64,000 nt of DNA. It comes from Verrucomicrobiota bacterium. Its GTDB lineage: Bacteria; Verrucomicrobiota; Verrucomicrobiia; Chthoniobacterales; Terrimicrobiaceae. The stretch covers positions 1 to 64,000 of the forward strand of contig JAFKMU010000058.1 of the NCBI GenBank assembly GCA_017305195.1. The letters are read 5' to 3'. The position numbers and the translations under genes are program-made. Position 1 is the first letter of the stretch, and every line of letters starts with the position of its first letter. Under the pieces are notes generated by a model, which saw only the letters and a program-made list of their open reading frames with translations, was not told the origin of the DNA and did no database searches. This document shows, one piece after another, positions 1 to 64,000 of this stretch.

Positions 1-450
1 AAAAAAAACGGACCCCAGTCCATCGGGCGTTCCCGGGGAGGACTCACAACCAAGATTCATCTGGTGGCCGCAGATGAGCGAACGGCCCTCTGTTTCTCGC
101 TCTCGGCCGGAGAAGCAGGCGACGCCCCGCAGGGGCGCGCGCTCCTGAACTCCCTGGCGGCGACCAAGCCCGCCAGCCTGCGCTGCGTCATCATGGATCG
201 CGCCTACGAAGGCGACGAGACTCGCCAGTTGGTTTTTGATCTCCAACTCCAACCGGTGGTGCCACCCAAAATCAATCGACTCAATCCTTGGGAGTATGAT
301 CGTGAACTCTACAAGAAGCGCAATCAGGTCGAACGGCTCTTCCGCCGTCTCAAGGGCTTCCGCCGCATCTTCTCTCGTTTCGAGAAACTCGACGCCATGT
401 TTTCCGCCTTCATTCTCATCGCTCTCATCTATGATGCTCTTTTACGTTAA
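1..450 (+). CDS. IS5-family transposase, C-terminal part (5' end outside window)
   Basis: DDE transposase that would cut and rejoin the insertion sequence ends. The frame is open from base 1 through the motif GPQSIGRSRGGLTTKIH, which is typical of the IS427-type IS5 transposase second half. It continues through an MDRAYEGDETR segment (catalytic Asp region) and YKKRNQVERLFRRLKGFRRI, which carries the conserved R..VER.F..LK catalytic Glu block near the C-terminus. The GTG at 64 is only an internal codon, because upstream codons match the family. In many relatives the first half is a separate frame joined by frameshifting; that half would lie upstream and cannot be assessed. The coding end is intact, so the element could be complete. 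Confidence 0.85.
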   Translation, partial: KKNGPQSIGRSRGGLTTKIHLVAADERTALCFSLSAGEAGDAPQGRALLNSLAATKPASLRCVIMDRAYEGDETRQLVFDLQLQPVVPPKINRLNPWEYDRELYKKRNQVERLFRRLKGFRRIFSRFEKLDAMFSAFILIALIYDALLR

Positions 451-459
451 CACGCCCTA
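1..459 (+). mobile_element. 3' part of an IS5-like insertion sequence
   Basis: The window opens inside an insertion sequence. The transposase frame runs from base 1 to its stop at 450, and the short sequence TTAACACGCCCTAA across 447-460 looks like the right inverted terminus (GGGCGTGTTAA read inward) next to a short TNA-type target. The left end lies outside the window, so neither the full length nor the target duplication can be checked. The exact right boundary is an inference. Confidence 0.6.
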
Positions 460-475
460 ACGAGATCGTCTCCCG

Positions 476-518
476 CGAGGGACGGCTGGCCATGCGCCGG
501 TCGTCCCTCGTATTTTTT
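476..518 (+). terminator. Strong rho-independent terminator just beyond the insertion sequence
   Basis: A stem of about 15 pairs (CGAGGGACG...CGTCCCTCG, with two G-U pairs deeper in) and a loop around catgc is followed by TATTTTTT on the plus strand. The minus-strand side has no T tract. It lies just outside the presumed insertion-sequence end, so it probably belongs to a chromosomal gene upstream of the insertion point. Confidence 0.75.
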
Positions 519-535
519 ACCGCGAGACACCAGAC

Positions 536-829
536 TTACGCCTCCGGGCGCTCCGCCGTCTCCATGCGAAGCGCATAACCATTGACCAGCGCCGTCGCCA
601 CCTTGCTACGCGCACGGTTTACGATCCGGTCAAACGTCTGCCGCGACACGCCCATGCGCCCGGCCGCCTCGACATTGTACAACCCCTCCGCATCCGCGAG
701 ACGAATGGCCTCGAGTTCATCGGCGGCCAGCTGTACCTCGCGAAGATCCCGCAAGGGAATGCCCGCCGGCTTGAAATATGTGGCGGGAGGCAGATGGGAA
801 ATTGTTCGCGGACACGGTGGACGAGGCAT
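536..829 (-). CDS. DUF134 family DNA-binding protein
   Basis: Small probable transcription regulator of the DUF134 (UPF0251) family. The 97-residue form starts at the ATG at 829, because the family begins with the MPRPPCPR-type block and a conserved P.A..FKPAGIPL segment. A helix-turn-helix lies at about residues 50-72, including GRMGVSRQTFDRIV. Family members often sit next to metal-cofactor genes. Here the neighbours are a thioesterase on the other strand and, 1.5 kb away, a CobW-type GTPase. The shared palindromic motif at 946 and 3351 makes this protein a candidate regulator of both. That link is inference; the family assignment is clear. Confidence 0.85.
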   Translation of the reverse strand: MPRPPCPRTISHLPPATYFKPAGIPLRDLREVQLAADELEAIRLADAEGLYNVEAAGRMGVSRQTFDRIVNRARSKVATALVNGYALRMETAERPEA

Positions 830-945
830 GTGCAGGAAAGACCTGTCCGGGCATAAGCCCATTTCCCCAGCCTGTCAATCCACCGGGAGGTATTTCCAAC
901 TTGCGCCCGACCTCCCCGATGGCAAGAGGAGTTGACGGTCATTAA

Positions 946-963
946 AATGAGCATATGCTCCAT
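946..963. promoter_or_regulatory. Palindromic operator-like motif AATGAGCATATGCTC
   Basis: GAGCATATGCTC at 949-960 is a perfect 12-base palindrome between the divergent DUF134 gene and the thioesterase gene. A near copy (AATGGGCATAAGCTC on the minus strand) lies upstream of the CobW operon at 3351-3365. Two similar motifs upstream of separate transcription units point to a shared operator. The cognate protein is inferred. Confidence 0.55.
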
Positions 964-976
964 TTGTCCGCCCGTC

Positions 977-1411
977 ATGCCTGACAGCCTCACACAAAAA
1001 ATCCCCCAGGCCCTCGCCGATACGCATCGGCAGTGCTTCGCCTGTGGAGAGTGCAATCAGGGCGGCCTGAATCTGCATTTCGAGATCGGGGAGGATGGCA
1101 GCGCTTCCGGCGTCTGGCAGCCCTCCGACGTATTTCGCAGCTACCCCGACCGCATCCACGGCGGGGTCATCGCCACTCTCATGGATAGCGCCATCGTGCA
1201 TGCCCTGTTCGCCCGGGAGATCGCCGGTCTCACCGCAGAGCTCACCATTCGCTATCTCTGCCGGATCAATCTGCATGATCCCGTGCATGTCCGCGGCTGG
1301 GTTGAGGGGTCCCGTCGCCGGATCTACCAGTGCCGGGCCGAGGTTCACCAGGCCGGCGTATTGGCTGTTCGCGCCACCGCCAAGTTCATGGCGATGCCTG
1401 CCGGGTCCTGA
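977..1411 (+). CDS. PaaI-type hotdog-fold thioesterase
   Basis: Probable acyl-CoA thioesterase of the single-domain PaaI/4HBT hotdog family, about 144 residues. The sequence has CFACG near the N-terminus, then R.HGGVIATLMDSAIVHAL, which is the hotdog helix with its conserved HGG and Asp. ELTIRYL and the C-terminal RATAKFMA strand follow. I chose the ATG at 977 because it starts just before the conserved block; an earlier ATG at 947 would add ten residues and overlap the palindrome. The gene converges on DUF89. Substrate is unknown. Confidence 0.8.
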   Translation: MPDSLTQKIPQALADTHRQCFACGECNQGGLNLHFEIGEDGSASGVWQPSDVFRSYPDRIHGGVIATLMDSAIVHALFAREIAGLTAELTIRYLCRINLHDPVHVRGWVEGSRRRIYQCRAEVHQAGVLAVRATAKFMAMPAGS

Positions 1412-1427
1412 GGGAGACTGGCGATGC

Positions 1428-2318
1428 TCAGGAAAGCGTCCCCTGCTCCCGGGAGGCGTTTCGCTGCCACCTCGCGGTCTTTTTCACAATGAGGCTTCCC
1501 ACGGGATGGCCGACCTGGCCAGCGATGGGCGGGCATTTCACCGTGAACAGGAAAACGATCGGCCCTTCCACCCGGTCGAGCGATTCATAATTTCCCTGCC
1601 CCTTGGCAATGATCAGATCGGCGCGATGAAAATGCTCCCGAAACTCGGGTGAGCAATCCGCCAGGAGCGTGCCGGGCGCATCGGACCCGTTGCCGATCAC
1701 CGGGGACAGCCGGGTGATGCCCGCCGTCGCGGCATCCGCGAGGATGGCGTCGTTCAGGATCGGCGCTCCGCGCACGGCGAGAGTCAGCCGCTCCGACGGA
1801 AGCGCCTCGATGAGCAGCCGATCAAAGACGATCTCCCCGGCGTTGTCCGCAAGATAGAGGATGCGAGTCGCCCGCTCCGCCAGCCGGAATACCTCCAGCG
1901 GATCGCCGATCAGCGGCCGCGTCCAGAGGGAGGAAAGCTGGGGAATGTCCTCCGGCAGCATGTTGGACCTCGCCGCCGAGTCGAGCAGGTTCCCGGCGGC
2001 CGCCAGCCGTACGATGGCCTCCCTGGGGTCGGATGATTTTGCGATCAACCCGCGCCATGTCGACATCTCCGCCAGGGCGGCCCGGTTCATCCGCTCCCGG
2101 ACCGTCCGGTAGGGATCGTCGTTTCCCGTCTCCTGCCGGATGATGCGGTGTATTTCCTGAGCCAGCGCCGGGGCGCAGCCGCTCCAGTCCGCCGCGGCAA
2201 GGCGCTCCAGCACCAGCTTGAGGATGCCGTCCTTGCGCTCGGGAGGACCCTCGCTCAATCCGATCGCCTCCGCCGCCTGGCGGACGAGGCACGGGATGCA
2301 TTCCGACGCGGCATGCAT
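1428..2318 (-). CDS. DUF89 / ARMT1-like damage-control phosphatase
   Basis: Metal-dependent phosphatase of the DUF89 family, whose characterised members hydrolyse damaged or surplus phosphometabolites. Visible marks are an N-terminal CIPC pair, the metal-binding LADNAGEIVFD block near the middle, and the later KGQGNYE motif. The start at 2318 leaves about 300 residues and sits 4 bases after the CobW stop; a longer frame to 2345 would overlap CobW. Because it follows a CobW GTPase, the two are probably co-transcribed. The CxxC pair marks the subgroup that keeps Cys residues at the N-terminus. Physiological substrate unknown. Confidence 0.85.
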   Translation of the reverse strand: MHAASECIPCLVRQAAEAIGLSEGPPERKDGILKLVLERLAAADWSGCAPALAQEIHRIIRQETGNDDPYRTVRERMNRAALAEMSTWRGLIAKSSDPREAIVRLAAAGNLLDSAARSNMLPEDIPQLSSLWTRPLIGDPLEVFRLAERATRILYLADNAGEIVFDRLLIEALPSERLTLAVRGAPILNDAILADAATAGITRLSPVIGNGSDAPGTLLADCSPEFREHFHRADLIIAKGQGNYESLDRVEGPIVFLFTVKCPPIAGQVGHPVGSLIVKKTARWQRNASREQGTLS

Positions 2319-2322
2319 GTCT

Positions 2323-3342
2323 CTACGCGACGCCTGCCGTTTCACCGGCCAGACAGCTCATCATGCCCGCCGTGATCGCGTCGCGATCGAGGTCGCGCCC
2401 GATAAACACCGCCTGCGTTTCCCGGGTCGCATCTCCCCACGCCTGGCTCAGCCCGATTTGGAACATCCCATGCACGCCTTGAAAGACCACGCGCTCGGGC
2501 ATCCCTTCGATCGCCAGGATGCCTTTGCTCCGAAACAGATTTGCGGCATGGGCGGTGACAAATCCCTCCATCCACTGCTGGAAGCGATCGATATCCATGT
2601 TTCCCGCCAGCGAGACGCTCACCGTGCCGATCTCATGGCGGTGGGATTTCCCGCCATGCTCGCCATGTCCTCCGCCGGATTTCGAGCATCCTCCCACCCC
2701 GTCAGCGATACGGCTCAGGTCAAATCCGCCGATATGCAACACCTCATCCGCAGGCACATTCGCTTCCCGGGCCAGGAGGCTCGGCGCCTTCGCGTTGATT
2801 TCGCCCAAGGCATCGAGGACCCGTCGCAGTTCGCCTTCGGAAACGAGATCGATCTTGTTCACGATCAAGAGATCCGCGTAGGCCACCTGCTCGCTGGCAT
2901 GCCCCTCTTCCCCCAGGTGATCAAGGACATGCCGGGCATCGACCACGGTGACCACGCCATCCAGCCGCAGGTGCTCTTTCAGCAGGGGGTCGCCCCAGAT
3001 GGCATGGGCGATCATCCCGGGATGCGCCACCCCCGTGGTCTCGACCAGCAGCCGATCATAGCGCGAACGGTACTTCGCCAGCAGGCGCAGCAGGCGGACA
3101 AACTCCTCCCGCGACGAACAACACGTCCGCCCCTGCACGGTTTGCAGGGAGCCCAGGTCCGTCCGCAGCACGATGTGATGATCGATGGAGATCTCTCCCA
3201 CCTCGTTTTCGATCACCGCCACGCGGGACCGATCCAGTGTGGCGAGGAGATTGTTCAGCAGGGTGGTCTTTCCCGAGCCCAGGAAGCCGGAGATGACGGT
3301 GACGGGAAGACGATCATCGATCTGATTCATAAAAGCCGCCAT
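2323..3342 (-). CDS. CobW / COG0523 GTP-binding metallochaperone
   Basis: P-loop GTPase of the COG0523 family, which delivers or inserts metals such as zinc or cobalt into target proteins. Walker A is GFLGSGKTT near residue 20, followed by ENEVGEISID, and NKIDL gives guanine specificity. The usual metal-binding CxCC motif reads RTCC, so its first Cys is replaced by Arg. A His-rich stretch (HGEHGGKSHRHE) lies near residue 220 and the CobW C-terminal domain ends the protein. Start options are ATG at 3342 and ATG at 3330; the second gives the more usual N-terminus. The operon continues into DUF89, and an operator-like palindrome lies immediately upstream. Confidence 0.9.
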   Translation of the reverse strand: MAAFMNQIDDRLPVTVISGFLGSGKTTLLNNLLATLDRSRVAVIENEVGEISIDHHIVLRTDLGSLQTVQGRTCCSSREEFVRLLRLLAKYRSRYDRLLVETTGVAHPGMIAHAIWGDPLLKEHLRLDGVVTVVDARHVLDHLGEEGHASEQVAYADLLIVNKIDLVSEGELRRVLDALGEINAKAPSLLAREANVPADEVLHIGGFDLSRIADGVGGCSKSGGGHGEHGGKSHRHEIGTVSVSLAGNMDIDRFQQWMEGFVTAHAANLFRSKGILAIEGMPERVVFQGVHGMFQIGLSQAWGDATRETQAVFIGRDLDRDAITAGMMSCLAGETAGVA

Positions 3343-3348
3343 CACAAT

Positions 3349-3366
3349 ATGAGCTTATGCCCATTA
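3349..3366. promoter_or_regulatory. Second copy of the operator-like motif, upstream of CobW
   Basis: The minus strand reads AATGGGCATAAGCTCAT at 3365-3349. It matches the motif at 946 in 13 of 15 positions (AATGrGCATAwGCTC). It ends about 7 bases from the CobW start at 3342, so a bound protein would block initiation. Confidence 0.5.
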
Positions 3367-3412
3367 AGGCGAGAAAATTCCCGACGGAAAAACAGTCGTT
3401 TGTCGCGAGTCT

Positions 3413-4222
3413 TTACATGAGCTCCATCATCGCCAGCCGTTTCCCACTGCTCCATTCGGCCACAATGGCAAGGGCCATGGCTCCAACGACCAGATAGGGG
3501 AGATACTGCATCCCAAATAAAAGACAGGTCTCCAACTCACGCTGCCGGGGCATCACGACAGTCATCAGGAAATTTCCTCCAATCACGACTGCCCAAAAGA
3601 TTTGCCTGCGAAACGGTAAACGCGCAAGCAAGGGGACCAGAGATATCCAGATGGATGACAGGATGACCATCGTCGCGCCGAGCAGGATGTGAAGCTGCAG
3701 ATTACCCGTCGGCATTCGGACAGTCACGTCTCCATCGGAAGAGATGCGCTCCACCACGCTCCCCGGTATGCGAGCCAGATAAAGGCCCGCCTTGGCCGCA
3801 TCACCAGAGTAGGAAGGCAGAAGAAGCGTCAACGATGGATGGACTGCGCTCCATGCCACCCAACAAAAGATCGACGTCAGCAGGATTCCCCAAAAAATCG
3901 CGCCTCGCACCCGAAAGACGCACGATCGGGAAACGGCTCGTGTAGCAAGGAATTCCAGACTTAGCAGACAAGCTGCGGTGCTCCGTGCGTTCTTCACCGT
4001 AGCGACTGGAAGAAAAGCCTCCGGCAGGTAAATCGCAATCACCGCCGTCATGACAACCCATGCTGTCAGCAGGAAGGGAAAAATCGCCAGATGAAGATCG
4101 CCATAGTACTTCGAAGGTCCGACCCATCCCAAATACGCCAGAATCACCAGTATCACGATCGGCCATACGGTGATCGAAGCCTGGAACCAGAAAACCGTCA
4201 GAAATCGTGAGAGAGCTTTCAT
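3413..4222 (-). CDS. ABC exporter membrane subunit (second paralogue)
   Basis: Hydrophobic protein of 269 residues with about six predicted membrane segments. It is the last gene of a regulator-ATPase-permease-permease operon and is a clear paralogue of the preceding gene. Both carry RAV(S/D)RSCVFRVRGAIFW in the first third, a GDVTV..P.GNLQL segment in the middle loop, and similar spacing of helices. By position it is the membrane half of the ABC transporter at 5055-5933. The substrate is not evident. I do not recognise a named family, but the layout resembles YtrA-YtrB-permease operons in Firmicutes. Confidence 0.75.
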   Translation of the reverse strand: MKALSRFLTVFWFQASITVWPIVILVILAYLGWVGPSKYYGDLHLAIFPFLLTAWVVMTAVIAIYLPEAFLPVATVKNARSTAACLLSLEFLATRAVSRSCVFRVRGAIFWGILLTSIFCWVAWSAVHPSLTLLLPSYSGDAAKAGLYLARIPGSVVERISSDGDVTVRMPTGNLQLHILLGATMVILSSIWISLVPLLARLPFRRQIFWAVVIGGNFLMTVVMPRQRELETCLLFGMQYLPYLVVGAMALAIVAEWSSGKRLAMMELM

Positions 4223-4237
4223 CGGGTTCTGTTCATT

Positions 4238-5050
4238 TCACATAAACTCCACCGGCTTGAGCAGCCGCTCGGCCAGCAGTTGCCCGCCTACCGCCAGGAT
4301 GAGTGCGACCGCTCCGACCAACGACAGATTACCCAATCCCAACACAAGGGCGGGCTCCAGCGGAGACCTGCCCAGGATGGGGAGGAACGACAGCCCGAAG
4401 ACGCCCACAATAAATATTCCCCCATAGATCCAGCGCCGATGGGGCAGGCGGGAAATCAGCGGAAGGAAGATCAACCATACCGACGAAACACTGACCGCCA
4501 CGGCCCCCATGAGCAGCTTGAGCTGTAGGTTGCCATAGGGCACCTTGATGGTGACATCACCATTTTGCGCCGTCTTTTCGACGAAGCCGCCCGGCAGATG
4601 CTGGAGATAGTAAGCCGCGTTTTGAGCCGCGCCAGATCGGCTCGAAAGCTCAAGAGTGAAGGCCGGCTTGAACGCCGCAACGGCGATCCAGCAAACCACC
4701 GCAGCGCCAATCATGCACCAGAAAATCGCGCCGCGAACCCGAAAGACGCAGGACCGATCCACGGCTCGCGTGAGAATAAAATCCGCCCCGAAGGTCTGCA
4801 CCTGCTGCTGGGTCTGCGCCGTGGTCCAGTATCCACCGAGAAAGAACTCCGGGAGGAAGATCATGGCGGCGAGGATCAAAGGAATCCACGAGAGCTGGTT
4901 AAAGAATATCAAAGCCGAGTCGAGATCTCCGTAGAAGCGAGTCATCCCGAGGAATCCCTGAAATCCAAGCGCCAGCGGCATCACCCAGATCCACGGGCTG
5001 GCGAAAGCGTGAAAGCGGAACAGCGTCCAGAATTGCGAGGGTGTTTTCAT
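4238..5050 (-). CDS. ABC exporter membrane subunit (first paralogue)
   Basis: Membrane protein of about 270 residues with around six hydrophobic segments, paralogous to the gene 16 bases downstream. I chose the ATG at 5050 (MKTPSQFWTLF) because it parallels the MKALSRFLTVFWF start of the paralogue and avoids overlapping the ATPase; the frame is open to 5077. The motif RAVDRSCVFRVRGAIFW is shared. Two non-identical permeases suggest a heterodimeric transmembrane domain driven by the single ATPase upstream. Function beyond transport is unknown. Confidence 0.75.
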   Translation of the reverse strand: MKTPSQFWTLFRFHAFASPWIWVMPLALGFQGFLGMTRFYGDLDSALIFFNQLSWIPLILAAMIFLPEFFLGGYWTTAQTQQQVQTFGADFILTRAVDRSCVFRVRGAIFWCMIGAAVVCWIAVAAFKPAFTLELSSRSGAAQNAAYYLQHLPGGFVEKTAQNGDVTIKVPYGNLQLKLLMGAVAVSVSSVWLIFLPLISRLPHRRWIYGGIFIVGVFGLSFLPILGRSPLEPALVLGLGNLSLVGAVALILAVGGQLLAERLLKPVEFM

Positions 5051-5054
5051 GGGA

Positions 5055-5933
5055 TCAGTTGCGGGCGATGTCGACAAAGATGTCCTCCAGCGACAGGTCG
5101 ATGATTTCGTATTGGCACTTCCACGCCGCAGCCAGGGCGGCGGGTTCGCCGGGATGGGCGAGCTTCAGGGTTCCAAGAGCCTCACCATTGCGCACCCGCC
5201 AGCCGAAGGCCTGCGGCGGCGGCTCCGGAGCGTTGCCGGGGAAGCCGTAGAACCGCACGCGCTTCACCGTCTCCTTCAGGCTGTCGAGCGACTCGCTCAC
5301 CCGCAGTTTTCCCTGGGCGAGGATGCCCACCTCATCAGCCACGCGCTCGACATCGCTCAGGATGTGGGTGGAGAAAAAGACGGTGCGCTCGCCCTCGCGG
5401 ATCAGGTCGAGGACTTCGTCGAGAAACTCGCGGCGGGCCACCGGATCAAGGTTGGCGGCGGGTTCGTCGAGCAGCACCACGGCGGGCCTCGGTGCGAGGG
5501 CGAGGATGATGCCGACGAGCCGCTGGTTGCCCATGGAAAGCGCACTGACGCGCTTGTTCACCGGAACCTGAAATCTGGAAATGAGCCCCTCGCAAAGTTC
5601 CCGGTCCCATTGCGGATACAGCCGGGAGCAAAACGCGAGCAGGCTCCGCACCTTCATGAGCGGCGGGAGGTTCTGCTTTTCCGAAAGATAACCAACTCCC
5701 TGCCGGTCCTCGGCCGTGAACGCCCAGGGGTCCCTGCCCAGCACGGCAATCTCGCCGCTCTCCGGACGCCCGAGGCCGGCCAGCAGCTTGATCGTCGTGG
5801 TTTTGCCTGATCCGTTGCGGCCCAGGAAGCCGTAGATGCTCCCGGCCTTCACGGTGAGATCGAGACGGTCGAGCACGGGGGTTTTCCCGTACGATCGCGT
5901 CACGTCGCGGATGGAGATGGCGGTGTCGTTCAT
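5055..5933 (-). CDS. ABC transporter ATP-binding protein (YtrB-like)
   Basis: Cytoplasmic ATPase of an ABC-2-type exporter, 292 residues. Walker A is GRNGSGKTTT near residue 40. The signature loop is variant (LSMGNQR instead of LSGGQ), Walker B is VVLLDEPAANLDP, and the switch His is in FFSTHILSDVER. An extra C-terminal domain of about 80 residues follows, as in drug or bacitracin-type exporters. Its start overlaps the GntR stop by 4 bases and the permease genes follow, so regulator, ATPase and permeases are one transcript. Substrate not determined. Confidence 0.9.
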   Translation of the reverse strand: MNDTAISIRDVTRSYGKTPVLDRLDLTVKAGSIYGFLGRNGSGKTTTIKLLAGLGRPESGEIAVLGRDPWAFTAEDRQGVGYLSEKQNLPPLMKVRSLLAFCSRLYPQWDRELCEGLISRFQVPVNKRVSALSMGNQRLVGIILALAPRPAVVLLDEPAANLDPVARREFLDEVLDLIREGERTVFFSTHILSDVERVADEVGILAQGKLRVSESLDSLKETVKRVRFYGFPGNAPEPPPQAFGWRVRNGEALGTLKLAHPGEPAALAAAWKCQYEIIDLSLEDIFVDIARN

Positions 5934-6331
5934 GGTTGGTTTGAGGAGTTGCGGGGATGGAGCTGCTGAAAATGACGGGCGATGAGCTCGACGACCTCGG
6001 CCTCACTGAGTCGCAGATGGATGGCCTCGGCTACGAGCTGGCGCACGGCGGGGTCGAGCGCCTGTCGACGTGCGGCCACAGGCAGGGTTTCGACCTTCTG
6101 CGCGACAAACGTCCCCATGCCGCGCCGCGTCTCGACCAGCCCCTCGCGCTCAAGGATCTGGTACACCTTGGCCACCGTGAGCGGGTTGATCTTCAGATCG
6201 GCGGAAAGTTCGCGCACCGACGGGAGCTGCTCCCCCGGCTTCACCTGCCCGCTGGCAATGCGCTCCTTCAGCTGATTGAGCAGCTGGAGGTACAGCGGCA
6301 CCCCGCTGGAGGGATGGAGCGCGATGAACAT
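5930..6331 (-). CDS. GntR-family regulator, YtrA subfamily
   Basis: Short repressor-type protein of 133 residues. An N-terminal winged helix (PLYLQLLNQLKERI, then LPSVRELSADLKINPLTVAKVYQILEREG) is followed by only a small C-terminal dimerisation tail, which is the YtrA layout. Members usually repress their own ABC transporter operon and respond to cell-envelope stress or small molecules. It is the first gene of this operon, and an imperfect palindrome lies 4 bases upstream of its start codon. Autoregulation is inferred from that arrangement. Confidence 0.88.
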   Translation of the reverse strand: MFIALHPSSGVPLYLQLLNQLKERIASGQVKPGEQLPSVRELSADLKINPLTVAKVYQILEREGLVETRRGMGTFVAQKVETLPVAARRQALDPAVRQLVAEAIHLRLSEAEVVELIARHFQQLHPRNSSNQP

Positions 6332-6335
6332 GCTT

Positions 6336-6361
6336 TAGTGATATACATATGTAATACACTA
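6336..6361. promoter_or_regulatory. Palindromic operator of the GntR-ABC operon
   Basis: The two 13-base halves TAGTGATATACAT and ATGTAATACACTA pair at 10 of 13 positions, with outer arms TAGTG/CACTA and core ACATATGT. It sits 4 bases before the GntR start codon (329-331 of the 6000s) and overlaps the likely promoter. YtrA-type regulators bind GTGTA...TACAC-like sites, which fits. Confidence 0.6.
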
Positions 6362-6450
6362 GGGCAAGGATAATTCCTCGCGGGAAATCGCCCACAATCT
6401 CTCCGAGCCTCTTGCGAAATGCGCCAGATTGGCTTAAGTAGCTGTTAGCC

Positions 6451-7278
6451 ATGTTCGCGCAAAAAAACGCGATTGTCCGACTCCTCCAGGACGACGACCC
6501 CGAGACTGTACGGATGGTAAAGGAATCCCTCGCCCTCCGCGGTGAGGAAATCCTCGGCGATCTCCGGGACCTCGCTTCTGTCGACAATGCCTGCGTTTCC
6601 CGACACGCTCAGGATGTCCTGGAGGAAATCACCGGTACCGGCGCCGACGAGGATTTTTCCCTCCTGTGCCATTTTTTCCAGAACGACAACGACCTTGAGC
6701 GGGCCTGCTGGATGCTGGCCAATGCGCTCGAGCCAAACATCGACACCCGCCCGTACGAGACCCGTATCAACAACTGGGGCCGCCAGTTTCTCGTCCGCAT
6801 CTCGGGCATCGTCAGCAACCGCCAGCGCGTGCAGGCGCTCGCGGAGTTCATGGCGGGCGAGCTCTGCTTCCGCGGCAACACGGACCAATACTACTGCGAG
6901 CGAAATTCCCTCCTGCCCTGCGTGATCGATTCCCGCATGGGTATTCCCATCACGCTCACGATCCTGTACCGCATGGTCGGGGCGCGCGCCGGGATGAAAG
7001 TCGAGGGCATCAACCTGCCCGGGCACTTCATCGCGCGGCACGGCGAGGTGTACTTTGACCCGTTCCATCGGGGTCGCATCTTGACGAAGGCCGACTGTGA
7101 GGAAATTCTGGCCCGGCAAAACCTGAAGCTGCGACCGTCGCACTTGGAGCCCGCCACTCCGCGACAGATCCTGCTCCGGGTCCTTGCCAATCTTCTCTAT
7201 GTCTACGACCTGCAAGAAGCCACCGACAAACACGCCCGCACGGATGCCTGGATCAAGGCGCTGGCGCGCGAACGGTAG
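6451..7278 (+). CDS. SirB1 / transglutaminase-like family protein
   Basis: Soluble protein of 275 residues with a central SirB1-type transglutaminase-like core. The family block NSLLPCVIDSRMGIP, then LTILYRMVGARAG and GINLPGHFIAR, lies at about residues 150-200, and YFDPFHRGRIL follows. The first 100 residues are helical and resemble HEAT-like repeats. Family members are poorly characterised, and whether they keep enzyme activity is uncertain. The gene is 28 bases ahead of cinA on the same strand, so co-transcription is plausible. Confidence 0.8.
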   Translation: MFAQKNAIVRLLQDDDPETVRMVKESLALRGEEILGDLRDLASVDNACVSRHAQDVLEEITGTGADEDFSLLCHFFQNDNDLERACWMLANALEPNIDTRPYETRINNWGRQFLVRISGIVSNRQRVQALAEFMAGELCFRGNTDQYYCERNSLLPCVIDSRMGIPITLTILYRMVGARAGMKVEGINLPGHFIARHGEVYFDPFHRGRILTKADCEEILARQNLKLRPSHLEPATPRQILLRVLANLLYVYDLQEATDKHARTDAWIKALARER

Positions 7279-7305
7279 CTCCCTGCACAGCGGGAGGCCT
7301 CTCCG

Positions 7306-8559
7306 ATGAAGGTGGAGGTCCTCAACACCGGCTCCGAACTCCTCCTCGGCAACGTCGTCAACACGCATCTGGCCTACCTGGGTCGGCAGCTTTTCCCGCT
7401 CGGGTTGCGCATCGAGCGGCAGACGACCGTGCCGGATGGCGATGCCATTCGCGGCGCACTGGTCGAGGCTTTCCCGCGCTGCGACGTCCTGCTCGTCACC
7501 GGCGGCCTCGGCCCCACGACCGATGACATCACGCGGGAGATCACCGCGGAATTGCTCGGCCTCCCGCTGACGGAACGCCCCGAGGTCATGGCTGCGATCC
7601 ATCAACGCCTCCAGCGACGCGGTATTCCGTATCGCGAACGCATGGGGCGACAGGCCATGGCTCCGGAGGGAGCGGTCGTACTGCCCAATGAAAACGGCAC
7701 CGCCCCCGGCCTCTACCTGCCTGCCCGGCAAAGCGGTGCGCTCACCGCTCCGCATCTCTTTCTCCTGCCCGGGCCTCCGCGCGAATTACGCCCGATGTTT
7801 GAGGCCTCCGTGCTGCCGATCCTGACCGCCATCCCGGGCCTCGTTGATCCCTCGACCGAGTGCCGCATCTATCATGTCGTCGGCATGGGTGAGAGCGCCG
7901 TCGAGGAGGTGATCGGCCTGAGCCTGAACGCCCGGGGCGACATCGAGGTCGGCTATTGCGCAAGGCCCAACGAGGTCGATTTCCGCCTCATCGGTCCGCC
8001 TGCCCTCCTCGATGAAGTCGAGCCGTCCGTCCTCGCAGCGCTCGGATCGCATATCGTCTCGCAATCCGGCCGCAACCTGGAGGAAGTCGTCATCGAACTC
8101 CTCCGCGCGCAGCACGCCACCGTCGCCACGGCAGAATCCTGTACAGGCGGACTCGTGGCCAGCCGGCTCACCGATGTTTCCGGCTCCTCCGAGGTCTTCA
8201 TGGAGGGAATGGTCACCTACTCCAACGCCGCCAAGACCCGCCTGCTCGGCGTTCCTACCGACCTGATCGCGACCCACGGCGCCGTGAGCGAACCTGTCGC
8301 CCGCGCCATGGCCGAGGGCGCACGGGAACGAGCCGGAACCCGTTACGTACTCAGCCTCACCGGCATCGCAGGTCCGACCGGCGGCACGCCGGAAAAGCCC
8401 GTCGGCACCGTCTTCATCGCCCTGGCGGAAGAGGGTCGCCCCACCGTGTGCATCCTCGAGAAATTCCCCACGGACAGAGAAACCTTCAAGCGTCTCGCCA
8501 GCCAGGCTGCGCTGGACCTGCTGAGGCGTCGACTGCTCAATGAGCCGACAGTTTCCTGA
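7306..8559 (+). CDS. cinA: CinA-like protein: MoCF-like domain plus nicotinamide-nucleotide amidase
   Basis: Two-domain CinA protein, 417 residues. The N-terminal molybdopterin-binding-like domain (NTGSELLLGNVVNTH, then TGGLGPTTDD) corresponds to ADP-ribose pyrophosphatase-type activity in some members. The C-terminal domain (ATAESCTGGLVASRLTD, then YSNAAKTRLLGV and SLTGIAGPTGG) is the nicotinamide mononucleotide deamidase used in NAD recycling. The full family length and both signature blocks are present. Its last 23 bases overlap the 3' end of the convergent purine permease gene. Confidence 0.93.
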   Translation: MKVEVLNTGSELLLGNVVNTHLAYLGRQLFPLGLRIERQTTVPDGDAIRGALVEAFPRCDVLLVTGGLGPTTDDITREITAELLGLPLTERPEVMAAIHQRLQRRGIPYRERMGRQAMAPEGAVVLPNENGTAPGLYLPARQSGALTAPHLFLLPGPPRELRPMFEASVLPILTAIPGLVDPSTECRIYHVVGMGESAVEEVIGLSLNARGDIEVGYCARPNEVDFRLIGPPALLDEVEPSVLAALGSHIVSQSGRNLEEVVIELLRAQHATVATAESCTGGLVASRLTDVSGSSEVFMEGMVTYSNAAKTRLLGVPTDLIATHGAVSEPVARAMAEGARERAGTRYVLSLTGIAGPTGGTPEKPVGTVFIALAEEGRPTVCILEKFPTDRETFKRLASQAALDLLRRRLLNEPTVS

Positions 8560-9910
8560 GCCCGGGCTCGAGGAAGTGCAAAACAAAGAGCGCGGCAAGT
8601 ATCGCTGTCACGATATCGAACCTGCGGGGTTTCGCAAAGAGGCCGAGCACGACCAGGGTGATCAATCCGATGCCGATGCCTGTATTGATGCTGAAGCTCA
8701 GCGGCATGAAGAGGATGGTCAGCATCGCGGGAGCGGCAATCTCGAAGTGATCGAGCTTGAGCTCGGTCACGCTCTGGAACATCACCAGCCCCACGGCCAC
8801 CAACGCCGGGGCCACGGCCACGCCCGGAATCATCAGGATCACCGGCGTCACAAAGAGCGCCGCAAGGAAACACACCGCCACGGTGATCGCGGTCAATCCG
8901 GTGCGGCCGCCCGCCTGCACTCCGGCCGCGCTTTCGATATAGCTCACCACGGTCGAGGTGCCGAGGAGGGAACTCAGGATCGCGGCGATGGAATCCGCGA
9001 CAAGGGCGTTGCCGAGCTTGGGGACATTCCCCTTCTCATCCATGATGCCAGCGCGGCGGGTCACGCCGATGAGCGTGCCGAGATTATCAAAGAGATCGAC
9101 GAGGAGCAGCGTGAGCACGACCGGGATGGCCTTGAGGTGCTCGGCGAGCAGGAAGTCAAAGTTCAGCTTGAGGAAGAGCGGTTCGATGGAAGCGGGCCAG
9201 GAGAAAATCTTGCCGGGCCATTGCGTGACCGTGCCGCCACCCGCCGCCGGAACAAACAGCCCGGCCACGGTCAGGACCAGCATGGAAAGAATGATCGCCC
9301 CCGGAATACCCCGCGCCACCAGCACGCAGGTGAGCAATATCCCCGCGCCGAAAAGCAGCACAGGCGGCGACGACAGATCCCCCAATGCCACCAGGGTCTC
9401 GGGATTCGCCACCACGAGGCCGCCATTTTCCAAACCGATGAAGGCAATGAACAGGCCGATCCCCGCTGCGATGGCTACCTTCAGGTCAAGCGGGATCGAG
9501 GCCAGGATACGCTGCCGGATTCCCGTGACCGAGAGCAGCAGGAACAGGCAGCCATTGATAAAAACCAGGCCGAGAGCGCTCTGCCAGGGGATGCCCATCC
9601 CCACGCAGATCGTGTAGGCGAAGAAGGCGTTGATCCCCATCCCAGGCGCCAGGGCGAGGGGGAAGTTGGTCATCGCGGCCATGAGGACCGTGGCCAGGGC
9701 GGCGCCGAGCGCAGTCGCCGTGACGAGCGCATCTCCCGGCATGCCAGCCGCCTTGAGAATGCCCGGGTTCACGGCCAGGATGTACGCCATGGCGGCAAAG
9801 GTGGTCAGCCCGGCCACGACCTCCCGGCGAATCGTCGTGCCATGCTCCTTCAGGCGAAAGGCTCGCTCAAACACATCCCGTGTGATACTTCCCCAGCGAA
9901 GCCCATACAC
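8537..9910 (-). CDS. NCS2-type purine permease (AzgA/PbuG-like)
   Basis: Inner-membrane guanine/hypoxanthine/adenine transporter of the AzgA-like branch of NCS2. Recognisable parts are TTFAAMAYILAVNP, the substrate-site NFPLALAPGMGINAFFAY, LVDLFDNLGTLIGV, and the LGTSTVVSYIESAAGV block. About 12 to 14 hydrophobic segments are present. The open frame runs back to 10078, but the first 56 codons lack family features. I place the start at the GTG at 9910, with GAGG about 10 bases upstream; this gives the usual length of about 457 residues. It is divergent from the Amt fusion gene, 68 bases away. Confidence 0.88.
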   Translation of the reverse strand: MYGLRWGSITRDVFERAFRLKEHGTTIRREVVAGLTTFAAMAYILAVNPGILKAAGMPGDALVTATALGAALATVLMAAMTNFPLALAPGMGINAFFAYTICVGMGIPWQSALGLVFINGCLFLLLSVTGIRQRILASIPLDLKVAIAAGIGLFIAFIGLENGGLVVANPETLVALGDLSSPPVLLFGAGILLTCVLVARGIPGAIILSMLVLTVAGLFVPAAGGGTVTQWPGKIFSWPASIEPLFLKLNFDFLLAEHLKAIPVVLTLLLVDLFDNLGTLIGVTRRAGIMDEKGNVPKLGNALVADSIAAILSSLLGTSTVVSYIESAAGVQAGGRTGLTAITVAVCFLAALFVTPVILMIPGVAVAPALVAVGLVMFQSVTELKLDHFEIAAPAMLTILFMPLSFSINTGIGIGLITLVVLGLFAKPRRFDIVTAILAALFVLHFLEPGLRKLSAH

Positions 9911-9978
9911 GACTTTTTGATCCTCAAAATGGAAAAACCAGTTGCACGTTGGGGAAAAAACCGGGACGACTGAAACGC

Positions 9979-12138
9979 ATGGAAGCGACGAACCTGCTCT
10001 GGGTATTCGCCTGCTCTGCACTGGTGATGTGCATGCAGATCGGCTTCTGCATGCTCGAGTCGGGCCTCGTCCGGTCAAAGAACACGATCAACGTCGCCCT
10101 GAAGAACCTGATCGACTTTGTCGTCGCATCGCTTCTCTTCTGGGCTTTTGCCTACGGGCTGATGTTCGGCACATCGTCCGGCTGGGTCGGCACGACGGAT
10201 TTCTTCTTCTCCCCGGGCGAGCGGTCCAACAATGCCCAGAACGCATTCTTTTTGTTTCAGATGATGTTCTGCGCCACGGCGGCAACCATTGTCTCCGGCG
10301 CGGTGGCGGAGCGCATGCGCTTCGGGGGATACCTCCTGGTGACCGCTCTCATCTCGGGCGTGCTGTATCCCATCGCCGGCGGCTGGGCATGGAATAACGC
10401 CGGGTGGCTGAAGCAGATGGGCTTCGTCGATTTCGCGGGATCGACCGTCGTTCACAGCATGGGCGGCTGGATGGCGCTGGCGGCGGCCATGGTTATCGGG
10501 CCGAGGTTGGGGCGCTTCGACAGCAATCTCCCGCTGGCTAATCCCCACAGCCTGGTCACATCCACGATCGGCGTCCTCGTCCTCTTCGTCGCGTGGCTCG
10601 GGTTCAACGGCGGTAGCACGCTCGCACTCGACCACCGGGTCGGAATGATCCTTGTCAATACGGTGCTCGCCGGATGCGCGGGCTGCCTGAGCGCGATGGG
10701 AGCCGTATGGTATTTTCAAAAGCTGCCTCTCCTGCCGGAAACGCTCAATGGGTGCGTGGCGGGCCTGGTCGCCATCACGGCTGGCTGTCATGCGGTCTCT
10801 CCCAGCTCGGCGGTGATCATTGGCGTCGTGGGCGGGCTCATCAGCTACGGCGCAGTGCACTTGCTCGCTCTCTGGAAGATCGACGATGTGGTGGGCGCCA
10901 GCGCCGCTCACGCCCTGCCCGGAATATGGGGGACGCTGGCCGTGGCCCTCTTTGGCAACCTCGCGCTGCTCGGCACGGGCCTGGGGCGCGCTCAGCAATT
11001 CGGCGTGCAGGCCCTCGGCGCCGTGGTCTTTTTCCTTTGTGCCTTCGGGATTGGCTGGCTCCTCCTCACGGCCATCAACCGCGCCGTCCCGCTCCGCATC
11101 GATGAGGACGGCGAACGCATCGGCCTCAATGTCGCCGAGCATGGAGCGAGCACCGAAATCGTCGACCTGCTCAGCGAGATGTCCCGCCATAGCACGCGGG
11201 GAGACTTTACCACGAGGCTGGACTTTCAGCCCCATACCGAGGTCGGACAGATCGCCTCGGAGTACAACAAGGTCATTGGCAAGGTGAGCGACGAGATGGA
11301 TATGCGCGAGATCTTCGCCCGCCGCCTCGAGCAGGAGCGCGAGGCGCTCGACGCCAGCCAGCGCAAGATCATCAGCAGCATCGAGTATGCCCGCCGCATC
11401 CAGGAGTCCATCCTCCCTCGTCCCGAAACGCTGGAGCGAATGATCCCGGAGCATTTCGTCATCTATCGACCGCGCGATATCGTGTCGGGCGATTTTTACT
11501 GGTGCCTGGCCCGGGAGGAGTCGTTTTATCTCGCCGTGGTCGACTGTACGGGACACGGCGTGCCGGGAGCATTCATGTCGATGATGTCGTTCGTCCTGCT
11601 CCAGCAGATCGTCATCGAGCGCGGCGCCAATGACCCCGCCGACATCCTCTCACGGCTCCACAGTCGCGTCCGGGCCGCGCTCGGCCAGAACTCCCCGGGC
11701 AATGACAACAAGGACGGCATGGACGCTGCGCTCGTACGCATCGACCCCGACAAAATCGTCTTCGCCGGGGCCGGTCTTCCCTTGTGCTGGGTCGACGGTT
11801 CCAGCGGTACGCCGCTCTACGGCGAGATCCGCGGGGATCGTCATGGACTCGGCGGCGGCGCCCACCTGCCGGCCCGGATCCAATACATCCAGCACAAGGT
11901 GCCTCGTACAAAGGATCTCTCGATCTATCTCTTCAGTGACGGCCTCATCCACCAGCCCAATCATCTCAGGCGGCCTTTTGACAAATCCGGCCTGCGCCAC
12001 CTCGCACTCAGCCTGCACGGTACGCCGATGCCGCGACAGGGGGCAGAAATCGCCGCCCAGCTCGATGCCTTCCGAGGAGGAGCCGTCCAGCGGGATGACA
12101 TCACTCTCATCGGCGTAAATGTCTCAGCCGAAACATGA
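9979..12138 (+). CDS. Ammonium transporter fused to HAMP-like and SpoIIE/PP2C phosphatase domains
   Basis: Proposed ammonium sensor-phosphatase, 719 residues from the ATG at 9979. An Amt domain with eleven likely helices fills residues 1-370. By alignment with E. coli AmtB it keeps the Phe gate (F93, F97, F209), W138, D151, S213 and the twin pore histidines H159 and H311. A HAMP-like linker (GDFTTRLDF...EVGQIASEYNKV) lies near 408-438 and a coiled coil near 440-480. The SpoIIE phosphatase core follows, with metal ligands in IVSGDFYW, VVDCTGHGVPGAFMSMM, FSDGL and QRDDITL. It replaces the receptor phosphatase SiaA of Sia operons. No GlnK gene is nearby. The next gene overlaps its stop by 4 bases. 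Confidence 0.93.
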   Translation: MEATNLLWVFACSALVMCMQIGFCMLESGLVRSKNTINVALKNLIDFVVASLLFWAFAYGLMFGTSSGWVGTTDFFFSPGERSNNAQNAFFLFQMMFCATAATIVSGAVAERMRFGGYLLVTALISGVLYPIAGGWAWNNAGWLKQMGFVDFAGSTVVHSMGGWMALAAAMVIGPRLGRFDSNLPLANPHSLVTSTIGVLVLFVAWLGFNGGSTLALDHRVGMILVNTVLAGCAGCLSAMGAVWYFQKLPLLPETLNGCVAGLVAITAGCHAVSPSSAVIIGVVGGLISYGAVHLLALWKIDDVVGASAAHALPGIWGTLAVALFGNLALLGTGLGRAQQFGVQALGAVVFFLCAFGIGWLLLTAINRAVPLRIDEDGERIGLNVAEHGASTEIVDLLSEMSRHSTRGDFTTRLDFQPHTEVGQIASEYNKVIGKVSDEMDMREIFARRLEQEREALDASQRKIISSIEYARRIQESILPRPETLERMIPEHFVIYRPRDIVSGDFYWCLAREESFYLAVVDCTGHGVPGAFMSMMSFVLLQQIVIERGANDPADILSRLHSRVRAALGQNSPGNDNKDGMDAALVRIDPDKIVFAGAGLPLCWVDGSSGTPLYGEIRGDRHGLGGGAHLPARIQYIQHKVPRTKDLSIYLFSDGLIHQPNHLRRPFDKSGLRHLALSLHGTPMPRQGAEIAAQLDAFRGGAVQRDDITLIGVNVSAET

Positions 12139-12635
12139 AGGCACGCCCGACCATGCATCCGTCGTCCCGCGTCGTGCTGGAGATCCGCGGGCCGGTGACC
12201 CAGGAGGAAATCGCCGCCGCCACCAGCCGGCTCATGGCCGCAATCTCCGCCCCGCGACAGGTCGGTCATCTCCTCAAGATCATTTTTGTCGAGATGGCGC
12301 AAAATGTGCTGAAACACTCCAAGAAAACCGCAGCCATTCCAGCCATCATCTCCATCACCGACACCGGGGAATGCTTCACCATTCACAGCCGCAACGCCGC
12401 ATCGTTCACCGCCGCCAGCCGGGCCGCGGAGATCGTTTCCGATACGGGACGACTCACCCGGACCGGGCTCATCCGCGTGCGGCGGTCCGAGCTGCACAAG
12501 CCTCGCCGGTCCGGGTGCGCGGGCATCGGATTGATCGAGATCCAGCGCAAGACCGCTGCTCCGGTCCTCTGCGAGATCACGCCCCTTCCCGACGACGACG
12601 CTCTCGTCGAGATCACAGCAACATTGCGCAAATAA
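12135..12635 (+). CDS. SiaB-like protein kinase (DUF6272)
   Basis: Protein of 166 residues of the SiaB/DUF6272 family, GHKL-type Ser/Thr kinases related to anti-sigma kinases such as SpoIIAB. LLKIIFVEMAQNVLKHSKK resembles the N-box that binds ATP-Mg, and GCAGIGLIEI resembles a G-box. In Pseudomonas, SiaB phosphorylates SiaC and opposes the phosphatase SiaA. Its start overlaps the stop of the Amt-phosphatase gene (ATGA) and the SiaC-like gene follows 3 bases after its stop, so stoichiometric co-expression is likely. The role here is inferred from family and order. Confidence 0.85.
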   Translation: MKARPTMHPSSRVVLEIRGPVTQEEIAAATSRLMAAISAPRQVGHLLKIIFVEMAQNVLKHSKKTAAIPAIISITDTGECFTIHSRNAASFTAASRAAEIVSDTGRLTRTGLIRVRRSELHKPRRSGCAGIGLIEIQRKTAAPVLCEITPLPDDDALVEITATLRK

Positions 12636-12638
12636 CTC

Positions 12639-13022
12639 ATGAGCTCCCTTGAGATTCCTGCCACCGACTATACTCCCCATGTTTTCGAGGATTCGAAAAC
12701 CGGAGTCGTCTGGTTCAAAGGCGAGGCATACCCCGAGAATGCCAGCGCCTACTTTCAGCCCATCATGGAGTGGATGCACTCCCGGATCGCAGAGGCGCGC
12801 CCGATCAAACTGGCCTTCTCCCTCGACTATCTGAATACCAGTTCCACCAAGGCGCTGCTCGATCTCCTCGCCCTCCTGGAAGCCTACCACCAAAAAGGAG
12901 GGAGCGTCTCCGTCATCTGGTACTATCAGGCCGATCTCGAGGTGATGAAGGAAACCGGCGAGGAACTCCTTCATGATTTTTCGCTTCCCCGCTTGCTAGA
13001 ACCCCTCGGGAGATTAACCTAA
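12639..13022 (+). CDS. SiaC-like regulatory phosphoprotein (DUF1987)
   Basis: Small protein of 127 residues with the DUF1987/SiaC fold, an anti-anti-sigma-like switch. The stretch SLDYLNTSSTKALLDLL at about 61-77 holds the phosphorylation site; T67 aligns with Thr68 of Pseudomonas SiaC. The N-terminal VVWFKGEAYPENASAYF is also family-typical. In the known system the dephosphorylated form binds and activates the diguanylate cyclase SiaD. No cyclase is encoded here; the next gene is a histidine kinase. The kinase is therefore the likely partner, by inference. Confidence 0.88.
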   Translation: MSSLEIPATDYTPHVFEDSKTGVVWFKGEAYPENASAYFQPIMEWMHSRIAEARPIKLAFSLDYLNTSSTKALLDLLALLEAYHQKGGSVSVIWYYQADLEVMKETGEELLHDFSLPRLLEPLGRLT

Positions 13023-13025
13023 GCC

Positions 13026-14024
13026 ATGGCAGTTCTGGGAAAACGACCGTCTTTCAGCCATTCCCGTGAAGAGGCCATGCAGGCTTTATTCGCGAAGGAG
13101 TTGTCCGTTCTCAAGGAAGCCGAGGGCGCCTTCGCCCGCCATCCGCCGCCGGAGGAGCTGGAGCACTATTGTGAAATGCTCGCGGAGCATTACCGCTCGA
13201 TGCTCGCGCAAATGATGAAACTCACCAGCATCAGCGATGCGACGCAGCTCCAGCTCAAGCGCACCAAGCTCGAACTCTCCTCCGCCCTCTCCAACGTAGA
13301 GCGCCTCAACCGCAACCTCGAAGCCGTCAGCCAGGAGAAGGACGAGATCCTCGCCCTCGCCGCCCATGATCTCCGCTCTCCCCTCTCGGGCATCCGAGGA
13401 CTCGCCGATCTCATCGCCGAGGAGTCGGCTCCTCAGCCCGGCGAGATTCACTCCTACGCCGAGGAAATCGTCAACGTCGCGGATGACACGCTCGAAATGA
13501 TCCGGGACATCCTGGACATCTATCGCCTCGACGGAGGCGCGCCCGGCGGCCAGCAGTCCGAGAGCATCCGGATCGCAGATCTGCTCACGGAGGCGTCCGC
13601 CATCAGTCGCGCCAACGCCCTGCGCAAGCGCATCACCATGGTGATCGAGTCCGTCAATGCCGACCGTTCCGTCCTCGTCGAGAAGGCTCTCGTCGTGCGC
13701 ATCCTGGAAAACCTGGTGTCGAACGCTCTCAAGTACTCGCCCCATGGCAGCATCGTCACCGTGCGTATCGACATCGAGGACAACCTCCTCAAGATCGCCG
13801 TGCGGGACCAGGGGCCGGGACTGAGCGAGGCGGATCAGGCCAAGCTTTTCAAGAAATTTGCCCGGCTCGCCTCCCGCCCGACTGGCGGAGAATCCTCGAT
13901 CGGCCTGGGCCTCGCCATCGTAGACCGCATCGTCCAGCATCTCGGCGGACGCGTCTGGGTGGAAACGATTCCCGGCGAAGGCGCCACCTTCCGGGTCGAG
14001 CTGCCCGTCACCGCAGTCGGGTAA
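13026..14024 (+). CDS. Soluble sensor histidine kinase
   Basis: Cytoplasmic histidine kinase of 332 residues without membrane segments. A helical N-terminal region with strong coiled-coil character (residues 15-110) leads into HisKA (AAHDLRSPLSGIRGLADLI, phospho-acceptor H114). HATPase_c follows, with LENLVSNALKYSP as N-box, DQGPGLS and GLGLAIVDRIV as G-boxes. No PAS or GAF sensor is visible, so input must come through the N-terminal helices or a bound protein. It begins 3 bases after the SiaC-like stop and ends the four-gene unit. No response regulator gene is adjacent. Confidence 0.9.
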   Translation: MAVLGKRPSFSHSREEAMQALFAKELSVLKEAEGAFARHPPPEELEHYCEMLAEHYRSMLAQMMKLTSISDATQLQLKRTKLELSSALSNVERLNRNLEAVSQEKDEILALAAHDLRSPLSGIRGLADLIAEESAPQPGEIHSYAEEIVNVADDTLEMIRDILDIYRLDGGAPGGQQSESIRIADLLTEASAISRANALRKRITMVIESVNADRSVLVEKALVVRILENLVSNALKYSPHGSIVTVRIDIEDNLLKIAVRDQGPGLSEADQAKLFKKFARLASRPTGGESSIGLGLAIVDRIVQHLGGRVWVETIPGEGATFRVELPVTAVG

Positions 14025-14105
14025 TTCCGACGGCACACCGTCCCACACACTCTCTCCCGCCAGGTCGCCGATGACGGCGGCCTGCGGTCATCCCATTCCA
14101 TCCCT

Positions 14106-16169
<2,064 letters not shown>

Positions 16170-16186
16170 GGTAACACGCTTCCCGC

Positions 16187-16990
16187 CTAGCGCGTAAGCA
16201 CGAGCAGCGGGGTGGGAATCGCGTCCGACGGAGATTCGTCGGAAGGCGTCTCATCCGTCTGCTCGGGCGAGAACTGCCGCATCTCGATCGTGCCGTCGAA
16301 GCGTTCCACCATCGCGGTGCAGCTCTCCACCCAGTCACCCGTATTGTAGTAGGTGACGCCGTTGACCTCGCGCATCGCGGCTGTGTGGATGTGCCCGCAC
16401 AGCACGCCGTCGACATCGAAATCCCGCGCATAGCGCACGATGGCTTCCTCGAATTGCCCGATGAAGCTCACGACGTTTTTCACCTCTGCCTTGACATAGG
16501 CGCTGAGCGACCAATAGCCGAGCCCCATCGCCCGACGGAAGAAATTCACCACGCCATTGCAGCGCATGAGGAGCGTGTACCCGACGTCTCCCACGTGCGC
16601 CAGCCAGCCGAGATTCTGCACCACCGTATCGAGCTCGTGACCATGCATCACCAGGAGCCGCCGCCCGTCCGCCGTAGTGTGCAGCGCATTCTTTTGCAGG
16701 CTGATGTTTCCATACTGCCCGAAAAATCGGGCGAGAAACTCGTCATGATTGCCCACGACGTAAATGATCTCCGTCCCCTTTCGCGCGCGGCGCAGGAGTT
16801 TCTGGACCACGTCGTTGTGGGACTGCGGCCAGTAGATGCCTCGACGCAACGCCCAGATATCGATCAGATCCCCCACGAGATACAGCGTTTCAAACTCGCT
16901 GTCCTTGAGGAACTTGAGAAGCGCGGCGGCCTTGCTGCCCCGCGTGCCGAGGTGGACATCGGATATCCAGCCTGTGCGATAGTGGTTCAT
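16187..16990 (-). CDS. UDP-2,3-diacylglucosamine diphosphatase-like metallophosphoesterase (LpxH-like)
   Basis: Calcineurin-type phosphoesterase of 267 residues in COG2908. Metal motifs are SDVHLG at the N-terminus, GDLIDIW, VVGNHDE, MHGHELD and GHIHTA, in the normal order. LpxH removes UMP from UDP-2,3-diacylglucosamine during lipid A synthesis, but this branch includes paralogues acting on other substrates, so the exact reaction is uncertain. The C-terminal 30 residues are Ser/Asp/Glu-rich and look unstructured. It converges on the gene ending at 16169. Confidence 0.82.
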   Translation of the reverse strand: MNHYRTGWISDVHLGTRGSKAAALLKFLKDSEFETLYLVGDLIDIWALRRGIYWPQSHNDVVQKLLRRARKGTEIIYVVGNHDEFLARFFGQYGNISLQKNALHTTADGRRLLVMHGHELDTVVQNLGWLAHVGDVGYTLLMRCNGVVNFFRRAMGLGYWSLSAYVKAEVKNVVSFIGQFEEAIVRYARDFDVDGVLCGHIHTAAMREVNGVTYYNTGDWVESCTAMVERFDGTIEMRQFSPEQTDETPSDESPSDAIPTPLLVLTR

Positions 16991-17130
16991 GAGAAAGGGT
17001 AGACTTATTCACAGGATATTCTCTGCCCGGAACGCGCCAACGTCGTTATTGTTACGATTCCTCCTCATGCGGGCCGGAATCAGGACTCGAATGCCGGGGC
17101 TTGACGCTGTATATTTCGCCCTCTCCCACT

Positions 17131-17661
17131 ATGACAGACTCCACCTCCTGGTACTGCATCCGTACCAAGCCCAAAAATGAACGGCTGACGAGTCAGCTCC
17201 TTCGCACGGAGATCGGGCTGCCCGTGTTTTGTCCCTTCATCCGCTTTGAGCGGGCACGGCGCACGGGGAGGACATGGGTCACCGAGGCCATGTTCCCGGG
17301 CTATATCTTTACCCGTATGGACTACACGACCCAAAACAGGCACGTTCGTTCGATCCGAGGGGTCATCACAGTCGTCGGATTCGGAGACCATCCCGCCATC
17401 GTTCCCGAGCAGATCGTGGACGATCTGCGCCGCGAAGTGAAAGACGAGGAAACTGTCGTTATCCAGCCACAAATCGCTATCGGCGAGGAGGTTAACGTGA
17501 TCGCTGGCCCCTTCCAGGGACTGCGTGCGGTGGTCAGCCGGGTATTGCCGGCTCGCGAACGTGTGGCGGTGCTGCTTGAGGTACTCGGCATGGAGCGGGA
17601 GGTGGAAGTCTCCGCCACGGCAGTGCTCCCCGACCTCCCGCATCCCATGTCCAAGCCTTAG
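17131..17661 (+). CDS. NusG paralogue (RfaH/LoaP-type transcription elongation factor)
   Basis: Protein of 176 residues with an N-terminal NGN domain (WYCIRTKPKNERL, FPGYIFTRMD, IRGVITVVGFGD) and a C-terminal KOW domain (GEEVNVIAGPFQGL). NusG-type proteins bind RNA polymerase and suppress pausing or termination. The sequence is closer in style to specialised paralogues, because core nusG normally sits next to secE and the ribosomal protein genes, and none are here. The ATG at 17131 matches the family N-terminus; an earlier TTG at 17101 is unlikely. It converges on the rRNA operon. Confidence 0.85.
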   Translation: MTDSTSWYCIRTKPKNERLTSQLLRTEIGLPVFCPFIRFERARRTGRTWVTEAMFPGYIFTRMDYTTQNRHVRSIRGVITVVGFGDHPAIVPEQIVDDLRREVKDEETVVIQPQIAIGEEVNVIAGPFQGLRAVVSRVLPARERVAVLLEVLGMEREVEVSATAVLPDLPHPMSKP

Positions 17662-17989
17662 AATACGAAGGGCTTCCCCTTTTTGGTCTCGAAGTCCGGG
17701 TGCCTGGCCCGGGAGCCCGGTGAATTTCACCAAAGACTAGTCCACCGCCATCAAGACTCCGGCAGTTTTCAAAGAATACGCGAGGCTTCCGGCTGACGCG
17801 GCTGCCAGGCCGGGACTGGTGACCAATGTCGCCGAAGATCCCCGCTTCGCTGGTCGGTGGCTCGCGCCAAAGTCTCCGATGGTCCGGGGGCTCGATCATT
17901 ACGCCCGTCGGGAGGAATCCCTTTCCTCAACAGCCAAGGCCAGGCGCCCCGTTTCGCCATCCTTTTCGCGGCCAGTCAAGGCACGAAAA
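17662..17989. other. Intergenic spacer with no recognisable gene
   Basis: This stretch between the NusG paralogue and the rRNA terminators has no open frame with family character. A short hairpin (AAGGG-cttc-CCCTT followed by T residues) near 17669-17683 may end the NusG paralogue transcript. I see nothing else in it. Confidence 0.5.
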
Positions 17990-18020
17990 AGCGCCAGGCA
18001 TTCCAAAATGCTCTGGCGCT
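17985..18020 (-). terminator. Distal rRNA operon terminator
   Basis: On the minus strand a stem AGCGCCAG...CTGGCGCT extended by GCATT/AATGC with one bulge is followed by TTTTT. It lies directly downstream of the first terminator and so acts as a back-up. Confidence 0.75.
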
Positions 18021-18061
18021 GAAAAAAAGGACCCCGCTATCTGCTTTCGCAAATAGCGGGG
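18021..18061 (-). terminator. Proximal rRNA operon terminator
   Basis: On the minus strand CCCCGCTAT-TTGC-gaaa-GCAG-ATAGCGGGG is a long stem with one mismatch and a GAAA tetraloop, followed by TCCTTTTTTT. It starts a few bases beyond the 3' end of the 5S gene. Confidence 0.88.
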
Positions 18062-18066
18062 TTAAC

Positions 18067-18181
18067 TCTGGCAACGACCTACTCTCGCGCAAGCTATACA
18101 AGCACTACCATCGGAGCTGTGACGTTTCACTTCCGTGTTCGAGATGGGAACGGGTGGGACCATCACGCCAAGATCACCAGA
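18067..18181 (-). rRNA. rrf: 5S ribosomal RNA
   Basis: The minus strand contains CGATGGTAGTGC, the GAACACGGAAGTGAAACG loop region and the terminal stem TCTGG...CCAGA, all typical of 5S rRNA. Length about 115 bases. Ends are estimated from helix I, so they may be off by a few bases. It is the last gene of the rRNA operon. Confidence 0.93.
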
Positions 18182-18259
18182 CTTCGGGAGCGTGATCCCG
18201 GGTGTCTGACGACCTTAAAAACGTTACCTGATTTTAAGAAGAGAACAAGTTTTGCTCTC

Positions 18260-18275
18260 TGACATCCGCATACAG
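18260..18275 (-). other. 3' strand of the 23S processing stem
   Basis: TGACATCCGCATACAG here is fully complementary in the transcript to the 16 bases at 21265-21280 on the far side of the 23S gene. Such flanking stems are the usual RNase III sites that release pre-23S RNA. Confidence 0.7.
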
Positions 18276-18331
18276 TAGACAAACAACCGCAGACTCCAAC
18301 TATCTGAGACTGCATGATAGTAATTAAAGGA

Positions 18332-21150
<2,819 letters not shown>

Positions 21151-21264
21151 TTTAATTTCTGGAAATCCTTCTAATTAAGCAATGCAACCACCGTACTGAT
21201 CGATAAATCAGGCGGCGATTGCGCAGACTCAGCATTTATTATGTTGAAGTTGCATTTATTTGCC

Positions 21265-21280
21265 CTGTATGCGGATGTCA
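21265..21280 (-). other. 5' strand of the 23S processing stem
   Basis: CTGTATGCGGATGTCA on the plus strand is the exact reverse complement of 18260-18275. In the transcript the two segments would pair across the 23S gene. Confidence 0.7.
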
Positions 21281-21381
21281 AAGAGCTTGTCGAGGGACTG
21301 GCCCTCAACGGCTTTGAAGCCTGTTCGGTCTGAACGGCGACAAAATTCAAAACGCTTCGTTAAATATCAGCGAGGTAATGG

Positions 21382-21455
21382 TGGGCCTGATAGGACTCGA
21401 ACCTATGACCCTGCGCTTATCAAGCGCATGCTCTAACCAACTGAGCTACAGGCCC
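21382..21455 (-). tRNA. tRNA-Ile (anticodon GAT)
   Basis: The minus strand gives GGGCCTGTAGCTCAGTTGG, an anticodon loop CTTGATAAG and the T loop GGTTCGAGTCC, closing with GGCCCA. The 74-base cloverleaf is complete and has no encoded CCA. Position between 16S and 23S is standard for bacteria. Confidence 0.97.
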
Positions 21456-21470
21456 ATTTTTCTAAACTGG

Positions 21471-21543
21471 TGGAGGCAAGGGGATTCGAACCCCTGACAT
21501 CCAGCTTGCAAAGCTGGCGCTCTACCAACTGAGCTATGCCCCC
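21471..21543 (-). tRNA. tRNA-Ala (anticodon TGC)
   Basis: The minus strand gives GGGGGCATAGCTCAGTTGG, an anticodon loop TTTGCAA and the T loop GGTTCGAATCC, closing with TGCCTCCA. The 73-base cloverleaf is complete, with one G-T pair in the acceptor stem. It lies 15 bases from tRNA-Ile and is transcribed before it. Confidence 0.97.
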
Positions 21544-21771
21544 GGGAAAGCTTTCGCCTGCCGCGGAGCCAGCGCTATACGGCCGCAAGCTTCCAGGGCT
21601 AGTGCCAGGTGGTTTTATCTACTTTCAACAAATGCTGGATAGTGCGTTCTTCGAAGTTTCGACCTGCAGAGCTTTCGGTCCACAGGATTTGTCCCCTTTT
21701 AATGCGATTCATACTGACATCGCGGGGTCAGACTCGCCGTGTCCTGGCACGAGGCCAGGGGGTAGGCATTA

Positions 21772-23307
<1,536 letters not shown>

Positions 23308-23580
23308 AGTTTCTCCCACTGCTAAGGTGGGAAAGTTCCGACATTCATTACTCCGATCACCTGTGAGACAGGTAATCAGGAATGGGTCGTCAAATTAAAA
23401 TTACAAAACTGACGAAAGAACGCACTATCCAACACTTGTTGAATGTGTGTTTTGCTGATAAAAAACGTTCTGAATTTTGCCTTAAACCGGCAAACCAGAA
23501 TCAGACTATCAATGAGCGACGCTCGGTGAACTTAGTTAGTTCCGAGACTTGTTTTCCGTTTCAACCTTTGGTCGAGCGGG
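23308..23580 (-). other. rRNA operon leader
   Basis: Transcribed spacer between the proximal promoter and 16S. It contains a short hairpin (CCCAC...GTGGG near 23315-23331) and otherwise AT-rich sequence with no credible open frame. Antitermination boxes may lie here, but I could not identify one with confidence. Confidence 0.5.
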
Positions 23581-23586
23581 GCTGTC

Positions 23587-23614
23587 AGAATATCTCATTC
23601 GCTTTCAGAGTCAA
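23587..23614 (-). promoter_or_regulatory. rRNA promoter P3 (proximal)
   Basis: The minus strand reads TTGACT at 23614-23609, a 16-base spacer, then TATTCT at 23592-23587, followed by a GC-rich discriminator (GACAGCCCCGC). An A/T tract resembling an UP element lies at 23615-23650. This is a strong housekeeping-type promoter placed for 16S. Confidence 0.8.
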
Positions 23615-23774
23615 CTGTTTTTGAAAAGTTTTTTAAGTTTTTCAAAAACCGCTGTCGGTATTTAAACCGAACTCTTAGGCGGTCAGCTTTGGTCCGGAGA
23701 CCTCGGCTGGCAGCCTCTTTCGAGGCCGCTGAGAACATCCAACCCGTTTCAACCTTTGGTCGAGCGGGATTGTC

Positions 23775-23802
23775 AGAATATCTCATTCGCTTCTGGAGTC
23801 AA
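23775..23802 (-). promoter_or_regulatory. rRNA promoter P2 (middle)
   Basis: TTGACT at 23802-23797, a 16-base spacer and TATTCT at 23780-23775 on the minus strand, with the A/T-rich upstream element at 23803-23838. It is the duplicate of P3, exactly 188 bases upstream. Confidence 0.8.
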
Positions 23803-23960
23803 CCGTTTTTTGAAAGTTTTTTAAGTTTTTCAAAAACCGCTGTCGGTATTTAAACCGAACTCCTTGGCGGTCAGCTTTGGTCCGGAGACCTCGGCTGGCA
23901 GCCCCTTTCGGAGCCGCTGAGAGCTTCTGCCCTACCGGACTTTCGTGCGGCGGGATGGAC

Positions 23961-23988
23961 AACCTAGTAAAACTGCGCGAAAGGTCAA
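23961..23988 (-). promoter_or_regulatory. Candidate rRNA promoter P1 (distal)
   Basis: The minus strand has TTGACC at 23988-23983, a 16-base spacer and TAGGTT at 23966-23961, then GTCCATCCCGCC. An A/T-rich dyad (TTTTGGAAAAAAATTCCAAAA) lies just upstream. Spacing to P2 is 186 bases, close to the 188-base repeat, so it may be a diverged third copy. Confidence 0.6.
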
Positions 23989-24071
23989 CACCCTTTTGGA
24001 AAAAAATTCCAAAAAGTCGCGCCCTCCTCCCTACTTGTATTGACGGCTCCTCCCGCGGACCCGCATAAACA

Positions 24072-24098
24072 AAAGGGCCGCACGGTTTGTGCGGCCCT
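24072..24098 (-). terminator. gnd terminator
   Basis: On the minus strand AAGGGCCGCAC-aaacc-GTGCGGCCCTT is followed by TTGTTT. It lies about 50 bases beyond the gnd stop. Two smaller hairpins lie between them. Confidence 0.82.
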
Positions 24099-24146
24099 TA
24101 AAGATTTCCTGAAAAAACTTTTCAGGAGGCGGCGTTTTCCGCCTTT

Positions 24147-25574
24147 TTACTGCTTATCGGCGAACCACTCCGTATGGAAAAACTCCCCGGCAGGCTTGTC
24201 GACACGCTCGTAGGTGTGTGCGCCAAAGTAATCGCGCTGCGCCTGGAGCAGGTTGGCAGGCAGACGGGCCGATCGATAGCTGTCGTAGTAGCTGAGCGCG
24301 GCGGAGAAGGCCGGAGCGGCCACACCGTAGCCGATGGCAGTCTGCACGGCGTAGCGCCAGTGGGCCTGCGTCTTCGCGATGATCTCGGTGAAGTACGAGT
24401 CGAGGATGAGGTTCTTCAGCGCGGGATTGCGGCGATAGGCCTCAGTGATGCGATTGAGGAACTGCGCCCGGATGATGCAGCCTCCGCGCCAGATGGAGGC
24501 GATGTCGCCAAAGTTCAGGTTCCAGTCGTACAGCTTGGCGGCGACGCCGAGTTGGACGAATCCCTGGGCGTAGCTGATGATTTTGCTCGCGTAGAGGGCG
24601 TCGCGCACGGCGTCGATGAGCTCCTGGCGATCGCCCGTGAAGGGCTTCACCTCAGGGGCGGGGAGGGTGGCCGAGGCCTCGACGCGCTCGTCCTTGAGCG
24701 AACTGAGAATGCGAGCCTCCACAGCGCTGCTGATGACGGAAAGCGGCACGCCGAGTTCCACCGCGTGCCCAACGGTCCACTTGCCCGTGCCCTTCTGGCC
24801 GGCCTTGTCGAGGATGACGTCGACGAGCGGCTTGCCCGTCTCGGGATCGACCTTGGTAAAGATGTGCTCGGTGATCTCGATGAGGAAGGAATTCAGCACG
24901 CCGCCGTTCCATTCCTTGAAGATGGCGTGAAATTCCTGCGCGCTGAGGTTCAGCGCCGTCTTGAGAATGGCATAGGCCTCGCAGATGAGCTGCATGTCGC
25001 CGTACTCGATGCCATTGTGCACCATCTTCACGTAGTGACCGGCGCCATCGGGTCCCATGTGGCGGCAGCAGGCTTCGCCCTCGGCGACAGCCGCGATCTT
25101 GGTGTAAATGGGAGCGATCGCCTCCCAGCCTTCCTTCGATCCGCCAGGCATGATGGACGGGCCCTTGAGCGCGCCCTCTTCACCGCCGCTCACGCCGACT
25201 CCGAAGAAATGAATGCCCTTTTCCTTGAGGTACTTTTCGCGGCGCTGGGTGTCGGTCCAGAGAGAATTGCCGCCGTCGATGATGATATCGCCCGGCTCGA
25301 GGAGCGGGATGAGCTGCTCGATCACGGCGTCCACCGGGGCACCGGCCTTCACCATGATCTGGGCTTTGCGCGGACGAGCCAGCGAGGAGACGAATTCCTC
25401 AAGCGTGCGGGTCGGGACGATGTTCTTCCCCTTCGCTCGGCCAGCGGCGAATTTTTCCGTGACCGCCGTCGTCCGATTATAGACGCTGACGCGAAAGCCC
25501 TTGCTTTCCATGTTGAGAACGAGATTCTCGCCCATGACGGCGAGTCCGATTAACCCGATATCGCTTTGACTCAT
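24147..25574 (-). CDS. gnd: 6-phosphogluconate dehydrogenase, decarboxylating
   Basis: Oxidises 6-phosphogluconate to ribulose 5-phosphate and CO2 in the pentose phosphate pathway, usually with NADP. The 475-residue length is the long, dimeric type. The N-terminal Rossmann motif is [16 protein letters not shown] (GLAVMG), the substrate loop is [19 protein letters not shown], the catalytic block is [15 protein letters not shown], and the C-terminal [10 protein letters not shown] is typical. It is divergent from pgsA. Confidence 0.97.
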
Positions 25575-25589
25575 GAATTAAAAAGTGAG

Positions 25590-25620
25590 CCGCCCACGCT
25601 ACCTCACGCGTGTTGGGCGG
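25590..25620. promoter_or_regulatory. Inverted repeat between gnd and pgsA
   Basis: CCGCCCA at 25590-25596 and TGGGCGG at 25614-25620 flank the middle of the 64-base divergent intergenic region, and inner ACGC/GCGT bases extend the pairing with a bulge. It could be an operator or a leader hairpin for pgsA. Confidence 0.35.
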
Positions 25621-25638
25621 TCTAGGCAATCTTTCCCG

Positions 25639-26208
25639 ATGAATCTGCCCAATCTCCTCACCATTTTCCGACTGATCCTCGCGGGATTTTTTGTCCTCGC
25701 GTTGTCGACGAGCTGGCCGTGTTCACACACTGTCGCGCTTGCCCTTTTCCTGATCGCGACGGCCACGGACTACCTGGATGGCGTCATCGCTCGCAAGTAC
25801 AACCTCATCACGGACTTCGGGAAACTCATGGACCCCCTGGCGGACAAGATCCTCACCGCCTCGGCCTTCATCTGCCTCATCACCTTTGGCTACATCCCGG
25901 CCTGGGCTGTCATCATCATCATCAGCCGCGAATTTCTCATCACCGGCCTGCGCCTGCTGGCCAGCTCGAAGGGGATCATCCTCCCCGCCGAGAAGCTGGG
26001 CAAGCACAAGACCGCCTGGCAGATGATCACGATCATTTACTTCCTGCTCCTCCTCGCCAGCGTGGAGTGGAGCATCAAAATCCCGCTCCTGACCGCCCCG
26101 ACCGCCCAGATCGTCGGCGACCTGCTCATCGCGATCACCGTGGCGCTGACCGTCTACTCCGGCGCTGCGTATTTCTGGAAAAACCGTCGGCTGATCGCGG
26201 CGAGTTAG
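25639..26208 (+). CDS. pgsA: CDP-diacylglycerol--glycerol-3-phosphate 3-phosphatidyltransferase
   Basis: Makes phosphatidylglycerol phosphate from CDP-diacylglycerol and glycerol 3-phosphate in the inner membrane. The CDP-alcohol phosphotransferase signature is intact: DYLDGVIARKYNLITDFGKL continuing to MDPLADK. The N-terminal NLPNLLTIFRLILA is typical of PgsA. I use the ATG at 25639, because the earlier in-frame start at 25585 adds a charged stretch foreign to the family. Length is then 189 residues with about five hydrophobic segments. Confidence 0.92.
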   Translation: MNLPNLLTIFRLILAGFFVLALSTSWPCSHTVALALFLIATATDYLDGVIARKYNLITDFGKLMDPLADKILTASAFICLITFGYIPAWAVIIIISREFLITGLRLLASSKGIILPAEKLGKHKTAWQMITIIYFLLLLASVEWSIKIPLLTAPTAQIVGDLLIAITVALTVYSGAAYFWKNRRLIAAS

Positions 26209-26407
26209 GGACAAAGGCAATACTTTACTTCCTGAACCTCTTGCTCTTGAGGGGAAACGGCGAGCCGACCTCCCAGCAGGGGGGCTTTCGGCCCAATATT
26301 CTTGGTGCCGGTTGAATTCCCCGGCGGATTTTCGTGAGTTCACCCGGAGGAAGTCCCATTTCCCGAGCTTGCGCCTGCGGGGGAAGGCACTATTTTAGCG
26401 CAATTCC

Positions 26408-27154
26408 ATGAAAACCGCTGTTGCGACGTTGGCGTCGTTTGCCGTAGTCGGCTCTGTGCTGGCCCAGGATGCTACCTTGACCCCCGGGGGACCGGGTCCC
26501 AAGTCGGCGACGCTTTGGCAGATGGCTGTCTCGGGCGGGCCGATGATGATTCCGCTGGGCATCCTGTCGATCATCACGGTGATGCTGATCATCGTATTCT
26601 TCTTTTCCGCCCGGCGGGGGGCGATGGTGTCGGGCCGGTTCATGCAAACGGCGGACGCCCTCATCCGCAAGCGGGATTACCTCGGCCTGCTGGCGATTTC
26701 CAACCGGCACAACGATGGCGTGGCCCGCGTGATGCGCCGGACGATGGACTTTCTGACGAAAAACCCGAAGGCGACCCTCGAGGAGGCGCGCGAAATCGCG
26801 ATGACCGAGGGCACCCGGCAGGCCAGCGCCCTGAATCAACAGGTGGCCCTGCTCGCCGACATCGGCACGATCGCTCCCATGCTGGGGCTGCTCGGCACGG
26901 TGATCGGCATCGTGCAGTCCTTCGGCGTGATCGCGATCGACGCGGCGGCGCAGCGGCCGACGATGCTGGCGCATGGCATCGGCGAGGCGCTCATCGCCAC
27001 GGCCACAGGCCTGCTGGTGGGCATCCCGGCGATGGCGGCGTATGCATTTTACCGCGGGCGGGTGCAGGGGGCGATCTCCGAGCTGGAGGGCGCTACGACG
27101 CACCTGATGGCGCTGATGAGCGCGAGCGGTTACAAGGGCTCTGACCGGCTGTGA
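26408..27154 (+). CDS. MotA/TolQ/ExbB proton channel protein with signal peptide
   Basis: Inner-membrane proton channel subunit of 248 residues. It starts with a cleavable-looking signal peptide (MKTAVATLASFAVVGSVLAQD), then has a long helix near residues 45-67. The paired C-terminal helices of the family follow (LLADIGTIAPMLGLLGTVIGIVQSF, then GIGEALIATATGLLVGIPAM). Such proteins use proton flow to drive envelope processes such as TonB-dependent uptake or outer-membrane constriction. The GTGA overlap with the ExbD gene indicates coupled translation. Confidence 0.92.
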   Translation: MKTAVATLASFAVVGSVLAQDATLTPGGPGPKSATLWQMAVSGGPMMIPLGILSIITVMLIIVFFFSARRGAMVSGRFMQTADALIRKRDYLGLLAISNRHNDGVARVMRRTMDFLTKNPKATLEEAREIAMTEGTRQASALNQQVALLADIGTIAPMLGLLGTVIGIVQSFGVIAIDAAAQRPTMLAHGIGEALIATATGLLVGIPAMAAYAFYRGRVQGAISELEGATTHLMALMSASGYKGSDRL

Positions 27155-27564
27155 ACTTTCGCTCCCATACCGCGCCCGAGCGCGTGGTGTTTCAGATTGC
27201 CCCGTTTGTGGACATTCTGCTGTTTCTCCTCGTGTTCTTCATTCTCACGTGGAATTTCGCCCGCAACGAGGCTGAGCTGGACGTGAAGGTGCCGGCGGCC
27301 CGCGAGGGCAAGGAAAACCGCCGCCCGGTCGGCGAGGTGATTCTCAACGTCAGGCGCGACGGTTCGATCGTGATGAACCGCCGCTCGATGACGCCCGCGG
27401 AGCTGCAGGAGACCCTGGCCCGCATCGCTCAGCTGTACCCGGATCAGGCCGTCGTCCTGCGGGGTGACCAGAATGTGGACTACAAGTATGTGGTCGACGT
27501 GCTGGACATCTGCCGTGCGGCCAACATCTGGAACGTGGCTTTTGCCACGAGCAAGCCGGATTGA
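27151..27564 (+). CDS. ExbD/TolR biopolymer transport protein
   Basis: Partner of the proton channel, 137 residues, with a GTG start overlapping the ExbB stop. One N-terminal membrane helix (IAPFVDILLFLLVFFILTW) carries the conserved channel Asp. The periplasmic domain (VILNVRRDGSIVMN, then VVLRGDQNVDYKYVVDVLDICRAANI) is standard ExbD. Whether the complex is Tol-like or Exb-like is unclear, as no TonB or TolB is adjacent. Confidence 0.92.
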   Translation: MNFRSHTAPERVVFQIAPFVDILLFLLVFFILTWNFARNEAELDVKVPAAREGKENRRPVGEVILNVRRDGSIVMNRRSMTPAELQETLARIAQLYPDQAVVLRGDQNVDYKYVVDVLDICRAANIWNVAFATSKPD

Positions 27565-30344
27565 TGAAAGGCTCGCTCATCCTCTCGCTGCTCGGCAGCG
27601 CGGCGTGCGTTTGCACGTTGATGGCGCAGGAGCCCGAGGTGCGCCGCGCGATTCCCGTGATCCGCGGCGAGCAGGGATCGGATTTCGATTACCAGAATCC
27701 CTCGTGGATGAGCCATGTCTCGCCAACCCCGGCACAGACTCCAACGCCCACGCCCATCCCGGCACCCACGGTGGACCCGAGGAAATTCGCCCCCGAGCCG
27801 GGCTTTACCCCCTTCCGCCCCTCGGGCCGGGTCACCGTGAGCCCTACGCCGGAAAGCGAGTGGCAGCGAGTCCCCGCCGAGGTCCCCGCCGCGACGTCCG
27901 TGCGCGTGGCGACACCGATCCCCATCGAGCGCCCGACGCGGGCCGCCACCCCGGTGCCCATAGCCACGCCGATCCCGATCCGCCGCGCGGAGCCCGTGCA
28001 GCGCATGGAGCCGATCCCGACCGCGACGCCGGCGGCGATACCCGCCGCCACACCGGCCGCCGCCGTGGCGGTGCCGACGCCGGATGAGGATGGAATCATC
28101 CGCCTCTCTCCCACCGCACCCGCCGCCGATACGACTGCGGACGACCTGAACCGCGCCAACGCCGTCTACGCCCGCAAGATGTACGACTACGCGGTGGCGG
28201 AGTACGAAAAGTTTCTCATCGCCCACCCGACGGCGGTGCAGCGCGATCAGGCGCTCTTTCGCCTCGGTGAAAGCCACCGGCTGCTCGGCAATGACGATTC
28301 CGCCCGCGATGCCTACCAGCGGCTGGTGACGCAGTTCCAGACCGGCGAGTTCGTCGGCGCGGGAGCGTTCCGGCTCGGCGAGTATCTTTTCGGCGACCGC
28401 ATGTACGAGCAGGCGCTCAAGCAGTTCCAGACCGCCTCCGAGCAGGCGACGAGCCCGGAGGTCAAGCTCTCGGCCAAGTATCAGCAGGCGCGCTGCCTGG
28501 AGAAGCTCAAGCGCACCGACGACGCCGTGCGCATGTACCAGGAGGTGGCCGACGTGACGAAGGACAATCCCTACCGCGACTACGCCCGTCTTTCCCTCGC
28601 CGAGGTCAATGCCAATGCCGGGAAGAAAAAGGAGGCGCTGGAGGCTTTTGCCAAGCTCGCCGCAGACCCGGGTCCCTCCGCCATGCGCGCCGAGGCTGCG
28701 GTGAAAGCCGCCGCTCTAGCCGCCGAGATGGGCGACCAGAAGCGCGCCGCCTCGCTCTTCGACGCAGCCCTCGCGTTGCCCGACCTGGGCGACTGGAAGG
28801 CCATCGCCGTGCTCGGCGCGATGCGCACGTTTTACACGACGGGGAACTACCAGAAGGTGACCGCGCTGAAGGACAAGTACCTCGACAGCCTGCCCGAGGA
28901 CACCCGGGCCGAGGCGCTGCTGCTGGCGGCGAATTCCTACCGGCAGCTCGGCAACGCCCAGTCCGCGCAGACCGTGTACAATCAACTCATCACGCAATAC
29001 CCCGAGGCCGCACAGGCGCAGGACGCGAGATTCCAGAAGCTCGTGAGCATGTACCAGCTCGAGGACCCGACCCTGCTTGCGGAGGTCGACAGCTTCCTCC
29101 AAGTGAGCAAGGACCCGAAGCAGCGGGCCCAGGCGCAACTCCTGAAAGCCGAGGCGCTCTTCAAGAAACAGGATTACGCCGCCGCCGCCCCGCTCTACAA
29201 TCAGGTGCTCGCCGCCAACATCGACGCCGACATCAAGGGCAAGGCGATGATGAAACTGGGCTGGTGCCTCGGCAAGACCGGCCAGTTCGCCCCCGCCGAG
29301 CAGATCTATACCGCGTACCTCCAGCAGTTTCCCAAGGGTTCATCCGCGCTCAACGCAGTCATCCAGCGCGGCCTCGCGCGGCAGGAGCTGAAGGATTACG
29401 ACGGCGCGCTGAAGGACTTCAACTCGATCATCGACAACAACAAGGACGCCAAGGAACGCGAGCTCGCGCTCCAGCAAAAGGCCCTCATCCAGGGCCAGCA
29501 GCAGGATTACAAGGCCATGGCGGCGACCTTCAAACAGCTCCTCGCCGAGTACCCGAAAACCTCCGCCGCCGGGCAGGCGAACTTCTGGATCGGCTGGGCT
29601 GCGTATGAAAACAAGGACTACGCCGGAGCCATCCCGAGCCTGGAGGCCGCGCGCAAGCTCGATCCGCAATACGCCGACCGCGCCACGCTGCGCATCATTC
29701 TCGCCTACTACTACCAGCAGAATACCGACGCGCTGAAACAGGCGCTGAAGGACAATCCCAAGGTGCAGGTGCCTGCCGAGATCAACCGCTGGCTGGGCCG
29801 CAAGAGCTTCGAGGAGGGCGACTACGCCACGGCGGAGCGCAACCTCCTGCCCGTCGTGACCGAGGGAAAGACGGCGGAACCCGACGCGCTCATCGAGCTG
29901 GCGGAGGCGCAGATTCGCCTCGGCAAGGCCAGCGCCGCGTCGCCGCATGTGGCGAATTACCTGAAGGTCGCGCGCGATCCCGCCAGCCGGGCGAGGGGAT
30001 TGATCGCCCAGGGCCGTATCGCGCTCGCCGCGAAGCAATACGACGAGGCCCAGCGCCTCGATGAGGAGGCCCTGCTCCTCCAGCCCGAGGGTTCCTACAA
30101 TGCCGACGCCCGCATGCTCTCCGGCGAGATTTCCCTGGGCAAGGGCGACTACGATGGCGCCGCCCGCGCCTTCCTGAGTCTGGCCGTGCTTTACAATGAT
30201 CCCGCCGTGACGCCCCGTGCGCTGGAACTCGCCGCCGAGGCCTATCGCAAGGCGGGCAACACCTTCGAGGCCGAGAAAGCCGCGAAGGAATTGCGCGAAC
30301 GCTTTCCTGATTTCAAAAAATCCTCCAGACTGACCAAGGAATGA
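27564..30344 (+). CDS. Large secreted TPR protein with Pro/Thr-rich linker
   Basis: Protein of about 926 residues starting at the ATG that overlaps the ExbD stop by one base. A signal peptide (SLILSLLGSAACVCTLMAQ) is followed by a low-complexity linker at about residues 50-185, rich in Thr, Pro, Ile and Ala with TPIPI-type repeats. The remaining 740 residues are tetratricopeptide repeats (for example FRLGESHRLLGNDDSARDAY and FWIGWAAYENKDYAGAI). It resembles YbgF/CpoB-like partners of Tol systems but is far longer. The linker could span the periplasm or peptidoglycan, with the TPR part binding protein partners. Confidence 0.82.
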   Translation: MKGSLILSLLGSAACVCTLMAQEPEVRRAIPVIRGEQGSDFDYQNPSWMSHVSPTPAQTPTPTPIPAPTVDPRKFAPEPGFTPFRPSGRVTVSPTPESEWQRVPAEVPAATSVRVATPIPIERPTRAATPVPIATPIPIRRAEPVQRMEPIPTATPAAIPAATPAAAVAVPTPDEDGIIRLSPTAPAADTTADDLNRANAVYARKMYDYAVAEYEKFLIAHPTAVQRDQALFRLGESHRLLGNDDSARDAYQRLVTQFQTGEFVGAGAFRLGEYLFGDRMYEQALKQFQTASEQATSPEVKLSAKYQQARCLEKLKRTDDAVRMYQEVADVTKDNPYRDYARLSLAEVNANAGKKKEALEAFAKLAADPGPSAMRAEAAVKAAALAAEMGDQKRAASLFDAALALPDLGDWKAIAVLGAMRTFYTTGNYQKVTALKDKYLDSLPEDTRAEALLLAANSYRQLGNAQSAQTVYNQLITQYPEAAQAQDARFQKLVSMYQLEDPTLLAEVDSFLQVSKDPKQRAQAQLLKAEALFKKQDYAAAAPLYNQVLAANIDADIKGKAMMKLGWCLGKTGQFAPAEQIYTAYLQQFPKGSSALNAVIQRGLARQELKDYDGALKDFNSIIDNNKDAKERELALQQKALIQGQQQDYKAMAATFKQLLAEYPKTSAAGQANFWIGWAAYENKDYAGAIPSLEAARKLDPQYADRATLRIILAYYYQQNTDALKQALKDNPKVQVPAEINRWLGRKSFEEGDYATAERNLLPVVTEGKTAEPDALIELAEAQIRLGKASAASPHVANYLKVARDPASRARGLIAQGRIALAAKQYDEAQRLDEEALLLQPEGSYNADARMLSGEISLGKGDYDGAARAFLSLAVLYNDPAVTPRALELAAEAYRKAGNTFEAEKAAKELRERFPDFKKSSRLTKE

Positions 30345-30883
30345 AAGCACGCATGCTCTTCCTGCTGATCGCCTGCACGGCGATGCTGCAGGCCGCCGAC
30401 CCGACGCCTGCGGGATCGACGGTTGAGTTGAAGGCGATCAAGGGCTCCATCCAGCTGCCAAGCGGCTGGTTCCTTCACGAGGAGGGCGAGGATGGCCTGA
30501 GCGTCTACCAGATCACCCGCGAGAAGGTGGAGTCGGAGAACGATCCCTTCACCGCCGGTCTCATCATCAGCGTCACGACCAAGGTGCCCGATCGCAACAG
30601 CATGAAGCCGAGCGAGTACGCGGCGGAGCTTCTTTCCTCGACACAAGACGAAGGCGGCGGCGAGCTGAAAAAGACGACAGAGGGCGATTTCATCGTTTAC
30701 CGCGCCGAGTACAAGATCGAGGCCGACTCCGGCAACGTCGAGGTGATCAACCTCGCCAAGGCCAACGACAAGACCGGCACGCTGTATTTCCTCACCTGGC
30801 AGGCTCCGCAGGCCGAGGAGGCGAAAATGGGCCCGCTCCGCGAGGAGATCTTCCAGTCGCTCAAGCTCGATCCGACGTACTGA
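30341..30883 (+). CDS. Small secreted protein of unknown function
   Basis: Protein of 180 residues with a signal peptide (MLFLLIACTAMLQAADP) and no family I recognise. The mature part is mixed alpha/beta in appearance, with LPSGWFLHEEGEDG and VEVINLAKANDKTGTLYFLTWQAP. Start overlaps the TPR gene stop by 4 bases, so it belongs to the ExbB-ExbD-TPR operon and probably works in the periplasm with it. It is followed at once by purU. Function unknown. Confidence 0.7.
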   Translation: MKARMLFLLIACTAMLQAADPTPAGSTVELKAIKGSIQLPSGWFLHEEGEDGLSVYQITREKVESENDPFTAGLIISVTTKVPDRNSMKPSEYAAELLSSTQDEGGGELKKTTEGDFIVYRAEYKIEADSGNVEVINLAKANDKTGTLYFLTWQAPQAEEAKMGPLREEIFQSLKLDPTY

Positions 30884-31735
30884 GTGGCCACGACCATTCT
30901 CAAGCTTAACTGTCCCGATGCCGTGGGCGTGCTGGCGCGCATCACCGGACGCATCGCCACCGAGGGCGGCAACCTGCTCGAGGTCAGCCAGTATACCGAT
31001 AAAACGAGCGGGTGGTTCTTTGCCCGCGCCGCCGTGGAGGCAGGCGATGCCGCATGGGGCCCGGAAAAGTTTGAGACCTCCTTTGCCCAGCTGGCAGCGG
31101 AACTCAACGCCTCGTGGACGATGCGCCCAGCCGACCGCAAGCGGCGCACCGCCATCCTCGTCAGCAAGCAGGACCACTGCCTCGTCGATCTCCTCTGGCG
31201 CTGGCGCTCCGGGGAGCTGGGCCTGGACATTCCCGTCGTGATCTCCAACCATCCCGACTGCCGCCCGCTGGTCGAACGCGAGGGGATTCCCTTTGAGCAC
31301 GTGGATTTTCATGCGGACAAGGATGCCGCGTTTCAGCGGGTGGGGGAGATCCTGCGTGTGAATGACATCGAGCTGACTGTGCTGGCGCGTTTCATGCAGG
31401 TGCTGCCTGCGTGGCTGTGCCGGGAATACGACGCCCGCGTCATCAATATCCACCATTCCTTTCTGCCCGCCTTCGTGGGGGCCAATCCCTACAAGCGGGC
31501 CTTTGAGCGCGGCGTGAAGCTCATCGGCGCGACCTGCCATTACGCGACAGAAGACCTCGACGCCGGCCCGATCATCGAGCAGGAGGTTGCCCGCGTGGAG
31601 CATTACCACGATCCCGACGATCTCGTGCGCCTCGGTCGCGACTGTGAACGCCTCGCCCTCGCGCGCGGCGTCCGCTACCACGTCGAGGACCGTGTCCTTG
31701 TTCATGGCGCAAAGGCCATCGTCTTCCGGGACTAA
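30884..31735 (+). CDS. purU: Formyltetrahydrofolate deformylase
   Basis: Hydrolyses 10-formyltetrahydrofolate to formate and tetrahydrofolate, balancing the one-carbon pool. An N-terminal ACT domain (NCPDAVGVLARITGRIATEGGNL) precedes the formyltransferase fold. That fold has the catalytic INIHHSFLPAFVGANPY and LIGATCHYATEDLDAGPIIEQ (Asn, His and Asp positions present). The GTG start directly abuts the previous stop. Length 283 is normal. Confidence 0.95.
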   Translation: MATTILKLNCPDAVGVLARITGRIATEGGNLLEVSQYTDKTSGWFFARAAVEAGDAAWGPEKFETSFAQLAAELNASWTMRPADRKRRTAILVSKQDHCLVDLLWRWRSGELGLDIPVVISNHPDCRPLVEREGIPFEHVDFHADKDAAFQRVGEILRVNDIELTVLARFMQVLPAWLCREYDARVINIHHSFLPAFVGANPYKRAFERGVKLIGATCHYATEDLDAGPIIEQEVARVEHYHDPDDLVRLGRDCERLALARGVRYHVEDRVLVHGAKAIVFRD

Positions 31736-31848
31736 AGGCAGGTTTTACAGAGCCGAGTCCGCGAAACAGGCGAAGCCAACCTCGCAAAGGGGACAAAGAA
31801 AAGTCCCTGTGCAGTCGCGGTTTCCAAGCGTAGATCCGCCGCCGCAGT

Positions 31849-32652
31849 TTACCCGAGGGGGATCGGACGCGCGGCTCTTGGGAAAATCACGCACTCGTCG
31901 TATTGCCGTGCGATGGGCAGGTTTTCCTTCTCGAAGGCATGATGAAAGGCCGTGCGCTCGCCGCACTCGGCAAGATCGGTCACGTGCAGCAGGTCGTCAT
32001 TCGCCAGCAACTCCACGGCTTCCTGATCCAGAATCTTGAATGCAAATGGCGTGAGGTCATTGTCCAGGGCCTCGCCTGCCCGGGCGAAGAGCGCGATGCT
32101 GTGGCTCGCGATGCCATGCGATTTCGCGAGACGTTCCGCCACGGAGGTCAGCCGGAGGTGGTGAAACTCCTGCGATCCCGCTTTTTTGATGTGCATGTTG
32201 TGAAACAGACCGACGACATGGTGATCGGGGAAATCCGCACAGACCTGTGCCGTGACCCCGGCCATGTAGGCATCGCGCTGCTCCGCCCAATCCTCCCGTT
32301 CGTAAATCTCCCCCTGGCGGGTGATCTGCCGATCGTGCATCACCGCGAGATCCCCGGAAAACCGGGCCTCCTTGTTGCGAACCACCACGTCCGCGCCAAA
32401 GAACGGAAAGCCCGACTCGATCACGAGGGCCAGCATATCCCGCATTTCGCGTGTGCGGTGAATTTTCGGGAAATTCGCCAGCACCGCCTCGGCAGGCTCT
32501 CCGCTTTGCCGGGAACGCATCATTCCCGCGTGGTCCGCCTCGAAAACAACCGCCAGAGCCTCCGCCCGGCGCGTCTCCAGCCAGCGCCGCTTGTAGTCCG
32601 TAAACTCCGCCACGCCATGGATCGACTCGCCGAGGAATGTCACACGCTGCAT
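31849..32652 (-). CDS. Erythromycin esterase-like protein
   Basis: Protein of about 267 residues whose start, VTFLGESIHGVAEF, matches the LLGE.THG..EF motif of the erythromycin esterase family (EreA-like). A second match is the LFHNMHIKK segment, similar to the family's HN.H block. Family folds are also found in non-resistance proteins such as ChaN-like or succinoglycan proteins, and this one is shorter than the usual 400 residues. A macrolide-resistance role is not supported. Start is the ATG at 32652. Confidence 0.55.
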   Translation of the reverse strand: MQRVTFLGESIHGVAEFTDYKRRWLETRRAEALAVVFEADHAGMMRSRQSGEPAEAVLANFPKIHRTREMRDMLALVIESGFPFFGADVVVRNKEARFSGDLAVMHDRQITRQGEIYEREDWAEQRDAYMAGVTAQVCADFPDHHVVGLFHNMHIKKAGSQEFHHLRLTSVAERLAKSHGIASHSIALFARAGEALDNDLTPFAFKILDQEAVELLANDDLLHVTDLAECGERTAFHHAFEKENLPIARQYDECVIFPRAARPIPLG

Positions 32653-32794
32653 CACCGCATCCTATCACCACGCCTTCTCTCTGGACAAACCCGTTGCCGA
32701 TTGCCCGATTTCGCCCATTTGCACCCGATTTTCTGCGAAACATTAGAAATTCTTCTTTAAGACACAATTATTCGGGCAGATACTTGGGGAAAAT

Positions 32795-33910
32795 ATGAGT
32801 TCTCCCAATTCCCAAACCGCCCGCGCAGCGGTATTGCTCGGCCCGCAATCGATCGAAGTGCGCGAATTTCCCATTCCGGCCCTGCGCGAGGGTGAAATGC
32901 TCGTCGAGGTGGAAGGTTGCGGCATCTGCGGCACCGACGTGCATGAGTACAAGCGCGACCCCTTCGGCCTCATTCCTGTAGTGCTCGGCCATGAGGGCAC
33001 CGGCAAAATCATCGCCCTCGGCGAAAATGTCGCGCCCGACACGACGGGCAAGACGCTTTCCGTCGGCGACAGCATCGTCACCTCCGTGCTCGTGCCGGAG
33101 GACTGTCCCTTCACGAAGGACTTCCCGCACCGCTCGAATCTCAGCGACTCGCTCGGCGTTTACGGCCTCTTTCCCGACAGCCCGGACTACCACCTGAACG
33201 GCTTCTTTGCCTCGCACCTCGTCATCCGCGCCGGATCGACCGTGTTTCAGGTCAATGGCATGAGCCTCAAGCAGCGCATCCTCATCGAGCCGATGGCCGT
33301 GACGGTGCATGCGCTGGAGCGGGCCAAGACAACCGGCCTGCTGAATTTTGCCAGCAACGTCGTCGTGCAGGGCTGCGGCCCGATCGGCCTCATGATGATC
33401 GCCACGCTCTATGCCTACGGCATCTCCGACATTACGGCGGTGGACGCTGTGCCACAGCGGCTGGAATTCGCCAAAAAGATGGGCGCGGCCACCACGCTCA
33501 ACGTCAAGGAACTCGGCTCGGAAGGCACGCTGGCCGCCATTCGCGGAGCGACGAAAGGACGCGGAGCGGATTTCGCCTTCCAATGCACCGGGGTGCCCGC
33601 TGCCGCCGCGCAGATCTGGAAATTCATCCGCCGGGGAGGCGGCCTCTGCGAGGTGGGATTCTTCATGGACAACGGCGAGTGCTCGATCAATCCACATGAG
33701 GACCTTTGCAAAAAGGAGATCACCGCGGTCGGCTCCTGGGTCTACACCGCACAGGAGTACCCCATCGCCATTGCGATGATCCGCCATCTGGGGGCCATCG
33801 GCATCCCCGTGGAAGACCTCGTGACCCACACCTTCCCGCTGGCCGAGATCAACCAGGCGATGCAGACCAACATCGCCCTGGAAGGCATCAAGATCGCGGT
33901 CGTCCCGTAA
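32795..33910 (+). CDS. Zinc-dependent medium-chain dehydrogenase
   Basis: MDR-family alcohol or polyol dehydrogenase, 371 residues. The catalytic zinc site is present: GCGICGTDVHEY with Cys, and GHEGTGKI with His-Glu. The Rossmann fold follows (VVVQGCGPIGLMMIATLYAYG and a VDAVPQR dinucleotide end). The loop that normally holds four structural-zinc cysteines contains only one (VLVPEDCPFTKDF). Substrate is not evident; relatives act on sugars, polyols or threonine. The gene stands alone with a 140-base leader. Confidence 0.85.
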   Translation: MSSPNSQTARAAVLLGPQSIEVREFPIPALREGEMLVEVEGCGICGTDVHEYKRDPFGLIPVVLGHEGTGKIIALGENVAPDTTGKTLSVGDSIVTSVLVPEDCPFTKDFPHRSNLSDSLGVYGLFPDSPDYHLNGFFASHLVIRAGSTVFQVNGMSLKQRILIEPMAVTVHALERAKTTGLLNFASNVVVQGCGPIGLMMIATLYAYGISDITAVDAVPQRLEFAKKMGAATTLNVKELGSEGTLAAIRGATKGRGADFAFQCTGVPAAAAQIWKFIRRGGGLCEVGFFMDNGECSINPHEDLCKKEITAVGSWVYTAQEYPIAIAMIRHLGAIGIPVEDLVTHTFPLAEINQAMQTNIALEGIKIAVVP

Positions 33911-33942
33911 GACGGACGACGCCTCAGGCAGGCCGCGCTCTT

Positions 33943-35196
33943 CTACCTTTCACAGGCGGAGGGCGCGGGTTCTGCAACAAACGCATACCGGGGAGTGCGA
34001 GTCTGCACTGCGCGCACGCCCAGCGTCGCGATGGCGATGCCAAAGACGATCACCACGCAAAACGCCGCGGGCAGCCCGACATGAGCCGCGACAAAGCCGA
34101 CCATGGGCGGACCGGCGAGAAAGCCGAAATACCCCGCCGTCGTCACGGTCGCCAGACTCGTTCCCGGCTCCTGCCCCTCCACGCGCCCGGCCGCGCCGAA
34201 GATCACCGGCACCATATTGGCGACGCCCAGGCCGACAAGGGCAAAACCCGCCAGAGCGAAGGGCCACGACTGGCCGATCACGGCAAGGGCGATGCCTCCA
34301 GCTGTTACGAGACCGCTGATGCGCAGGGTTGCCACATTGCCGACACGGGCCGTCACGACGTCGCCGAGGAACCGCCCCGCCGCCATGCACAGCGCATACA
34401 CCGCGAAGGCCAGCGGAGCCGTGGACACCGCCATGCCGCTAACCGACCCGGCATAAACCGCACTCCAGTCGAGCATCACTCCCTCGCTAAACAGGGCCAG
34501 AAACGCGAGCCCGCCCAGCAGGAGCAATCTTGTGCGCGGAGAGCCGGTCGCCTTGGGGTGAACGGATTCCAAGCCTTGAACGCGAACCGGGTCGGGCAGC
34601 AGTTTCCCCATCGTCCAGACCCCGAGAGCGAGCAACACCACGCTCATTCCTGTCATGAGCAGGGAATGAGCGACACCCTGATGGAGCAGAAGGCTGAGCA
34701 GGCATGCGGCTACGAGGCCTCCCAGGCTCCAGAATGCCTGAAAACTCGACATGATCGGCTTTCGCATCGCGTTTTCCACTACGATGGCCTGGGCGTTGAC
34801 GGACACGTCGAGCGCGCCCTTCCACACTCCGAAGCAAAAGGCCGCCGCTATCAGAGTGCCGTATGATGGAGCCCACGCGAGCGCCAGCAGCGTCGCGCTA
34901 AAAGCGACCGCCGCGGGATTGCACAGCCGGTGGCTGCCCCAACGACCAATCAATCGACCTGCGACGGGCATCGACACCATCGCCCCACCCACCAAGGCAA
35001 AGAGCACCCAGCTCAACCCGCCCTCGGTGAGGGAAAATGCCTGCTTGAAGGAGGGGATCAGCGCGGCCCAGGTCCCGAAGGTCAGTCCATCGACCAGGAA
35101 AAGAATCGCGGCCGCTCTCCGCGCCTGGCGCAACCGGACCTCCGAAGCCAGATGCGGTTTCTGCAGGCGCGGGTCACACTCGATATCCAGATGCAT
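33943..35196 (-). CDS. MFS transporter (YbjJ-like)
   Basis: Twelve-helix major facilitator protein, 417 residues, with a first segment LVDGLTFGTWAALIPSFKQAF and the cytoplasmic loop motif GRLIGRWGSHR after helix 2. The closest family by appearance is the YbjJ/inner-membrane MFS group, whose substrates are largely undefined. It is divergent from a LysR regulator, a standard arrangement for a regulator controlling a transporter. An alternative start lies a few codons in. Confidence 0.85.
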   Translation of the reverse strand: MHLDIECDPRLQKPHLASEVRLRQARRAAAILFLVDGLTFGTWAALIPSFKQAFSLTEGGLSWVLFALVGGAMVSMPVAGRLIGRWGSHRLCNPAAVAFSATLLALAWAPSYGTLIAAAFCFGVWKGALDVSVNAQAIVVENAMRKPIMSSFQAFWSLGGLVAACLLSLLLHQGVAHSLLMTGMSVVLLALGVWTMGKLLPDPVRVQGLESVHPKATGSPRTRLLLLGGLAFLALFSEGVMLDWSAVYAGSVSGMAVSTAPLAFAVYALCMAAGRFLGDVVTARVGNVATLRISGLVTAGGIALAVIGQSWPFALAGFALVGLGVANMVPVIFGAAGRVEGQEPGTSLATVTTAGYFGFLAGPPMVGFVAAHVGLPAAFCVVIVFGIAIATLGVRAVQTRTPRYAFVAEPAPSACER

Positions 35197-35243
35197 GCCC
35201 TTATCATCGCCGACAGCCTCATGATAAATCCAATGGTGATTTT

Positions 35244-35258
35244 TTATCCCGGTGATAA
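35244..35258. promoter_or_regulatory. LysR-type binding box TTATC-N5-GATAA
   Basis: TTATCCCGGTGATAA is a perfect 5-base inverted repeat containing the T-N11-A signature, 9 bases before the LysR start. A second pair, TTATCA at 35201 and TGATAA at 35222, lies on the MFS side. These fit autoregulation and MFS control. Confidence 0.6.
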
Positions 35259-35267
35259 TATATTTGC

Positions 35268-36155
35268 ATGGAACTCCGGGAAATCCGCTCCTTTGTCATC
35301 CTTGCCGAGCAGTTGCATTTCGGAAACGCCGCCCGGTTGTTAAATCTGACCCAGCCCGCCCTGACCCGGCAGATTCACAAGCTGGAGGACGAGCTTGGCG
35401 GGGAACTGCTCTCCCGGGGCCGCCACGGGGCGCGCCTCACCTCCATGGGAGAAGCTTTTCTCATCAAGGCACGCAGCCTTCTGGCCCAAGCGGACGACCT
35501 GGTGACCGCCAGTCGGCGAATGGCCAGAGGCGAGGCGGGGCGCCTCCGCATCGGATTCGGATTTCACACCCTCGATCTCGTGTCGCGAGCGATCGTGAGG
35601 CTGCGCAAGGCCCAGCCCCTCGTGACCGTGACCTTGCAGGACATGTCGACTTCCGAGCAGATCGAGGAACTGCTGGCGGCCAGGATCGACATGGGCTTCA
35701 TCCGTTCGTCGACGGTTCCCGGCCTCGAGATGCAGCAGCTTCTCACCGACCGGCTTATTCTCGTCACCAGCGAGAATTCCGGTCTTTCACCAGCCTCCGA
35801 TCTCGCCAGCCTGCGCGATCAGCCGTTTGTCTTCATCTCGCGCGAAAAGTCTCCGACGCTGCATCGCCATGCTCTGGAGCTCTGCGCCCATCACGGATTC
35901 CATCCACGCATCGTTCAGGAGGCGCCGGAAATTCCCACTGTGCTCGGCCTCGTCCGGGCAGGCCTCGGAGTTTCCATGATCCCGGGCTCCTTTGCGCAAA
36001 ACCCCTACAAGGGCGTGGAGTTTCACAATATCCCTGATGCGCGAGCCGCCTGGTCCGTGGTGGCGGCATGGAAAAAAGCAGATTCCAATCCACTGATCGC
36101 CCGTTTCCTCGACCTCCTTAAAATCGAGGCCCGGGATACGAGCGACCGCGCGTGA
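35268..36155 (+). CDS. LysR-family transcription regulator
   Basis: Regulator of 295 residues. The N-terminal winged helix (ELREIRSFVILAEQLHFGNAARLLNLTQPALTRQIHKLEDELGG region) is classic LysR, and the C-terminal effector domain shows MGFIRSSTVPGLEMQQLL and LGVSMIPGSFA. It is divergent from the MFS gene and probably controls it. Effector unknown. Confidence 0.93.
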   Translation: MELREIRSFVILAEQLHFGNAARLLNLTQPALTRQIHKLEDELGGELLSRGRHGARLTSMGEAFLIKARSLLAQADDLVTASRRMARGEAGRLRIGFGFHTLDLVSRAIVRLRKAQPLVTVTLQDMSTSEQIEELLAARIDMGFIRSSTVPGLEMQQLLTDRLILVTSENSGLSPASDLASLRDQPFVFISREKSPTLHRHALELCAHHGFHPRIVQEAPEIPTVLGLVRAGLGVSMIPGSFAQNPYKGVEFHNIPDARAAWSVVAAWKKADSNPLIARFLDLLKIEARDTSDRA

Positions 36156-36204
36156 CCAACGGCGCGAGATTTATCACGCCCCGTCTTGTGCGGCTCTCCC
36201 CCGC

Positions 36205-36426
36205 TCAGGGCGAGGGGGTATTGGTCGGCGTCGGAGTCGCTGTAGATGGCGGCAGGATCGGCGCGGGAGTCAGCCCCGGTACCGTGCCCGGCGGCATCGT
36301 CGGATCATTCACTATCACAGGTGCGGGACTCGGAGACTCGGTAGCGCCTGGACTCGGAGGAACTGGAGCCGGCCCGCAGGCGGTAAACAGGGCCGCTGTC
36401 CCGATCATGGTGGCTAGCATTTTCAT
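36205..36426 (-). CDS. Small Pro/Thr-rich lipoprotein
   Basis: Protein of 73 residues with a lipoprotein signal (MKMLATMIGTAALFTAC, lipobox Cys at residue 17). The mature part is almost entirely Pro, Thr, Ser, Ala and Val (PAPVPPSPGATESPSPAP and similar), so it is probably unfolded. No known family. Such short tails are common in this kind of genome and function cannot be stated. It converges on the LysR gene. Confidence 0.6.
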   Translation of the reverse strand: MKMLATMIGTAALFTACGPAPVPPSPGATESPSPAPVIVNDPTMPPGTVPGLTPAPILPPSTATPTPTNTPSP

Positions 36427-36525
36427 CTTACCAAGGAATCGTTCCTAAAGCCCCAATCCGACCTCATGCTCCACCCCGAGGGACTTGTCGGGCCATCGAG
36501 AAAGATTTCCTTGCCGGTTACAAAC

Positions 36526-36543
36526 TTTCAGTATTTACTGAAA
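36526..36543. promoter_or_regulatory. Perfect palindrome TTTCAGTA-TT-TACTGAAA
   Basis: Two perfect 8-base arms with a 2-base centre end 3 bases before the ATG of the GbsR/MarR-type gene at 36547. The sequence is AT-rich and would cover the promoter or the start site, which fits autorepression. Confidence 0.7.
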
Positions 36544-36546
36544 ATT

Positions 36547-37080
36547 ATGGAAGGAGAAACATCCTGCTCGAATCCCCTGCACGACGCGCGGGAGGAGTTT
36601 GTTTCTCAATGGGGAACGCTCGGGAGCGCCTGGGGCATCAATCGCACGATGGCGCAGATTCACGCCCTTCTCATGACCAGTCCGCGCGCACTGAGCACCG
36701 ATGAGGTCATGGAGGCGCTCCAGATCAGCCGGGGCAATGCCAATACCAACTTGCGGGATCTTGTCGGATGGGGATTGATTCGAGTGGTTCTTCGCAAAGG
36801 CGATCGCAAGGAGTACTTCGAGTCGGAAAAAGACGTCTGGAAGATGTTCTGCACGATCTCCCGCGAGCGCAGACGGCGGGAAATTTCCCCTGCCACGGAA
36901 GTCGTGGCGCGATGCGCCGAGAGCACGAAAGGCCTGAAAGACCCCGACGCGCAAGCCTTTCACGATCAGATGGAACGCCTCCTCGATTTTCTCAAGCTCG
37001 CCGAGCGAGTCTCCGATGCCGTTGCCTCGTCGGAAAAGAACTTCGTCGTCAAACTCGCCGCCAAGCTGTTCTCCAAATGA
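36547..37080 (+). CDS. GbsR/MarR-family transcription regulator
   Basis: Winged-helix regulator of 177 residues. REEFVSQWGTLGSAWGINRTMAQIHALL is the GbsR-type N-terminal helix pair, followed by LSTDEVMEALQISRGNANTNLRDLVGWGLIRVV with the recognition helix. I start at the ATG at 36547 rather than the upstream ATG at 36466, because the extra 27 residues are not family-like and would cover the operator palindrome. The genes downstream, a small membrane protein and an SDR39U1-type epimerase, are likely its targets. Confidence 0.87.
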   Translation: MEGETSCSNPLHDAREEFVSQWGTLGSAWGINRTMAQIHALLMTSPRALSTDEVMEALQISRGNANTNLRDLVGWGLIRVVLRKGDRKEYFESEKDVWKMFCTISRERRRREISPATEVVARCAESTKGLKDPDAQAFHDQMERLLDFLKLAERVSDAVASSEKNFVVKLAAKLFSK

Positions 37081-37128
37081 GCTATTTTTTGCCCATCATT
37101 TTCATTATTTCCTGAAACATCAATAACT

Positions 37129-37539
37129 ATAAAATACATCGAGCTCACCTACACCCTGTACATCATCGTCAGCATCACCCTGACTGTGTGGGTTGCCAGG
37201 ACTCTCTTCCGAAGCGGGAGGGCTTTTTTGAACGAGTGCTTCCCGGATAACGACGCCTTGGCGGAGAGTATCAACCGTCTGCTCGTCGTCGGGTTCTACC
37301 TCGTGAACCTGGGGTTCATCGCCCTTTTTCTCAGAACGTCGCGAGACCTCACCGAGGTCCGCGAAATGTTTGAGCTTCTCAGCAGCAAGCTGGGTGTCGT
37401 GCTGTTGACGCTGGGCTTCATGCACTTCGTGAATCTCCTGATCCTCAATGGACTGAGAAACAATGCCATTCGGCAGCAGAATGCCGCGCGCCCGCCGGCC
37501 ATTCCCGGCTACGAAGGCTACCGCAAGGCCAAGGTATGA
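37129..37539 (+). CDS. Small membrane protein between regulator and epimerase
   Basis: Membrane protein of about 117 to 136 residues with two or three helices (LLVVGFYLVNLGFIALFL, LGVVLLTLGFMHFVNLLIL). The first standard start is GTG at 37186. In-frame codons upstream encode a further helix (YIELTYTLYIIVSITLTVW) that looks real, but no ATG, GTG or TTG precedes it before the stop at 37078. The best position for a family-like start is an ATA at 37129, giving a rare or misread start. Its stop overlaps the epimerase start by 4 bases. Family unknown. Confidence 0.6.
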   Translation: MKYIELTYTLYIIVSITLTVWVARTLFRSGRAFLNECFPDNDALAESINRLLVVGFYLVNLGFIALFLRTSRDLTEVREMFELLSSKLGVVLLTLGFMHFVNLLILNGLRNNAIRQQNAARPPAIPGYEGYRKAKV

Positions 37540-38492
37540 AAATCGTGATCGCCGGGGGTTCAGGTCATGTCGGGCAGGCCATCCGCCGGAACTGGCAACG
37601 ACCGGAAGACGAAATCGTGATTCTCAGCCGCCGACCCCGAAGCGGCGGCTGTCGAGAGGTCGGCTGGGATGGAAAATCATCCGGCGCCTGGGTGGAGGAA
37701 CTCGATGGATGCGATGTCCTCATCAATCTGGCCGGACGAAGCGTAAACTGTCGGTATACCGAGGAAAACCAAGGGGCGATCATGGACTCGCGAGTGTACT
37801 CCACCCGCGCGCTCGGCGAGGCCATCCGCTCCTGCAAGCGTCCTCCCGCCGTCTGGCTGCAATCCAGTACGGCCACCATTTACGCCCATACCCATGGCGC
37901 AGGTCATACGGAGGAACATGGCGTCATTGGCGGAAACGAGCCCGGCGTGCCAGCCAAGTGGCGGTTCAGCATCGACGTCGCCACCGCCTGGGAGCGGGAA
38001 TGCCTCGCGGCGAAAACACCGTCAACCCGCAAGGTGCTCCTGCGTTCAGCCATTATCATGAGCCGCGATCACGGCAGCGCCTTCGATATCCTGCTTCGCC
38101 TCGCGCGCCTTGGCCTCGGCGGGAAAATGGGCGATGGCAGGCAATACATGTCGTGGGTCCACGAGGGGGACTTTGTTCGCGCCCTGCGATGGATCATCGG
38201 GCATCCCTCGCTGGAGGGACCAGTCAACATCAGCTCGCCCTATCCGCTGCCCAACGCCGGATTCATGAAAATCCTGCGCGAGGCGGCTGGTATTCGATTC
38301 GGCCTTTCCGCCGCACCCTGGCAGCTGGCCATTGGCACATGGATGCTTCGCTCGGAAACCGAACTCATCCTGAAAAGCCGCAGGGTTCTCCCCGAAAGAC
38401 TGTTGAAATCGGGTTTTTCCTTCCTATTCCCCAAGTGGCAGGACGCCGCAGAGGACCTCTGCGCGGATCAGGCCTCGGCCGTCCAGCCGTAG
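37536..38492 (+). CDS. TIGR01777-family NAD(P)-binding epimerase (SDR39U1/YfcH-like)
   Basis: Extended SDR protein of 318 residues. The nucleotide-binding motif is KIVIAGGSGHVGQAI, the family block is LINLAGRSVNCRYTEEN, and WVHEGDFVRAL and the C-terminal DUF1731-like PERLLKSGF...W.DAAEDL are as in YfcH. The catalytic YxxxK of classical SDRs is not evident, which is normal for the family. It is coupled to the preceding membrane protein. Its last 25 bases overlap the convergent phosphoesterase gene. Confidence 0.85.
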   Translation: MKIVIAGGSGHVGQAIRRNWQRPEDEIVILSRRPRSGGCREVGWDGKSSGAWVEELDGCDVLINLAGRSVNCRYTEENQGAIMDSRVYSTRALGEAIRSCKRPPAVWLQSSTATIYAHTHGAGHTEEHGVIGGNEPGVPAKWRFSIDVATAWERECLAAKTPSTRKVLLRSAIIMSRDHGSAFDILLRLARLGLGGKMGDGRQYMSWVHEGDFVRALRWIIGHPSLEGPVNISSPYPLPNAGFMKILREAAGIRFGLSAAPWQLAIGTWMLRSETELILKSRRVLPERLLKSGFSFLFPKWQDAAEDLCADQASAVQP

Positions 38493-39403
38493 GGGGTGTA
38501 GCTCCAGCGGACGGTGTTGTCGGCGATTTCCAGCAAGCCGAAGCCGAAGTCGGTCTGAAGGTTGGGGCCTTTCCACCATCCGGCGCAAATGGCTCCGCCC
38601 TGAATAAAGTGCCGCCCGACCCAGTCGATATGCTCGTTGCTGTGCAGATGGCCCTGTAGGACGACGGGCAGCCGGTGATCGCGGAACAGGTCGAGGATTT
38701 CGTTGGCGTTTTCCACCACGAGGTTGTTTTTCAGCGCGGCGGTGGGGCTTTCCTTGGCCTGGAGAAAGGTGGAGCGAAAAGGGACGTGCGTGAGCAGGAT
38801 GATCGGCTGGTCTTTCGGCGTACGCGCGAGAACATCAGCGATCCATGCTTTCTGAACAGGCGAGATGTAACCCCGATAAATCTGCGGTCCGGGGATCACC
38901 TCGACGGAATCAAGAATCATCAGGCGATAGTCGCCGACATCGACGATGCGGTACGGTTCCACGATGCCGAGGCAGCGCATGGCGAGCTCGCGCGGGTTGG
39001 ATGCCGGGTCGGGGGGATCGGAAATTCCCACCAGGTCGTGATTTCCCAGCGCATGCTCGACCGGCCGGTCGAGGGCCTTGAGAAATCCATCGTAAATATC
39101 GAAGAACGGTTCGCAGTCGCGTACGGAGGCGCGGAGGCCGGTATTGATGACATCGCCGCCGCAGAGAACAATATCCGCCGGGATGGGCTTCATGGCCGCC
39201 GCCGCTTTCGCAAGCGCCTCAGGCGCACCGAGATCCGGGCGGCAGTGGACATCGGTATAGTAGAGAATGCGCAGGGGAGGGAGCTTGTCCGGCATGGCGG
39301 CCGACCAGACGGGCCGCAATCCGGCGGCCAGGGCGGCGACACCAAGGCCCTTGAGGAATTGCCTGCGGGGCAGGCCGGGCAAGGAGCGGGACGGGAGATT
39401 CAT
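38468..39403 (-). CDS. Tat-exported metallophosphoesterase
   Basis: Periplasmic calcineurin-like phosphoesterase of 311 residues. The Tat signal RRQFLKGLGVAALAAGL is clear. Metal motifs follow in order: YYTDVHC, CGGDVIN, ALGNHD, LLTHVPF and LQGHLHSNEH. A folded-state export fits a metal enzyme. Substrate unknown; relatives include phosphodiesterases and nucleotidases. A direct repeat ACCCGGGCGG occurs twice just upstream. Confidence 0.87.
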   Translation of the reverse strand: MNLPSRSLPGLPRRQFLKGLGVAALAAGLRPVWSAAMPDKLPPLRILYYTDVHCRPDLGAPEALAKAAAAMKPIPADIVLCGGDVINTGLRASVRDCEPFFDIYDGFLKALDRPVEHALGNHDLVGISDPPDPASNPRELAMRCLGIVEPYRIVDVGDYRLMILDSVEVIPGPQIYRGYISPVQKAWIADVLARTPKDQPIILLTHVPFRSTFLQAKESPTAALKNNLVVENANEILDLFRDHRLPVVLQGHLHSNEHIDWVGRHFIQGGAICAGWWKGPNLQTDFGFGLLEIADNTVRWSYTPYGWTAEA

Positions 39404-39500
39404 AACCCGGGCGGCATCCTACAAACCCGGGCGGAATCGGGCAAGGTTCTCCCCCAACGGGATTGCAATACCGACAGTTCTGCTATCTTCTGAACTTGTT

Positions 39501-40877
<1,377 letters not shown>

Positions 40878-40880
40878 CCA

Positions 40881-41477
40881 TTACAATCCCGGGAGCGATC
40901 CATCGACACGGTGGATCGCCTTGGGAACCCGGACGAGGCGGGCCGTCGCCAGCCTGTCCAGCAGCGGCAAACATTCCGTTTCCGCTATCAGCATGTCGCG
41001 ATGCGAGGGGGATAAAAACCCCTCGCCGCAGGCATGATCGAGGAAGCGCACCAGGGGATCGTAAAAACCCCCGACATTCAGCAGCGCGACCGGCTTGATC
41101 TGCAATCCGAGCTGCAGCCACGTGTAGGCCTCGATCACTTCCTCCAGCGTGCCAATGCCTCCGGGCAGGGCGACAAAGGCATCCGCCAGCTCGGCCATGC
41201 GGGCCTTGCGCTCGTGCATGGTATTGACGGGTATCAGCTCCGTCAGCCCCCGATGCCCGCGCTCCTCCGCGACCATGGCATAGGGAATCACGCCGATTAC
41301 CCGGCCTCCCGCGGCGAGAGCCGCGTCGGCCAGCAGGCCCATGAGACCGACTCCGCCGCCTCCGTAGACGATGGTTATCCCGCGCCGGGCGCAGAGAGTG
41401 CCCAGTTCCGTCGCCGCGGCGGCATAGGCATCGGAGACGCCAAAGCTCGAACCGCAGTAGACGCAGAGGCTGGTCAC
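40881..41477 (-). CDS. LOG-family nucleotide phosphoribohydrolase
   Basis: Protein of 198 residues of the TIGR00730/LOG family, which cleaves nucleoside 5'-monophosphates to base and ribose 5-phosphate (cytokinin-type riboside monophosphates in plants). Diagnostic motifs are VYCGSSFG, YGGGGVGLMG and the catalytic PGGIGTLEE. It starts inside the last codons of ppk1 with a 4-base overlap, so the two are co-transcribed. The bacterial substrate is probably a nucleotide in salvage. Confidence 0.92.
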   Translation of the reverse strand: MTSLCVYCGSSFGVSDAYAAAATELGTLCARRGITIVYGGGGVGLMGLLADAALAAGGRVIGVIPYAMVAEERGHRGLTELIPVNTMHERKARMAELADAFVALPGGIGTLEEVIEAYTWLQLGLQIKPVALLNVGGFYDPLVRFLDHACGEGFLSPSHRDMLIAETECLPLLDRLATARLVRVPKAIHRVDGSLPGL

Positions 41478-43558
41478 AGATTCTTTTCGGCGGCGGCGGC
41501 CTCCTGCTTGCGGCGACGGCGGAGTTGGGCGTCATCAACGAACGCCTGCTGCGCGTCAAAGGCCGGTTCATCGGAAGCGCGCGGCACATACGTGCCATCG
41601 GGCAGCATGACCTTGGCCTTCACGTTGTCGCGCCAGAACCAGTCGAGGATTTCCTCGACGTGCTCCTTCATACCCGGGCTGACGATTGGAAACACGATCT
41701 CGACCCGGCGGAAAAGATTGCGCGGCATCCAGTCGGCGCTGCCGAGGCAGATCTTCGGCTCGCCTCCGTTCTCGAAACGGAAAATCCGGCTGTGCTCGAG
41801 GAAACGCCCGACCAGACTGCGCACCTCGATATTATCGCTCACGCCCGGGATACCCACCTTCACCGCGCACATGCCACGCACGAGCAAGCGAACCGGCACG
41901 CCGGCGGCCGAGGCGCGGTAAAGCGCCTCGATGATGCTTTCCTCCACAAGCGAATTCACCTTAGCGTAGATGCCGCTCGGGCGACCAGCGCGGGCGTTCT
42001 CCGCCTCCTGGTCGATGAGCTTGATAAAGGCCGGAGCCAGATCGTACGGGGCGACCATCAGCTCCTTCATCTGCGGGAATTTCGAGATGCCCGTGATGCA
42101 GTTGAAGGTCTCGGCCAGCTCGGCGGTCAATTCCTCGCGGCAAGTGAAAAGGCCGAGGTCGGTGTAAATTTTCGCCGTCGAGGGATGGTAATTGCCCGTG
42201 CCAAGGTGCGCGTAACGGCGGATGCCGTCCCCCTCGCTGCGCACGATGAGCATGGCCTTTGCATGGGTCTTGAGCCCTGCGACGCCGTAAACCACATCCA
42301 CGCCCGCCTCGCGCATCATGCGCGCCCACTTGATGTTGGCCGCCTCGTCGAAACGCGCCTTCAGCTCGATCACGACCGTGACCTGCTTGCCATTACGCGC
42401 CGCCTCGATGAGCGCCTGCACGAGCGGGGAATCCGAGCTCGTGCGATAAAGGGTCTGCTTGATCGCCAGCACATGCGGGTCCTCCGCCGCCTGGGCGAGG
42501 AAATCGACCACGCTCTGGAAATTGTCGTACGGGTGGTGGAGCAGGATGTCGCCCTTGCGGATGTGGAAAAAGATATCCCTCTCGGTATCGAGCGACACGA
42601 CGGTATTGGGCGCGAAGCGCTTGTACCGCAGGTCAGGCCGGTCGATCTGGAGAGCCAGCGGCATGAGGCGCACGAAGTTCAGCGGCCCGTCGATGCGGAA
42701 GACATCCTCCTCCTCAAGGCTGAAGATTTCCAGCAGGCGGTCGACCACGTTAGGCGGGCAATCCTTCTCCACCTCGATACGGACGGCGGCGCCGCGGTTC
42801 ACCTTGCGCAGCTCGGCCTCGATGGCGTGCAGAAGGTTCTGCGCCTCTTCCTCGTCGACGTAGAGGTTGCTGTTTCGCGTGACTCGGAAGATGTGGGCGC
42901 TCTTTACCTTCACCCCATGGAACAGCGCGCTGACATGGTGTTGAATGATGTGACCGAGAAAGACGTAGTCATCGCCATCGACCGATTTGGAAAACGGCAC
43001 CACGCGCGGCAGGATGCGCGGCACCTGCACCACAGCGATGTCGGTCTCGAGGCCTTCCCCCTCCAGCTCGACAATGACGTTCAGGCTCTTGTTGAGGAGC
43101 TGAGGAAAGGGGTGCGAGGGGTCGATCGCGAGCGGGGTGAGCACCGGGTAGATGCTCTTTTGAAAATATTCGGCGAAATGCTCCAGTTCCTCCGCCGGTA
43201 CGCTCGGGTACGTATGAAATCGGATGCGCTGGGCCTCGAGTTGAGGGCGCAACTGCTCGCGCCAGCAGCGGTATTGATCATCGACCAGCCGCCGCACTCG
43301 CTTGCTGATGGCACAGAGGGACTGGGTGGCGGTCATGCCGTCCGGCCCCGTGGAAAAGAGGTGGGTCTGCTTCTGCTGCTTCAGGCCGGCCACGCGCACC
43401 TCGAAGAATTCATCGAGGTTGGAGCTGACGATACAGAGGAACTTCAGGCGCTCCAGGAGGGGGTTGGATTCGTCGATGGCCTGGTCGAGAACCCGCTGGT
43501 TAAACTCCAGCCAACTTAGCTCGCGATTGTGAAAATGCGCCTTATTCGAAAAACCCAT
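41474..43558 (-). CDS. ppk1: Polyphosphate kinase 1
   Basis: Makes inorganic polyphosphate from ATP at the membrane face. The 694-residue length and domain order (N, H, C1, C2) are normal. Visible blocks are ELSWLEFNQRVLDQA at the start, VVIELKARFDEAANI, and the phospho-His region RRYAHLGTGNYHPSTAKIY. The C-terminal stretch SADWMPRNLFRRVEIVFPI is family-typical. It is coupled with the LOG gene downstream. Confidence 0.96.
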   Translation of the reverse strand: MGFSNKAHFHNRELSWLEFNQRVLDQAIDESNPLLERLKFLCIVSSNLDEFFEVRVAGLKQQKQTHLFSTGPDGMTATQSLCAISKRVRRLVDDQYRCWREQLRPQLEAQRIRFHTYPSVPAEELEHFAEYFQKSIYPVLTPLAIDPSHPFPQLLNKSLNVIVELEGEGLETDIAVVQVPRILPRVVPFSKSVDGDDYVFLGHIIQHHVSALFHGVKVKSAHIFRVTRNSNLYVDEEEAQNLLHAIEAELRKVNRGAAVRIEVEKDCPPNVVDRLLEIFSLEEEDVFRIDGPLNFVRLMPLALQIDRPDLRYKRFAPNTVVSLDTERDIFFHIRKGDILLHHPYDNFQSVVDFLAQAAEDPHVLAIKQTLYRTSSDSPLVQALIEAARNGKQVTVVIELKARFDEAANIKWARMMREAGVDVVYGVAGLKTHAKAMLIVRSEGDGIRRYAHLGTGNYHPSTAKIYTDLGLFTCREELTAELAETFNCITGISKFPQMKELMVAPYDLAPAFIKLIDQEAENARAGRPSGIYAKVNSLVEESIIEALYRASAAGVPVRLLVRGMCAVKVGIPGVSDNIEVRSLVGRFLEHSRIFRFENGGEPKICLGSADWMPRNLFRRVEIVFPIVSPGMKEHVEEILDWFWRDNVKAKVMLPDGTYVPRASDEPAFDAQQAFVDDAQLRRRRKQEAAAAEKNL

Positions 43559-43606
43559 GGTCTGAAAATGCTGTGTCGATTCCTCCGGAAATCAAGAGCC
43601 TGTTTG

Positions 43607-44281
43607 TCACAGAATACGCCGATTCCAGGCGTCTGAGCCGTAGCGGGCCGAGATCAGTTCCGTTACCCTGTCGTTCAAGTCTGTTTGGGGGACAAATTCT
43701 TCTACACGATCCGACAGTTGAAAAGCGAGCGCGTTCGAAAGTCCCGGCGGGATATCCGTTTGCTGGAGGCTCCCCTGGTGGAGGATTCCCTGCTGGGTGC
43801 GCCGCTGGGCGCCGCCACAGACTTTGAGGCCATCCGCTCCGAGCAGATCGGCCTCCGCCGGAGTTCCCGCAAAACACGCCCCCGGCGCCGCCGCCGGAAC
43901 CGGCCCCGCCAGCGTGACGGCCTTGCCCGCACGCTCCAGCGCCCGCGCCATCGCCCGGTGAATCACCCGGTAGCTCTCGCAAGGCCGGATTTTCGCAAAG
44001 GCATCCATCCTCGGCACGATGAGGGCGAAGGTGAAATCCCCGCGATGCTCGACGATGCCGCCGCCCGTCCAGCGACGCACGCAGGGCGTCTCTCCAACCG
44101 CCTTGGCGACAGCAGATTGCGATTGAGAGAATCCAAATGTGACCCATTCCTCCGACCAGCGATAGGTGCGCAGGATCGGCCGACTCGCGCGTTCAAAGAG
44201 CGCCTCGTCGAGCGCCATCTGCTCGGGACCGCTGCGGGGGATGTCGTCAATGAAGAGGTCGAGAATGTCCAAGACAGGCAC
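43607..44281 (-). CDS. Lipoate-protein ligase A-type protein
   Basis: BPL/LplA catalytic domain protein, 224 residues. The substrate-binding RRWTGGGIVEH and the LGADGLKVCGGAQRRTQQG block, with the conserved Lys, define the fold. It could attach lipoate from the medium or transfer octanoyl groups; the sequence alone does not decide. The separate accessory domain of LplA is missing. It fits functionally with lpdA 3 kb away. Confidence 0.8.
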   Translation of the reverse strand: MPVLDILDLFIDDIPRSGPEQMALDEALFERASRPILRTYRWSEEWVTFGFSQSQSAVAKAVGETPCVRRWTGGGIVEHRGDFTFALIVPRMDAFAKIRPCESYRVIHRAMARALERAGKAVTLAGPVPAAAPGACFAGTPAEADLLGADGLKVCGGAQRRTQQGILHQGSLQQTDIPPGLSNALAFQLSDRVEEFVPQTDLNDRVTELISARYGSDAWNRRIL

Positions 44282-44395
44282 CCGGAGAACAAAGCACCTT
44301 TCCCGAATCCTGTCTTGTGCGAGTTTGCCGCAGATCGATGGCGGGTTGTCTTCGTCTTGTCATCCCCGGCAAAGGGAGCTAGGCCATAACAGACC

Positions 44396-45295
44396 ATGGC
44401 AAAACCCGCGCTCGGCAGAGGGCTGGGTGCGCTCATCAATACCCGCGTGGCGGCCCCCGCTCCGGTAGAGGAACTTGGCGAACGCATTCAGAACATAGCC
44501 CTCGACCAGATCATTCCCAGTCCGCTCCAACCCCGCACGGAGTTCCGCAGCGAACACCTGCAGGAGTTGGTCGAGAGCATCCGTGAGCGCGGCATCATCC
44601 AGCCCCTCATCGTCCGCAAGGTCGACGGCAGGTACGAGTTGATCGCCGGTGAACGCCGCTGGCGCGCCGCCAACGAGCTGAAGCTCAAGGAGGCTCCCGC
44701 CATCGTTCGCGAGGCCAGCGACCAGGAGGTGCTGGAACTCGCCCTCATCGAGAATCTCCAGCGCGAAGGCCTGAACCCCATCGAGGAAGCCATCGCCTAC
44801 CAGCGCCTGCACCGGGAGTTCAACATGACGCAGGAGGACATCTCCAAGCGCGTCGGCAAGAGCCGTGCCTCGGTGGCCAACTCCATGCGCCTGCTCGATC
44901 TCGCCGACGACCTCCAGAGCCTCGTCAAGCAGGGCCGCCTCTCCGTCGGCCATGCCAAGGTGCTCCTTTCCCTCAAATCCCACGACGAACAGCGCCTCCT
45001 CGCCGACCAGATCATCCGGCAGGGCGCCTCCGTGCGGGTGGCGGAAAAACTCGCCGCCGAGCACCTGAAAAAGACCGGCAAGACCCCATCGCGGGCGTCC
45101 TCCGGCGGCGGCGCAGCGTCCTCCGAGCCCGAACTTTCTCCCGCTTTGCAGCGCGTTCAGAATCTTTTAACGCACCGTTTGGCGACTCGCGTCGTAATTC
45201 ATCACAGTGAGAAACGCGGGACGATCCATATCGAGTACTACGGCAGCGACGATCTCAATCGTCTGCTGGGAGAACTCGGCGTCGCACAGGAGTAG
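44396..45295 (+). CDS. parB: ParB-family chromosome partitioning protein
   Basis: Protein of 299 residues. The CTPase/ParB N-terminal domain has ALDQIIPSPLQPR, ESIRERGIIQPLIVRK and the arginine patch GERRWRA. A helix-turn-helix (TQEDISKRVGKSRASVANSMRLL) and a C-terminal dimer domain follow. It binds parS and slides on DNA to load SMC and guide segregation. parA, usually next to it, is absent here, and I saw no parS-like site in the window. Confidence 0.93.
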   Translation: MAKPALGRGLGALINTRVAAPAPVEELGERIQNIALDQIIPSPLQPRTEFRSEHLQELVESIRERGIIQPLIVRKVDGRYELIAGERRWRAANELKLKEAPAIVREASDQEVLELALIENLQREGLNPIEEAIAYQRLHREFNMTQEDISKRVGKSRASVANSMRLLDLADDLQSLVKQGRLSVGHAKVLLSLKSHDEQRLLADQIIRQGASVRVAEKLAAEHLKKTGKTPSRASSGGGAASSEPELSPALQRVQNLLTHRLATRVVIHHSEKRGTIHIEYYGSDDLNRLLGELGVAQE

Positions 45296-45308
45296 GCAGC
45301 ACAATCAT

Positions 45309-45341
45309 TTGCCTGGCCTTTTCTCCCTGGAGACCAGGCAA
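45309..45341 (+). promoter_or_regulatory. Hairpin covering the desaturase ribosome binding site
   Basis: TTGCCTGG at 45309-45316 pairs with CCAGGCAA at 45334-45341, and within it TCTC pairs with GAGA. The Shine-Dalgarno GGAG (45329-45332) is inside the structure, and the stem ends 2 bases before the ATG at 45344. No T tract follows, so it does not look like a terminator. Confidence 0.6.
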
Positions 45342-45343
45342 TT

Positions 45344-46290
<947 letters not shown>

Positions 46291-46294
<4 letters not shown>

Positions 46295-47559
46295 AAGAGC
46301 GCGTCGCCATCGTCGGAACCGGCGTGGCCGGTCTGGGTTGCGCCTGGCAGTTGCGCAATCATGCGGAGATCACCCTCTTCGAGCAGGATTCCCGGCCCGG
46401 AGGTCACACCAATACCGTGACGGTTTGTGAGGGCGGGCGCTTTGTGCCGATCGATACGGGGTTCATCGTTTTCAACAAGGTCACGTACCCGAATCTCTGT
46501 CGGCTCTTTGCTGAGTTGGGGGTGGCAATCAAGCCCTCCGAGATGTCCTTCAGCGTCCAGCATCTGCCGACCGGGCTGGAATACAATGGCATGGGGCTGA
46601 ACAAGCTCTTCGCCCAGCGCCGCAACATCACCAACCTGCGGTTCCACGCGCTCATCCTGCAAATCTTCCGCTTCTTCCGCATCGGGAACAAGCTGCTCGC
46701 AAGCGGCGGCGCAGACGTGCTGACGCTCGGAGAATTCGTCCGCCAGCATGGGCTCGGACAGGACTTTCTCGATCTTTATCTGGTGCCGATGAGCTCGGCG
46801 GTCTGGTCGACTCATCCGAACGACGTGCTCGATTTCCCCGCCGCGACGCTGCTGAACTTCTTCAACAATCACGGCTTCCTCGGCGTCTCGACCCATCACC
46901 AGTGGTACACCGTCGATGGAGGCGCTCGGACTTACGTGGAAAAAATCCTCTCTTCGGTTCCTGCCGCCCGACTGACGGCCAAAGTGACCGGGGTCAGGGA
47001 ATCCGCCCATTCCGCCGAAGTGACGCTGGCGAGCGGCGAGCGGCATTCCTTCGACCGCGTCATCCTCGCCAGTCATGCGGACCAGACTCTGTCGGTGCTG
47101 GAGAATCCCGATGCCGACCAGCAACGGCTCCTCGGTGCATTTCGCTACCAGCGCAACCCCGCCATCCTGCATACCGACGCCTCGGTGATGCCACGCAAAC
47201 GGCTTGCCTGGGCCTCGTGGAACTACACCGTCGACGCTCCCGGCAACGACCGAAAGGCCCGGGTCCACTACTGGATGAATGCCCTCCAGGGCGTTTCCCA
47301 GGACCAGGACTATTTTGTCTCGCTCCACGCCAACGACCAGGTCGACCAGTCCAAGGTGCTGTACGAGACGACATACGAACATCCCGTCTTCACACTGGAA
47401 GCCATGCGAGCCCAGGCCGAGCTGCCGGCACTCAATGCCCGTTCGCCCGGCCAGCGGCTGTTCTTTTGCGGGAGTTATTTCCGGTACGGATTTCACGAGG
47501 ATGCCTACAAGTCCGCCGTCGATCTCGCCGCCGTCCTCCGGCCAAACCTGGCGTCATGA
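46291..47559 (+). CDS. FAD-dependent oxidoreductase of COG2907
   Basis: Flavin amine-oxidase-like protein of 422 residues with the N-terminal Rossmann motif VAIVGTGVAGLGCAWQL, GGHTNTV, and the C-terminal FCGSYFRYGFHEDAYKSAVD. COG2907 proteins commonly occur with DUF1365 and CFA-type methyltransferases. Some members in photosynthetic alphaproteobacteria are reported in furan fatty acid formation, where they oxidise methylated acyl chains. It overlaps both neighbours by 4 bases. An acyl-lipid substrate is an inference from context. Confidence 0.85.
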
Positions 47560-48329
47560 ACTCCGCGCTCTACGAGTGCACCGTGATGCACCGGCGGCTC
47601 AGCCCGGTGCAGCACGAATTTGTCTATCGCGTGTTCCTCTTCGCGCTCGATGTCGACGAGCTCCCGGAGATCGCCGCGCGAGTCCCGCTTTTCAGTTACA
47701 ACGAAACCGCGCCGTACTCGTTCCTCGATCGCGACCACTTCCAAATGGTTCCCGGTGGAAACGCCCGCGCCAATGCCGAGGCGTATCTCGCCAGCCAGGG
47801 CATCACGGAAAAACCCGCTCGCATCGTACTCCTGACCAATGCGCGGACCTTCGGGTACGTCTTCAATCCCATCTCGATCTGGTACTGTTATCGTCCCGAC
47901 GGCTCGCCGCTCGCGGCCATTGCGGAGGTCGGCAATACCTTTGGCGAGATCAAGCCCTACCTCGTTCCCGTGCAGGGGCCGCTTTTTTCCTCACGCACGG
48001 TGAAGCACTTCTACGTCTCCCCGTTCTCCCGGCTCGACCAGCATTTCGATTTCCGCTTCGACGTACCGAAGGACACCCTGCGCGTCGCGATCGACAACTA
48101 CGAGGGCGAGGAGCGAAAGCTCATCAGCACCCTGAGCGGACGCCGCGTGCCGTTAACGCCCGGCAATCTCGCGTGGTTCACTCTGAAATACCCCGCCATG
48201 ACGCTTCAGGTCATCGCGTCGATCCACTGGCACGCCCTCCGGCTCTGGCGGAAAAAGACGCCCTTCGCAATGAAGGAAGCGAACCCTGAACTCCAGCGCG
48301 ACCTTTATCGACCGCACAGGCGGCACTAG
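47556..48329 (+). CDS. DUF1365 family protein
   Basis: Protein of 257 residues matching DUF1365: YECTVMHRRLSPVQHEFVYRVF at the start, then TNARTFGYVFNPISIWYCYRPDG and KHFYVSPFSRLDQHFDF. Biochemical function is unknown, but the gene is almost always beside COG2907 and CFA-type genes, which suggests a role in the same acyl-chain modification. The start overlaps the COG2907 stop. Its end overlaps the convergent HD-domain gene by 4 bases. Confidence 0.9.
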   Translation: MNSALYECTVMHRRLSPVQHEFVYRVFLFALDVDELPEIAARVPLFSYNETAPYSFLDRDHFQMVPGGNARANAEAYLASQGITEKPARIVLLTNARTFGYVFNPISIWYCYRPDGSPLAAIAEVGNTFGEIKPYLVPVQGPLFSSRTVKHFYVSPFSRLDQHFDFRFDVPKDTLRVAIDNYEGEERKLISTLSGRRVPLTPGNLAWFTLKYPAMTLQVIASIHWHALRLWRKKTPFAMKEANPELQRDLYRPHRRH

Positions 48330-48886
48330 CCACGAATCACCCGCCACGCCTCGGCGATGGCACGGGCGGCCTTTTTTCGCAGGTCGGGATCGGCCTTGGT
48401 CATCTTCGCCAGCAGGGTCTCGACCTCCTGAAGGTAGACCCGGCCGAAATCGGGGTCGTTATGCGCGATGTCCCGGCTGTTGCTCGCGATGTCGGCGCAT
48501 TTCACCGTCTGGGCCTCGGCGCTGACTCCAGAGAGCCGCTCGATTTCCCGGCTGCGACGCTCGCGGCGGTTCAGGCCTGGGTAGTTTTCCTTGATGAACA
48601 CATCAGTCAACTCGACCACCAGCCCGCGAACACGCTCGCCGAATCGCTCGGCAATAGCCTGCTCGCCCCAGCGGGCATCCTTCGGCGCAACATCCTCCAG
48701 CACATCATGCAGATGCGCGGCGGCGATCACCTCCGGGTCTTCCGTGACCCTCGCGACCATAGCTGCGACCTCATCGGTATGCACCCAATAGGGCTCGCCG
48801 GAGTATTTCCGCTCATGCCCGACGGCATCGTGCGCGGCGTGGGCAAAGGCCTGCGCCTCGGCGGCGAGATCAGGAGCGGGCGGCAT
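48326..48886 (-). CDS. HD-domain phosphohydrolase (SpoT-like HD)
   Basis: Protein of 186 residues with an HD hydrolase core: YSGEPYWVHTDEVAAMV, AHLHDVLED (metal His-Asp) and VKCADIASNSRDI. This resembles the hydrolase half of RelA/SpoT proteins and small (p)ppGpp hydrolases, though the activity is only inferred. I start at the ATG at 48886; the frame extends to 49009 without family-like residues. It converges on DUF1365. Confidence 0.82.
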   Translation of the reverse strand: MPPAPDLAAEAQAFAHAAHDAVGHERKYSGEPYWVHTDEVAAMVARVTEDPEVIAAAHLHDVLEDVAPKDARWGEQAIAERFGERVRGLVVELTDVFIKENYPGLNRRERRSREIERLSGVSAEAQTVKCADIASNSRDIAHNDPDFGRVYLQEVETLLAKMTKADPDLRKKAARAIAEAWRVIRG

Positions 48887-49014
48887 GTTTCCAGCATCCA
48901 CCGGGTTTCGGCGGAAGAAAATGCCGAAATTCCAGACTGGCCATCCGGGGCAGGCAGGCAATCCATGGTTGCAATCCCCCCGGGGTTCCGTATCCCTCTC
49001 TTTCGCCAAAATCC

Positions 49015-50889
49015 ATGCTGACCGTATCTCAAGTCTCCAAATCCTACGGGGGAAGAACCCTTTTCTCCGACGCCTCGCTGCAAATCAACCGTGGCGATCG
49101 CATCGGATTGATCGGAGCCAACGGCGCGGGCAAGTCGACCTTGTTTTCCCTGATTCTCGGTGAAAACGAGCCGGATGACGGTTCGGTCACCTTCCAGCGC
49201 GGAGTCAGCGTGGGCTATCTCCCGCAAGAAAGCGCGCCCTCCGGCGACGAAACCATCCTGCATCTCGCGCTGAGCGGCGTGCCGGAGTGGGACAGCTACG
49301 CGCTGGAGCCCAAGGCCAAGCGCATTCTTTCCGGCCTGGCGTTCCGCGAAACGGACTTTGAGCGCGTCGCCCGCACCATGAGCGGCGGCTGGATCATGCG
49401 CGCGCACCTCGCGAAGCTGCTCGTGATGGAGCCGGACCTCCTGCTCCTCGACGAACCGACGAACCACCTCGATCTCGAATCCCTCGGCTGGTTCCAGAAT
49501 TATCTCGCCGCCTACGCGGGTTCCATCGTCACGATTTCCCACGACCGCGCCTTTCTCAACGCCATCTGCGACACCATCGTCGAGATTTCTCGCCAGCGTC
49601 TCCATCGCTACACCGGGACGTACGACGAATTCGTCGAGCAGAAGAAAGCCCGCGAGGAGCAGTACCTTGCCGCCTACAAGAACCAGCAGCGCGAGATCGA
49701 GCATCTGCAGGATTTCATCAACCGCTTCCGCGCCAAGGCCAGCAAGGCCGCCCAGGCTCAGGAACGCATCAAGCGCCTCGATAAAATGGAGCGCCTCGCC
49801 CCGCCGGAACAGGCAGAGGCCACTGTGAAGTTCCGCTTCCCGCAGCCGCAGCGTTCCGGCCAGAAGGTGATGGAGCTGACCAACGTGCGCCAGGCCTACG
49901 GCAGCCACGTCGTTTACGAAGACCTCAATCTCACGGTGGAGCGCGACCAGCGCACTGTCCTGGTCGGACCCAACGGCGCAGGCAAATCCACGCTGCTCAA
50001 GATCCTCGCCGGGATGCTTCCGCTCGAGGCGGGCGAACGCACGCCGGGCCACAATGTTTCGACCGGGTACTTCGCCCAGCAGCGCGTGGAAACGCTCGAC
50101 CTGAAGCGCACCGTGCTGCAGGAGGCGACCTCGCTCCCGCGCTATGTCTCGGACGAAGCCGCCCGCAGCGTGCTCGGGTCGTTCCTTTTCCGTGGCGACG
50201 ATGTCTTCAAAACCGTCGGCGTGCTGAGCGGTGGAGAGAAGAGCCGCCTTGCGCTGGTGAAGCTCCTGCTCGACCCGCCGAATTTCCTGCTCCTCGACGA
50301 ACCGACCACGCACCTCGACATGCCCAGCATCGACGCGCTGGTCAACGCCCTGCGTCAGTACCAGGGCACGCTGGTTTTCGTCAGCCACGACGTGCATTTC
50401 ATCCGCGCCCTCGCGACCTCCGTGCTGCACGTCCATGCCGGACGCCTCACGCCGTACGCGGGGAACTACGAATACTATCTGGAAAAATCCCAGGCCGTAG
50501 GTGAACGCGAGGCTCTCGTGGCCAAGCTGCACAACCACCAGCCGACCTTTGAGAAAGCTGTCGAAGCTTCCGCCGCTCCAGTTTCGGCTCCGACACCGGG
50601 CCTCGGCCTGAAGGAAATCCGCGAGCAACGCCGCGCCGAAAGCGAAGCCAACAAGGCCGCCGCCAAGGCCCGCCGCCAGCAGGAAGCCCTCATCGCCAAG
50701 CTGGAGGCCGAGGTCGTCGCGCTGGAAAAACAGCAGAAGGAACTCACCGCCCAGTTGGAAGATCCCGCGCTCTACGATCAGCCGTCGAAGGCCCTCGAGA
50801 TCAATCGCAAGCTCGCCGGAATCACCGACGCCCTCGAAGCCGCCAACGAAGCCTGGATGGCCGCCGCCGAGCAACTGGCCGAGGCTTGA
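49015..50889 (+). CDS. ABC-F family ATPase
   Basis: Soluble protein of 624 residues with two ABC domains and no membrane part. Walker A motifs are GANGAGKST and GPNGAGKST. The signatures are MSGG (TMSGGWIMRAHLAKLL) and LSGGEKSRLALVKLL, and Walker B motifs end in LLLDEPTNHLD and LLLDEPTTHLD. The linker between domains is the ABC-F helical type, and the C-terminus is a coiled coil. Such proteins act on the ribosome. It is of the Uup/YheS type rather than a resistance protein, but this cannot be settled here. Confidence 0.92.
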   Translation: MLTVSQVSKSYGGRTLFSDASLQINRGDRIGLIGANGAGKSTLFSLILGENEPDDGSVTFQRGVSVGYLPQESAPSGDETILHLALSGVPEWDSYALEPKAKRILSGLAFRETDFERVARTMSGGWIMRAHLAKLLVMEPDLLLLDEPTNHLDLESLGWFQNYLAAYAGSIVTISHDRAFLNAICDTIVEISRQRLHRYTGTYDEFVEQKKAREEQYLAAYKNQQREIEHLQDFINRFRAKASKAAQAQERIKRLDKMERLAPPEQAEATVKFRFPQPQRSGQKVMELTNVRQAYGSHVVYEDLNLTVERDQRTVLVGPNGAGKSTLLKILAGMLPLEAGERTPGHNVSTGYFAQQRVETLDLKRTVLQEATSLPRYVSDEAARSVLGSFLFRGDDVFKTVGVLSGGEKSRLALVKLLLDPPNFLLLDEPTTHLDMPSIDALVNALRQYQGTLVFVSHDVHFIRALATSVLHVHAGRLTPYAGNYEYYLEKSQAVGEREALVAKLHNHQPTFEKAVEASAAPVSAPTPGLGLKEIREQRRAESEANKAAAKARRQQEALIAKLEAEVVALEKQQKELTAQLEDPALYDQPSKALEINRKLAGITDALEAANEAWMAAAEQLAEA

Positions 50890-51037
50890 CGCCAAGTCGG
50901 CGCTCTGCCACAAGGCGGGTGAGTCGCACTGGAGGCTCCCTGTCCGCGGGAAGGGTTTAACCCACCTTTAACCACCAACCACCGAAACCTTTTCCTGCTC
51001 GTCCCGGCGGACAACGAGCCAACCGGAAAGGGTTTTT

Positions 51038-53641
51038 ATGCCATCATCCCAAGACGGGCCGCAGAAGCGGCTCCCCGCGCGTCCCTCGCTGGAATTCCTG
51101 CGCAAGGAAGCGAAGAAGCTCCATCGTTCCCTCAAGGAGCAAAACCCGGACAGTTCCCTCTCGCAGACGCAGCATGCCCTCGCCCGAGACTACGGCTTCG
51201 CCGCCTGGGCGGAACTCATCACCGAGGTAAACAGACGGCTGGGAGCAGACTCCTCCCCCGCGTCCCCAGACATCCTCGCCTCATTTCTTAATGCCGCCGT
51301 GCCCCGGCCGGAGGCCGATCACAAGGCCGGCCCGCTCGCTCCAGCCGAGACCATTCTTGCCACACACCCGGACCTCGCCGCGCGGTCCCTCGCCGCCGCC
51401 AGCGTACTCGGCGACGTCGAGACCGTGAGGGATTTCCTGCAAAAGTCGTCCCCTACCCAGCCGGAATCACCCCATGGCTGGACGCCGCTCGTTTACCTAT
51501 GCTTTTCACGGTTCCTGCGCGACCGCGCGCGGCCGGAGACGCATTTCGTGGAGTGCGCCCGCCTGCTGCTCGATCACGGGGCCTCCGCGAGAGAACATTT
51601 CCTTTCCCCACAGGGGGAAATCGAAAGCGCGCTCTATGGGGCGGCGGGAATAGCCAATTCCGCTGCGCTCACGCGGCTGCTTCTCGAAGCCGGAGCCGAT
51701 CCGAACGATGGCGAGGCGCTTTATCATGCGGCTGAGTTTTCGACCCATGGCGCACTCCAGGCCCTGCTGGAAGCCAAACCCGATTCCAGCTGGGTCAGCT
51801 ACTGTATGTGCCACAAGATGGACTACGAAGACCCGGAAGGGGTCGCTTTATTCCTACGACACGGAGCTGATCCCAGCATCCTTCTCGACCGGGGCGTCTT
51901 TGCGGGTTCCCGTCCGCTGCATTTCGCCATCTACCGCCGCCGCGGTCCTCAAGTCCTGCGGCTCCTGCTCGATGCGGGAGCCGACCCGTCCCTGGCGGAC
52001 AAAGACGGGCTCACGCCGGCGCGTCTCGCGGCCCGGTTGGGCCAGAAAGAAACCCTCGGAGTCTTCGGCACGGAAACCCTCGATGACGAATCCCGCTACC
52101 TCCTCGCCCTCTCCAGCGGTGACCGCTCGACGGCCGAGACACTGCAAGGGGCCTTCCCGGAGGCCCCGCAAAATTTTCCGCATCTCCTGGTGGATGCGGC
52201 GGAAGCAGGCAACCTGGAAGCGGTACGCCTGATGCTCGATCTCGGCTTTCCCATCGACACACGCGGCGCGAGCTATGGCGGGTGGAATGGAACGGCCCTC
52301 GACCACGCTGCCTGGGGCGGCCATGTCGAGATCGTACGCCTCCTGCTGGAGCGTGGAGCGGATTTCCGTCTCGTGCACTCCTACAATGGCACCGCCCTGG
52401 GAGCGGCCATCCACGGAGCGAGTCATGCGGGGCATGATCGCGGAGCCGCCACCATCGAAGTCCTCGCCCGCGCCTATACGCCATCGGAGCTGAACGGCTA
52501 TATTTCCTACTCCAAGACGGAACCCAACCCGGACATCCCGCCGCTCCTTCGCCGCATCCAGACGGAACTGCCGCAGGTGGGCGACGCCCAGTTGGTGGCT
52601 GCCGCACAGGCAGGCGACACCGCCGGACTTCGCCGTCTGCTTGACGCGCATCCCGATCGGATGACCAGGGCGTGGGGGGGGCCATGGGACCAGCCCCTGC
52701 TGCATCTGGCCGCTACAAGCGGCCATGCGGATTGCGTGCGCCTCCTGCTTGAGCGGGGCTTTGATCCCGACATGCGCGATCATATGGACAAGGCGACGGC
52801 CCTGCACTTCGCGGCGGGAGAGGGACGACTGGAGGTTGTGAAAGTCCTTCTTGATGCCGGGGCCGACATCGAGGGCTGGGGGAATGATCACGAGCTGAAT
52901 GTCCTCGGCTGGGCCACCTCGCTCGGTCCGTTTCGAGAAGAAACCGCCCGCCACCTGCTCTCCCGTGGAGCCACCATGACCATCTGGTCGGCCATCGCCC
53001 TCGACGATGCCGACGCCGTTCGCCGGATCGTTCGGGAAGATCCCGATCTCCTCGCCACGGCCCGGATGAGCCGCAATGAGGACGCTCGCTCACCCCTTCA
53101 CCACGCGGTGGAACGCAACCGCCCAGCAATGGTTCGCCTGCTGCTGGAGCTGGGCGCGGCCGTAGACCGTCGCGATGCACTGGGGTTTTCCGCGCTGGGC
53201 TGCGTCCATGAAAAGACTGATCCGTCGATCCTCGCGCTCCTGGAGCGATCTGGCCTCCAGCTTGGTCTCTACGATGCTCTTGTGCTGGGTCGTTACGATG
53301 ATGCGGAAAGGTTGCTTGATCCCTCCGCCATCCGCCGAGGCGGTGCGCAAACGCACCTTTTTGTCTATGCCGTCGCCAAGGGCAACTGGCGGATGGCCGA
53401 ATGGCTCCTCGCCCATGGAGCGGATATCAACGCCATCGCAGAGGTTTACCAATGCCCCGCCACGGCGCTGCACTTCGCGGTGGAAAACAAGCCCGTCGAG
53501 CGTATCCGCTGGCTTTTGGATCACGGGGCCGATCCCACAATCAAGGACGGGAGGTTCGACAGTGACGCACACGGTTGGGCGGCATTCCTAGGGCGTGACG
53601 AGATTGTGCGGATAATTGACGAGCATTTGGCCCGCAAATGA
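51038..53641 (+). CDS. Large ankyrin-repeat protein
   Basis: Soluble protein of 867 residues. The N-terminal part (PSLEFLRKEAKKLHRSL, ALARDYGFAAWAELITEV) is the small helical domain often found ahead of bacterial ankyrin repeats. About a dozen repeats follow, for example LLHLAATSGHADCVRLLLERGFDPD and ALHFAVENKPVERIRWLLDHGADP. No signal peptide or catalytic domain is seen, so a protein-binding role is the only safe statement. It has its own leader with GGAAAGG before the ATG. Confidence 0.9.
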   Translation: MPSSQDGPQKRLPARPSLEFLRKEAKKLHRSLKEQNPDSSLSQTQHALARDYGFAAWAELITEVNRRLGADSSPASPDILASFLNAAVPRPEADHKAGPLAPAETILATHPDLAARSLAAASVLGDVETVRDFLQKSSPTQPESPHGWTPLVYLCFSRFLRDRARPETHFVECARLLLDHGASAREHFLSPQGEIESALYGAAGIANSAALTRLLLEAGADPNDGEALYHAAEFSTHGALQALLEAKPDSSWVSYCMCHKMDYEDPEGVALFLRHGADPSILLDRGVFAGSRPLHFAIYRRRGPQVLRLLLDAGADPSLADKDGLTPARLAARLGQKETLGVFGTETLDDESRYLLALSSGDRSTAETLQGAFPEAPQNFPHLLVDAAEAGNLEAVRLMLDLGFPIDTRGASYGGWNGTALDHAAWGGHVEIVRLLLERGADFRLVHSYNGTALGAAIHGASHAGHDRGAATIEVLARAYTPSELNGYISYSKTEPNPDIPPLLRRIQTELPQVGDAQLVAAAQAGDTAGLRRLLDAHPDRMTRAWGGPWDQPLLHLAATSGHADCVRLLLERGFDPDMRDHMDKATALHFAAGEGRLEVVKVLLDAGADIEGWGNDHELNVLGWATSLGPFREETARHLLSRGATMTIWSAIALDDADAVRRIVREDPDLLATARMSRNEDARSPLHHAVERNRPAMVRLLLELGAAVDRRDALGFSALGCVHEKTDPSILALLERSGLQLGLYDALVLGRYDDAERLLDPSAIRRGGAQTHLFVYAVAKGNWRMAEWLLAHGADINAIAEVYQCPATALHFAVENKPVERIRWLLDHGADPTIKDGRFDSDAHGWAAFLGRDEIVRIIDEHLARK

Positions 53642-53696
53642 GGAAGGGTAAGCGTCCGGATCGCTTTTTGAATCGAACCCACACGGAGGAAACGCC

Positions 53697-54608
53697 ATGA
53701 CCCAGCCCGTAACGATCACCGCCACGGAACTTCATACTCTTCTCCGCAATGGCGGAGCGCCCGTCATTATCGACGTCCTGACGGAGGAAACCTTCGCGGA
53801 ACGCCACATCGCTCAGGCGCAGAACCTTTGCGTTTACGAAACCGCTTTCCTCGACAAGGCGGCCGGAGCGATTCCCTCGAAGGAAACACCCATCGTCGTC
53901 TATGGCGAGGAGACCCATGGAGAGGCCGCGCATCGAGCCTGGGAACGTCTGACGGGAGCGGGTTATACGAACGTGCAGATCCTCGAGGGAGGCTTCGCCG
54001 CCTGGTCGGAAAAGGGTCTTCCGGCGCACCACGGCAAAGCTGCCCCCGGTCTGGGTGATGTCTCCGGGTCATTCGTTGCCGATACGGAACGCAGCACGAT
54101 CTACTGGACCGGGCGCAATCTGTTCAACCATCACACGGGAACAGTCGGCCTACGCAGCGGAGCAGTCACCTTGGAGGGAGGCCTGCTCAAGGCTGCGGAG
54201 TTTTCCGTCGATTTCGAAACAGCGACCTCCACCGATCTCAAGGATTCCTCGCTCGTTGCAGCCCTGATCGGGCACCTGAAGAGCAGCGACTTTTTCGACG
54301 TTTCCAATCACCCGGAAATCCGCTTCGTACTGACGAAAGCCACGCCGATTCCCGACGCCACCGACGGACGGGCCAATACGCGGATCGAGGGGGATTTCAC
54401 CCTGCGCGGGCAGACGCATCCGCTCGCCTTTGACACGCTGATCGCCGTCGATGGAAAAGGCGACCTGTATGCGCAGGCGGAGCTGGACCTCGATCGCACG
54501 ATCTGGGGAGCGAATTACGGCTCCGGCCGCATCTTCGAGAGACTCGGCATGCATGTGGTCAACGACCTCGTCCACCTGCACCTGAAGCTGGTGGCGCGGC
54601 CGGCCTGA
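53697..54608 (+). CDS. Rhodanese-like and YceI-like fusion protein
   Basis: Protein of 303 residues. Residues 1-112 form a rhodanese-like domain (PVIIDVLTEETFAERHI, LEGGFAAWSEKGLPAH), but the active-site loop reads VVYGEETHGE with Gly at 70 where the catalytic Cys would be. Residues 125-300 match YceI, a lipocalin-like fold that binds isoprenoids (FNHHTGTVGLRSG, SSDFFDVSNHPEIRF, FTLRGQTHPLAFD). YceI proteins are usually exported, yet no signal peptide precedes this one, so it appears cytoplasmic. The fusion suggests a binding or sensing role. Confidence 0.88.
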   Translation: MTQPVTITATELHTLLRNGGAPVIIDVLTEETFAERHIAQAQNLCVYETAFLDKAAGAIPSKETPIVVYGEETHGEAAHRAWERLTGAGYTNVQILEGGFAAWSEKGLPAHHGKAAPGLGDVSGSFVADTERSTIYWTGRNLFNHHTGTVGLRSGAVTLEGGLLKAAEFSVDFETATSTDLKDSSLVAALIGHLKSSDFFDVSNHPEIRFVLTKATPIPDATDGRANTRIEGDFTLRGQTHPLAFDTLIAVDGKGDLYAQAELDLDRTIWGANYGSGRIFERLGMHVVNDLVHLHLKLVARPA

Positions 54609-54656
54609 GGCACTCCGGTGTTTTCAATCGCGGCCCGACGCTGTAGTAGGCAGACC

Positions 54657-55940
54657 GTGAAGCGCTGCTTTTCCCTCCTCCTGTGCGGATTCCTCGCGGG
54701 CTGTGCCATGCCCAACAAGCCGTATTGGGTCAGCGACTGGAAACGAAACCCGCAGGCCGTGGAGCCCGCGCAGGTGGATCCCAAGCGGTTCTCCAGCCGT
54801 CTGGCGGTGGTGGAGCTCGATGAACAGGGCGATCTCTGGGGCGGTCACCAACTGGAGACGGCGCGCAAGATGGTTCACGACAGCCCGAAGCGCCCGCTGC
54901 TCGTCATCTACATCCATGGGTGGCAGACCAATGCCCACCCGAGGAACCGCGACCTCCAGACCTTCAGCAATTTCATCGCCAAGCTCGAGGCCGCCCCGGA
55001 GGTGAAGGATAACTTCACCGTCACCGGCGTTTTCATCGGGTGGCGCGGGGCGTCGTTCACCTCGGAGTCTTCTTTCACCGGTATCGGATATGTCGCGCGG
55101 CAGGCCTCCTTCTGGTCGCGACTCGATGCCACCAACCGCGTGGCCGGGGTGCCGCTCACCGGGGCGATTGCCCAGCTCGTCTCGGCGGCGCGGTCCTGCC
55201 CCTCCGACCGCGGCGTTTCGATGCTGATCGGCTATTCCTTCGGCGGCCGCATCCTCGAGCGCACGCTGGGTCAGGCTCTCGTCTCGCAGCACGCCTACTC
55301 CAGCGATCAGGACGGAGCTTTGCTCCCGGCGGATCTCACGATTCTCATCAACCCCGCCTCCGAGTCGCTTTACGCCCGCCAGCTCAAGCTGGCCATGAAG
55401 AACTGGAAAAGCCCCCATCCGGCCATCATTTCGCTGACCTCGGAATCCGACCTCGTCACCGCCGTGGCATGGCCCGCGGCCAACTGGATCAGCAATGTCT
55501 TCGGCGGATTCCGCAAATACGTCCGGCAGGGGACGCGGGAATCGCAGAAGTCCTTCGTCGTCAGCACGGCGGGCCACGATCCGCGCATGCCCACCCATGC
55601 CTTTGTCTACGAAGGTCCGGCCACCGTGCCCGATGGGCGCTCGGCTTTTGAATACAACGCCGACAAAGCCACCGCGAAACGCTTCTACGTCTCCCAGCCG
55701 AACGGCACCAGCGCCTATGGACTGGAAACCCTCCCTGGCGGCCGACCCGGCGCACTGCCGACGGGCGGATACTGGGTGCTGCACGTACCCTCGGAGATTC
55801 TCAAGGGCCATGGCGGCATCTTCGAGGAGGGAGGCATTTTCTCCGAACAGGTGACCGACGTACTCGCCGCTCTCTACAGCATCACCAACACGGATGAGAT
55901 TCGCTCCACCCAGCGGGTCGAGCTGAACACCAGCAGGTAA
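54657..55940 (+). CDS. Lipoprotein with alpha/beta-hydrolase-like fold
   Basis: Protein of 427 residues with a lipoprotein signal (SLLLCGFLAGC, lipobox Cys). I use the GTG at 54657; an earlier GTG at 54618 only lengthens the N-terminus. The body shows an alpha/beta-hydrolase pattern: LLVIYIHGWQTNAH with the oxyanion-type HG, and LIGYSFGGRILERTL as the nucleophile elbow (GYSFGG). It may act on lipids or esters at the outer membrane. Substrate unknown. Confidence 0.75.
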   Translation: MKRCFSLLLCGFLAGCAMPNKPYWVSDWKRNPQAVEPAQVDPKRFSSRLAVVELDEQGDLWGGHQLETARKMVHDSPKRPLLVIYIHGWQTNAHPRNRDLQTFSNFIAKLEAAPEVKDNFTVTGVFIGWRGASFTSESSFTGIGYVARQASFWSRLDATNRVAGVPLTGAIAQLVSAARSCPSDRGVSMLIGYSFGGRILERTLGQALVSQHAYSSDQDGALLPADLTILINPASESLYARQLKLAMKNWKSPHPAIISLTSESDLVTAVAWPAANWISNVFGGFRKYVRQGTRESQKSFVVSTAGHDPRMPTHAFVYEGPATVPDGRSAFEYNADKATAKRFYVSQPNGTSAYGLETLPGGRPGALPTGGYWVLHVPSEILKGHGGIFEEGGIFSEQVTDVLAALYSITNTDEIRSTQRVELNTSR

Positions 55941-55993
55941 CGCCGATTTTCGCGCCCAACTCCCGTGCCGGGGCGTAACTGACCTCGGACCAC

Positions 55994-57223
55994 GTGAACG
56001 CAATCTTTCAGACCCTCCTCCTCAAAACCCTCAGCCGCCTCTCCCGCGGTTCGCTCGAGTTGCGCCTGCCGTCGGGGAAGATCCATCGATTCGGCGGGCT
56101 GGGGAAGGATCTGAACGTCCGCCTCGACGTGGCGGATAACGCTTTCTTCCGCCGGAGCGTTCTCGGCGGGCCGATCGGCTTTGCTGAGTCATATATGGCC
56201 GGGGAATGGACGACGCCCGACCTGGCGCGCCTGCTCGCGTGGTTCATCCTCAACGGCGACGACGCGCTGGAGACTCCCGAGCGCCGCACGCGCGGCTGGC
56301 TCCTGAATCTTTACAACCGCTGGCTGCACCAGAGGCGGCACAACAGCGTCTCATTGAGCCGCCGCAACATCGGGGAGCATTACGACCTGAGCAACGAGTT
56401 CTTCCAGCTATGGCTCGATCCCACGATGACGTACTCGAGCGCATATTTCTCTCCCCCGACGCTCTCGCTGGAGGAGGCCCAGATCGAGAAGTACGACCAG
56501 CTTTGCCGCAAACTCCAGCTCAAGCCCTCCGATCACGTACTGGAAATCGGGTCGGGCTGGGGTGGGTTCAGCCTGCACGCCGCACGAAAATACGGCTGCC
56601 GCATCACCACGGTGACGATTTCCGAACAGCAGTTCCGTGAAGCCTCCGCCCGGATCGCTGCTGCGGGTTTGCAGGACCTCATCACCATCCGCATGGAGGA
56701 CTACCGCCACATTCGTGGAACCTTCGACAAGATCGTCTCCATCGAGATGCTGGAAGCGGTGGGCGACGCCTATGTGGACGGATATTTCGCCAAGTGCCAG
56801 GAGTTGCTCAAACCGCGCGGGCTTCTCGGCTTGCAGGCCATTCTTTGCCCCGATCAGCAGTACCCCATCCTCCGCGATGGCGTGGATTTCATCCAGAAGC
56901 ACATCTTTCCCGGCTCGCTCCTCATGTCGGTGGGCCGCATCGCAGAGGCCATGCGGCGAGGAACAGCGTTCACCATGCTCGATTACGACGACATGGGGCC
57001 GCATTACGCAAAAACCCTGGAAATCTGGCGCGACAACTTTGAGGCGAAGCTCGATGCGGTGCGCGCACTCGGCTTTGACGAAACGTTTATCCGGAAGTGG
57101 CGGTACTACCTCTGCTACTGCGAGGCGGCCTTCGCCACACGTCACATCACGGTGGCGCAGCTCATTTACACCCGCCCCGACAACATCGCGATCCACTCCC
57201 CGGCTTATGATCTCTTTTCTTAG
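55994..57223 (+). CDS. Cyclopropane-fatty-acid synthase family methyltransferase
   Basis: SAM-dependent enzyme of 409 residues that adds a methylene or methyl group across a double bond of phospholipid acyl chains. Motifs are RRNIGEHYDLSNEFF, DPTMTYSSAYF, the SAM loop VLEIGSGWGGFSLHAA, and SIEMLEAVGDAYVDGYF with the conserved catalytic region. The GTG start gives the family N-terminus. It heads an overlapping operon (DUF1475, DUF1295, second methyltransferase, TPR, glycosyltransferase, permease). Confidence 0.93.
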   Translation: MNAIFQTLLLKTLSRLSRGSLELRLPSGKIHRFGGLGKDLNVRLDVADNAFFRRSVLGGPIGFAESYMAGEWTTPDLARLLAWFILNGDDALETPERRTRGWLLNLYNRWLHQRRHNSVSLSRRNIGEHYDLSNEFFQLWLDPTMTYSSAYFSPPTLSLEEAQIEKYDQLCRKLQLKPSDHVLEIGSGWGGFSLHAARKYGCRITTVTISEQQFREASARIAAAGLQDLITIRMEDYRHIRGTFDKIVSIEMLEAVGDAYVDGYFAKCQELLKPRGLLGLQAILCPDQQYPILRDGVDFIQKHIFPGSLLMSVGRIAEAMRRGTAFTMLDYDDMGPHYAKTLEIWRDNFEAKLDAVRALGFDETFIRKWRYYLCYCEAAFATRHITVAQLIYTRPDNIAIHSPAYDLFS

Positions 57224-57536
57224 GGCATTCTTCATCCTCGTGATTCTCGCCATGCTGGTCGTCACCGTGCGGGCCAGCCTCGACACGGCCATCTGGGCGA
57301 TTCCGCCCATGGTGACGGCGGACAAGTGGTTCCAGGCTACGCTGGCGGACGCATACTTCGGATTTCTCACCTTTTTCATCTGGGTGGCTTACAGGGAAAA
57401 CTCCTTTGCGCGGTCCGCAGTCTGGTTCATCCTCATCATGCTGCTGGGGAATATCGCCATGGCCAGCTATGCGCTCATCCAGCTTTTCAAGGTGGACGCC
57501 AGCGCGTCGCTCCGCTCTGTTCTGGTCCGATCATGA
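57207..57536 (+). CDS. DUF1475-like small membrane protein
   Basis: Protein of 109 residues with three hydrophobic segments (FFILVILAMLVVTV, FGFLTFFIWV, FILIMLLGNIAMASYALIQLF). It starts at the ATG at 57207 inside the last 17 bases of the methyltransferase gene and overlaps DUF1295 by 4 bases. This matches the DUF1475 family, found next to CFA synthase and DUF1295 genes. Function unknown. Confidence 0.8.
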   Translation: MISFLRAFFILVILAMLVVTVRASLDTAIWAIPPMVTADKWFQATLADAYFGFLTFFIWVAYRENSFARSAVWFILIMLLGNIAMASYALIQLFKVDASASLRSVLVRS

Positions 57537-58318
57537 GTATCTGGACCCTTGTCGGAATCGGAATCAATGCCGCCATCGTGATGATGGTCGTCGTCTGGTA
57601 CATCGCGAAGCGACTGAACAACGCCGGGTACGTCGACGCGGCCTGGTCCTACGGATTCACCTTTGTCATCGCGGTTTTCGCGCTCGCAGGCTCCGGCGAT
57701 ACCACCCGCAAGCTCGTCCTCGCCGCCATGGTCGCCGTGTGGAGCCTGCGCCTCGGCACCCACATCCTGCTGCGCCTGATGAAGCATCATCCCGCAGAGG
57801 ACCCACGCTACGCCGAGCTGCGCGAGATGTTCCCGAAGCGCCCGTGGTTCATGTTCTTCGGCTTCTTCCAGCTTCAGGCCATCCTCATCGGCATCCTGTC
57901 GATCCCTTTTGCCATCAGCGCGAGCAATCCGGCTCCATCGCTCAATCCTTGGGAGATCGCAGGTGTGGTTCTCTTTATCGTGGCGTTCTTGGGAGAGATC
58001 GTGGCGGATGCGCAGCTCGCGGCCTTCAAGCGCAACTCGGCCAACGCAGGCAAGGTCTGCGATGCCGGCCTGTGGCGCTACTCGCGGCACCCGAATTATT
58101 TCTTCGAGTGGCTCATCTGGGTGGCGTTCTTCCTCTACGCCCTCGGCTCGCCGCACGGATGGGTGGGGGTTCTCTCGCCTCTCCTCATGCTCATTTTCCT
58201 CACGAAGGTCACCGGCATCCCGCCCGCGGAGGCGCAGTCGCTCAAGAGTCGCGGCGACGCCTACCGCGACTACCAGCGCCGGACCAGCGCCTTCGTGCCC
58301 TGGCTTCCGCGCACCTGA
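57533..58318 (+). CDS. DUF1295 family membrane protein
   Basis: Membrane protein of 261 residues with about six helices. The C-terminal motif GLWRYSRHPNYFFEWLIWVAFF is the signature shared by DUF1295, steroid 5-alpha-reductase C-terminal and ICMT-like folds, which bind NADPH or SAM. Reduction of a lipid double bond is possible but unproven. Start overlaps the previous stop (ATGA). Confidence 0.88.
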   Translation: MSIWTLVGIGINAAIVMMVVVWYIAKRLNNAGYVDAAWSYGFTFVIAVFALAGSGDTTRKLVLAAMVAVWSLRLGTHILLRLMKHHPAEDPRYAELREMFPKRPWFMFFGFFQLQAILIGILSIPFAISASNPAPSLNPWEIAGVVLFIVAFLGEIVADAQLAAFKRNSANAGKVCDAGLWRYSRHPNYFFEWLIWVAFFLYALGSPHGWVGVLSPLLMLIFLTKVTGIPPAEAQSLKSRGDAYRDYQRRTSAFVPWLPRT

Positions 58319-58321
58319 TTC

Positions 58322-59353
58322 ATGATCGACCTCGACAGCCTCCTCGCCCGTGACCTGCTGCCCGACGCGGCCATTCGCCTCGGCATCCGGCAACTCCTCG
58401 CCCGCAAGCTGAAGGAGGAAAACCTCGGCGACATCGAGAAGCAGCAGGAAGCCATCGAGAAATTCATCGCCGAGCTGGATCGCAGCCCGATCGCGATCAA
58501 GACCTCGGACGCCAACGAGCAGCACTACGAGGTGCCAACGGCGTTTTTCCGGCACGTCCTCGGGCCGCGCATGAAGTACAGCAGCGGGTACTGGCCGCGC
58601 GAGGACACGACCTTTGCCGAGAGCGAGGAGGCCATGCTGGCCCTCACCTGCAAGCGGGCGGAACTCGCCGACGACCTCGACATCCTGGAACTTGGTTGCG
58701 GGTGGGGGAGCCTCACGCTCTGGATGGCGGAAAAATACCCCGGCTCACGGATCACCGGCGTGTCGAACTCCCGCACCCAGCGCGAACACATCGAGAGCGA
58801 GGCGGCGCGGCGCGGATTGACGAATGTCCGCATCCTCACCGCCGACATGAATGAGTTCGCGGCGGACCCGGCGGCCTACGACCGGGTGGTCTCGGTCGAG
58901 ATGTTTGAGCACATGAAGAACTACCGCCAGCTCATGGCGCGGGTCGCCTCCTGGCTGCGCCCGGGCGGGAAGTTGTTCGTCCACATCTTCACGCACAAGG
59001 ACTACGCCTACCACTTCGAGGGCACGGACCCCTCGGACTGGATCACGCGGTATTTCTTTGCCGGCGGCACGATGCCCTCCGATCACCTGCTGCTGTATTT
59101 CCAGGACGACCTGAAAATCGAGCATCACTGGCGCGTCTGCGGCACCCATTACCAGCGCACCTCCGAGGCGTGGCTGAAGAAGATGGATGCCCATGCCGCC
59201 GAGATCCGTCCCATCCTCGAGGAAACCTACGGCGCGGAGAATTTCGCCCGGTGGCGGGCCTACTGGCGGGTGTTTTTCATGGCGTGCGCGGAGCTTTGGG
59301 GGTATCGGGACGGGTCCGAGTGGATCGTCAGTCACTACCTTTTCCGAAAATGA
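58322..59353 (+). CDS. CFA-type / coclaurine N-methyltransferase-like SAM methyltransferase
   Basis: SAM-dependent methyltransferase of 343 residues, second COG2230 member in the operon but only distantly like the first. The motif [20 protein letters not shown] followed by YSSGYWP resembles plant coclaurine N-methyltransferase-like enzymes. The SAM loop is [15 protein letters not shown], and [16 protein letters not shown] is the catalytic region. It may methylate a lipid head group or a modified chain. Adjacent gene starts overlap its stop. Confidence 0.85.
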
Positions 59354-60093
59354 AGCGCGCGCTCCTGTTCCTCGCCATCCCGACCATGGCCTGGAGCCAG
59401 AGCGTGCCCGATCTCATCCGCAAAACCGACGCCCTCGACGCGAAGAACCGCAACGCCGAGGCGCTGGTCGTCATCCAGCAGGCCGACCAGCTTTCACCCG
59501 GGAATGCGGAAATCCTCTACCGACTGGCCAAGCAGAAGGCCCAACTCATGCTGGATGCCAAATCCTCGGCGGAGCGCAAGCAGCTGGGGGCCGAGGCCCT
59601 CGATGCCGCCCAGCGCGCCGTCGCCGCCGACCCGAAAAGCGCCGAGGCCCACCTCTCCCTCGCCATCGTCTACGGGCGAATCGCCCAGGACGAATCCGCC
59701 CGGCGCAAGGTCGAGCTGTCCCGCCTGATCCGCGACGAAGCAGAAATCGCCGCGAAGCTCGATCCGAAGGAAGACTACGCTTGGCATGTCCTCGGACGCT
59801 GGAACTATGAAATGGCCAACTTCAATGCCGTACTGAAGGCCCTCGCGCAGGCGATCTACGGAAAATTTCCCGATGCCTCGAATGAAAAGGCCGTGGAGTA
59901 CCTGGAAAAGGCCGTCGCGCTGCGTCCGGACAGGGTCGTGCACCAGATCGAACTTGGCCGCGCCTACCTCGCAATCGGAGAAAAAGACAAGGCGCGCGCC
60001 GCCTTGGAAAAGGGACTTTCCTTGCCTTCCTTGGCCAAGGATGACAATGAGACAAAAGAACGGGGGCGCAAAGCGCTCAGCCAGTTGAACTGA
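59350..60093 (+). CDS. Secreted TPR protein
   Basis: Protein of 247 residues with a signal peptide ([18 protein letters not shown]) and TPR-type helices ([43 protein letters not shown]). This is the RMD1-like TPR group. Start overlaps the methyltransferase stop by 4 bases, so it belongs to the lipid operon and probably acts as a periplasmic scaffold. Confidence 0.78.
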
Positions 60094-60099
60094 TCCTCC

Positions 60100-61194
60100 A
60101 TGTCCCGAGTCCTCATCCTTACCGCCAGCATGGGCGAAGGCCATAACACGGCCGCCCGCAACATTCGCGAAGCCATCATCGCCGAGACGAACGGCACCGC
60201 CGAGGTCCTCGTCGCCGATCCCTACACCCGCACCAACCCGGTCATCAACAAGCTGATGCAGACCGGGTACTCGACCGCCATCAACAGCTACCCGCGCGCG
60301 TGGAAGGTTGTCTTCGAACTCCTGAGCAAGCCCGGCGTGGTCGAGGGCATGGGCCCCATGCTCAACGAGCTGACGGCAGCGGTGAAATCGCTGATCGAGG
60401 AGTTCCAGCCCGACGTCATCGCCTCGACCTACCCGATTTTCTCCTACCTCATCAGCAAGATCCGCAAGAAGAACCCGGCGCTCAAAACGCCGCTCTTCAC
60501 CATCATCACGGACTCCACGATGATCAACTCGGCGTGGTACCGGCATCCCTGCGAGGGTTCCATCGTCGCCGATGAGCAGACGGCAAAGGTGCTCCAGCAC
60601 GACGGGGTGCCGTCCGAGCGCATCCATGTGCTCGGTTTCCCGGTCAGCCTTGCCTTTGAATCCCTGGCACCCTGCGAGCCGCCGGAGAATGGCCATTGGA
60701 AGGCGCTCTTTTTCCCCGGAGGCACCTCACCGCACGCCATCGCCGTCCTGGAGGCCCTCGGCGAGCTGCCCAATCTCGATCTCACCGTCGTCACGGGCCG
60801 CCGCCAGCAGGTCATGCGCAAGCTCCAGGCGGCGGGAGTGCCACGCCGGGGCAGGCTCATCGGCTGGACCGACCAAATGCCCCACCTGATGGCCACGCAT
60901 CACGTTTTCATCGGCAAGGCCGGTGGAGCTACGGTGCAGGAGGCCATCACGGCGGAAATCCCCTTCCTCGTCAGCCATGTCGTACCGGGGCAGGAGGAAG
61001 GCAACATCTCGCTCATTGAGCAATGCGGCATCGGCGCTCTCGCCGTGGGGGCCCCCAGCCGCCTGCGCGATGTCGTCGCGGGCATGCAGGCCAATGACGG
61101 AGCGGTCTGGAAAGCCTGGCGATGCAATCTGGCGAAGATGAAAAAACCCTCCGCCTCGCGGTCCATCGCAAAGTTTCTCCTCACCCACGTGTGA
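60100..61194 (+). CDS. MGDG synthase-like glycosyltransferase (GT28)
   Basis: Membrane-associated GT28 glycosyltransferase, 364 residues, of the MGDG synthase/UgtP type that adds sugars to diacylglycerol. The N-terminal MGEGHNTAARNI is the acceptor-domain signature. GFPVSLAFESL and the C-terminal donor site FIGKAGGATVQEAITAEIPF are also family-like. Presence beside acyl-chain enzymes suggests glycolipid synthesis. It is followed by an overlapping permease gene. Confidence 0.85.
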   Translation: MSRVLILTASMGEGHNTAARNIREAIIAETNGTAEVLVADPYTRTNPVINKLMQTGYSTAINSYPRAWKVVFELLSKPGVVEGMGPMLNELTAAVKSLIEEFQPDVIASTYPIFSYLISKIRKKNPALKTPLFTIITDSTMINSAWYRHPCEGSIVADEQTAKVLQHDGVPSERIHVLGFPVSLAFESLAPCEPPENGHWKALFFPGGTSPHAIAVLEALGELPNLDLTVVTGRRQQVMRKLQAAGVPRRGRLIGWTDQMPHLMATHHVFIGKAGGATVQEAITAEIPFLVSHVVPGQEEGNISLIEQCGIGALAVGAPSRLRDVVAGMQANDGAVWKAWRCNLAKMKKPSASRSIAKFLLTHV

Positions 61195-61997
61195 CCAGCA
61201 TCTTCCGGCGTTATGCGGACGTGTACGCCATCATGTTCCGCAATTCCCTGATCCGGGAGATGAGCTTCAAGGCCAACTTCCTCCTCTGGATGCTGGTCGA
61301 GGTTCTCTGGTTCATGGGGCAGCTCGTTTTCATCGAGGTCATCTTCAGCTACGTCGAGCGGATCGGGGACTGGACGAAATGGGAGGTCGTCCTCCTCGTG
61401 GGAACCCACCAGCTCATTTCGCAGATCTTCCAGGCGTTCTTCTACGCCAATCTCTCCGCGCTGCCGGAACTGGTGCGCACCGGGCGACTCGACTTTCTGT
61501 TGCTTCAGCCCATCGACGGGCAGTTCGCCGTGTCGACCAAGCAGTTCGGCCTCGATAGCATGATCAATGCCCTCATCGGCGTGGCCTTTATCGTCATGGC
61601 GCTGGTCAAGCTCGCGGTCGTCCCGACGGCCGCCCAGATCGCGCTCTTTTGCACCGCCGTCCTCCTTGGCGTGCTGATCCACTACAGCATCTTTCTGTTC
61701 CTCGCCACGGCGAGCTTCTGGATCGTCCGCGCCGAGGGGCTCATCTACGGGTACTACAGTATTTTCAACATCGGCCGGTATCCCGACGTGATTTTCACCG
61801 GGGCGTTCAAGTTTGTCTTCAGCTGGATCATCCCGGTCATCGTCGTGACCAATGTCCCGGCCCGGTTGCTTCTGCGCACCGGAGACTCCGCGTGGATATT
61901 GCTGGGCCAGCTGCTCCTTGCCGCTGCCCTCGTCCTCGTCGCCGCGCGCGTTTACTGGAAGCTCTCGCTGCGCCGGTATTCCAGCGCCAGCTCCTAG
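61191..61997 (+). CDS. ABC-2-type permease (DUF990-like) without adjacent ATPase
   Basis: Membrane protein of 268 residues with six helices, resembling the DUF990/ABC-2 permease group (LVRTGRLDFLLLQPIDGQF, YGYYSIFNIGRYPDVIFTGAFKFVF). GTG at 61191 overlaps the glycosyltransferase stop (GTGA). Such permeases normally come in pairs with an ATPase; neither a partner nor an ATPase is next to it here. It probably moves a lipid or glycolipid, by position. Confidence 0.8.
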   Translation: MTSIFRRYADVYAIMFRNSLIREMSFKANFLLWMLVEVLWFMGQLVFIEVIFSYVERIGDWTKWEVVLLVGTHQLISQIFQAFFYANLSALPELVRTGRLDFLLLQPIDGQFAVSTKQFGLDSMINALIGVAFIVMALVKLAVVPTAAQIALFCTAVLLGVLIHYSIFLFLATASFWIVRAEGLIYGYYSIFNIGRYPDVIFTGAFKFVFSWIIPVIVVTNVPARLLLRTGDSAWILLGQLLLAAALVLVAARVYWKLSLRRYSSASS

Positions 61998-63799
61998 GCT
62001 GAGGCCTTCTTCGGCTTCCAGTAAAACATGATCCCAATGCCAATGCAGATGGCGAGGGAGCCGATCCATTTCAGGAGCCAGCCCGGATCGTAGAGCACCT
62101 GGAGCGTGGTCTCGTCGAGATCGCGGGGGTTCCACTGGGCCTGGGAGAACTTGTAGTTGATGCCGGTAAGATTCGCCCAGAGCGTGCCGGGGAAGCTGGC
62201 CGGATAGTTCATGCGAGCCACGCCGGTTTTGGTGGCGCCGTTCTGCAAATCCCGGAACTCAATGGTGGCGCGAAAATCCGACGGGGTCTCTGTCCCCTCG
62301 TCGCGCGGGACCTCAAAGTTGACCAGTTGCAGGGTGAAAGGCAGCGTCTGCGGGCGCAATCCGTACCCGAAGCGCACTGTGCTGGTACCCGCAGCAAGCG
62401 CCGTCACCTCGCCCGACTCGATCCAAACATCCGCCCCGCGCGAACCGTCGGGATTCACCAGATGAGCGCGAATGCCGGGGATTCCCTGCACGCCCTTGGG
62501 CAATTCCGGTCCAGGCTTCACCGTGGATGTCATCTGCGCCTGCGGCAGGATCTCCTCCACCTGCGCCTGCCAGTCGGCCCAGCGCAGCGGGATCGTCTCG
62601 CCTTTCGCGGCCTGACCGCTGGCGTAAACCTGGCCGCCGCGAGAGAGCTGGTATTTCAGGACACCGTCCTCAATGGCGGCCTTGAAAAGCGGCTTCGTAT
62701 CGGCGGTTTCCGCGCCTTTGGCGATCCGCACGAGCAGAGCGGGGTTGTTCGGCTGATCGCTGCGGGAGGTCGGCTGGCCGTTCTGCATGGCGAAATCGGG
62801 CCAGTACCGCTCAACCGATATCAGCGCCCCGGCCTCATGGAAGGCCTGACCGACGATCTCCTCGCGGGCATAGGTCGCTCCCGTTCCATCCGGTGCCACC
62901 ACGGTGACCGTCTTGCCATCCGGGCTGAGCCTCACCCCGATGCCGGTCTTGATCGGACCCGTGACCACCGGGGCGAATTTCGCAAAAACCATCTGCGTCT
63001 CGCGGGGAATCTCGGTCGCCTCTCCGGCCAGCGTCGGGACAAGCGACACCCGCGCCAGGCCAAAGAAATCCCTCTCGTCCGCCCGACCGGCCTGAACGAC
63101 CAGCGGCATCTCCAGCGACTGGCCCATCATTCGGCTGGCGAAATGCAGCTGCACGCCGACTCCGCCCGTTCCCTCCGATGCAGCCACCAGCTTTTCCTCA
63201 CGAACCATGTTGGGGGAAAAATCATCGGCCACCACTTTCAGCGCGGTATCCGGGACGAGGAAGGTCTTGGGCCGGTCCGGAGACAAGCGGGCCGTCTCCC
63301 CGTCGAAGGGCATGATGTAAACACCGTCCTGGGACGGACTTTCCATCCAGATGACGCTCTGGCTCGTCGTGACGCGGTTGACCGGCGCAGCGCCCTTCTT
63401 GAGGGTGACATTGCCCTCAAATCCCGTATGCAGCCCGATCATGGCCCCGGCAAGCAGGGTGATGATGCCGTAATGGGTCACGACAAAGCCGATGTGCTTC
63501 TGCTGCCACGGCCAGCGCGTGAGGGTAACAGCGAAGAGGTTGATGCACAGCAGGATAAGGCCAAAGAGAAACCACGGCGACTTGTAGATGTAGGCCTGGG
63601 CGATCCGGGTGTTGAACCCCGACTCCGTGAAGGTCGCCACCGCGCAGGCGAGGGCGATGGCGCCCAGGAGGATGACGGCAAACTTGAGCGACCCGAGGAT
63701 GTGAATGACCCGCCAGACCGTCGAGCGCCGCTGGCGGTCAGCCATCATCTCCCGGCGGAGGCGGGCGGCATCGGAAGCGGGAGGTACGTCGGCGGTCAT
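61994..63799 (-). CDS. ResB-family cytochrome c biogenesis protein
   Basis: ResB/CcsB-like membrane protein of 601 residues, part of system II haem delivery for c-type cytochromes. N-terminal helices (LKFAVILLGAIALACAVATF, SPWFLFGLILLCINLFAVTLTRWPW, FVVTHYGIITLLAGAMIGL) and a large periplasmic domain, then a final helix (LLKWIGSLAICIGIGIMFYW) match the family. ResC is not in view and may be beyond the window. It converges on the ABC-2 permease gene by 4 bases. Confidence 0.88.
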   Translation of the reverse strand: MTADVPPASDAARLRREMMADRQRRSTVWRVIHILGSLKFAVILLGAIALACAVATFTESGFNTRIAQAYIYKSPWFLFGLILLCINLFAVTLTRWPWQQKHIGFVVTHYGIITLLAGAMIGLHTGFEGNVTLKKGAAPVNRVTTSQSVIWMESPSQDGVYIMPFDGETARLSPDRPKTFLVPDTALKVVADDFSPNMVREEKLVAASEGTGGVGVQLHFASRMMGQSLEMPLVVQAGRADERDFFGLARVSLVPTLAGEATEIPRETQMVFAKFAPVVTGPIKTGIGVRLSPDGKTVTVVAPDGTGATYAREEIVGQAFHEAGALISVERYWPDFAMQNGQPTSRSDQPNNPALLVRIAKGAETADTKPLFKAAIEDGVLKYQLSRGGQVYASGQAAKGETIPLRWADWQAQVEEILPQAQMTSTVKPGPELPKGVQGIPGIRAHLVNPDGSRGADVWIESGEVTALAAGTSTVRFGYGLRPQTLPFTLQLVNFEVPRDEGTETPSDFRATIEFRDLQNGATKTGVARMNYPASFPGTLWANLTGINYKFSQAQWNPRDLDETTLQVLYDPGWLLKWIGSLAICIGIGIMFYWKPKKASA

Positions 63800-63876
63800 G
63801 ACCGGAAGGAAGCTATTGCGTCAGGCGATTATTTCAACCATTGGCGTTGAGGCGCGTTCGGGGTACGCTTTCCGCG

Positions 63877-64000
63877 ATGCCGAAGTTTCCCCGCGCTCTC
63901 CGCTGGATCATCCCGTGCTCGGTGGTGGTCCTCTTCCTGGCCGCTCTTGCCATCGGCTCCCTCTGGATCAAGTCGTACCTGCGAAGCGATGCCTTCCGCC
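63877..64000 (+). CDS. Start of a membrane-anchored protein (cut by window end)
   Basis: Only 41 codons are visible from the ATG at 63877. A basic start (MPKFPRALRWII) and a single hydrophobic segment (PCSVVVLFLAALAIGSLWI) suggest a signal anchor. It is divergent from ResB, 77 bases away. No family can be named from this fragment. Confidence 0.7.
   Translation, partial: MPKFPRALRWIIPCSVVVLFLAALAIGSLWIKSYLRSDAFR

Follow-up and report, generated by a model that had tools for sequence, protein, structure and literature searches.

A four-gene locus with a fused ammonium transporter and phosphatase

What can a protein phosphatase fused to an ammonium transporter (Amt) domain be sensing, and what does it control, when the genes that follow encode a SiaB-like kinase, a SiaC-like phosphoprotein and a histidine kinase (HK)? 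This question is raised by four genes in the window, the stretch of 64,000 nucleotides from a Verrucomicrobiota bacterium that we analyzed.

9979-14024, + strand: four abutting genes, Amt-linker-SpoIIE/PP2C fusion, SiaB-like kinase, SiaC and soluble HK
9979-12138, + strand: Amt-linker-SpoIIE (PP2C) fusion, ATG start, 719 aa; predicted ammonium sensor-phosphatase and SiaA counterpart (PF00909, PF07228)
12135-12635, + strand: SiaB-like GHKL Ser/Thr kinase, 166 aa (PF19788/DUF6272; fold match 6kko_A)
12639-13022, + strand: SiaC phosphoprotein, 127 aa (PF09345); predicted phosphosite T67, codon 12837-12839
13026-14024, + strand: soluble HK, 332 aa; HisKA at residues 105-171 with H114, HATPase_c at residues 222-329

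The fusion and SiaB-like genes overlap by 4 bases, and gaps of 3 bases separate the SiaB-like gene from siaC and siaC from the HK gene. An in-frame TTG at 9949 is an alternative start that would lengthen the fusion by 10 aa. The first-pass annotation, made from the letters alone, had described four genes with gaps or overlaps of 3 to 4 bases, and the open reading frames (ORFs) and domain searches bore this description out. It had also treated clustering of the homologues elsewhere as a check on its reading; the same gene set does recur together, with an identical four-gene order in 8 Verrucomicrobiota genomes. We propose that the four genes form an ammonium-gated partner switch of the Sia type, with an ammonium sensor on top and an HK, as a phosphorelay output, at the bottom. 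We put the probability of this reading at about three in four.

A phosphatase, a kinase and a phosphoprotein resembling those of the Sia system

11518-12120, + strand: SpoIIE/PP2C domain of the fusion, residues 514-714 (PF07228); metal ligands D505, D522, D582, D654 and D706

PF07228 matched residues 514-714 of the fusion at 63 bits, the first metal ligand, D505, lying just N-terminal of the Pfam match, and the fusion matched the SiaA-PP2C structure in the PDB (6k4e) at 3.9e-36. A phosphatase domain whose metal ligands were missing on alignment would have counted against the first-pass reading. The alignment placed SiaA D457, D474, G477, D534, D600, G601 and D653 on window residues D505, D522, G525, D582, D654, G655 and D706, so the ligands are present. 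SiaA D604, which helps to hold the third metal, is replaced by H658.

The second protein scored 54.4 with PF19788/DUF6272 (cut-off 26.6) and 59.5 bits with the NCBIfam model SiaB_fam_kinase, below its cut-off of 85. That cut-off was passed by three of the four operon orthologues tested (L012, 142 bits; L018, 139; L010, 118); the orthologue from the same genus, L013, fell below it at 65 bits. Residues E53, N57, N87 and G130-x-G132 are invariant in 13 aligned SiaBs, and the best Foldseek match of the AlphaFold model was SiaB in the PDB (6kko_A, TM 0.79), with SpoIIAB as the next neighbour. The earlier designation as a SiaB-like kinase agrees with the retained E, N and G-x-G residues and with the PF19788 score.

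The third protein matched PF09345 at 114 bits and the SiaC chain 6kko_C at 1.3e-22. T68 of Pseudomonas SiaC corresponds to T67 here, within the motif YLNTSS, and N-T-S is kept in all seven of the operon SiaCs aligned (from the 8 operons, with L017 left out). T67 had already been picked out as the phosphosite of a SiaC-like protein, and the PF09345 match and the N-T-S motif are consistent with that prediction. The window proteins are not equivalogs of the P. aeruginosa proteins: NF038263 (SiaA) gave 183 bits over residues 399-714 of the fusion against a cut-off of 700, NF038264 (SiaB) 43.5 against 225, and NF038265 (SiaC) 101 against 150.

SiaABCD of Pseudomonas aeruginosa shares with the window operon the PP2C phosphatase, a SiaB-like kinase, the N-T-S site of SiaC, the order sensor-phosphatase, kinase, phosphoprotein and output, and an S-D-x-x-Q motif in a stalk-like N-terminal part of the output protein. 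The two differ in the receptor part, which in the window is Amt, in the output, an HK rather than a GGDEF protein, and in the number of docking motifs, one in the HK and two in SiaD. RsbU/RsbW/RsbV follows a similar logic of PP2C phosphatase, GHKL kinase and small substrate, but the adjacent target in the window is an HK and no sigma-factor match was found in the four genes. We rejected an Rsb-type switch because the substrate is SiaC, matching PF09345 only, and not a STAS protein.

The histidine kinase carries a predicted SiaC-docking stalk

13080-13319, + strand: predicted SiaC-docking stalk of the HK, residues 19-98 (blastp, stalk HMM, hhalign)
13230-13247, + strand: ISDATQ motif in the stalk, aligned with I81-S82-D83-R84-Y85-Q86 of SiaD (7e6g_A)

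The fourth protein scored 48.5 bits for HisKA and 94.8 bits for HATPase_c, and GGDEF was absent. Its AlphaFold model has a single continuous helix from residue 43 to residue 133. In SiaD, the residues I81-S82-D83-R84-Y85-Q86 contact T68, N67 and S69 of SiaC (PMC8457831). A profile built only from HK stalks failed to recover SiaD from the PDB and ranked designed coiled coils first, so coiled-coil likeness adds to the stalk scores. An earlier profile that included the hybrid HK L011 matched 7e6g_A weakly (0.023), and a search with the single stalk sequence returned nothing useful. Because these searches were weak or empty, we trained a stalk HMM on nine SiaC neighbours without HisKA and tested it on the HKs among 2114 ORFs.

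Ten HKs of SiaC gene runs matched at E<=0.0026, whereas 24 other HK-like ORFs gave 6.7 or worse. The window HK matched at 5e-4 among the 2114 ORFs and at 0.068 once L086, the only training row containing HATPase_c, was removed. Without L086 the ten SiaC-run HKs still outranked every other HK, the best of which stood at 11, and the two congeners of the window HK stood at 0.11 and 0.81. The window stalk is a weak match that depends on one training row, and this dependence lowered our confidence in the ammonium-gated switch. None of the 4956 and none of the 4981 shuffles of the window stalk scored in two sets reached its score; the same held for all 4978 without L086 (13.5 for the stalk, 11.8 for the best shuffle). 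With hhalign, HK stalks matched the stalks of SiaC neighbours at 97.4%, and at 97.3% without L086. The window stalk matched the stalk of a SiaC-adjacent diguanylate cyclase by blastp (3e-5 in a small set, 6e-8 as a single pair), and a mixed profile reached SiaD 7e6g_A at 4.3e-14, with the match covering the SiaC-binding stalk. Applied genome-wide, the nine-protein profile found the orthologous HK in 6 other SiaC-bearing genomes, and had no match at E<=1 in G000, G001 and G002, missing the window HK and its two congeners. Taken together, these comparisons indicate that a SiaC-docking stalk is a feature of the HK group, the match of the window protein itself being weak.

Could the Amt-SpoIIE, SiaB and SiaC trio instead switch another target, such as a cyclase or a sigma system encoded elsewhere, with the HK merely co-transcribed or acting upstream? 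The published Sia system ends in a diguanylate cyclase (PMC8457831), the source genome encodes one GGDEF protein, and the binding of SiaC to the HK is a prediction that meets a weak stalk match in the window. Against this, an HK follows SiaC in 8 of 8 genomes, and the HKs of SiaC runs outscore the 24 others for the stalk. We consider another target unlikely, if somewhat less so since the dependence of the window match on L086 came to light.

Stalks beside SiaC in other genomes

In Pseudomonadota, proteins next to SiaC also carry the stalk ahead of diguanylate cyclase, HD-GYP, class III cyclase and HK domains, and HKs with a stalk stand in SiaC gene runs at L011, L092, L152 and probably L162. 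Judged from these stalk matches, this operon is not alone in having an HK as output. Among held-out Pseudomonadota SiaC loci, 18 of 29 had a stalk at E<1e-8; the other 11 had none at that threshold in the approximately 1.5 kb examined after SiaC in each, a length that means the misses cannot be put down to short loci. We lean slightly to the view that SiaC may be a general adaptor, in which one Thr-phosphorylation switch works through a portable docking stalk attachable to diguanylate cyclases, HD-GYP phosphodiesterases, class III nucleotide cyclases, phosphatases or HKs. In this operon it would link ammonium sensing by the Amt domain with a two-component phosphorelay, as a cascade from ammonium through Ser/Thr to His-Asp. 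The 11 loci without a stalk hit, not being explained by short sequence, make this broader view less likely.

The Amt domain as a predicted ammonium sensor

9997-11151, + strand: Amt domain of the fusion, residues 7-391 (PF00909; alignment to Ks-Amt5, 6eu6)
11137-11376, + strand: linker EHGASTEI...TEVGQIA.EYN, residues 387-466, common to Amt-HK and Amt-GGDEF fusions

PF00909 matched residues 7-391 at 379 bits. The first-pass annotation had read the protein as Amt, HAMP-like linker and SpoIIE/PP2C; the Amt and SpoIIE domains were confirmed, and HAMP stayed below threshold (15.3 bits at residues 398-432, cut-off 25), leaving a linker that is weakly HAMP-like. Patterns in this linker retrieved 56 genome loci. 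The Amt-GGDEF and Amt-HK fusions among them (within L022-L056) share the Amt type and an EHGASTEI-type linker with the window protein and differ in the fused domain. Among solved structures, PDB 8qj3/8qpf come closest to the Amt part (6e-102); they are named 'Ammonium transporter', are 644-661 aa long and are of the same Amt type, a likeness assessed on the Amt part.

Ks-Amt5, an Amt-histidine kinase of Ca. Kuenenia stuttgartiensis, binds ammonium through Q24, E31, N47, D50, T51, T109 and T112 (PMC5764959). The window Amt has Q20, E27, N43, D46 and T103 at the corresponding positions, with F47 and S106 in place of T51 and T112, so that 2 of 7 ligand positions differ. All 48 untruncated fusions that were compared had the Q/E/N/D site, against 7 of 29 standalone Amts, a count that leaves out Amts whose alignment starts after residue 18 or ends before 330 (including fusions L018 and L020) and whose 'other tails' class takes in L058, with a tail of 76 aa. 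Shared descent may be the reason that Q/E/N/D is common to fused Amts. Ks-Amt5 resembles the fusion in its Amt as a probable ammonium sensor, in Q/E/N/D and in a C-terminal cytoplasmic signalling domain; in the window, unlike in Ks-Amt5, that domain is a phosphatase, and a separate kinase would be reached through SiaB and SiaC.

All seven pore residues checked are kept (F97, D151, H159, W206, F209, S213 and H311, which include both histidines and the Phe gate), as would be expected if the Amt domain were a working transporter for which ammonium is cargo and not signal, the SpoIIE domain being regulated otherwise or regulating transport. However, Ks-Amt5 also keeps its pore residues, yet lacks efficient translocation (PMC5764959). 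The contrast in Q/E/N/D between fused and standalone Amts also argues against this explanation, as do the two further Amts of the source genome, both standalone, and we hold it to be improbable.

Orthologues of the fusion were found in 7 other Verrucomicrobiota genomes. In a set of 398 genomes from the phylum to which Pseudoalteromonas NBT06-2 belongs, NBT06-2 alone matched from the first linker residue, with scoring limited to 5 candidates in each genome and matches starting at residues 18-31 falling outside the Amt check. At its two fusion loci SiaB, SiaC and HK were absent on the downstream side examined, and the contigs end near the gene upstream.

Proposed mechanism and its meaning

The Sia-type reading of the locus, with an Amt sensor part and an HK output, had been put forward in the first-pass annotation and is supported by sequence comparisons and by how the genes are distributed. 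What the sequences show directly is the domain content, the conserved catalytic residues, the recurrence of the operon, a docking stalk as a feature of the HK group, and an Amt sensor site that is largely kept. From these we infer that ammonium is the input, the direction in which each step acts, the binding of SiaC to the HK and the downstream regulator. In the proposed switch the Amt domain would bind ammonium, and a signal relayed by the linker would set how active the attached PP2C phosphatase is. T67 of SiaC would receive a phosphate from the SiaB-like kinase, and the phosphatase of the fusion would strip it. Unphosphorylated SiaC would then dock on the HK, at I69-S70-D71-x-x-Q74 in its N-terminal helical stalk. 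Docking would set the kinase/phosphatase state of the HK because the stalk helix continues directly into the one that bears H114, and the HK would act on a response regulator encoded elsewhere; a motif scan saw none within the 3.5 kb flanks. One mismatch counts against the switch: Amt proteins are trimers, whereas SiaA-PP2C and most HKs are dimers.

If the proposal is correct, the locus encodes an ammonium sensor with a protein phosphatase output and a partner switch that targets an HK, neither of which we found in the literature searched. Ser/Thr phosphorylation would be joined to two-component signalling by a docking stalk recognisable in sequence, and the stalk would help to predict the enzymes under SiaC control across many genomes. 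A 2021 eLife paper suggested that SiaC-type proteins modulate their neighbours, and the stalk takes up that suggestion. SiaB, SiaC and the HK make a small soluble set for studying how the state of a kinase is set by a partner docked on it. In some Verrucomicrobiota, outside ammonium would thus be turned into a cellular signal.

Occurrence of the operon

Conservation in 8 genomes led us to reject a chance fusion. An anti-phage system was also rejected, as the fusion and the HK, the two proteins queried, had no PADLOC match at 1e-5. A chance or lineage-limited neighbourhood of functionally uncoupled genes would fit the rarity of the full arrangement (3 of 387 genomes in the phylum sample) and is very improbable, given its spread over at least three families, fusions 50-61% identical to the window protein in five genomes outside the genus, tight junctions in the window and flanking genes that change between families. 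In one of those five, the metagenome-assembled genome L018, the initial Amt segment lies in a different reading frame from the remainder. SiaC was found in 4 of the 387 genomes, and a SiaA-like phosphatase, called at E<=1e-20 with up to 5 candidates scored per genome, in exactly the same 4 (Fisher p 1.1e-9).

The four-gene operon

The region 9979-14024 holds four abutting genes on the forward strand, joined by one 4-base overlap and two 3-base gaps, as the first-pass annotation had described:

9979-12138, forward: 719-aa fusion of an ammonium transporter (Amt) domain (aa 7-391) and a SpoIIE/PP2C phosphatase domain (aa 514-714)
12135-12635, forward: SiaB-type kinase
12639-13022, forward: SiaC
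13026-14024, forward: soluble histidine kinase (HK)

The annotation had also called the linker of the fusion HAMP-like; a linker is present, but its score (15.3 bits) falls below the HAMP cut-off of 25. The SiaB-type kinase is diverged, scoring 59.5 and 65 bits with SiaB_fam (cut-off 85) within the window's genus, and SiaBs of three other operon genomes tested scored 118-142 bits. Residues E53, N57, N87 and the G-x-G motif do not vary across 13 aligned SiaBs, and the AlphaFold model of the kinase (pLDDT 83.6) has SiaB (6kko_A) as its top PDB match (TM 0.79). The SiaC protein scored 114 bits and matched PDB 6kko_C at 1.3e-22, with its T67 aligned to T68 of SiaC. The HK has H114 and the usual ATP-binding boxes.

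The metal site of SiaA comprises D457, D474, G477, D600, G601 and D653, and D534 and D604 surround a third metal (PMC7647112). Counted through the 6k4e alignment, the first six and D534 correspond to D505, D522, G525, D654, G655, D706 and D582 of the fusion. The metal ligands, which the annotation had marked for checking, are thus kept at seven positions; the sole listed residue changed is D604, which is H658 here, D in locus L012 and E in L010.

Whether the genes cluster elsewhere had also been asked, and the same four genes were found in the same order in eight genomes, the window's included.

Genomes carrying the operon (G, genome; L, locus)
Window genome; G001 (L013); G002, Spartobacteria bacterium LR76 (L014/L015)
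G100 (L012); G184, Opitutia UBA4506 (L010/L019)
Metagenome-assembled genomes (MAGs), by name: Rariglobus (L016); Opitutaceae (L017); Opitutus (L018)

Outside the genus the fusions are 50-61% identical to the window's protein. Flanks within 3.5 kb are common to members of the genus; outside it, one flanking gene matched over that distance, between L012 and L017, on opposite sides of the operon. Among 387 genomes sampled across the phylum, four encode SiaC, and the identical four encode a window-like phosphatase (E<=1e-20). Three of these have the operon, and the fourth, G201 (L011), has SiaB, SiaC, a hybrid-looking HK and a SpoIIE protein without Amt (domains assigned by BLAST and by eye). In the Opitutus MAG the start of the Amt domain (L018:1101-1283) lies in another reading frame than the remainder of the fusion, so that the sequence is misassembled or the gene is broken.

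A predicted SiaC-docking stalk in the histidine kinases

In the complex of SiaC with the diguanylate cyclase SiaD, T68 of SiaC enters between the helices of the SiaD stalk and bonds S82 and Q86, SiaC N67 and S69 reach D83 and Q86, and phosphorylation of T68 blocks binding (PMC8457831). The window HK reads I69-S-D-A-T-Q74 at the same motif. To avoid circularity, a stalk HMM was trained on nine SiaC-adjacent gammaproteobacterial proteins without a HisKA domain: diguanylate cyclase (DGC), PAS-DGC, HD-GYP and SpoIIE proteins, together with L086, which carries HATPase_c and matches CheX weakly. The search set was 2114 distinct ORFs, taken from the window and compared loci, 34 of them HK-like by a motif filter. 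E-values of the 10 HKs within SiaC gene runs spanned 1e-10 to 2.6e-3, with the window HK at 5.2e-4. None of the remaining 24 did better than 6.7; 23 of these were collected by the Amt-linker search, and the other, L011:9301-13635, sits on the other strand close to a SiaC cluster. When L086 was left out, the 10 HKs still ranked top: seven scored between 2.5e-8 and 3.2e-4, the window HK 0.068 and its congeners 0.11 and 0.81, with the next HK at 11. No shuffle of the window HK N-terminus reached the real score with the nine-row HMM (0 of 4956 and 0 of 4981 scored) or without L086 (0 of 4978; 13.5 vs 11.8). By hhalign, HK stalks matched the other stalks with a probability of 97.4%, or 97.3% once L086 was removed.

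A profile of both groups retrieved SiaD (7e6g_A, residues 23-101) at 4.3e-14; because it contains DGC rows, this match identifies the family, not the HK, and a profile of HK rows alone did not retrieve SiaD. Genome-wide, the nine-protein profile had the SiaC-adjacent HK as its sole match below 0.1 in G100, G184, G201, G437, G438 and G439, and gave no match at E<=1 in the window's genome (G000), G001 or G002. The window's stalk therefore rests on the motif, the weak direct match and orthology: its HK is 41-46% identical over the HK to those of L012, L016, L017 and L018, and the stalk match is good for most of its orthologs. Taken together, these comparisons argue that the HKs, as a group, have a stalk for docking SiaC. 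The AlphaFold model of the HK (pLDDT 78.4, pTM 0.50) has a single helix at aa 43-133, making the stalk and the H114 helix continuous.

Proposed mechanism

The most likely route, as predicted from sequence, runs from ammonium through PP2C and SiaB to SiaC and the HK. Ammonium would alter the activity of the fused PP2C, PP2C and SiaB would set SiaC phosphorylation, and unphosphorylated SiaC would dock the HK stalk and alter HK activity, with the output carried by a response regulator encoded elsewhere. A single GGDEF match was found in the window's genome, which fits an output not based on c-di-GMP. An Amt trimer is mismatched with PP2C and HK dimers, an issue also discussed for Ks-Amt5, the Amt-HK fusion of Ca. 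Kuenenia stuttgartiensis.

The operon appears to join a new sensor and output to known Sia-type logic. Title and abstract searches, confined to open-licence PMC and so short of proof of absence, listed no paper that describes an Amt fused to a phosphatase or a histidine kinase as a target of SiaC. In the parts available, a 2023 review of prokaryotic Amts and an HK review each name Ks-Amt5 as the Amt with a histidine kinase, and PMC12918730 concerns another ammonia sensor.

Candidate SiaC partners in Pseudomonadota

Pseudomonadota SiaC gene runs have the stalk ahead of GGDEF, PAS-GGDEF, HD-GYP (L075, L175) and SpoIIE (L091) domains, and of a GAF protein that the end of its locus truncates (L159). 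It also precedes HisKA kinases in L152, in L092 (with receiver domains) and probably in L162, where HisKA is under cut-off. Among 29 held-out loci (L149-L177, outside training; the best-scoring part of a match list that spans 67 of 398 genomes), 18 have a stalk at E<1e-8; the 11 without one at that threshold, each covering about 1.5 kb after SiaC, may have other partners or more distant stalks. SiaC may therefore be an adaptor joining stalk-bearing enzymes of several kinds. Modulation of neighbouring proteins by those of the SiaC type was proposed in a 2021 eLife paper (PMC8457831), and the stalk offers a means of seeing which neighbours these are.

At L171:448-1485 (reverse strand) the protein after SiaC combines the docking stalk with a class III nucleotide cyclase domain. 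At L086:3251-5407 (reverse strand) it is 719 aa long, with stalk, HATPase_c and a sub-threshold CheX match, and at L091:4994-6001 (reverse strand) it joins the stalk to a second SpoIIE phosphatase, perhaps making a cascade of two switches. Pseudoalteromonas sp. NBT06-2 (L020, L021, L075) has two Amt-SpoIIE fusions and another three phosphatases related to them; a separate contig carries a single SiaC followed by a stalk-HD-GYP protein.

The Amt domain

Ks-Amt5 binds ammonium through Q24, E31, N47, D50, T51, T109 and T112 and translocates it inefficiently despite kept pore residues (PMC5764959). The aligned residues of the window fusion are Q20, E27, N43, D46, F47, T103 and S106. Across 81 Amt sequences, with output classes assigned by motif, the full Q/E/N/D set (Q24, E31, N47 and D50 of Ks-Amt5) occurs in Amt-SpoIIE (8/8), Amt-HK (18/18) and Amt-GGDEF (8/8) fusions, in Amts with other tails of 76-523 aa (14/14) and in truncated ones (4/4), and in 7 of 29 standalone Amts; most fusions were retrieved via the linker they have in common, so descent from one ancestor accounts for part of this pattern. 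The pore set F/D/H/W/F/S/H is full in 78 of the 81 sequences and is uninformative about sensing. By its residues, the Amt domain of the fusion looks like a sensor.

The window's genome also has a standalone Amt (L001, G000:C75:891-2069) with a short tail, yet sensor-type Q/E/N/D. Spirochaetes Amts (L057:5789-7555; L054, L059, L060, L061, L063, L064, L065, L068) have the signalling linker, Q/E/N/D and C-terminal tails of 181-207 aa, with no Pfam output domain in the three tails scanned (L057, L059, L065). In Spirochaetales, L070:5765-8566 encodes an Amt fused to Hpt and HATPase_c in a CheA-like layout. A Nitrospira MAG (MohnsGC08_bin011; L039:14-3266) encodes Amt-linker-GAF-PAS-SpoIIE-HATPase_c_2 in a single protein whose start is cut by the contig end, followed by a 110-aa protein resembling, by eye, a STAS anti-sigma antagonist; this is apparently an Rsb-like partner switch linked to ammonium that arose independently.
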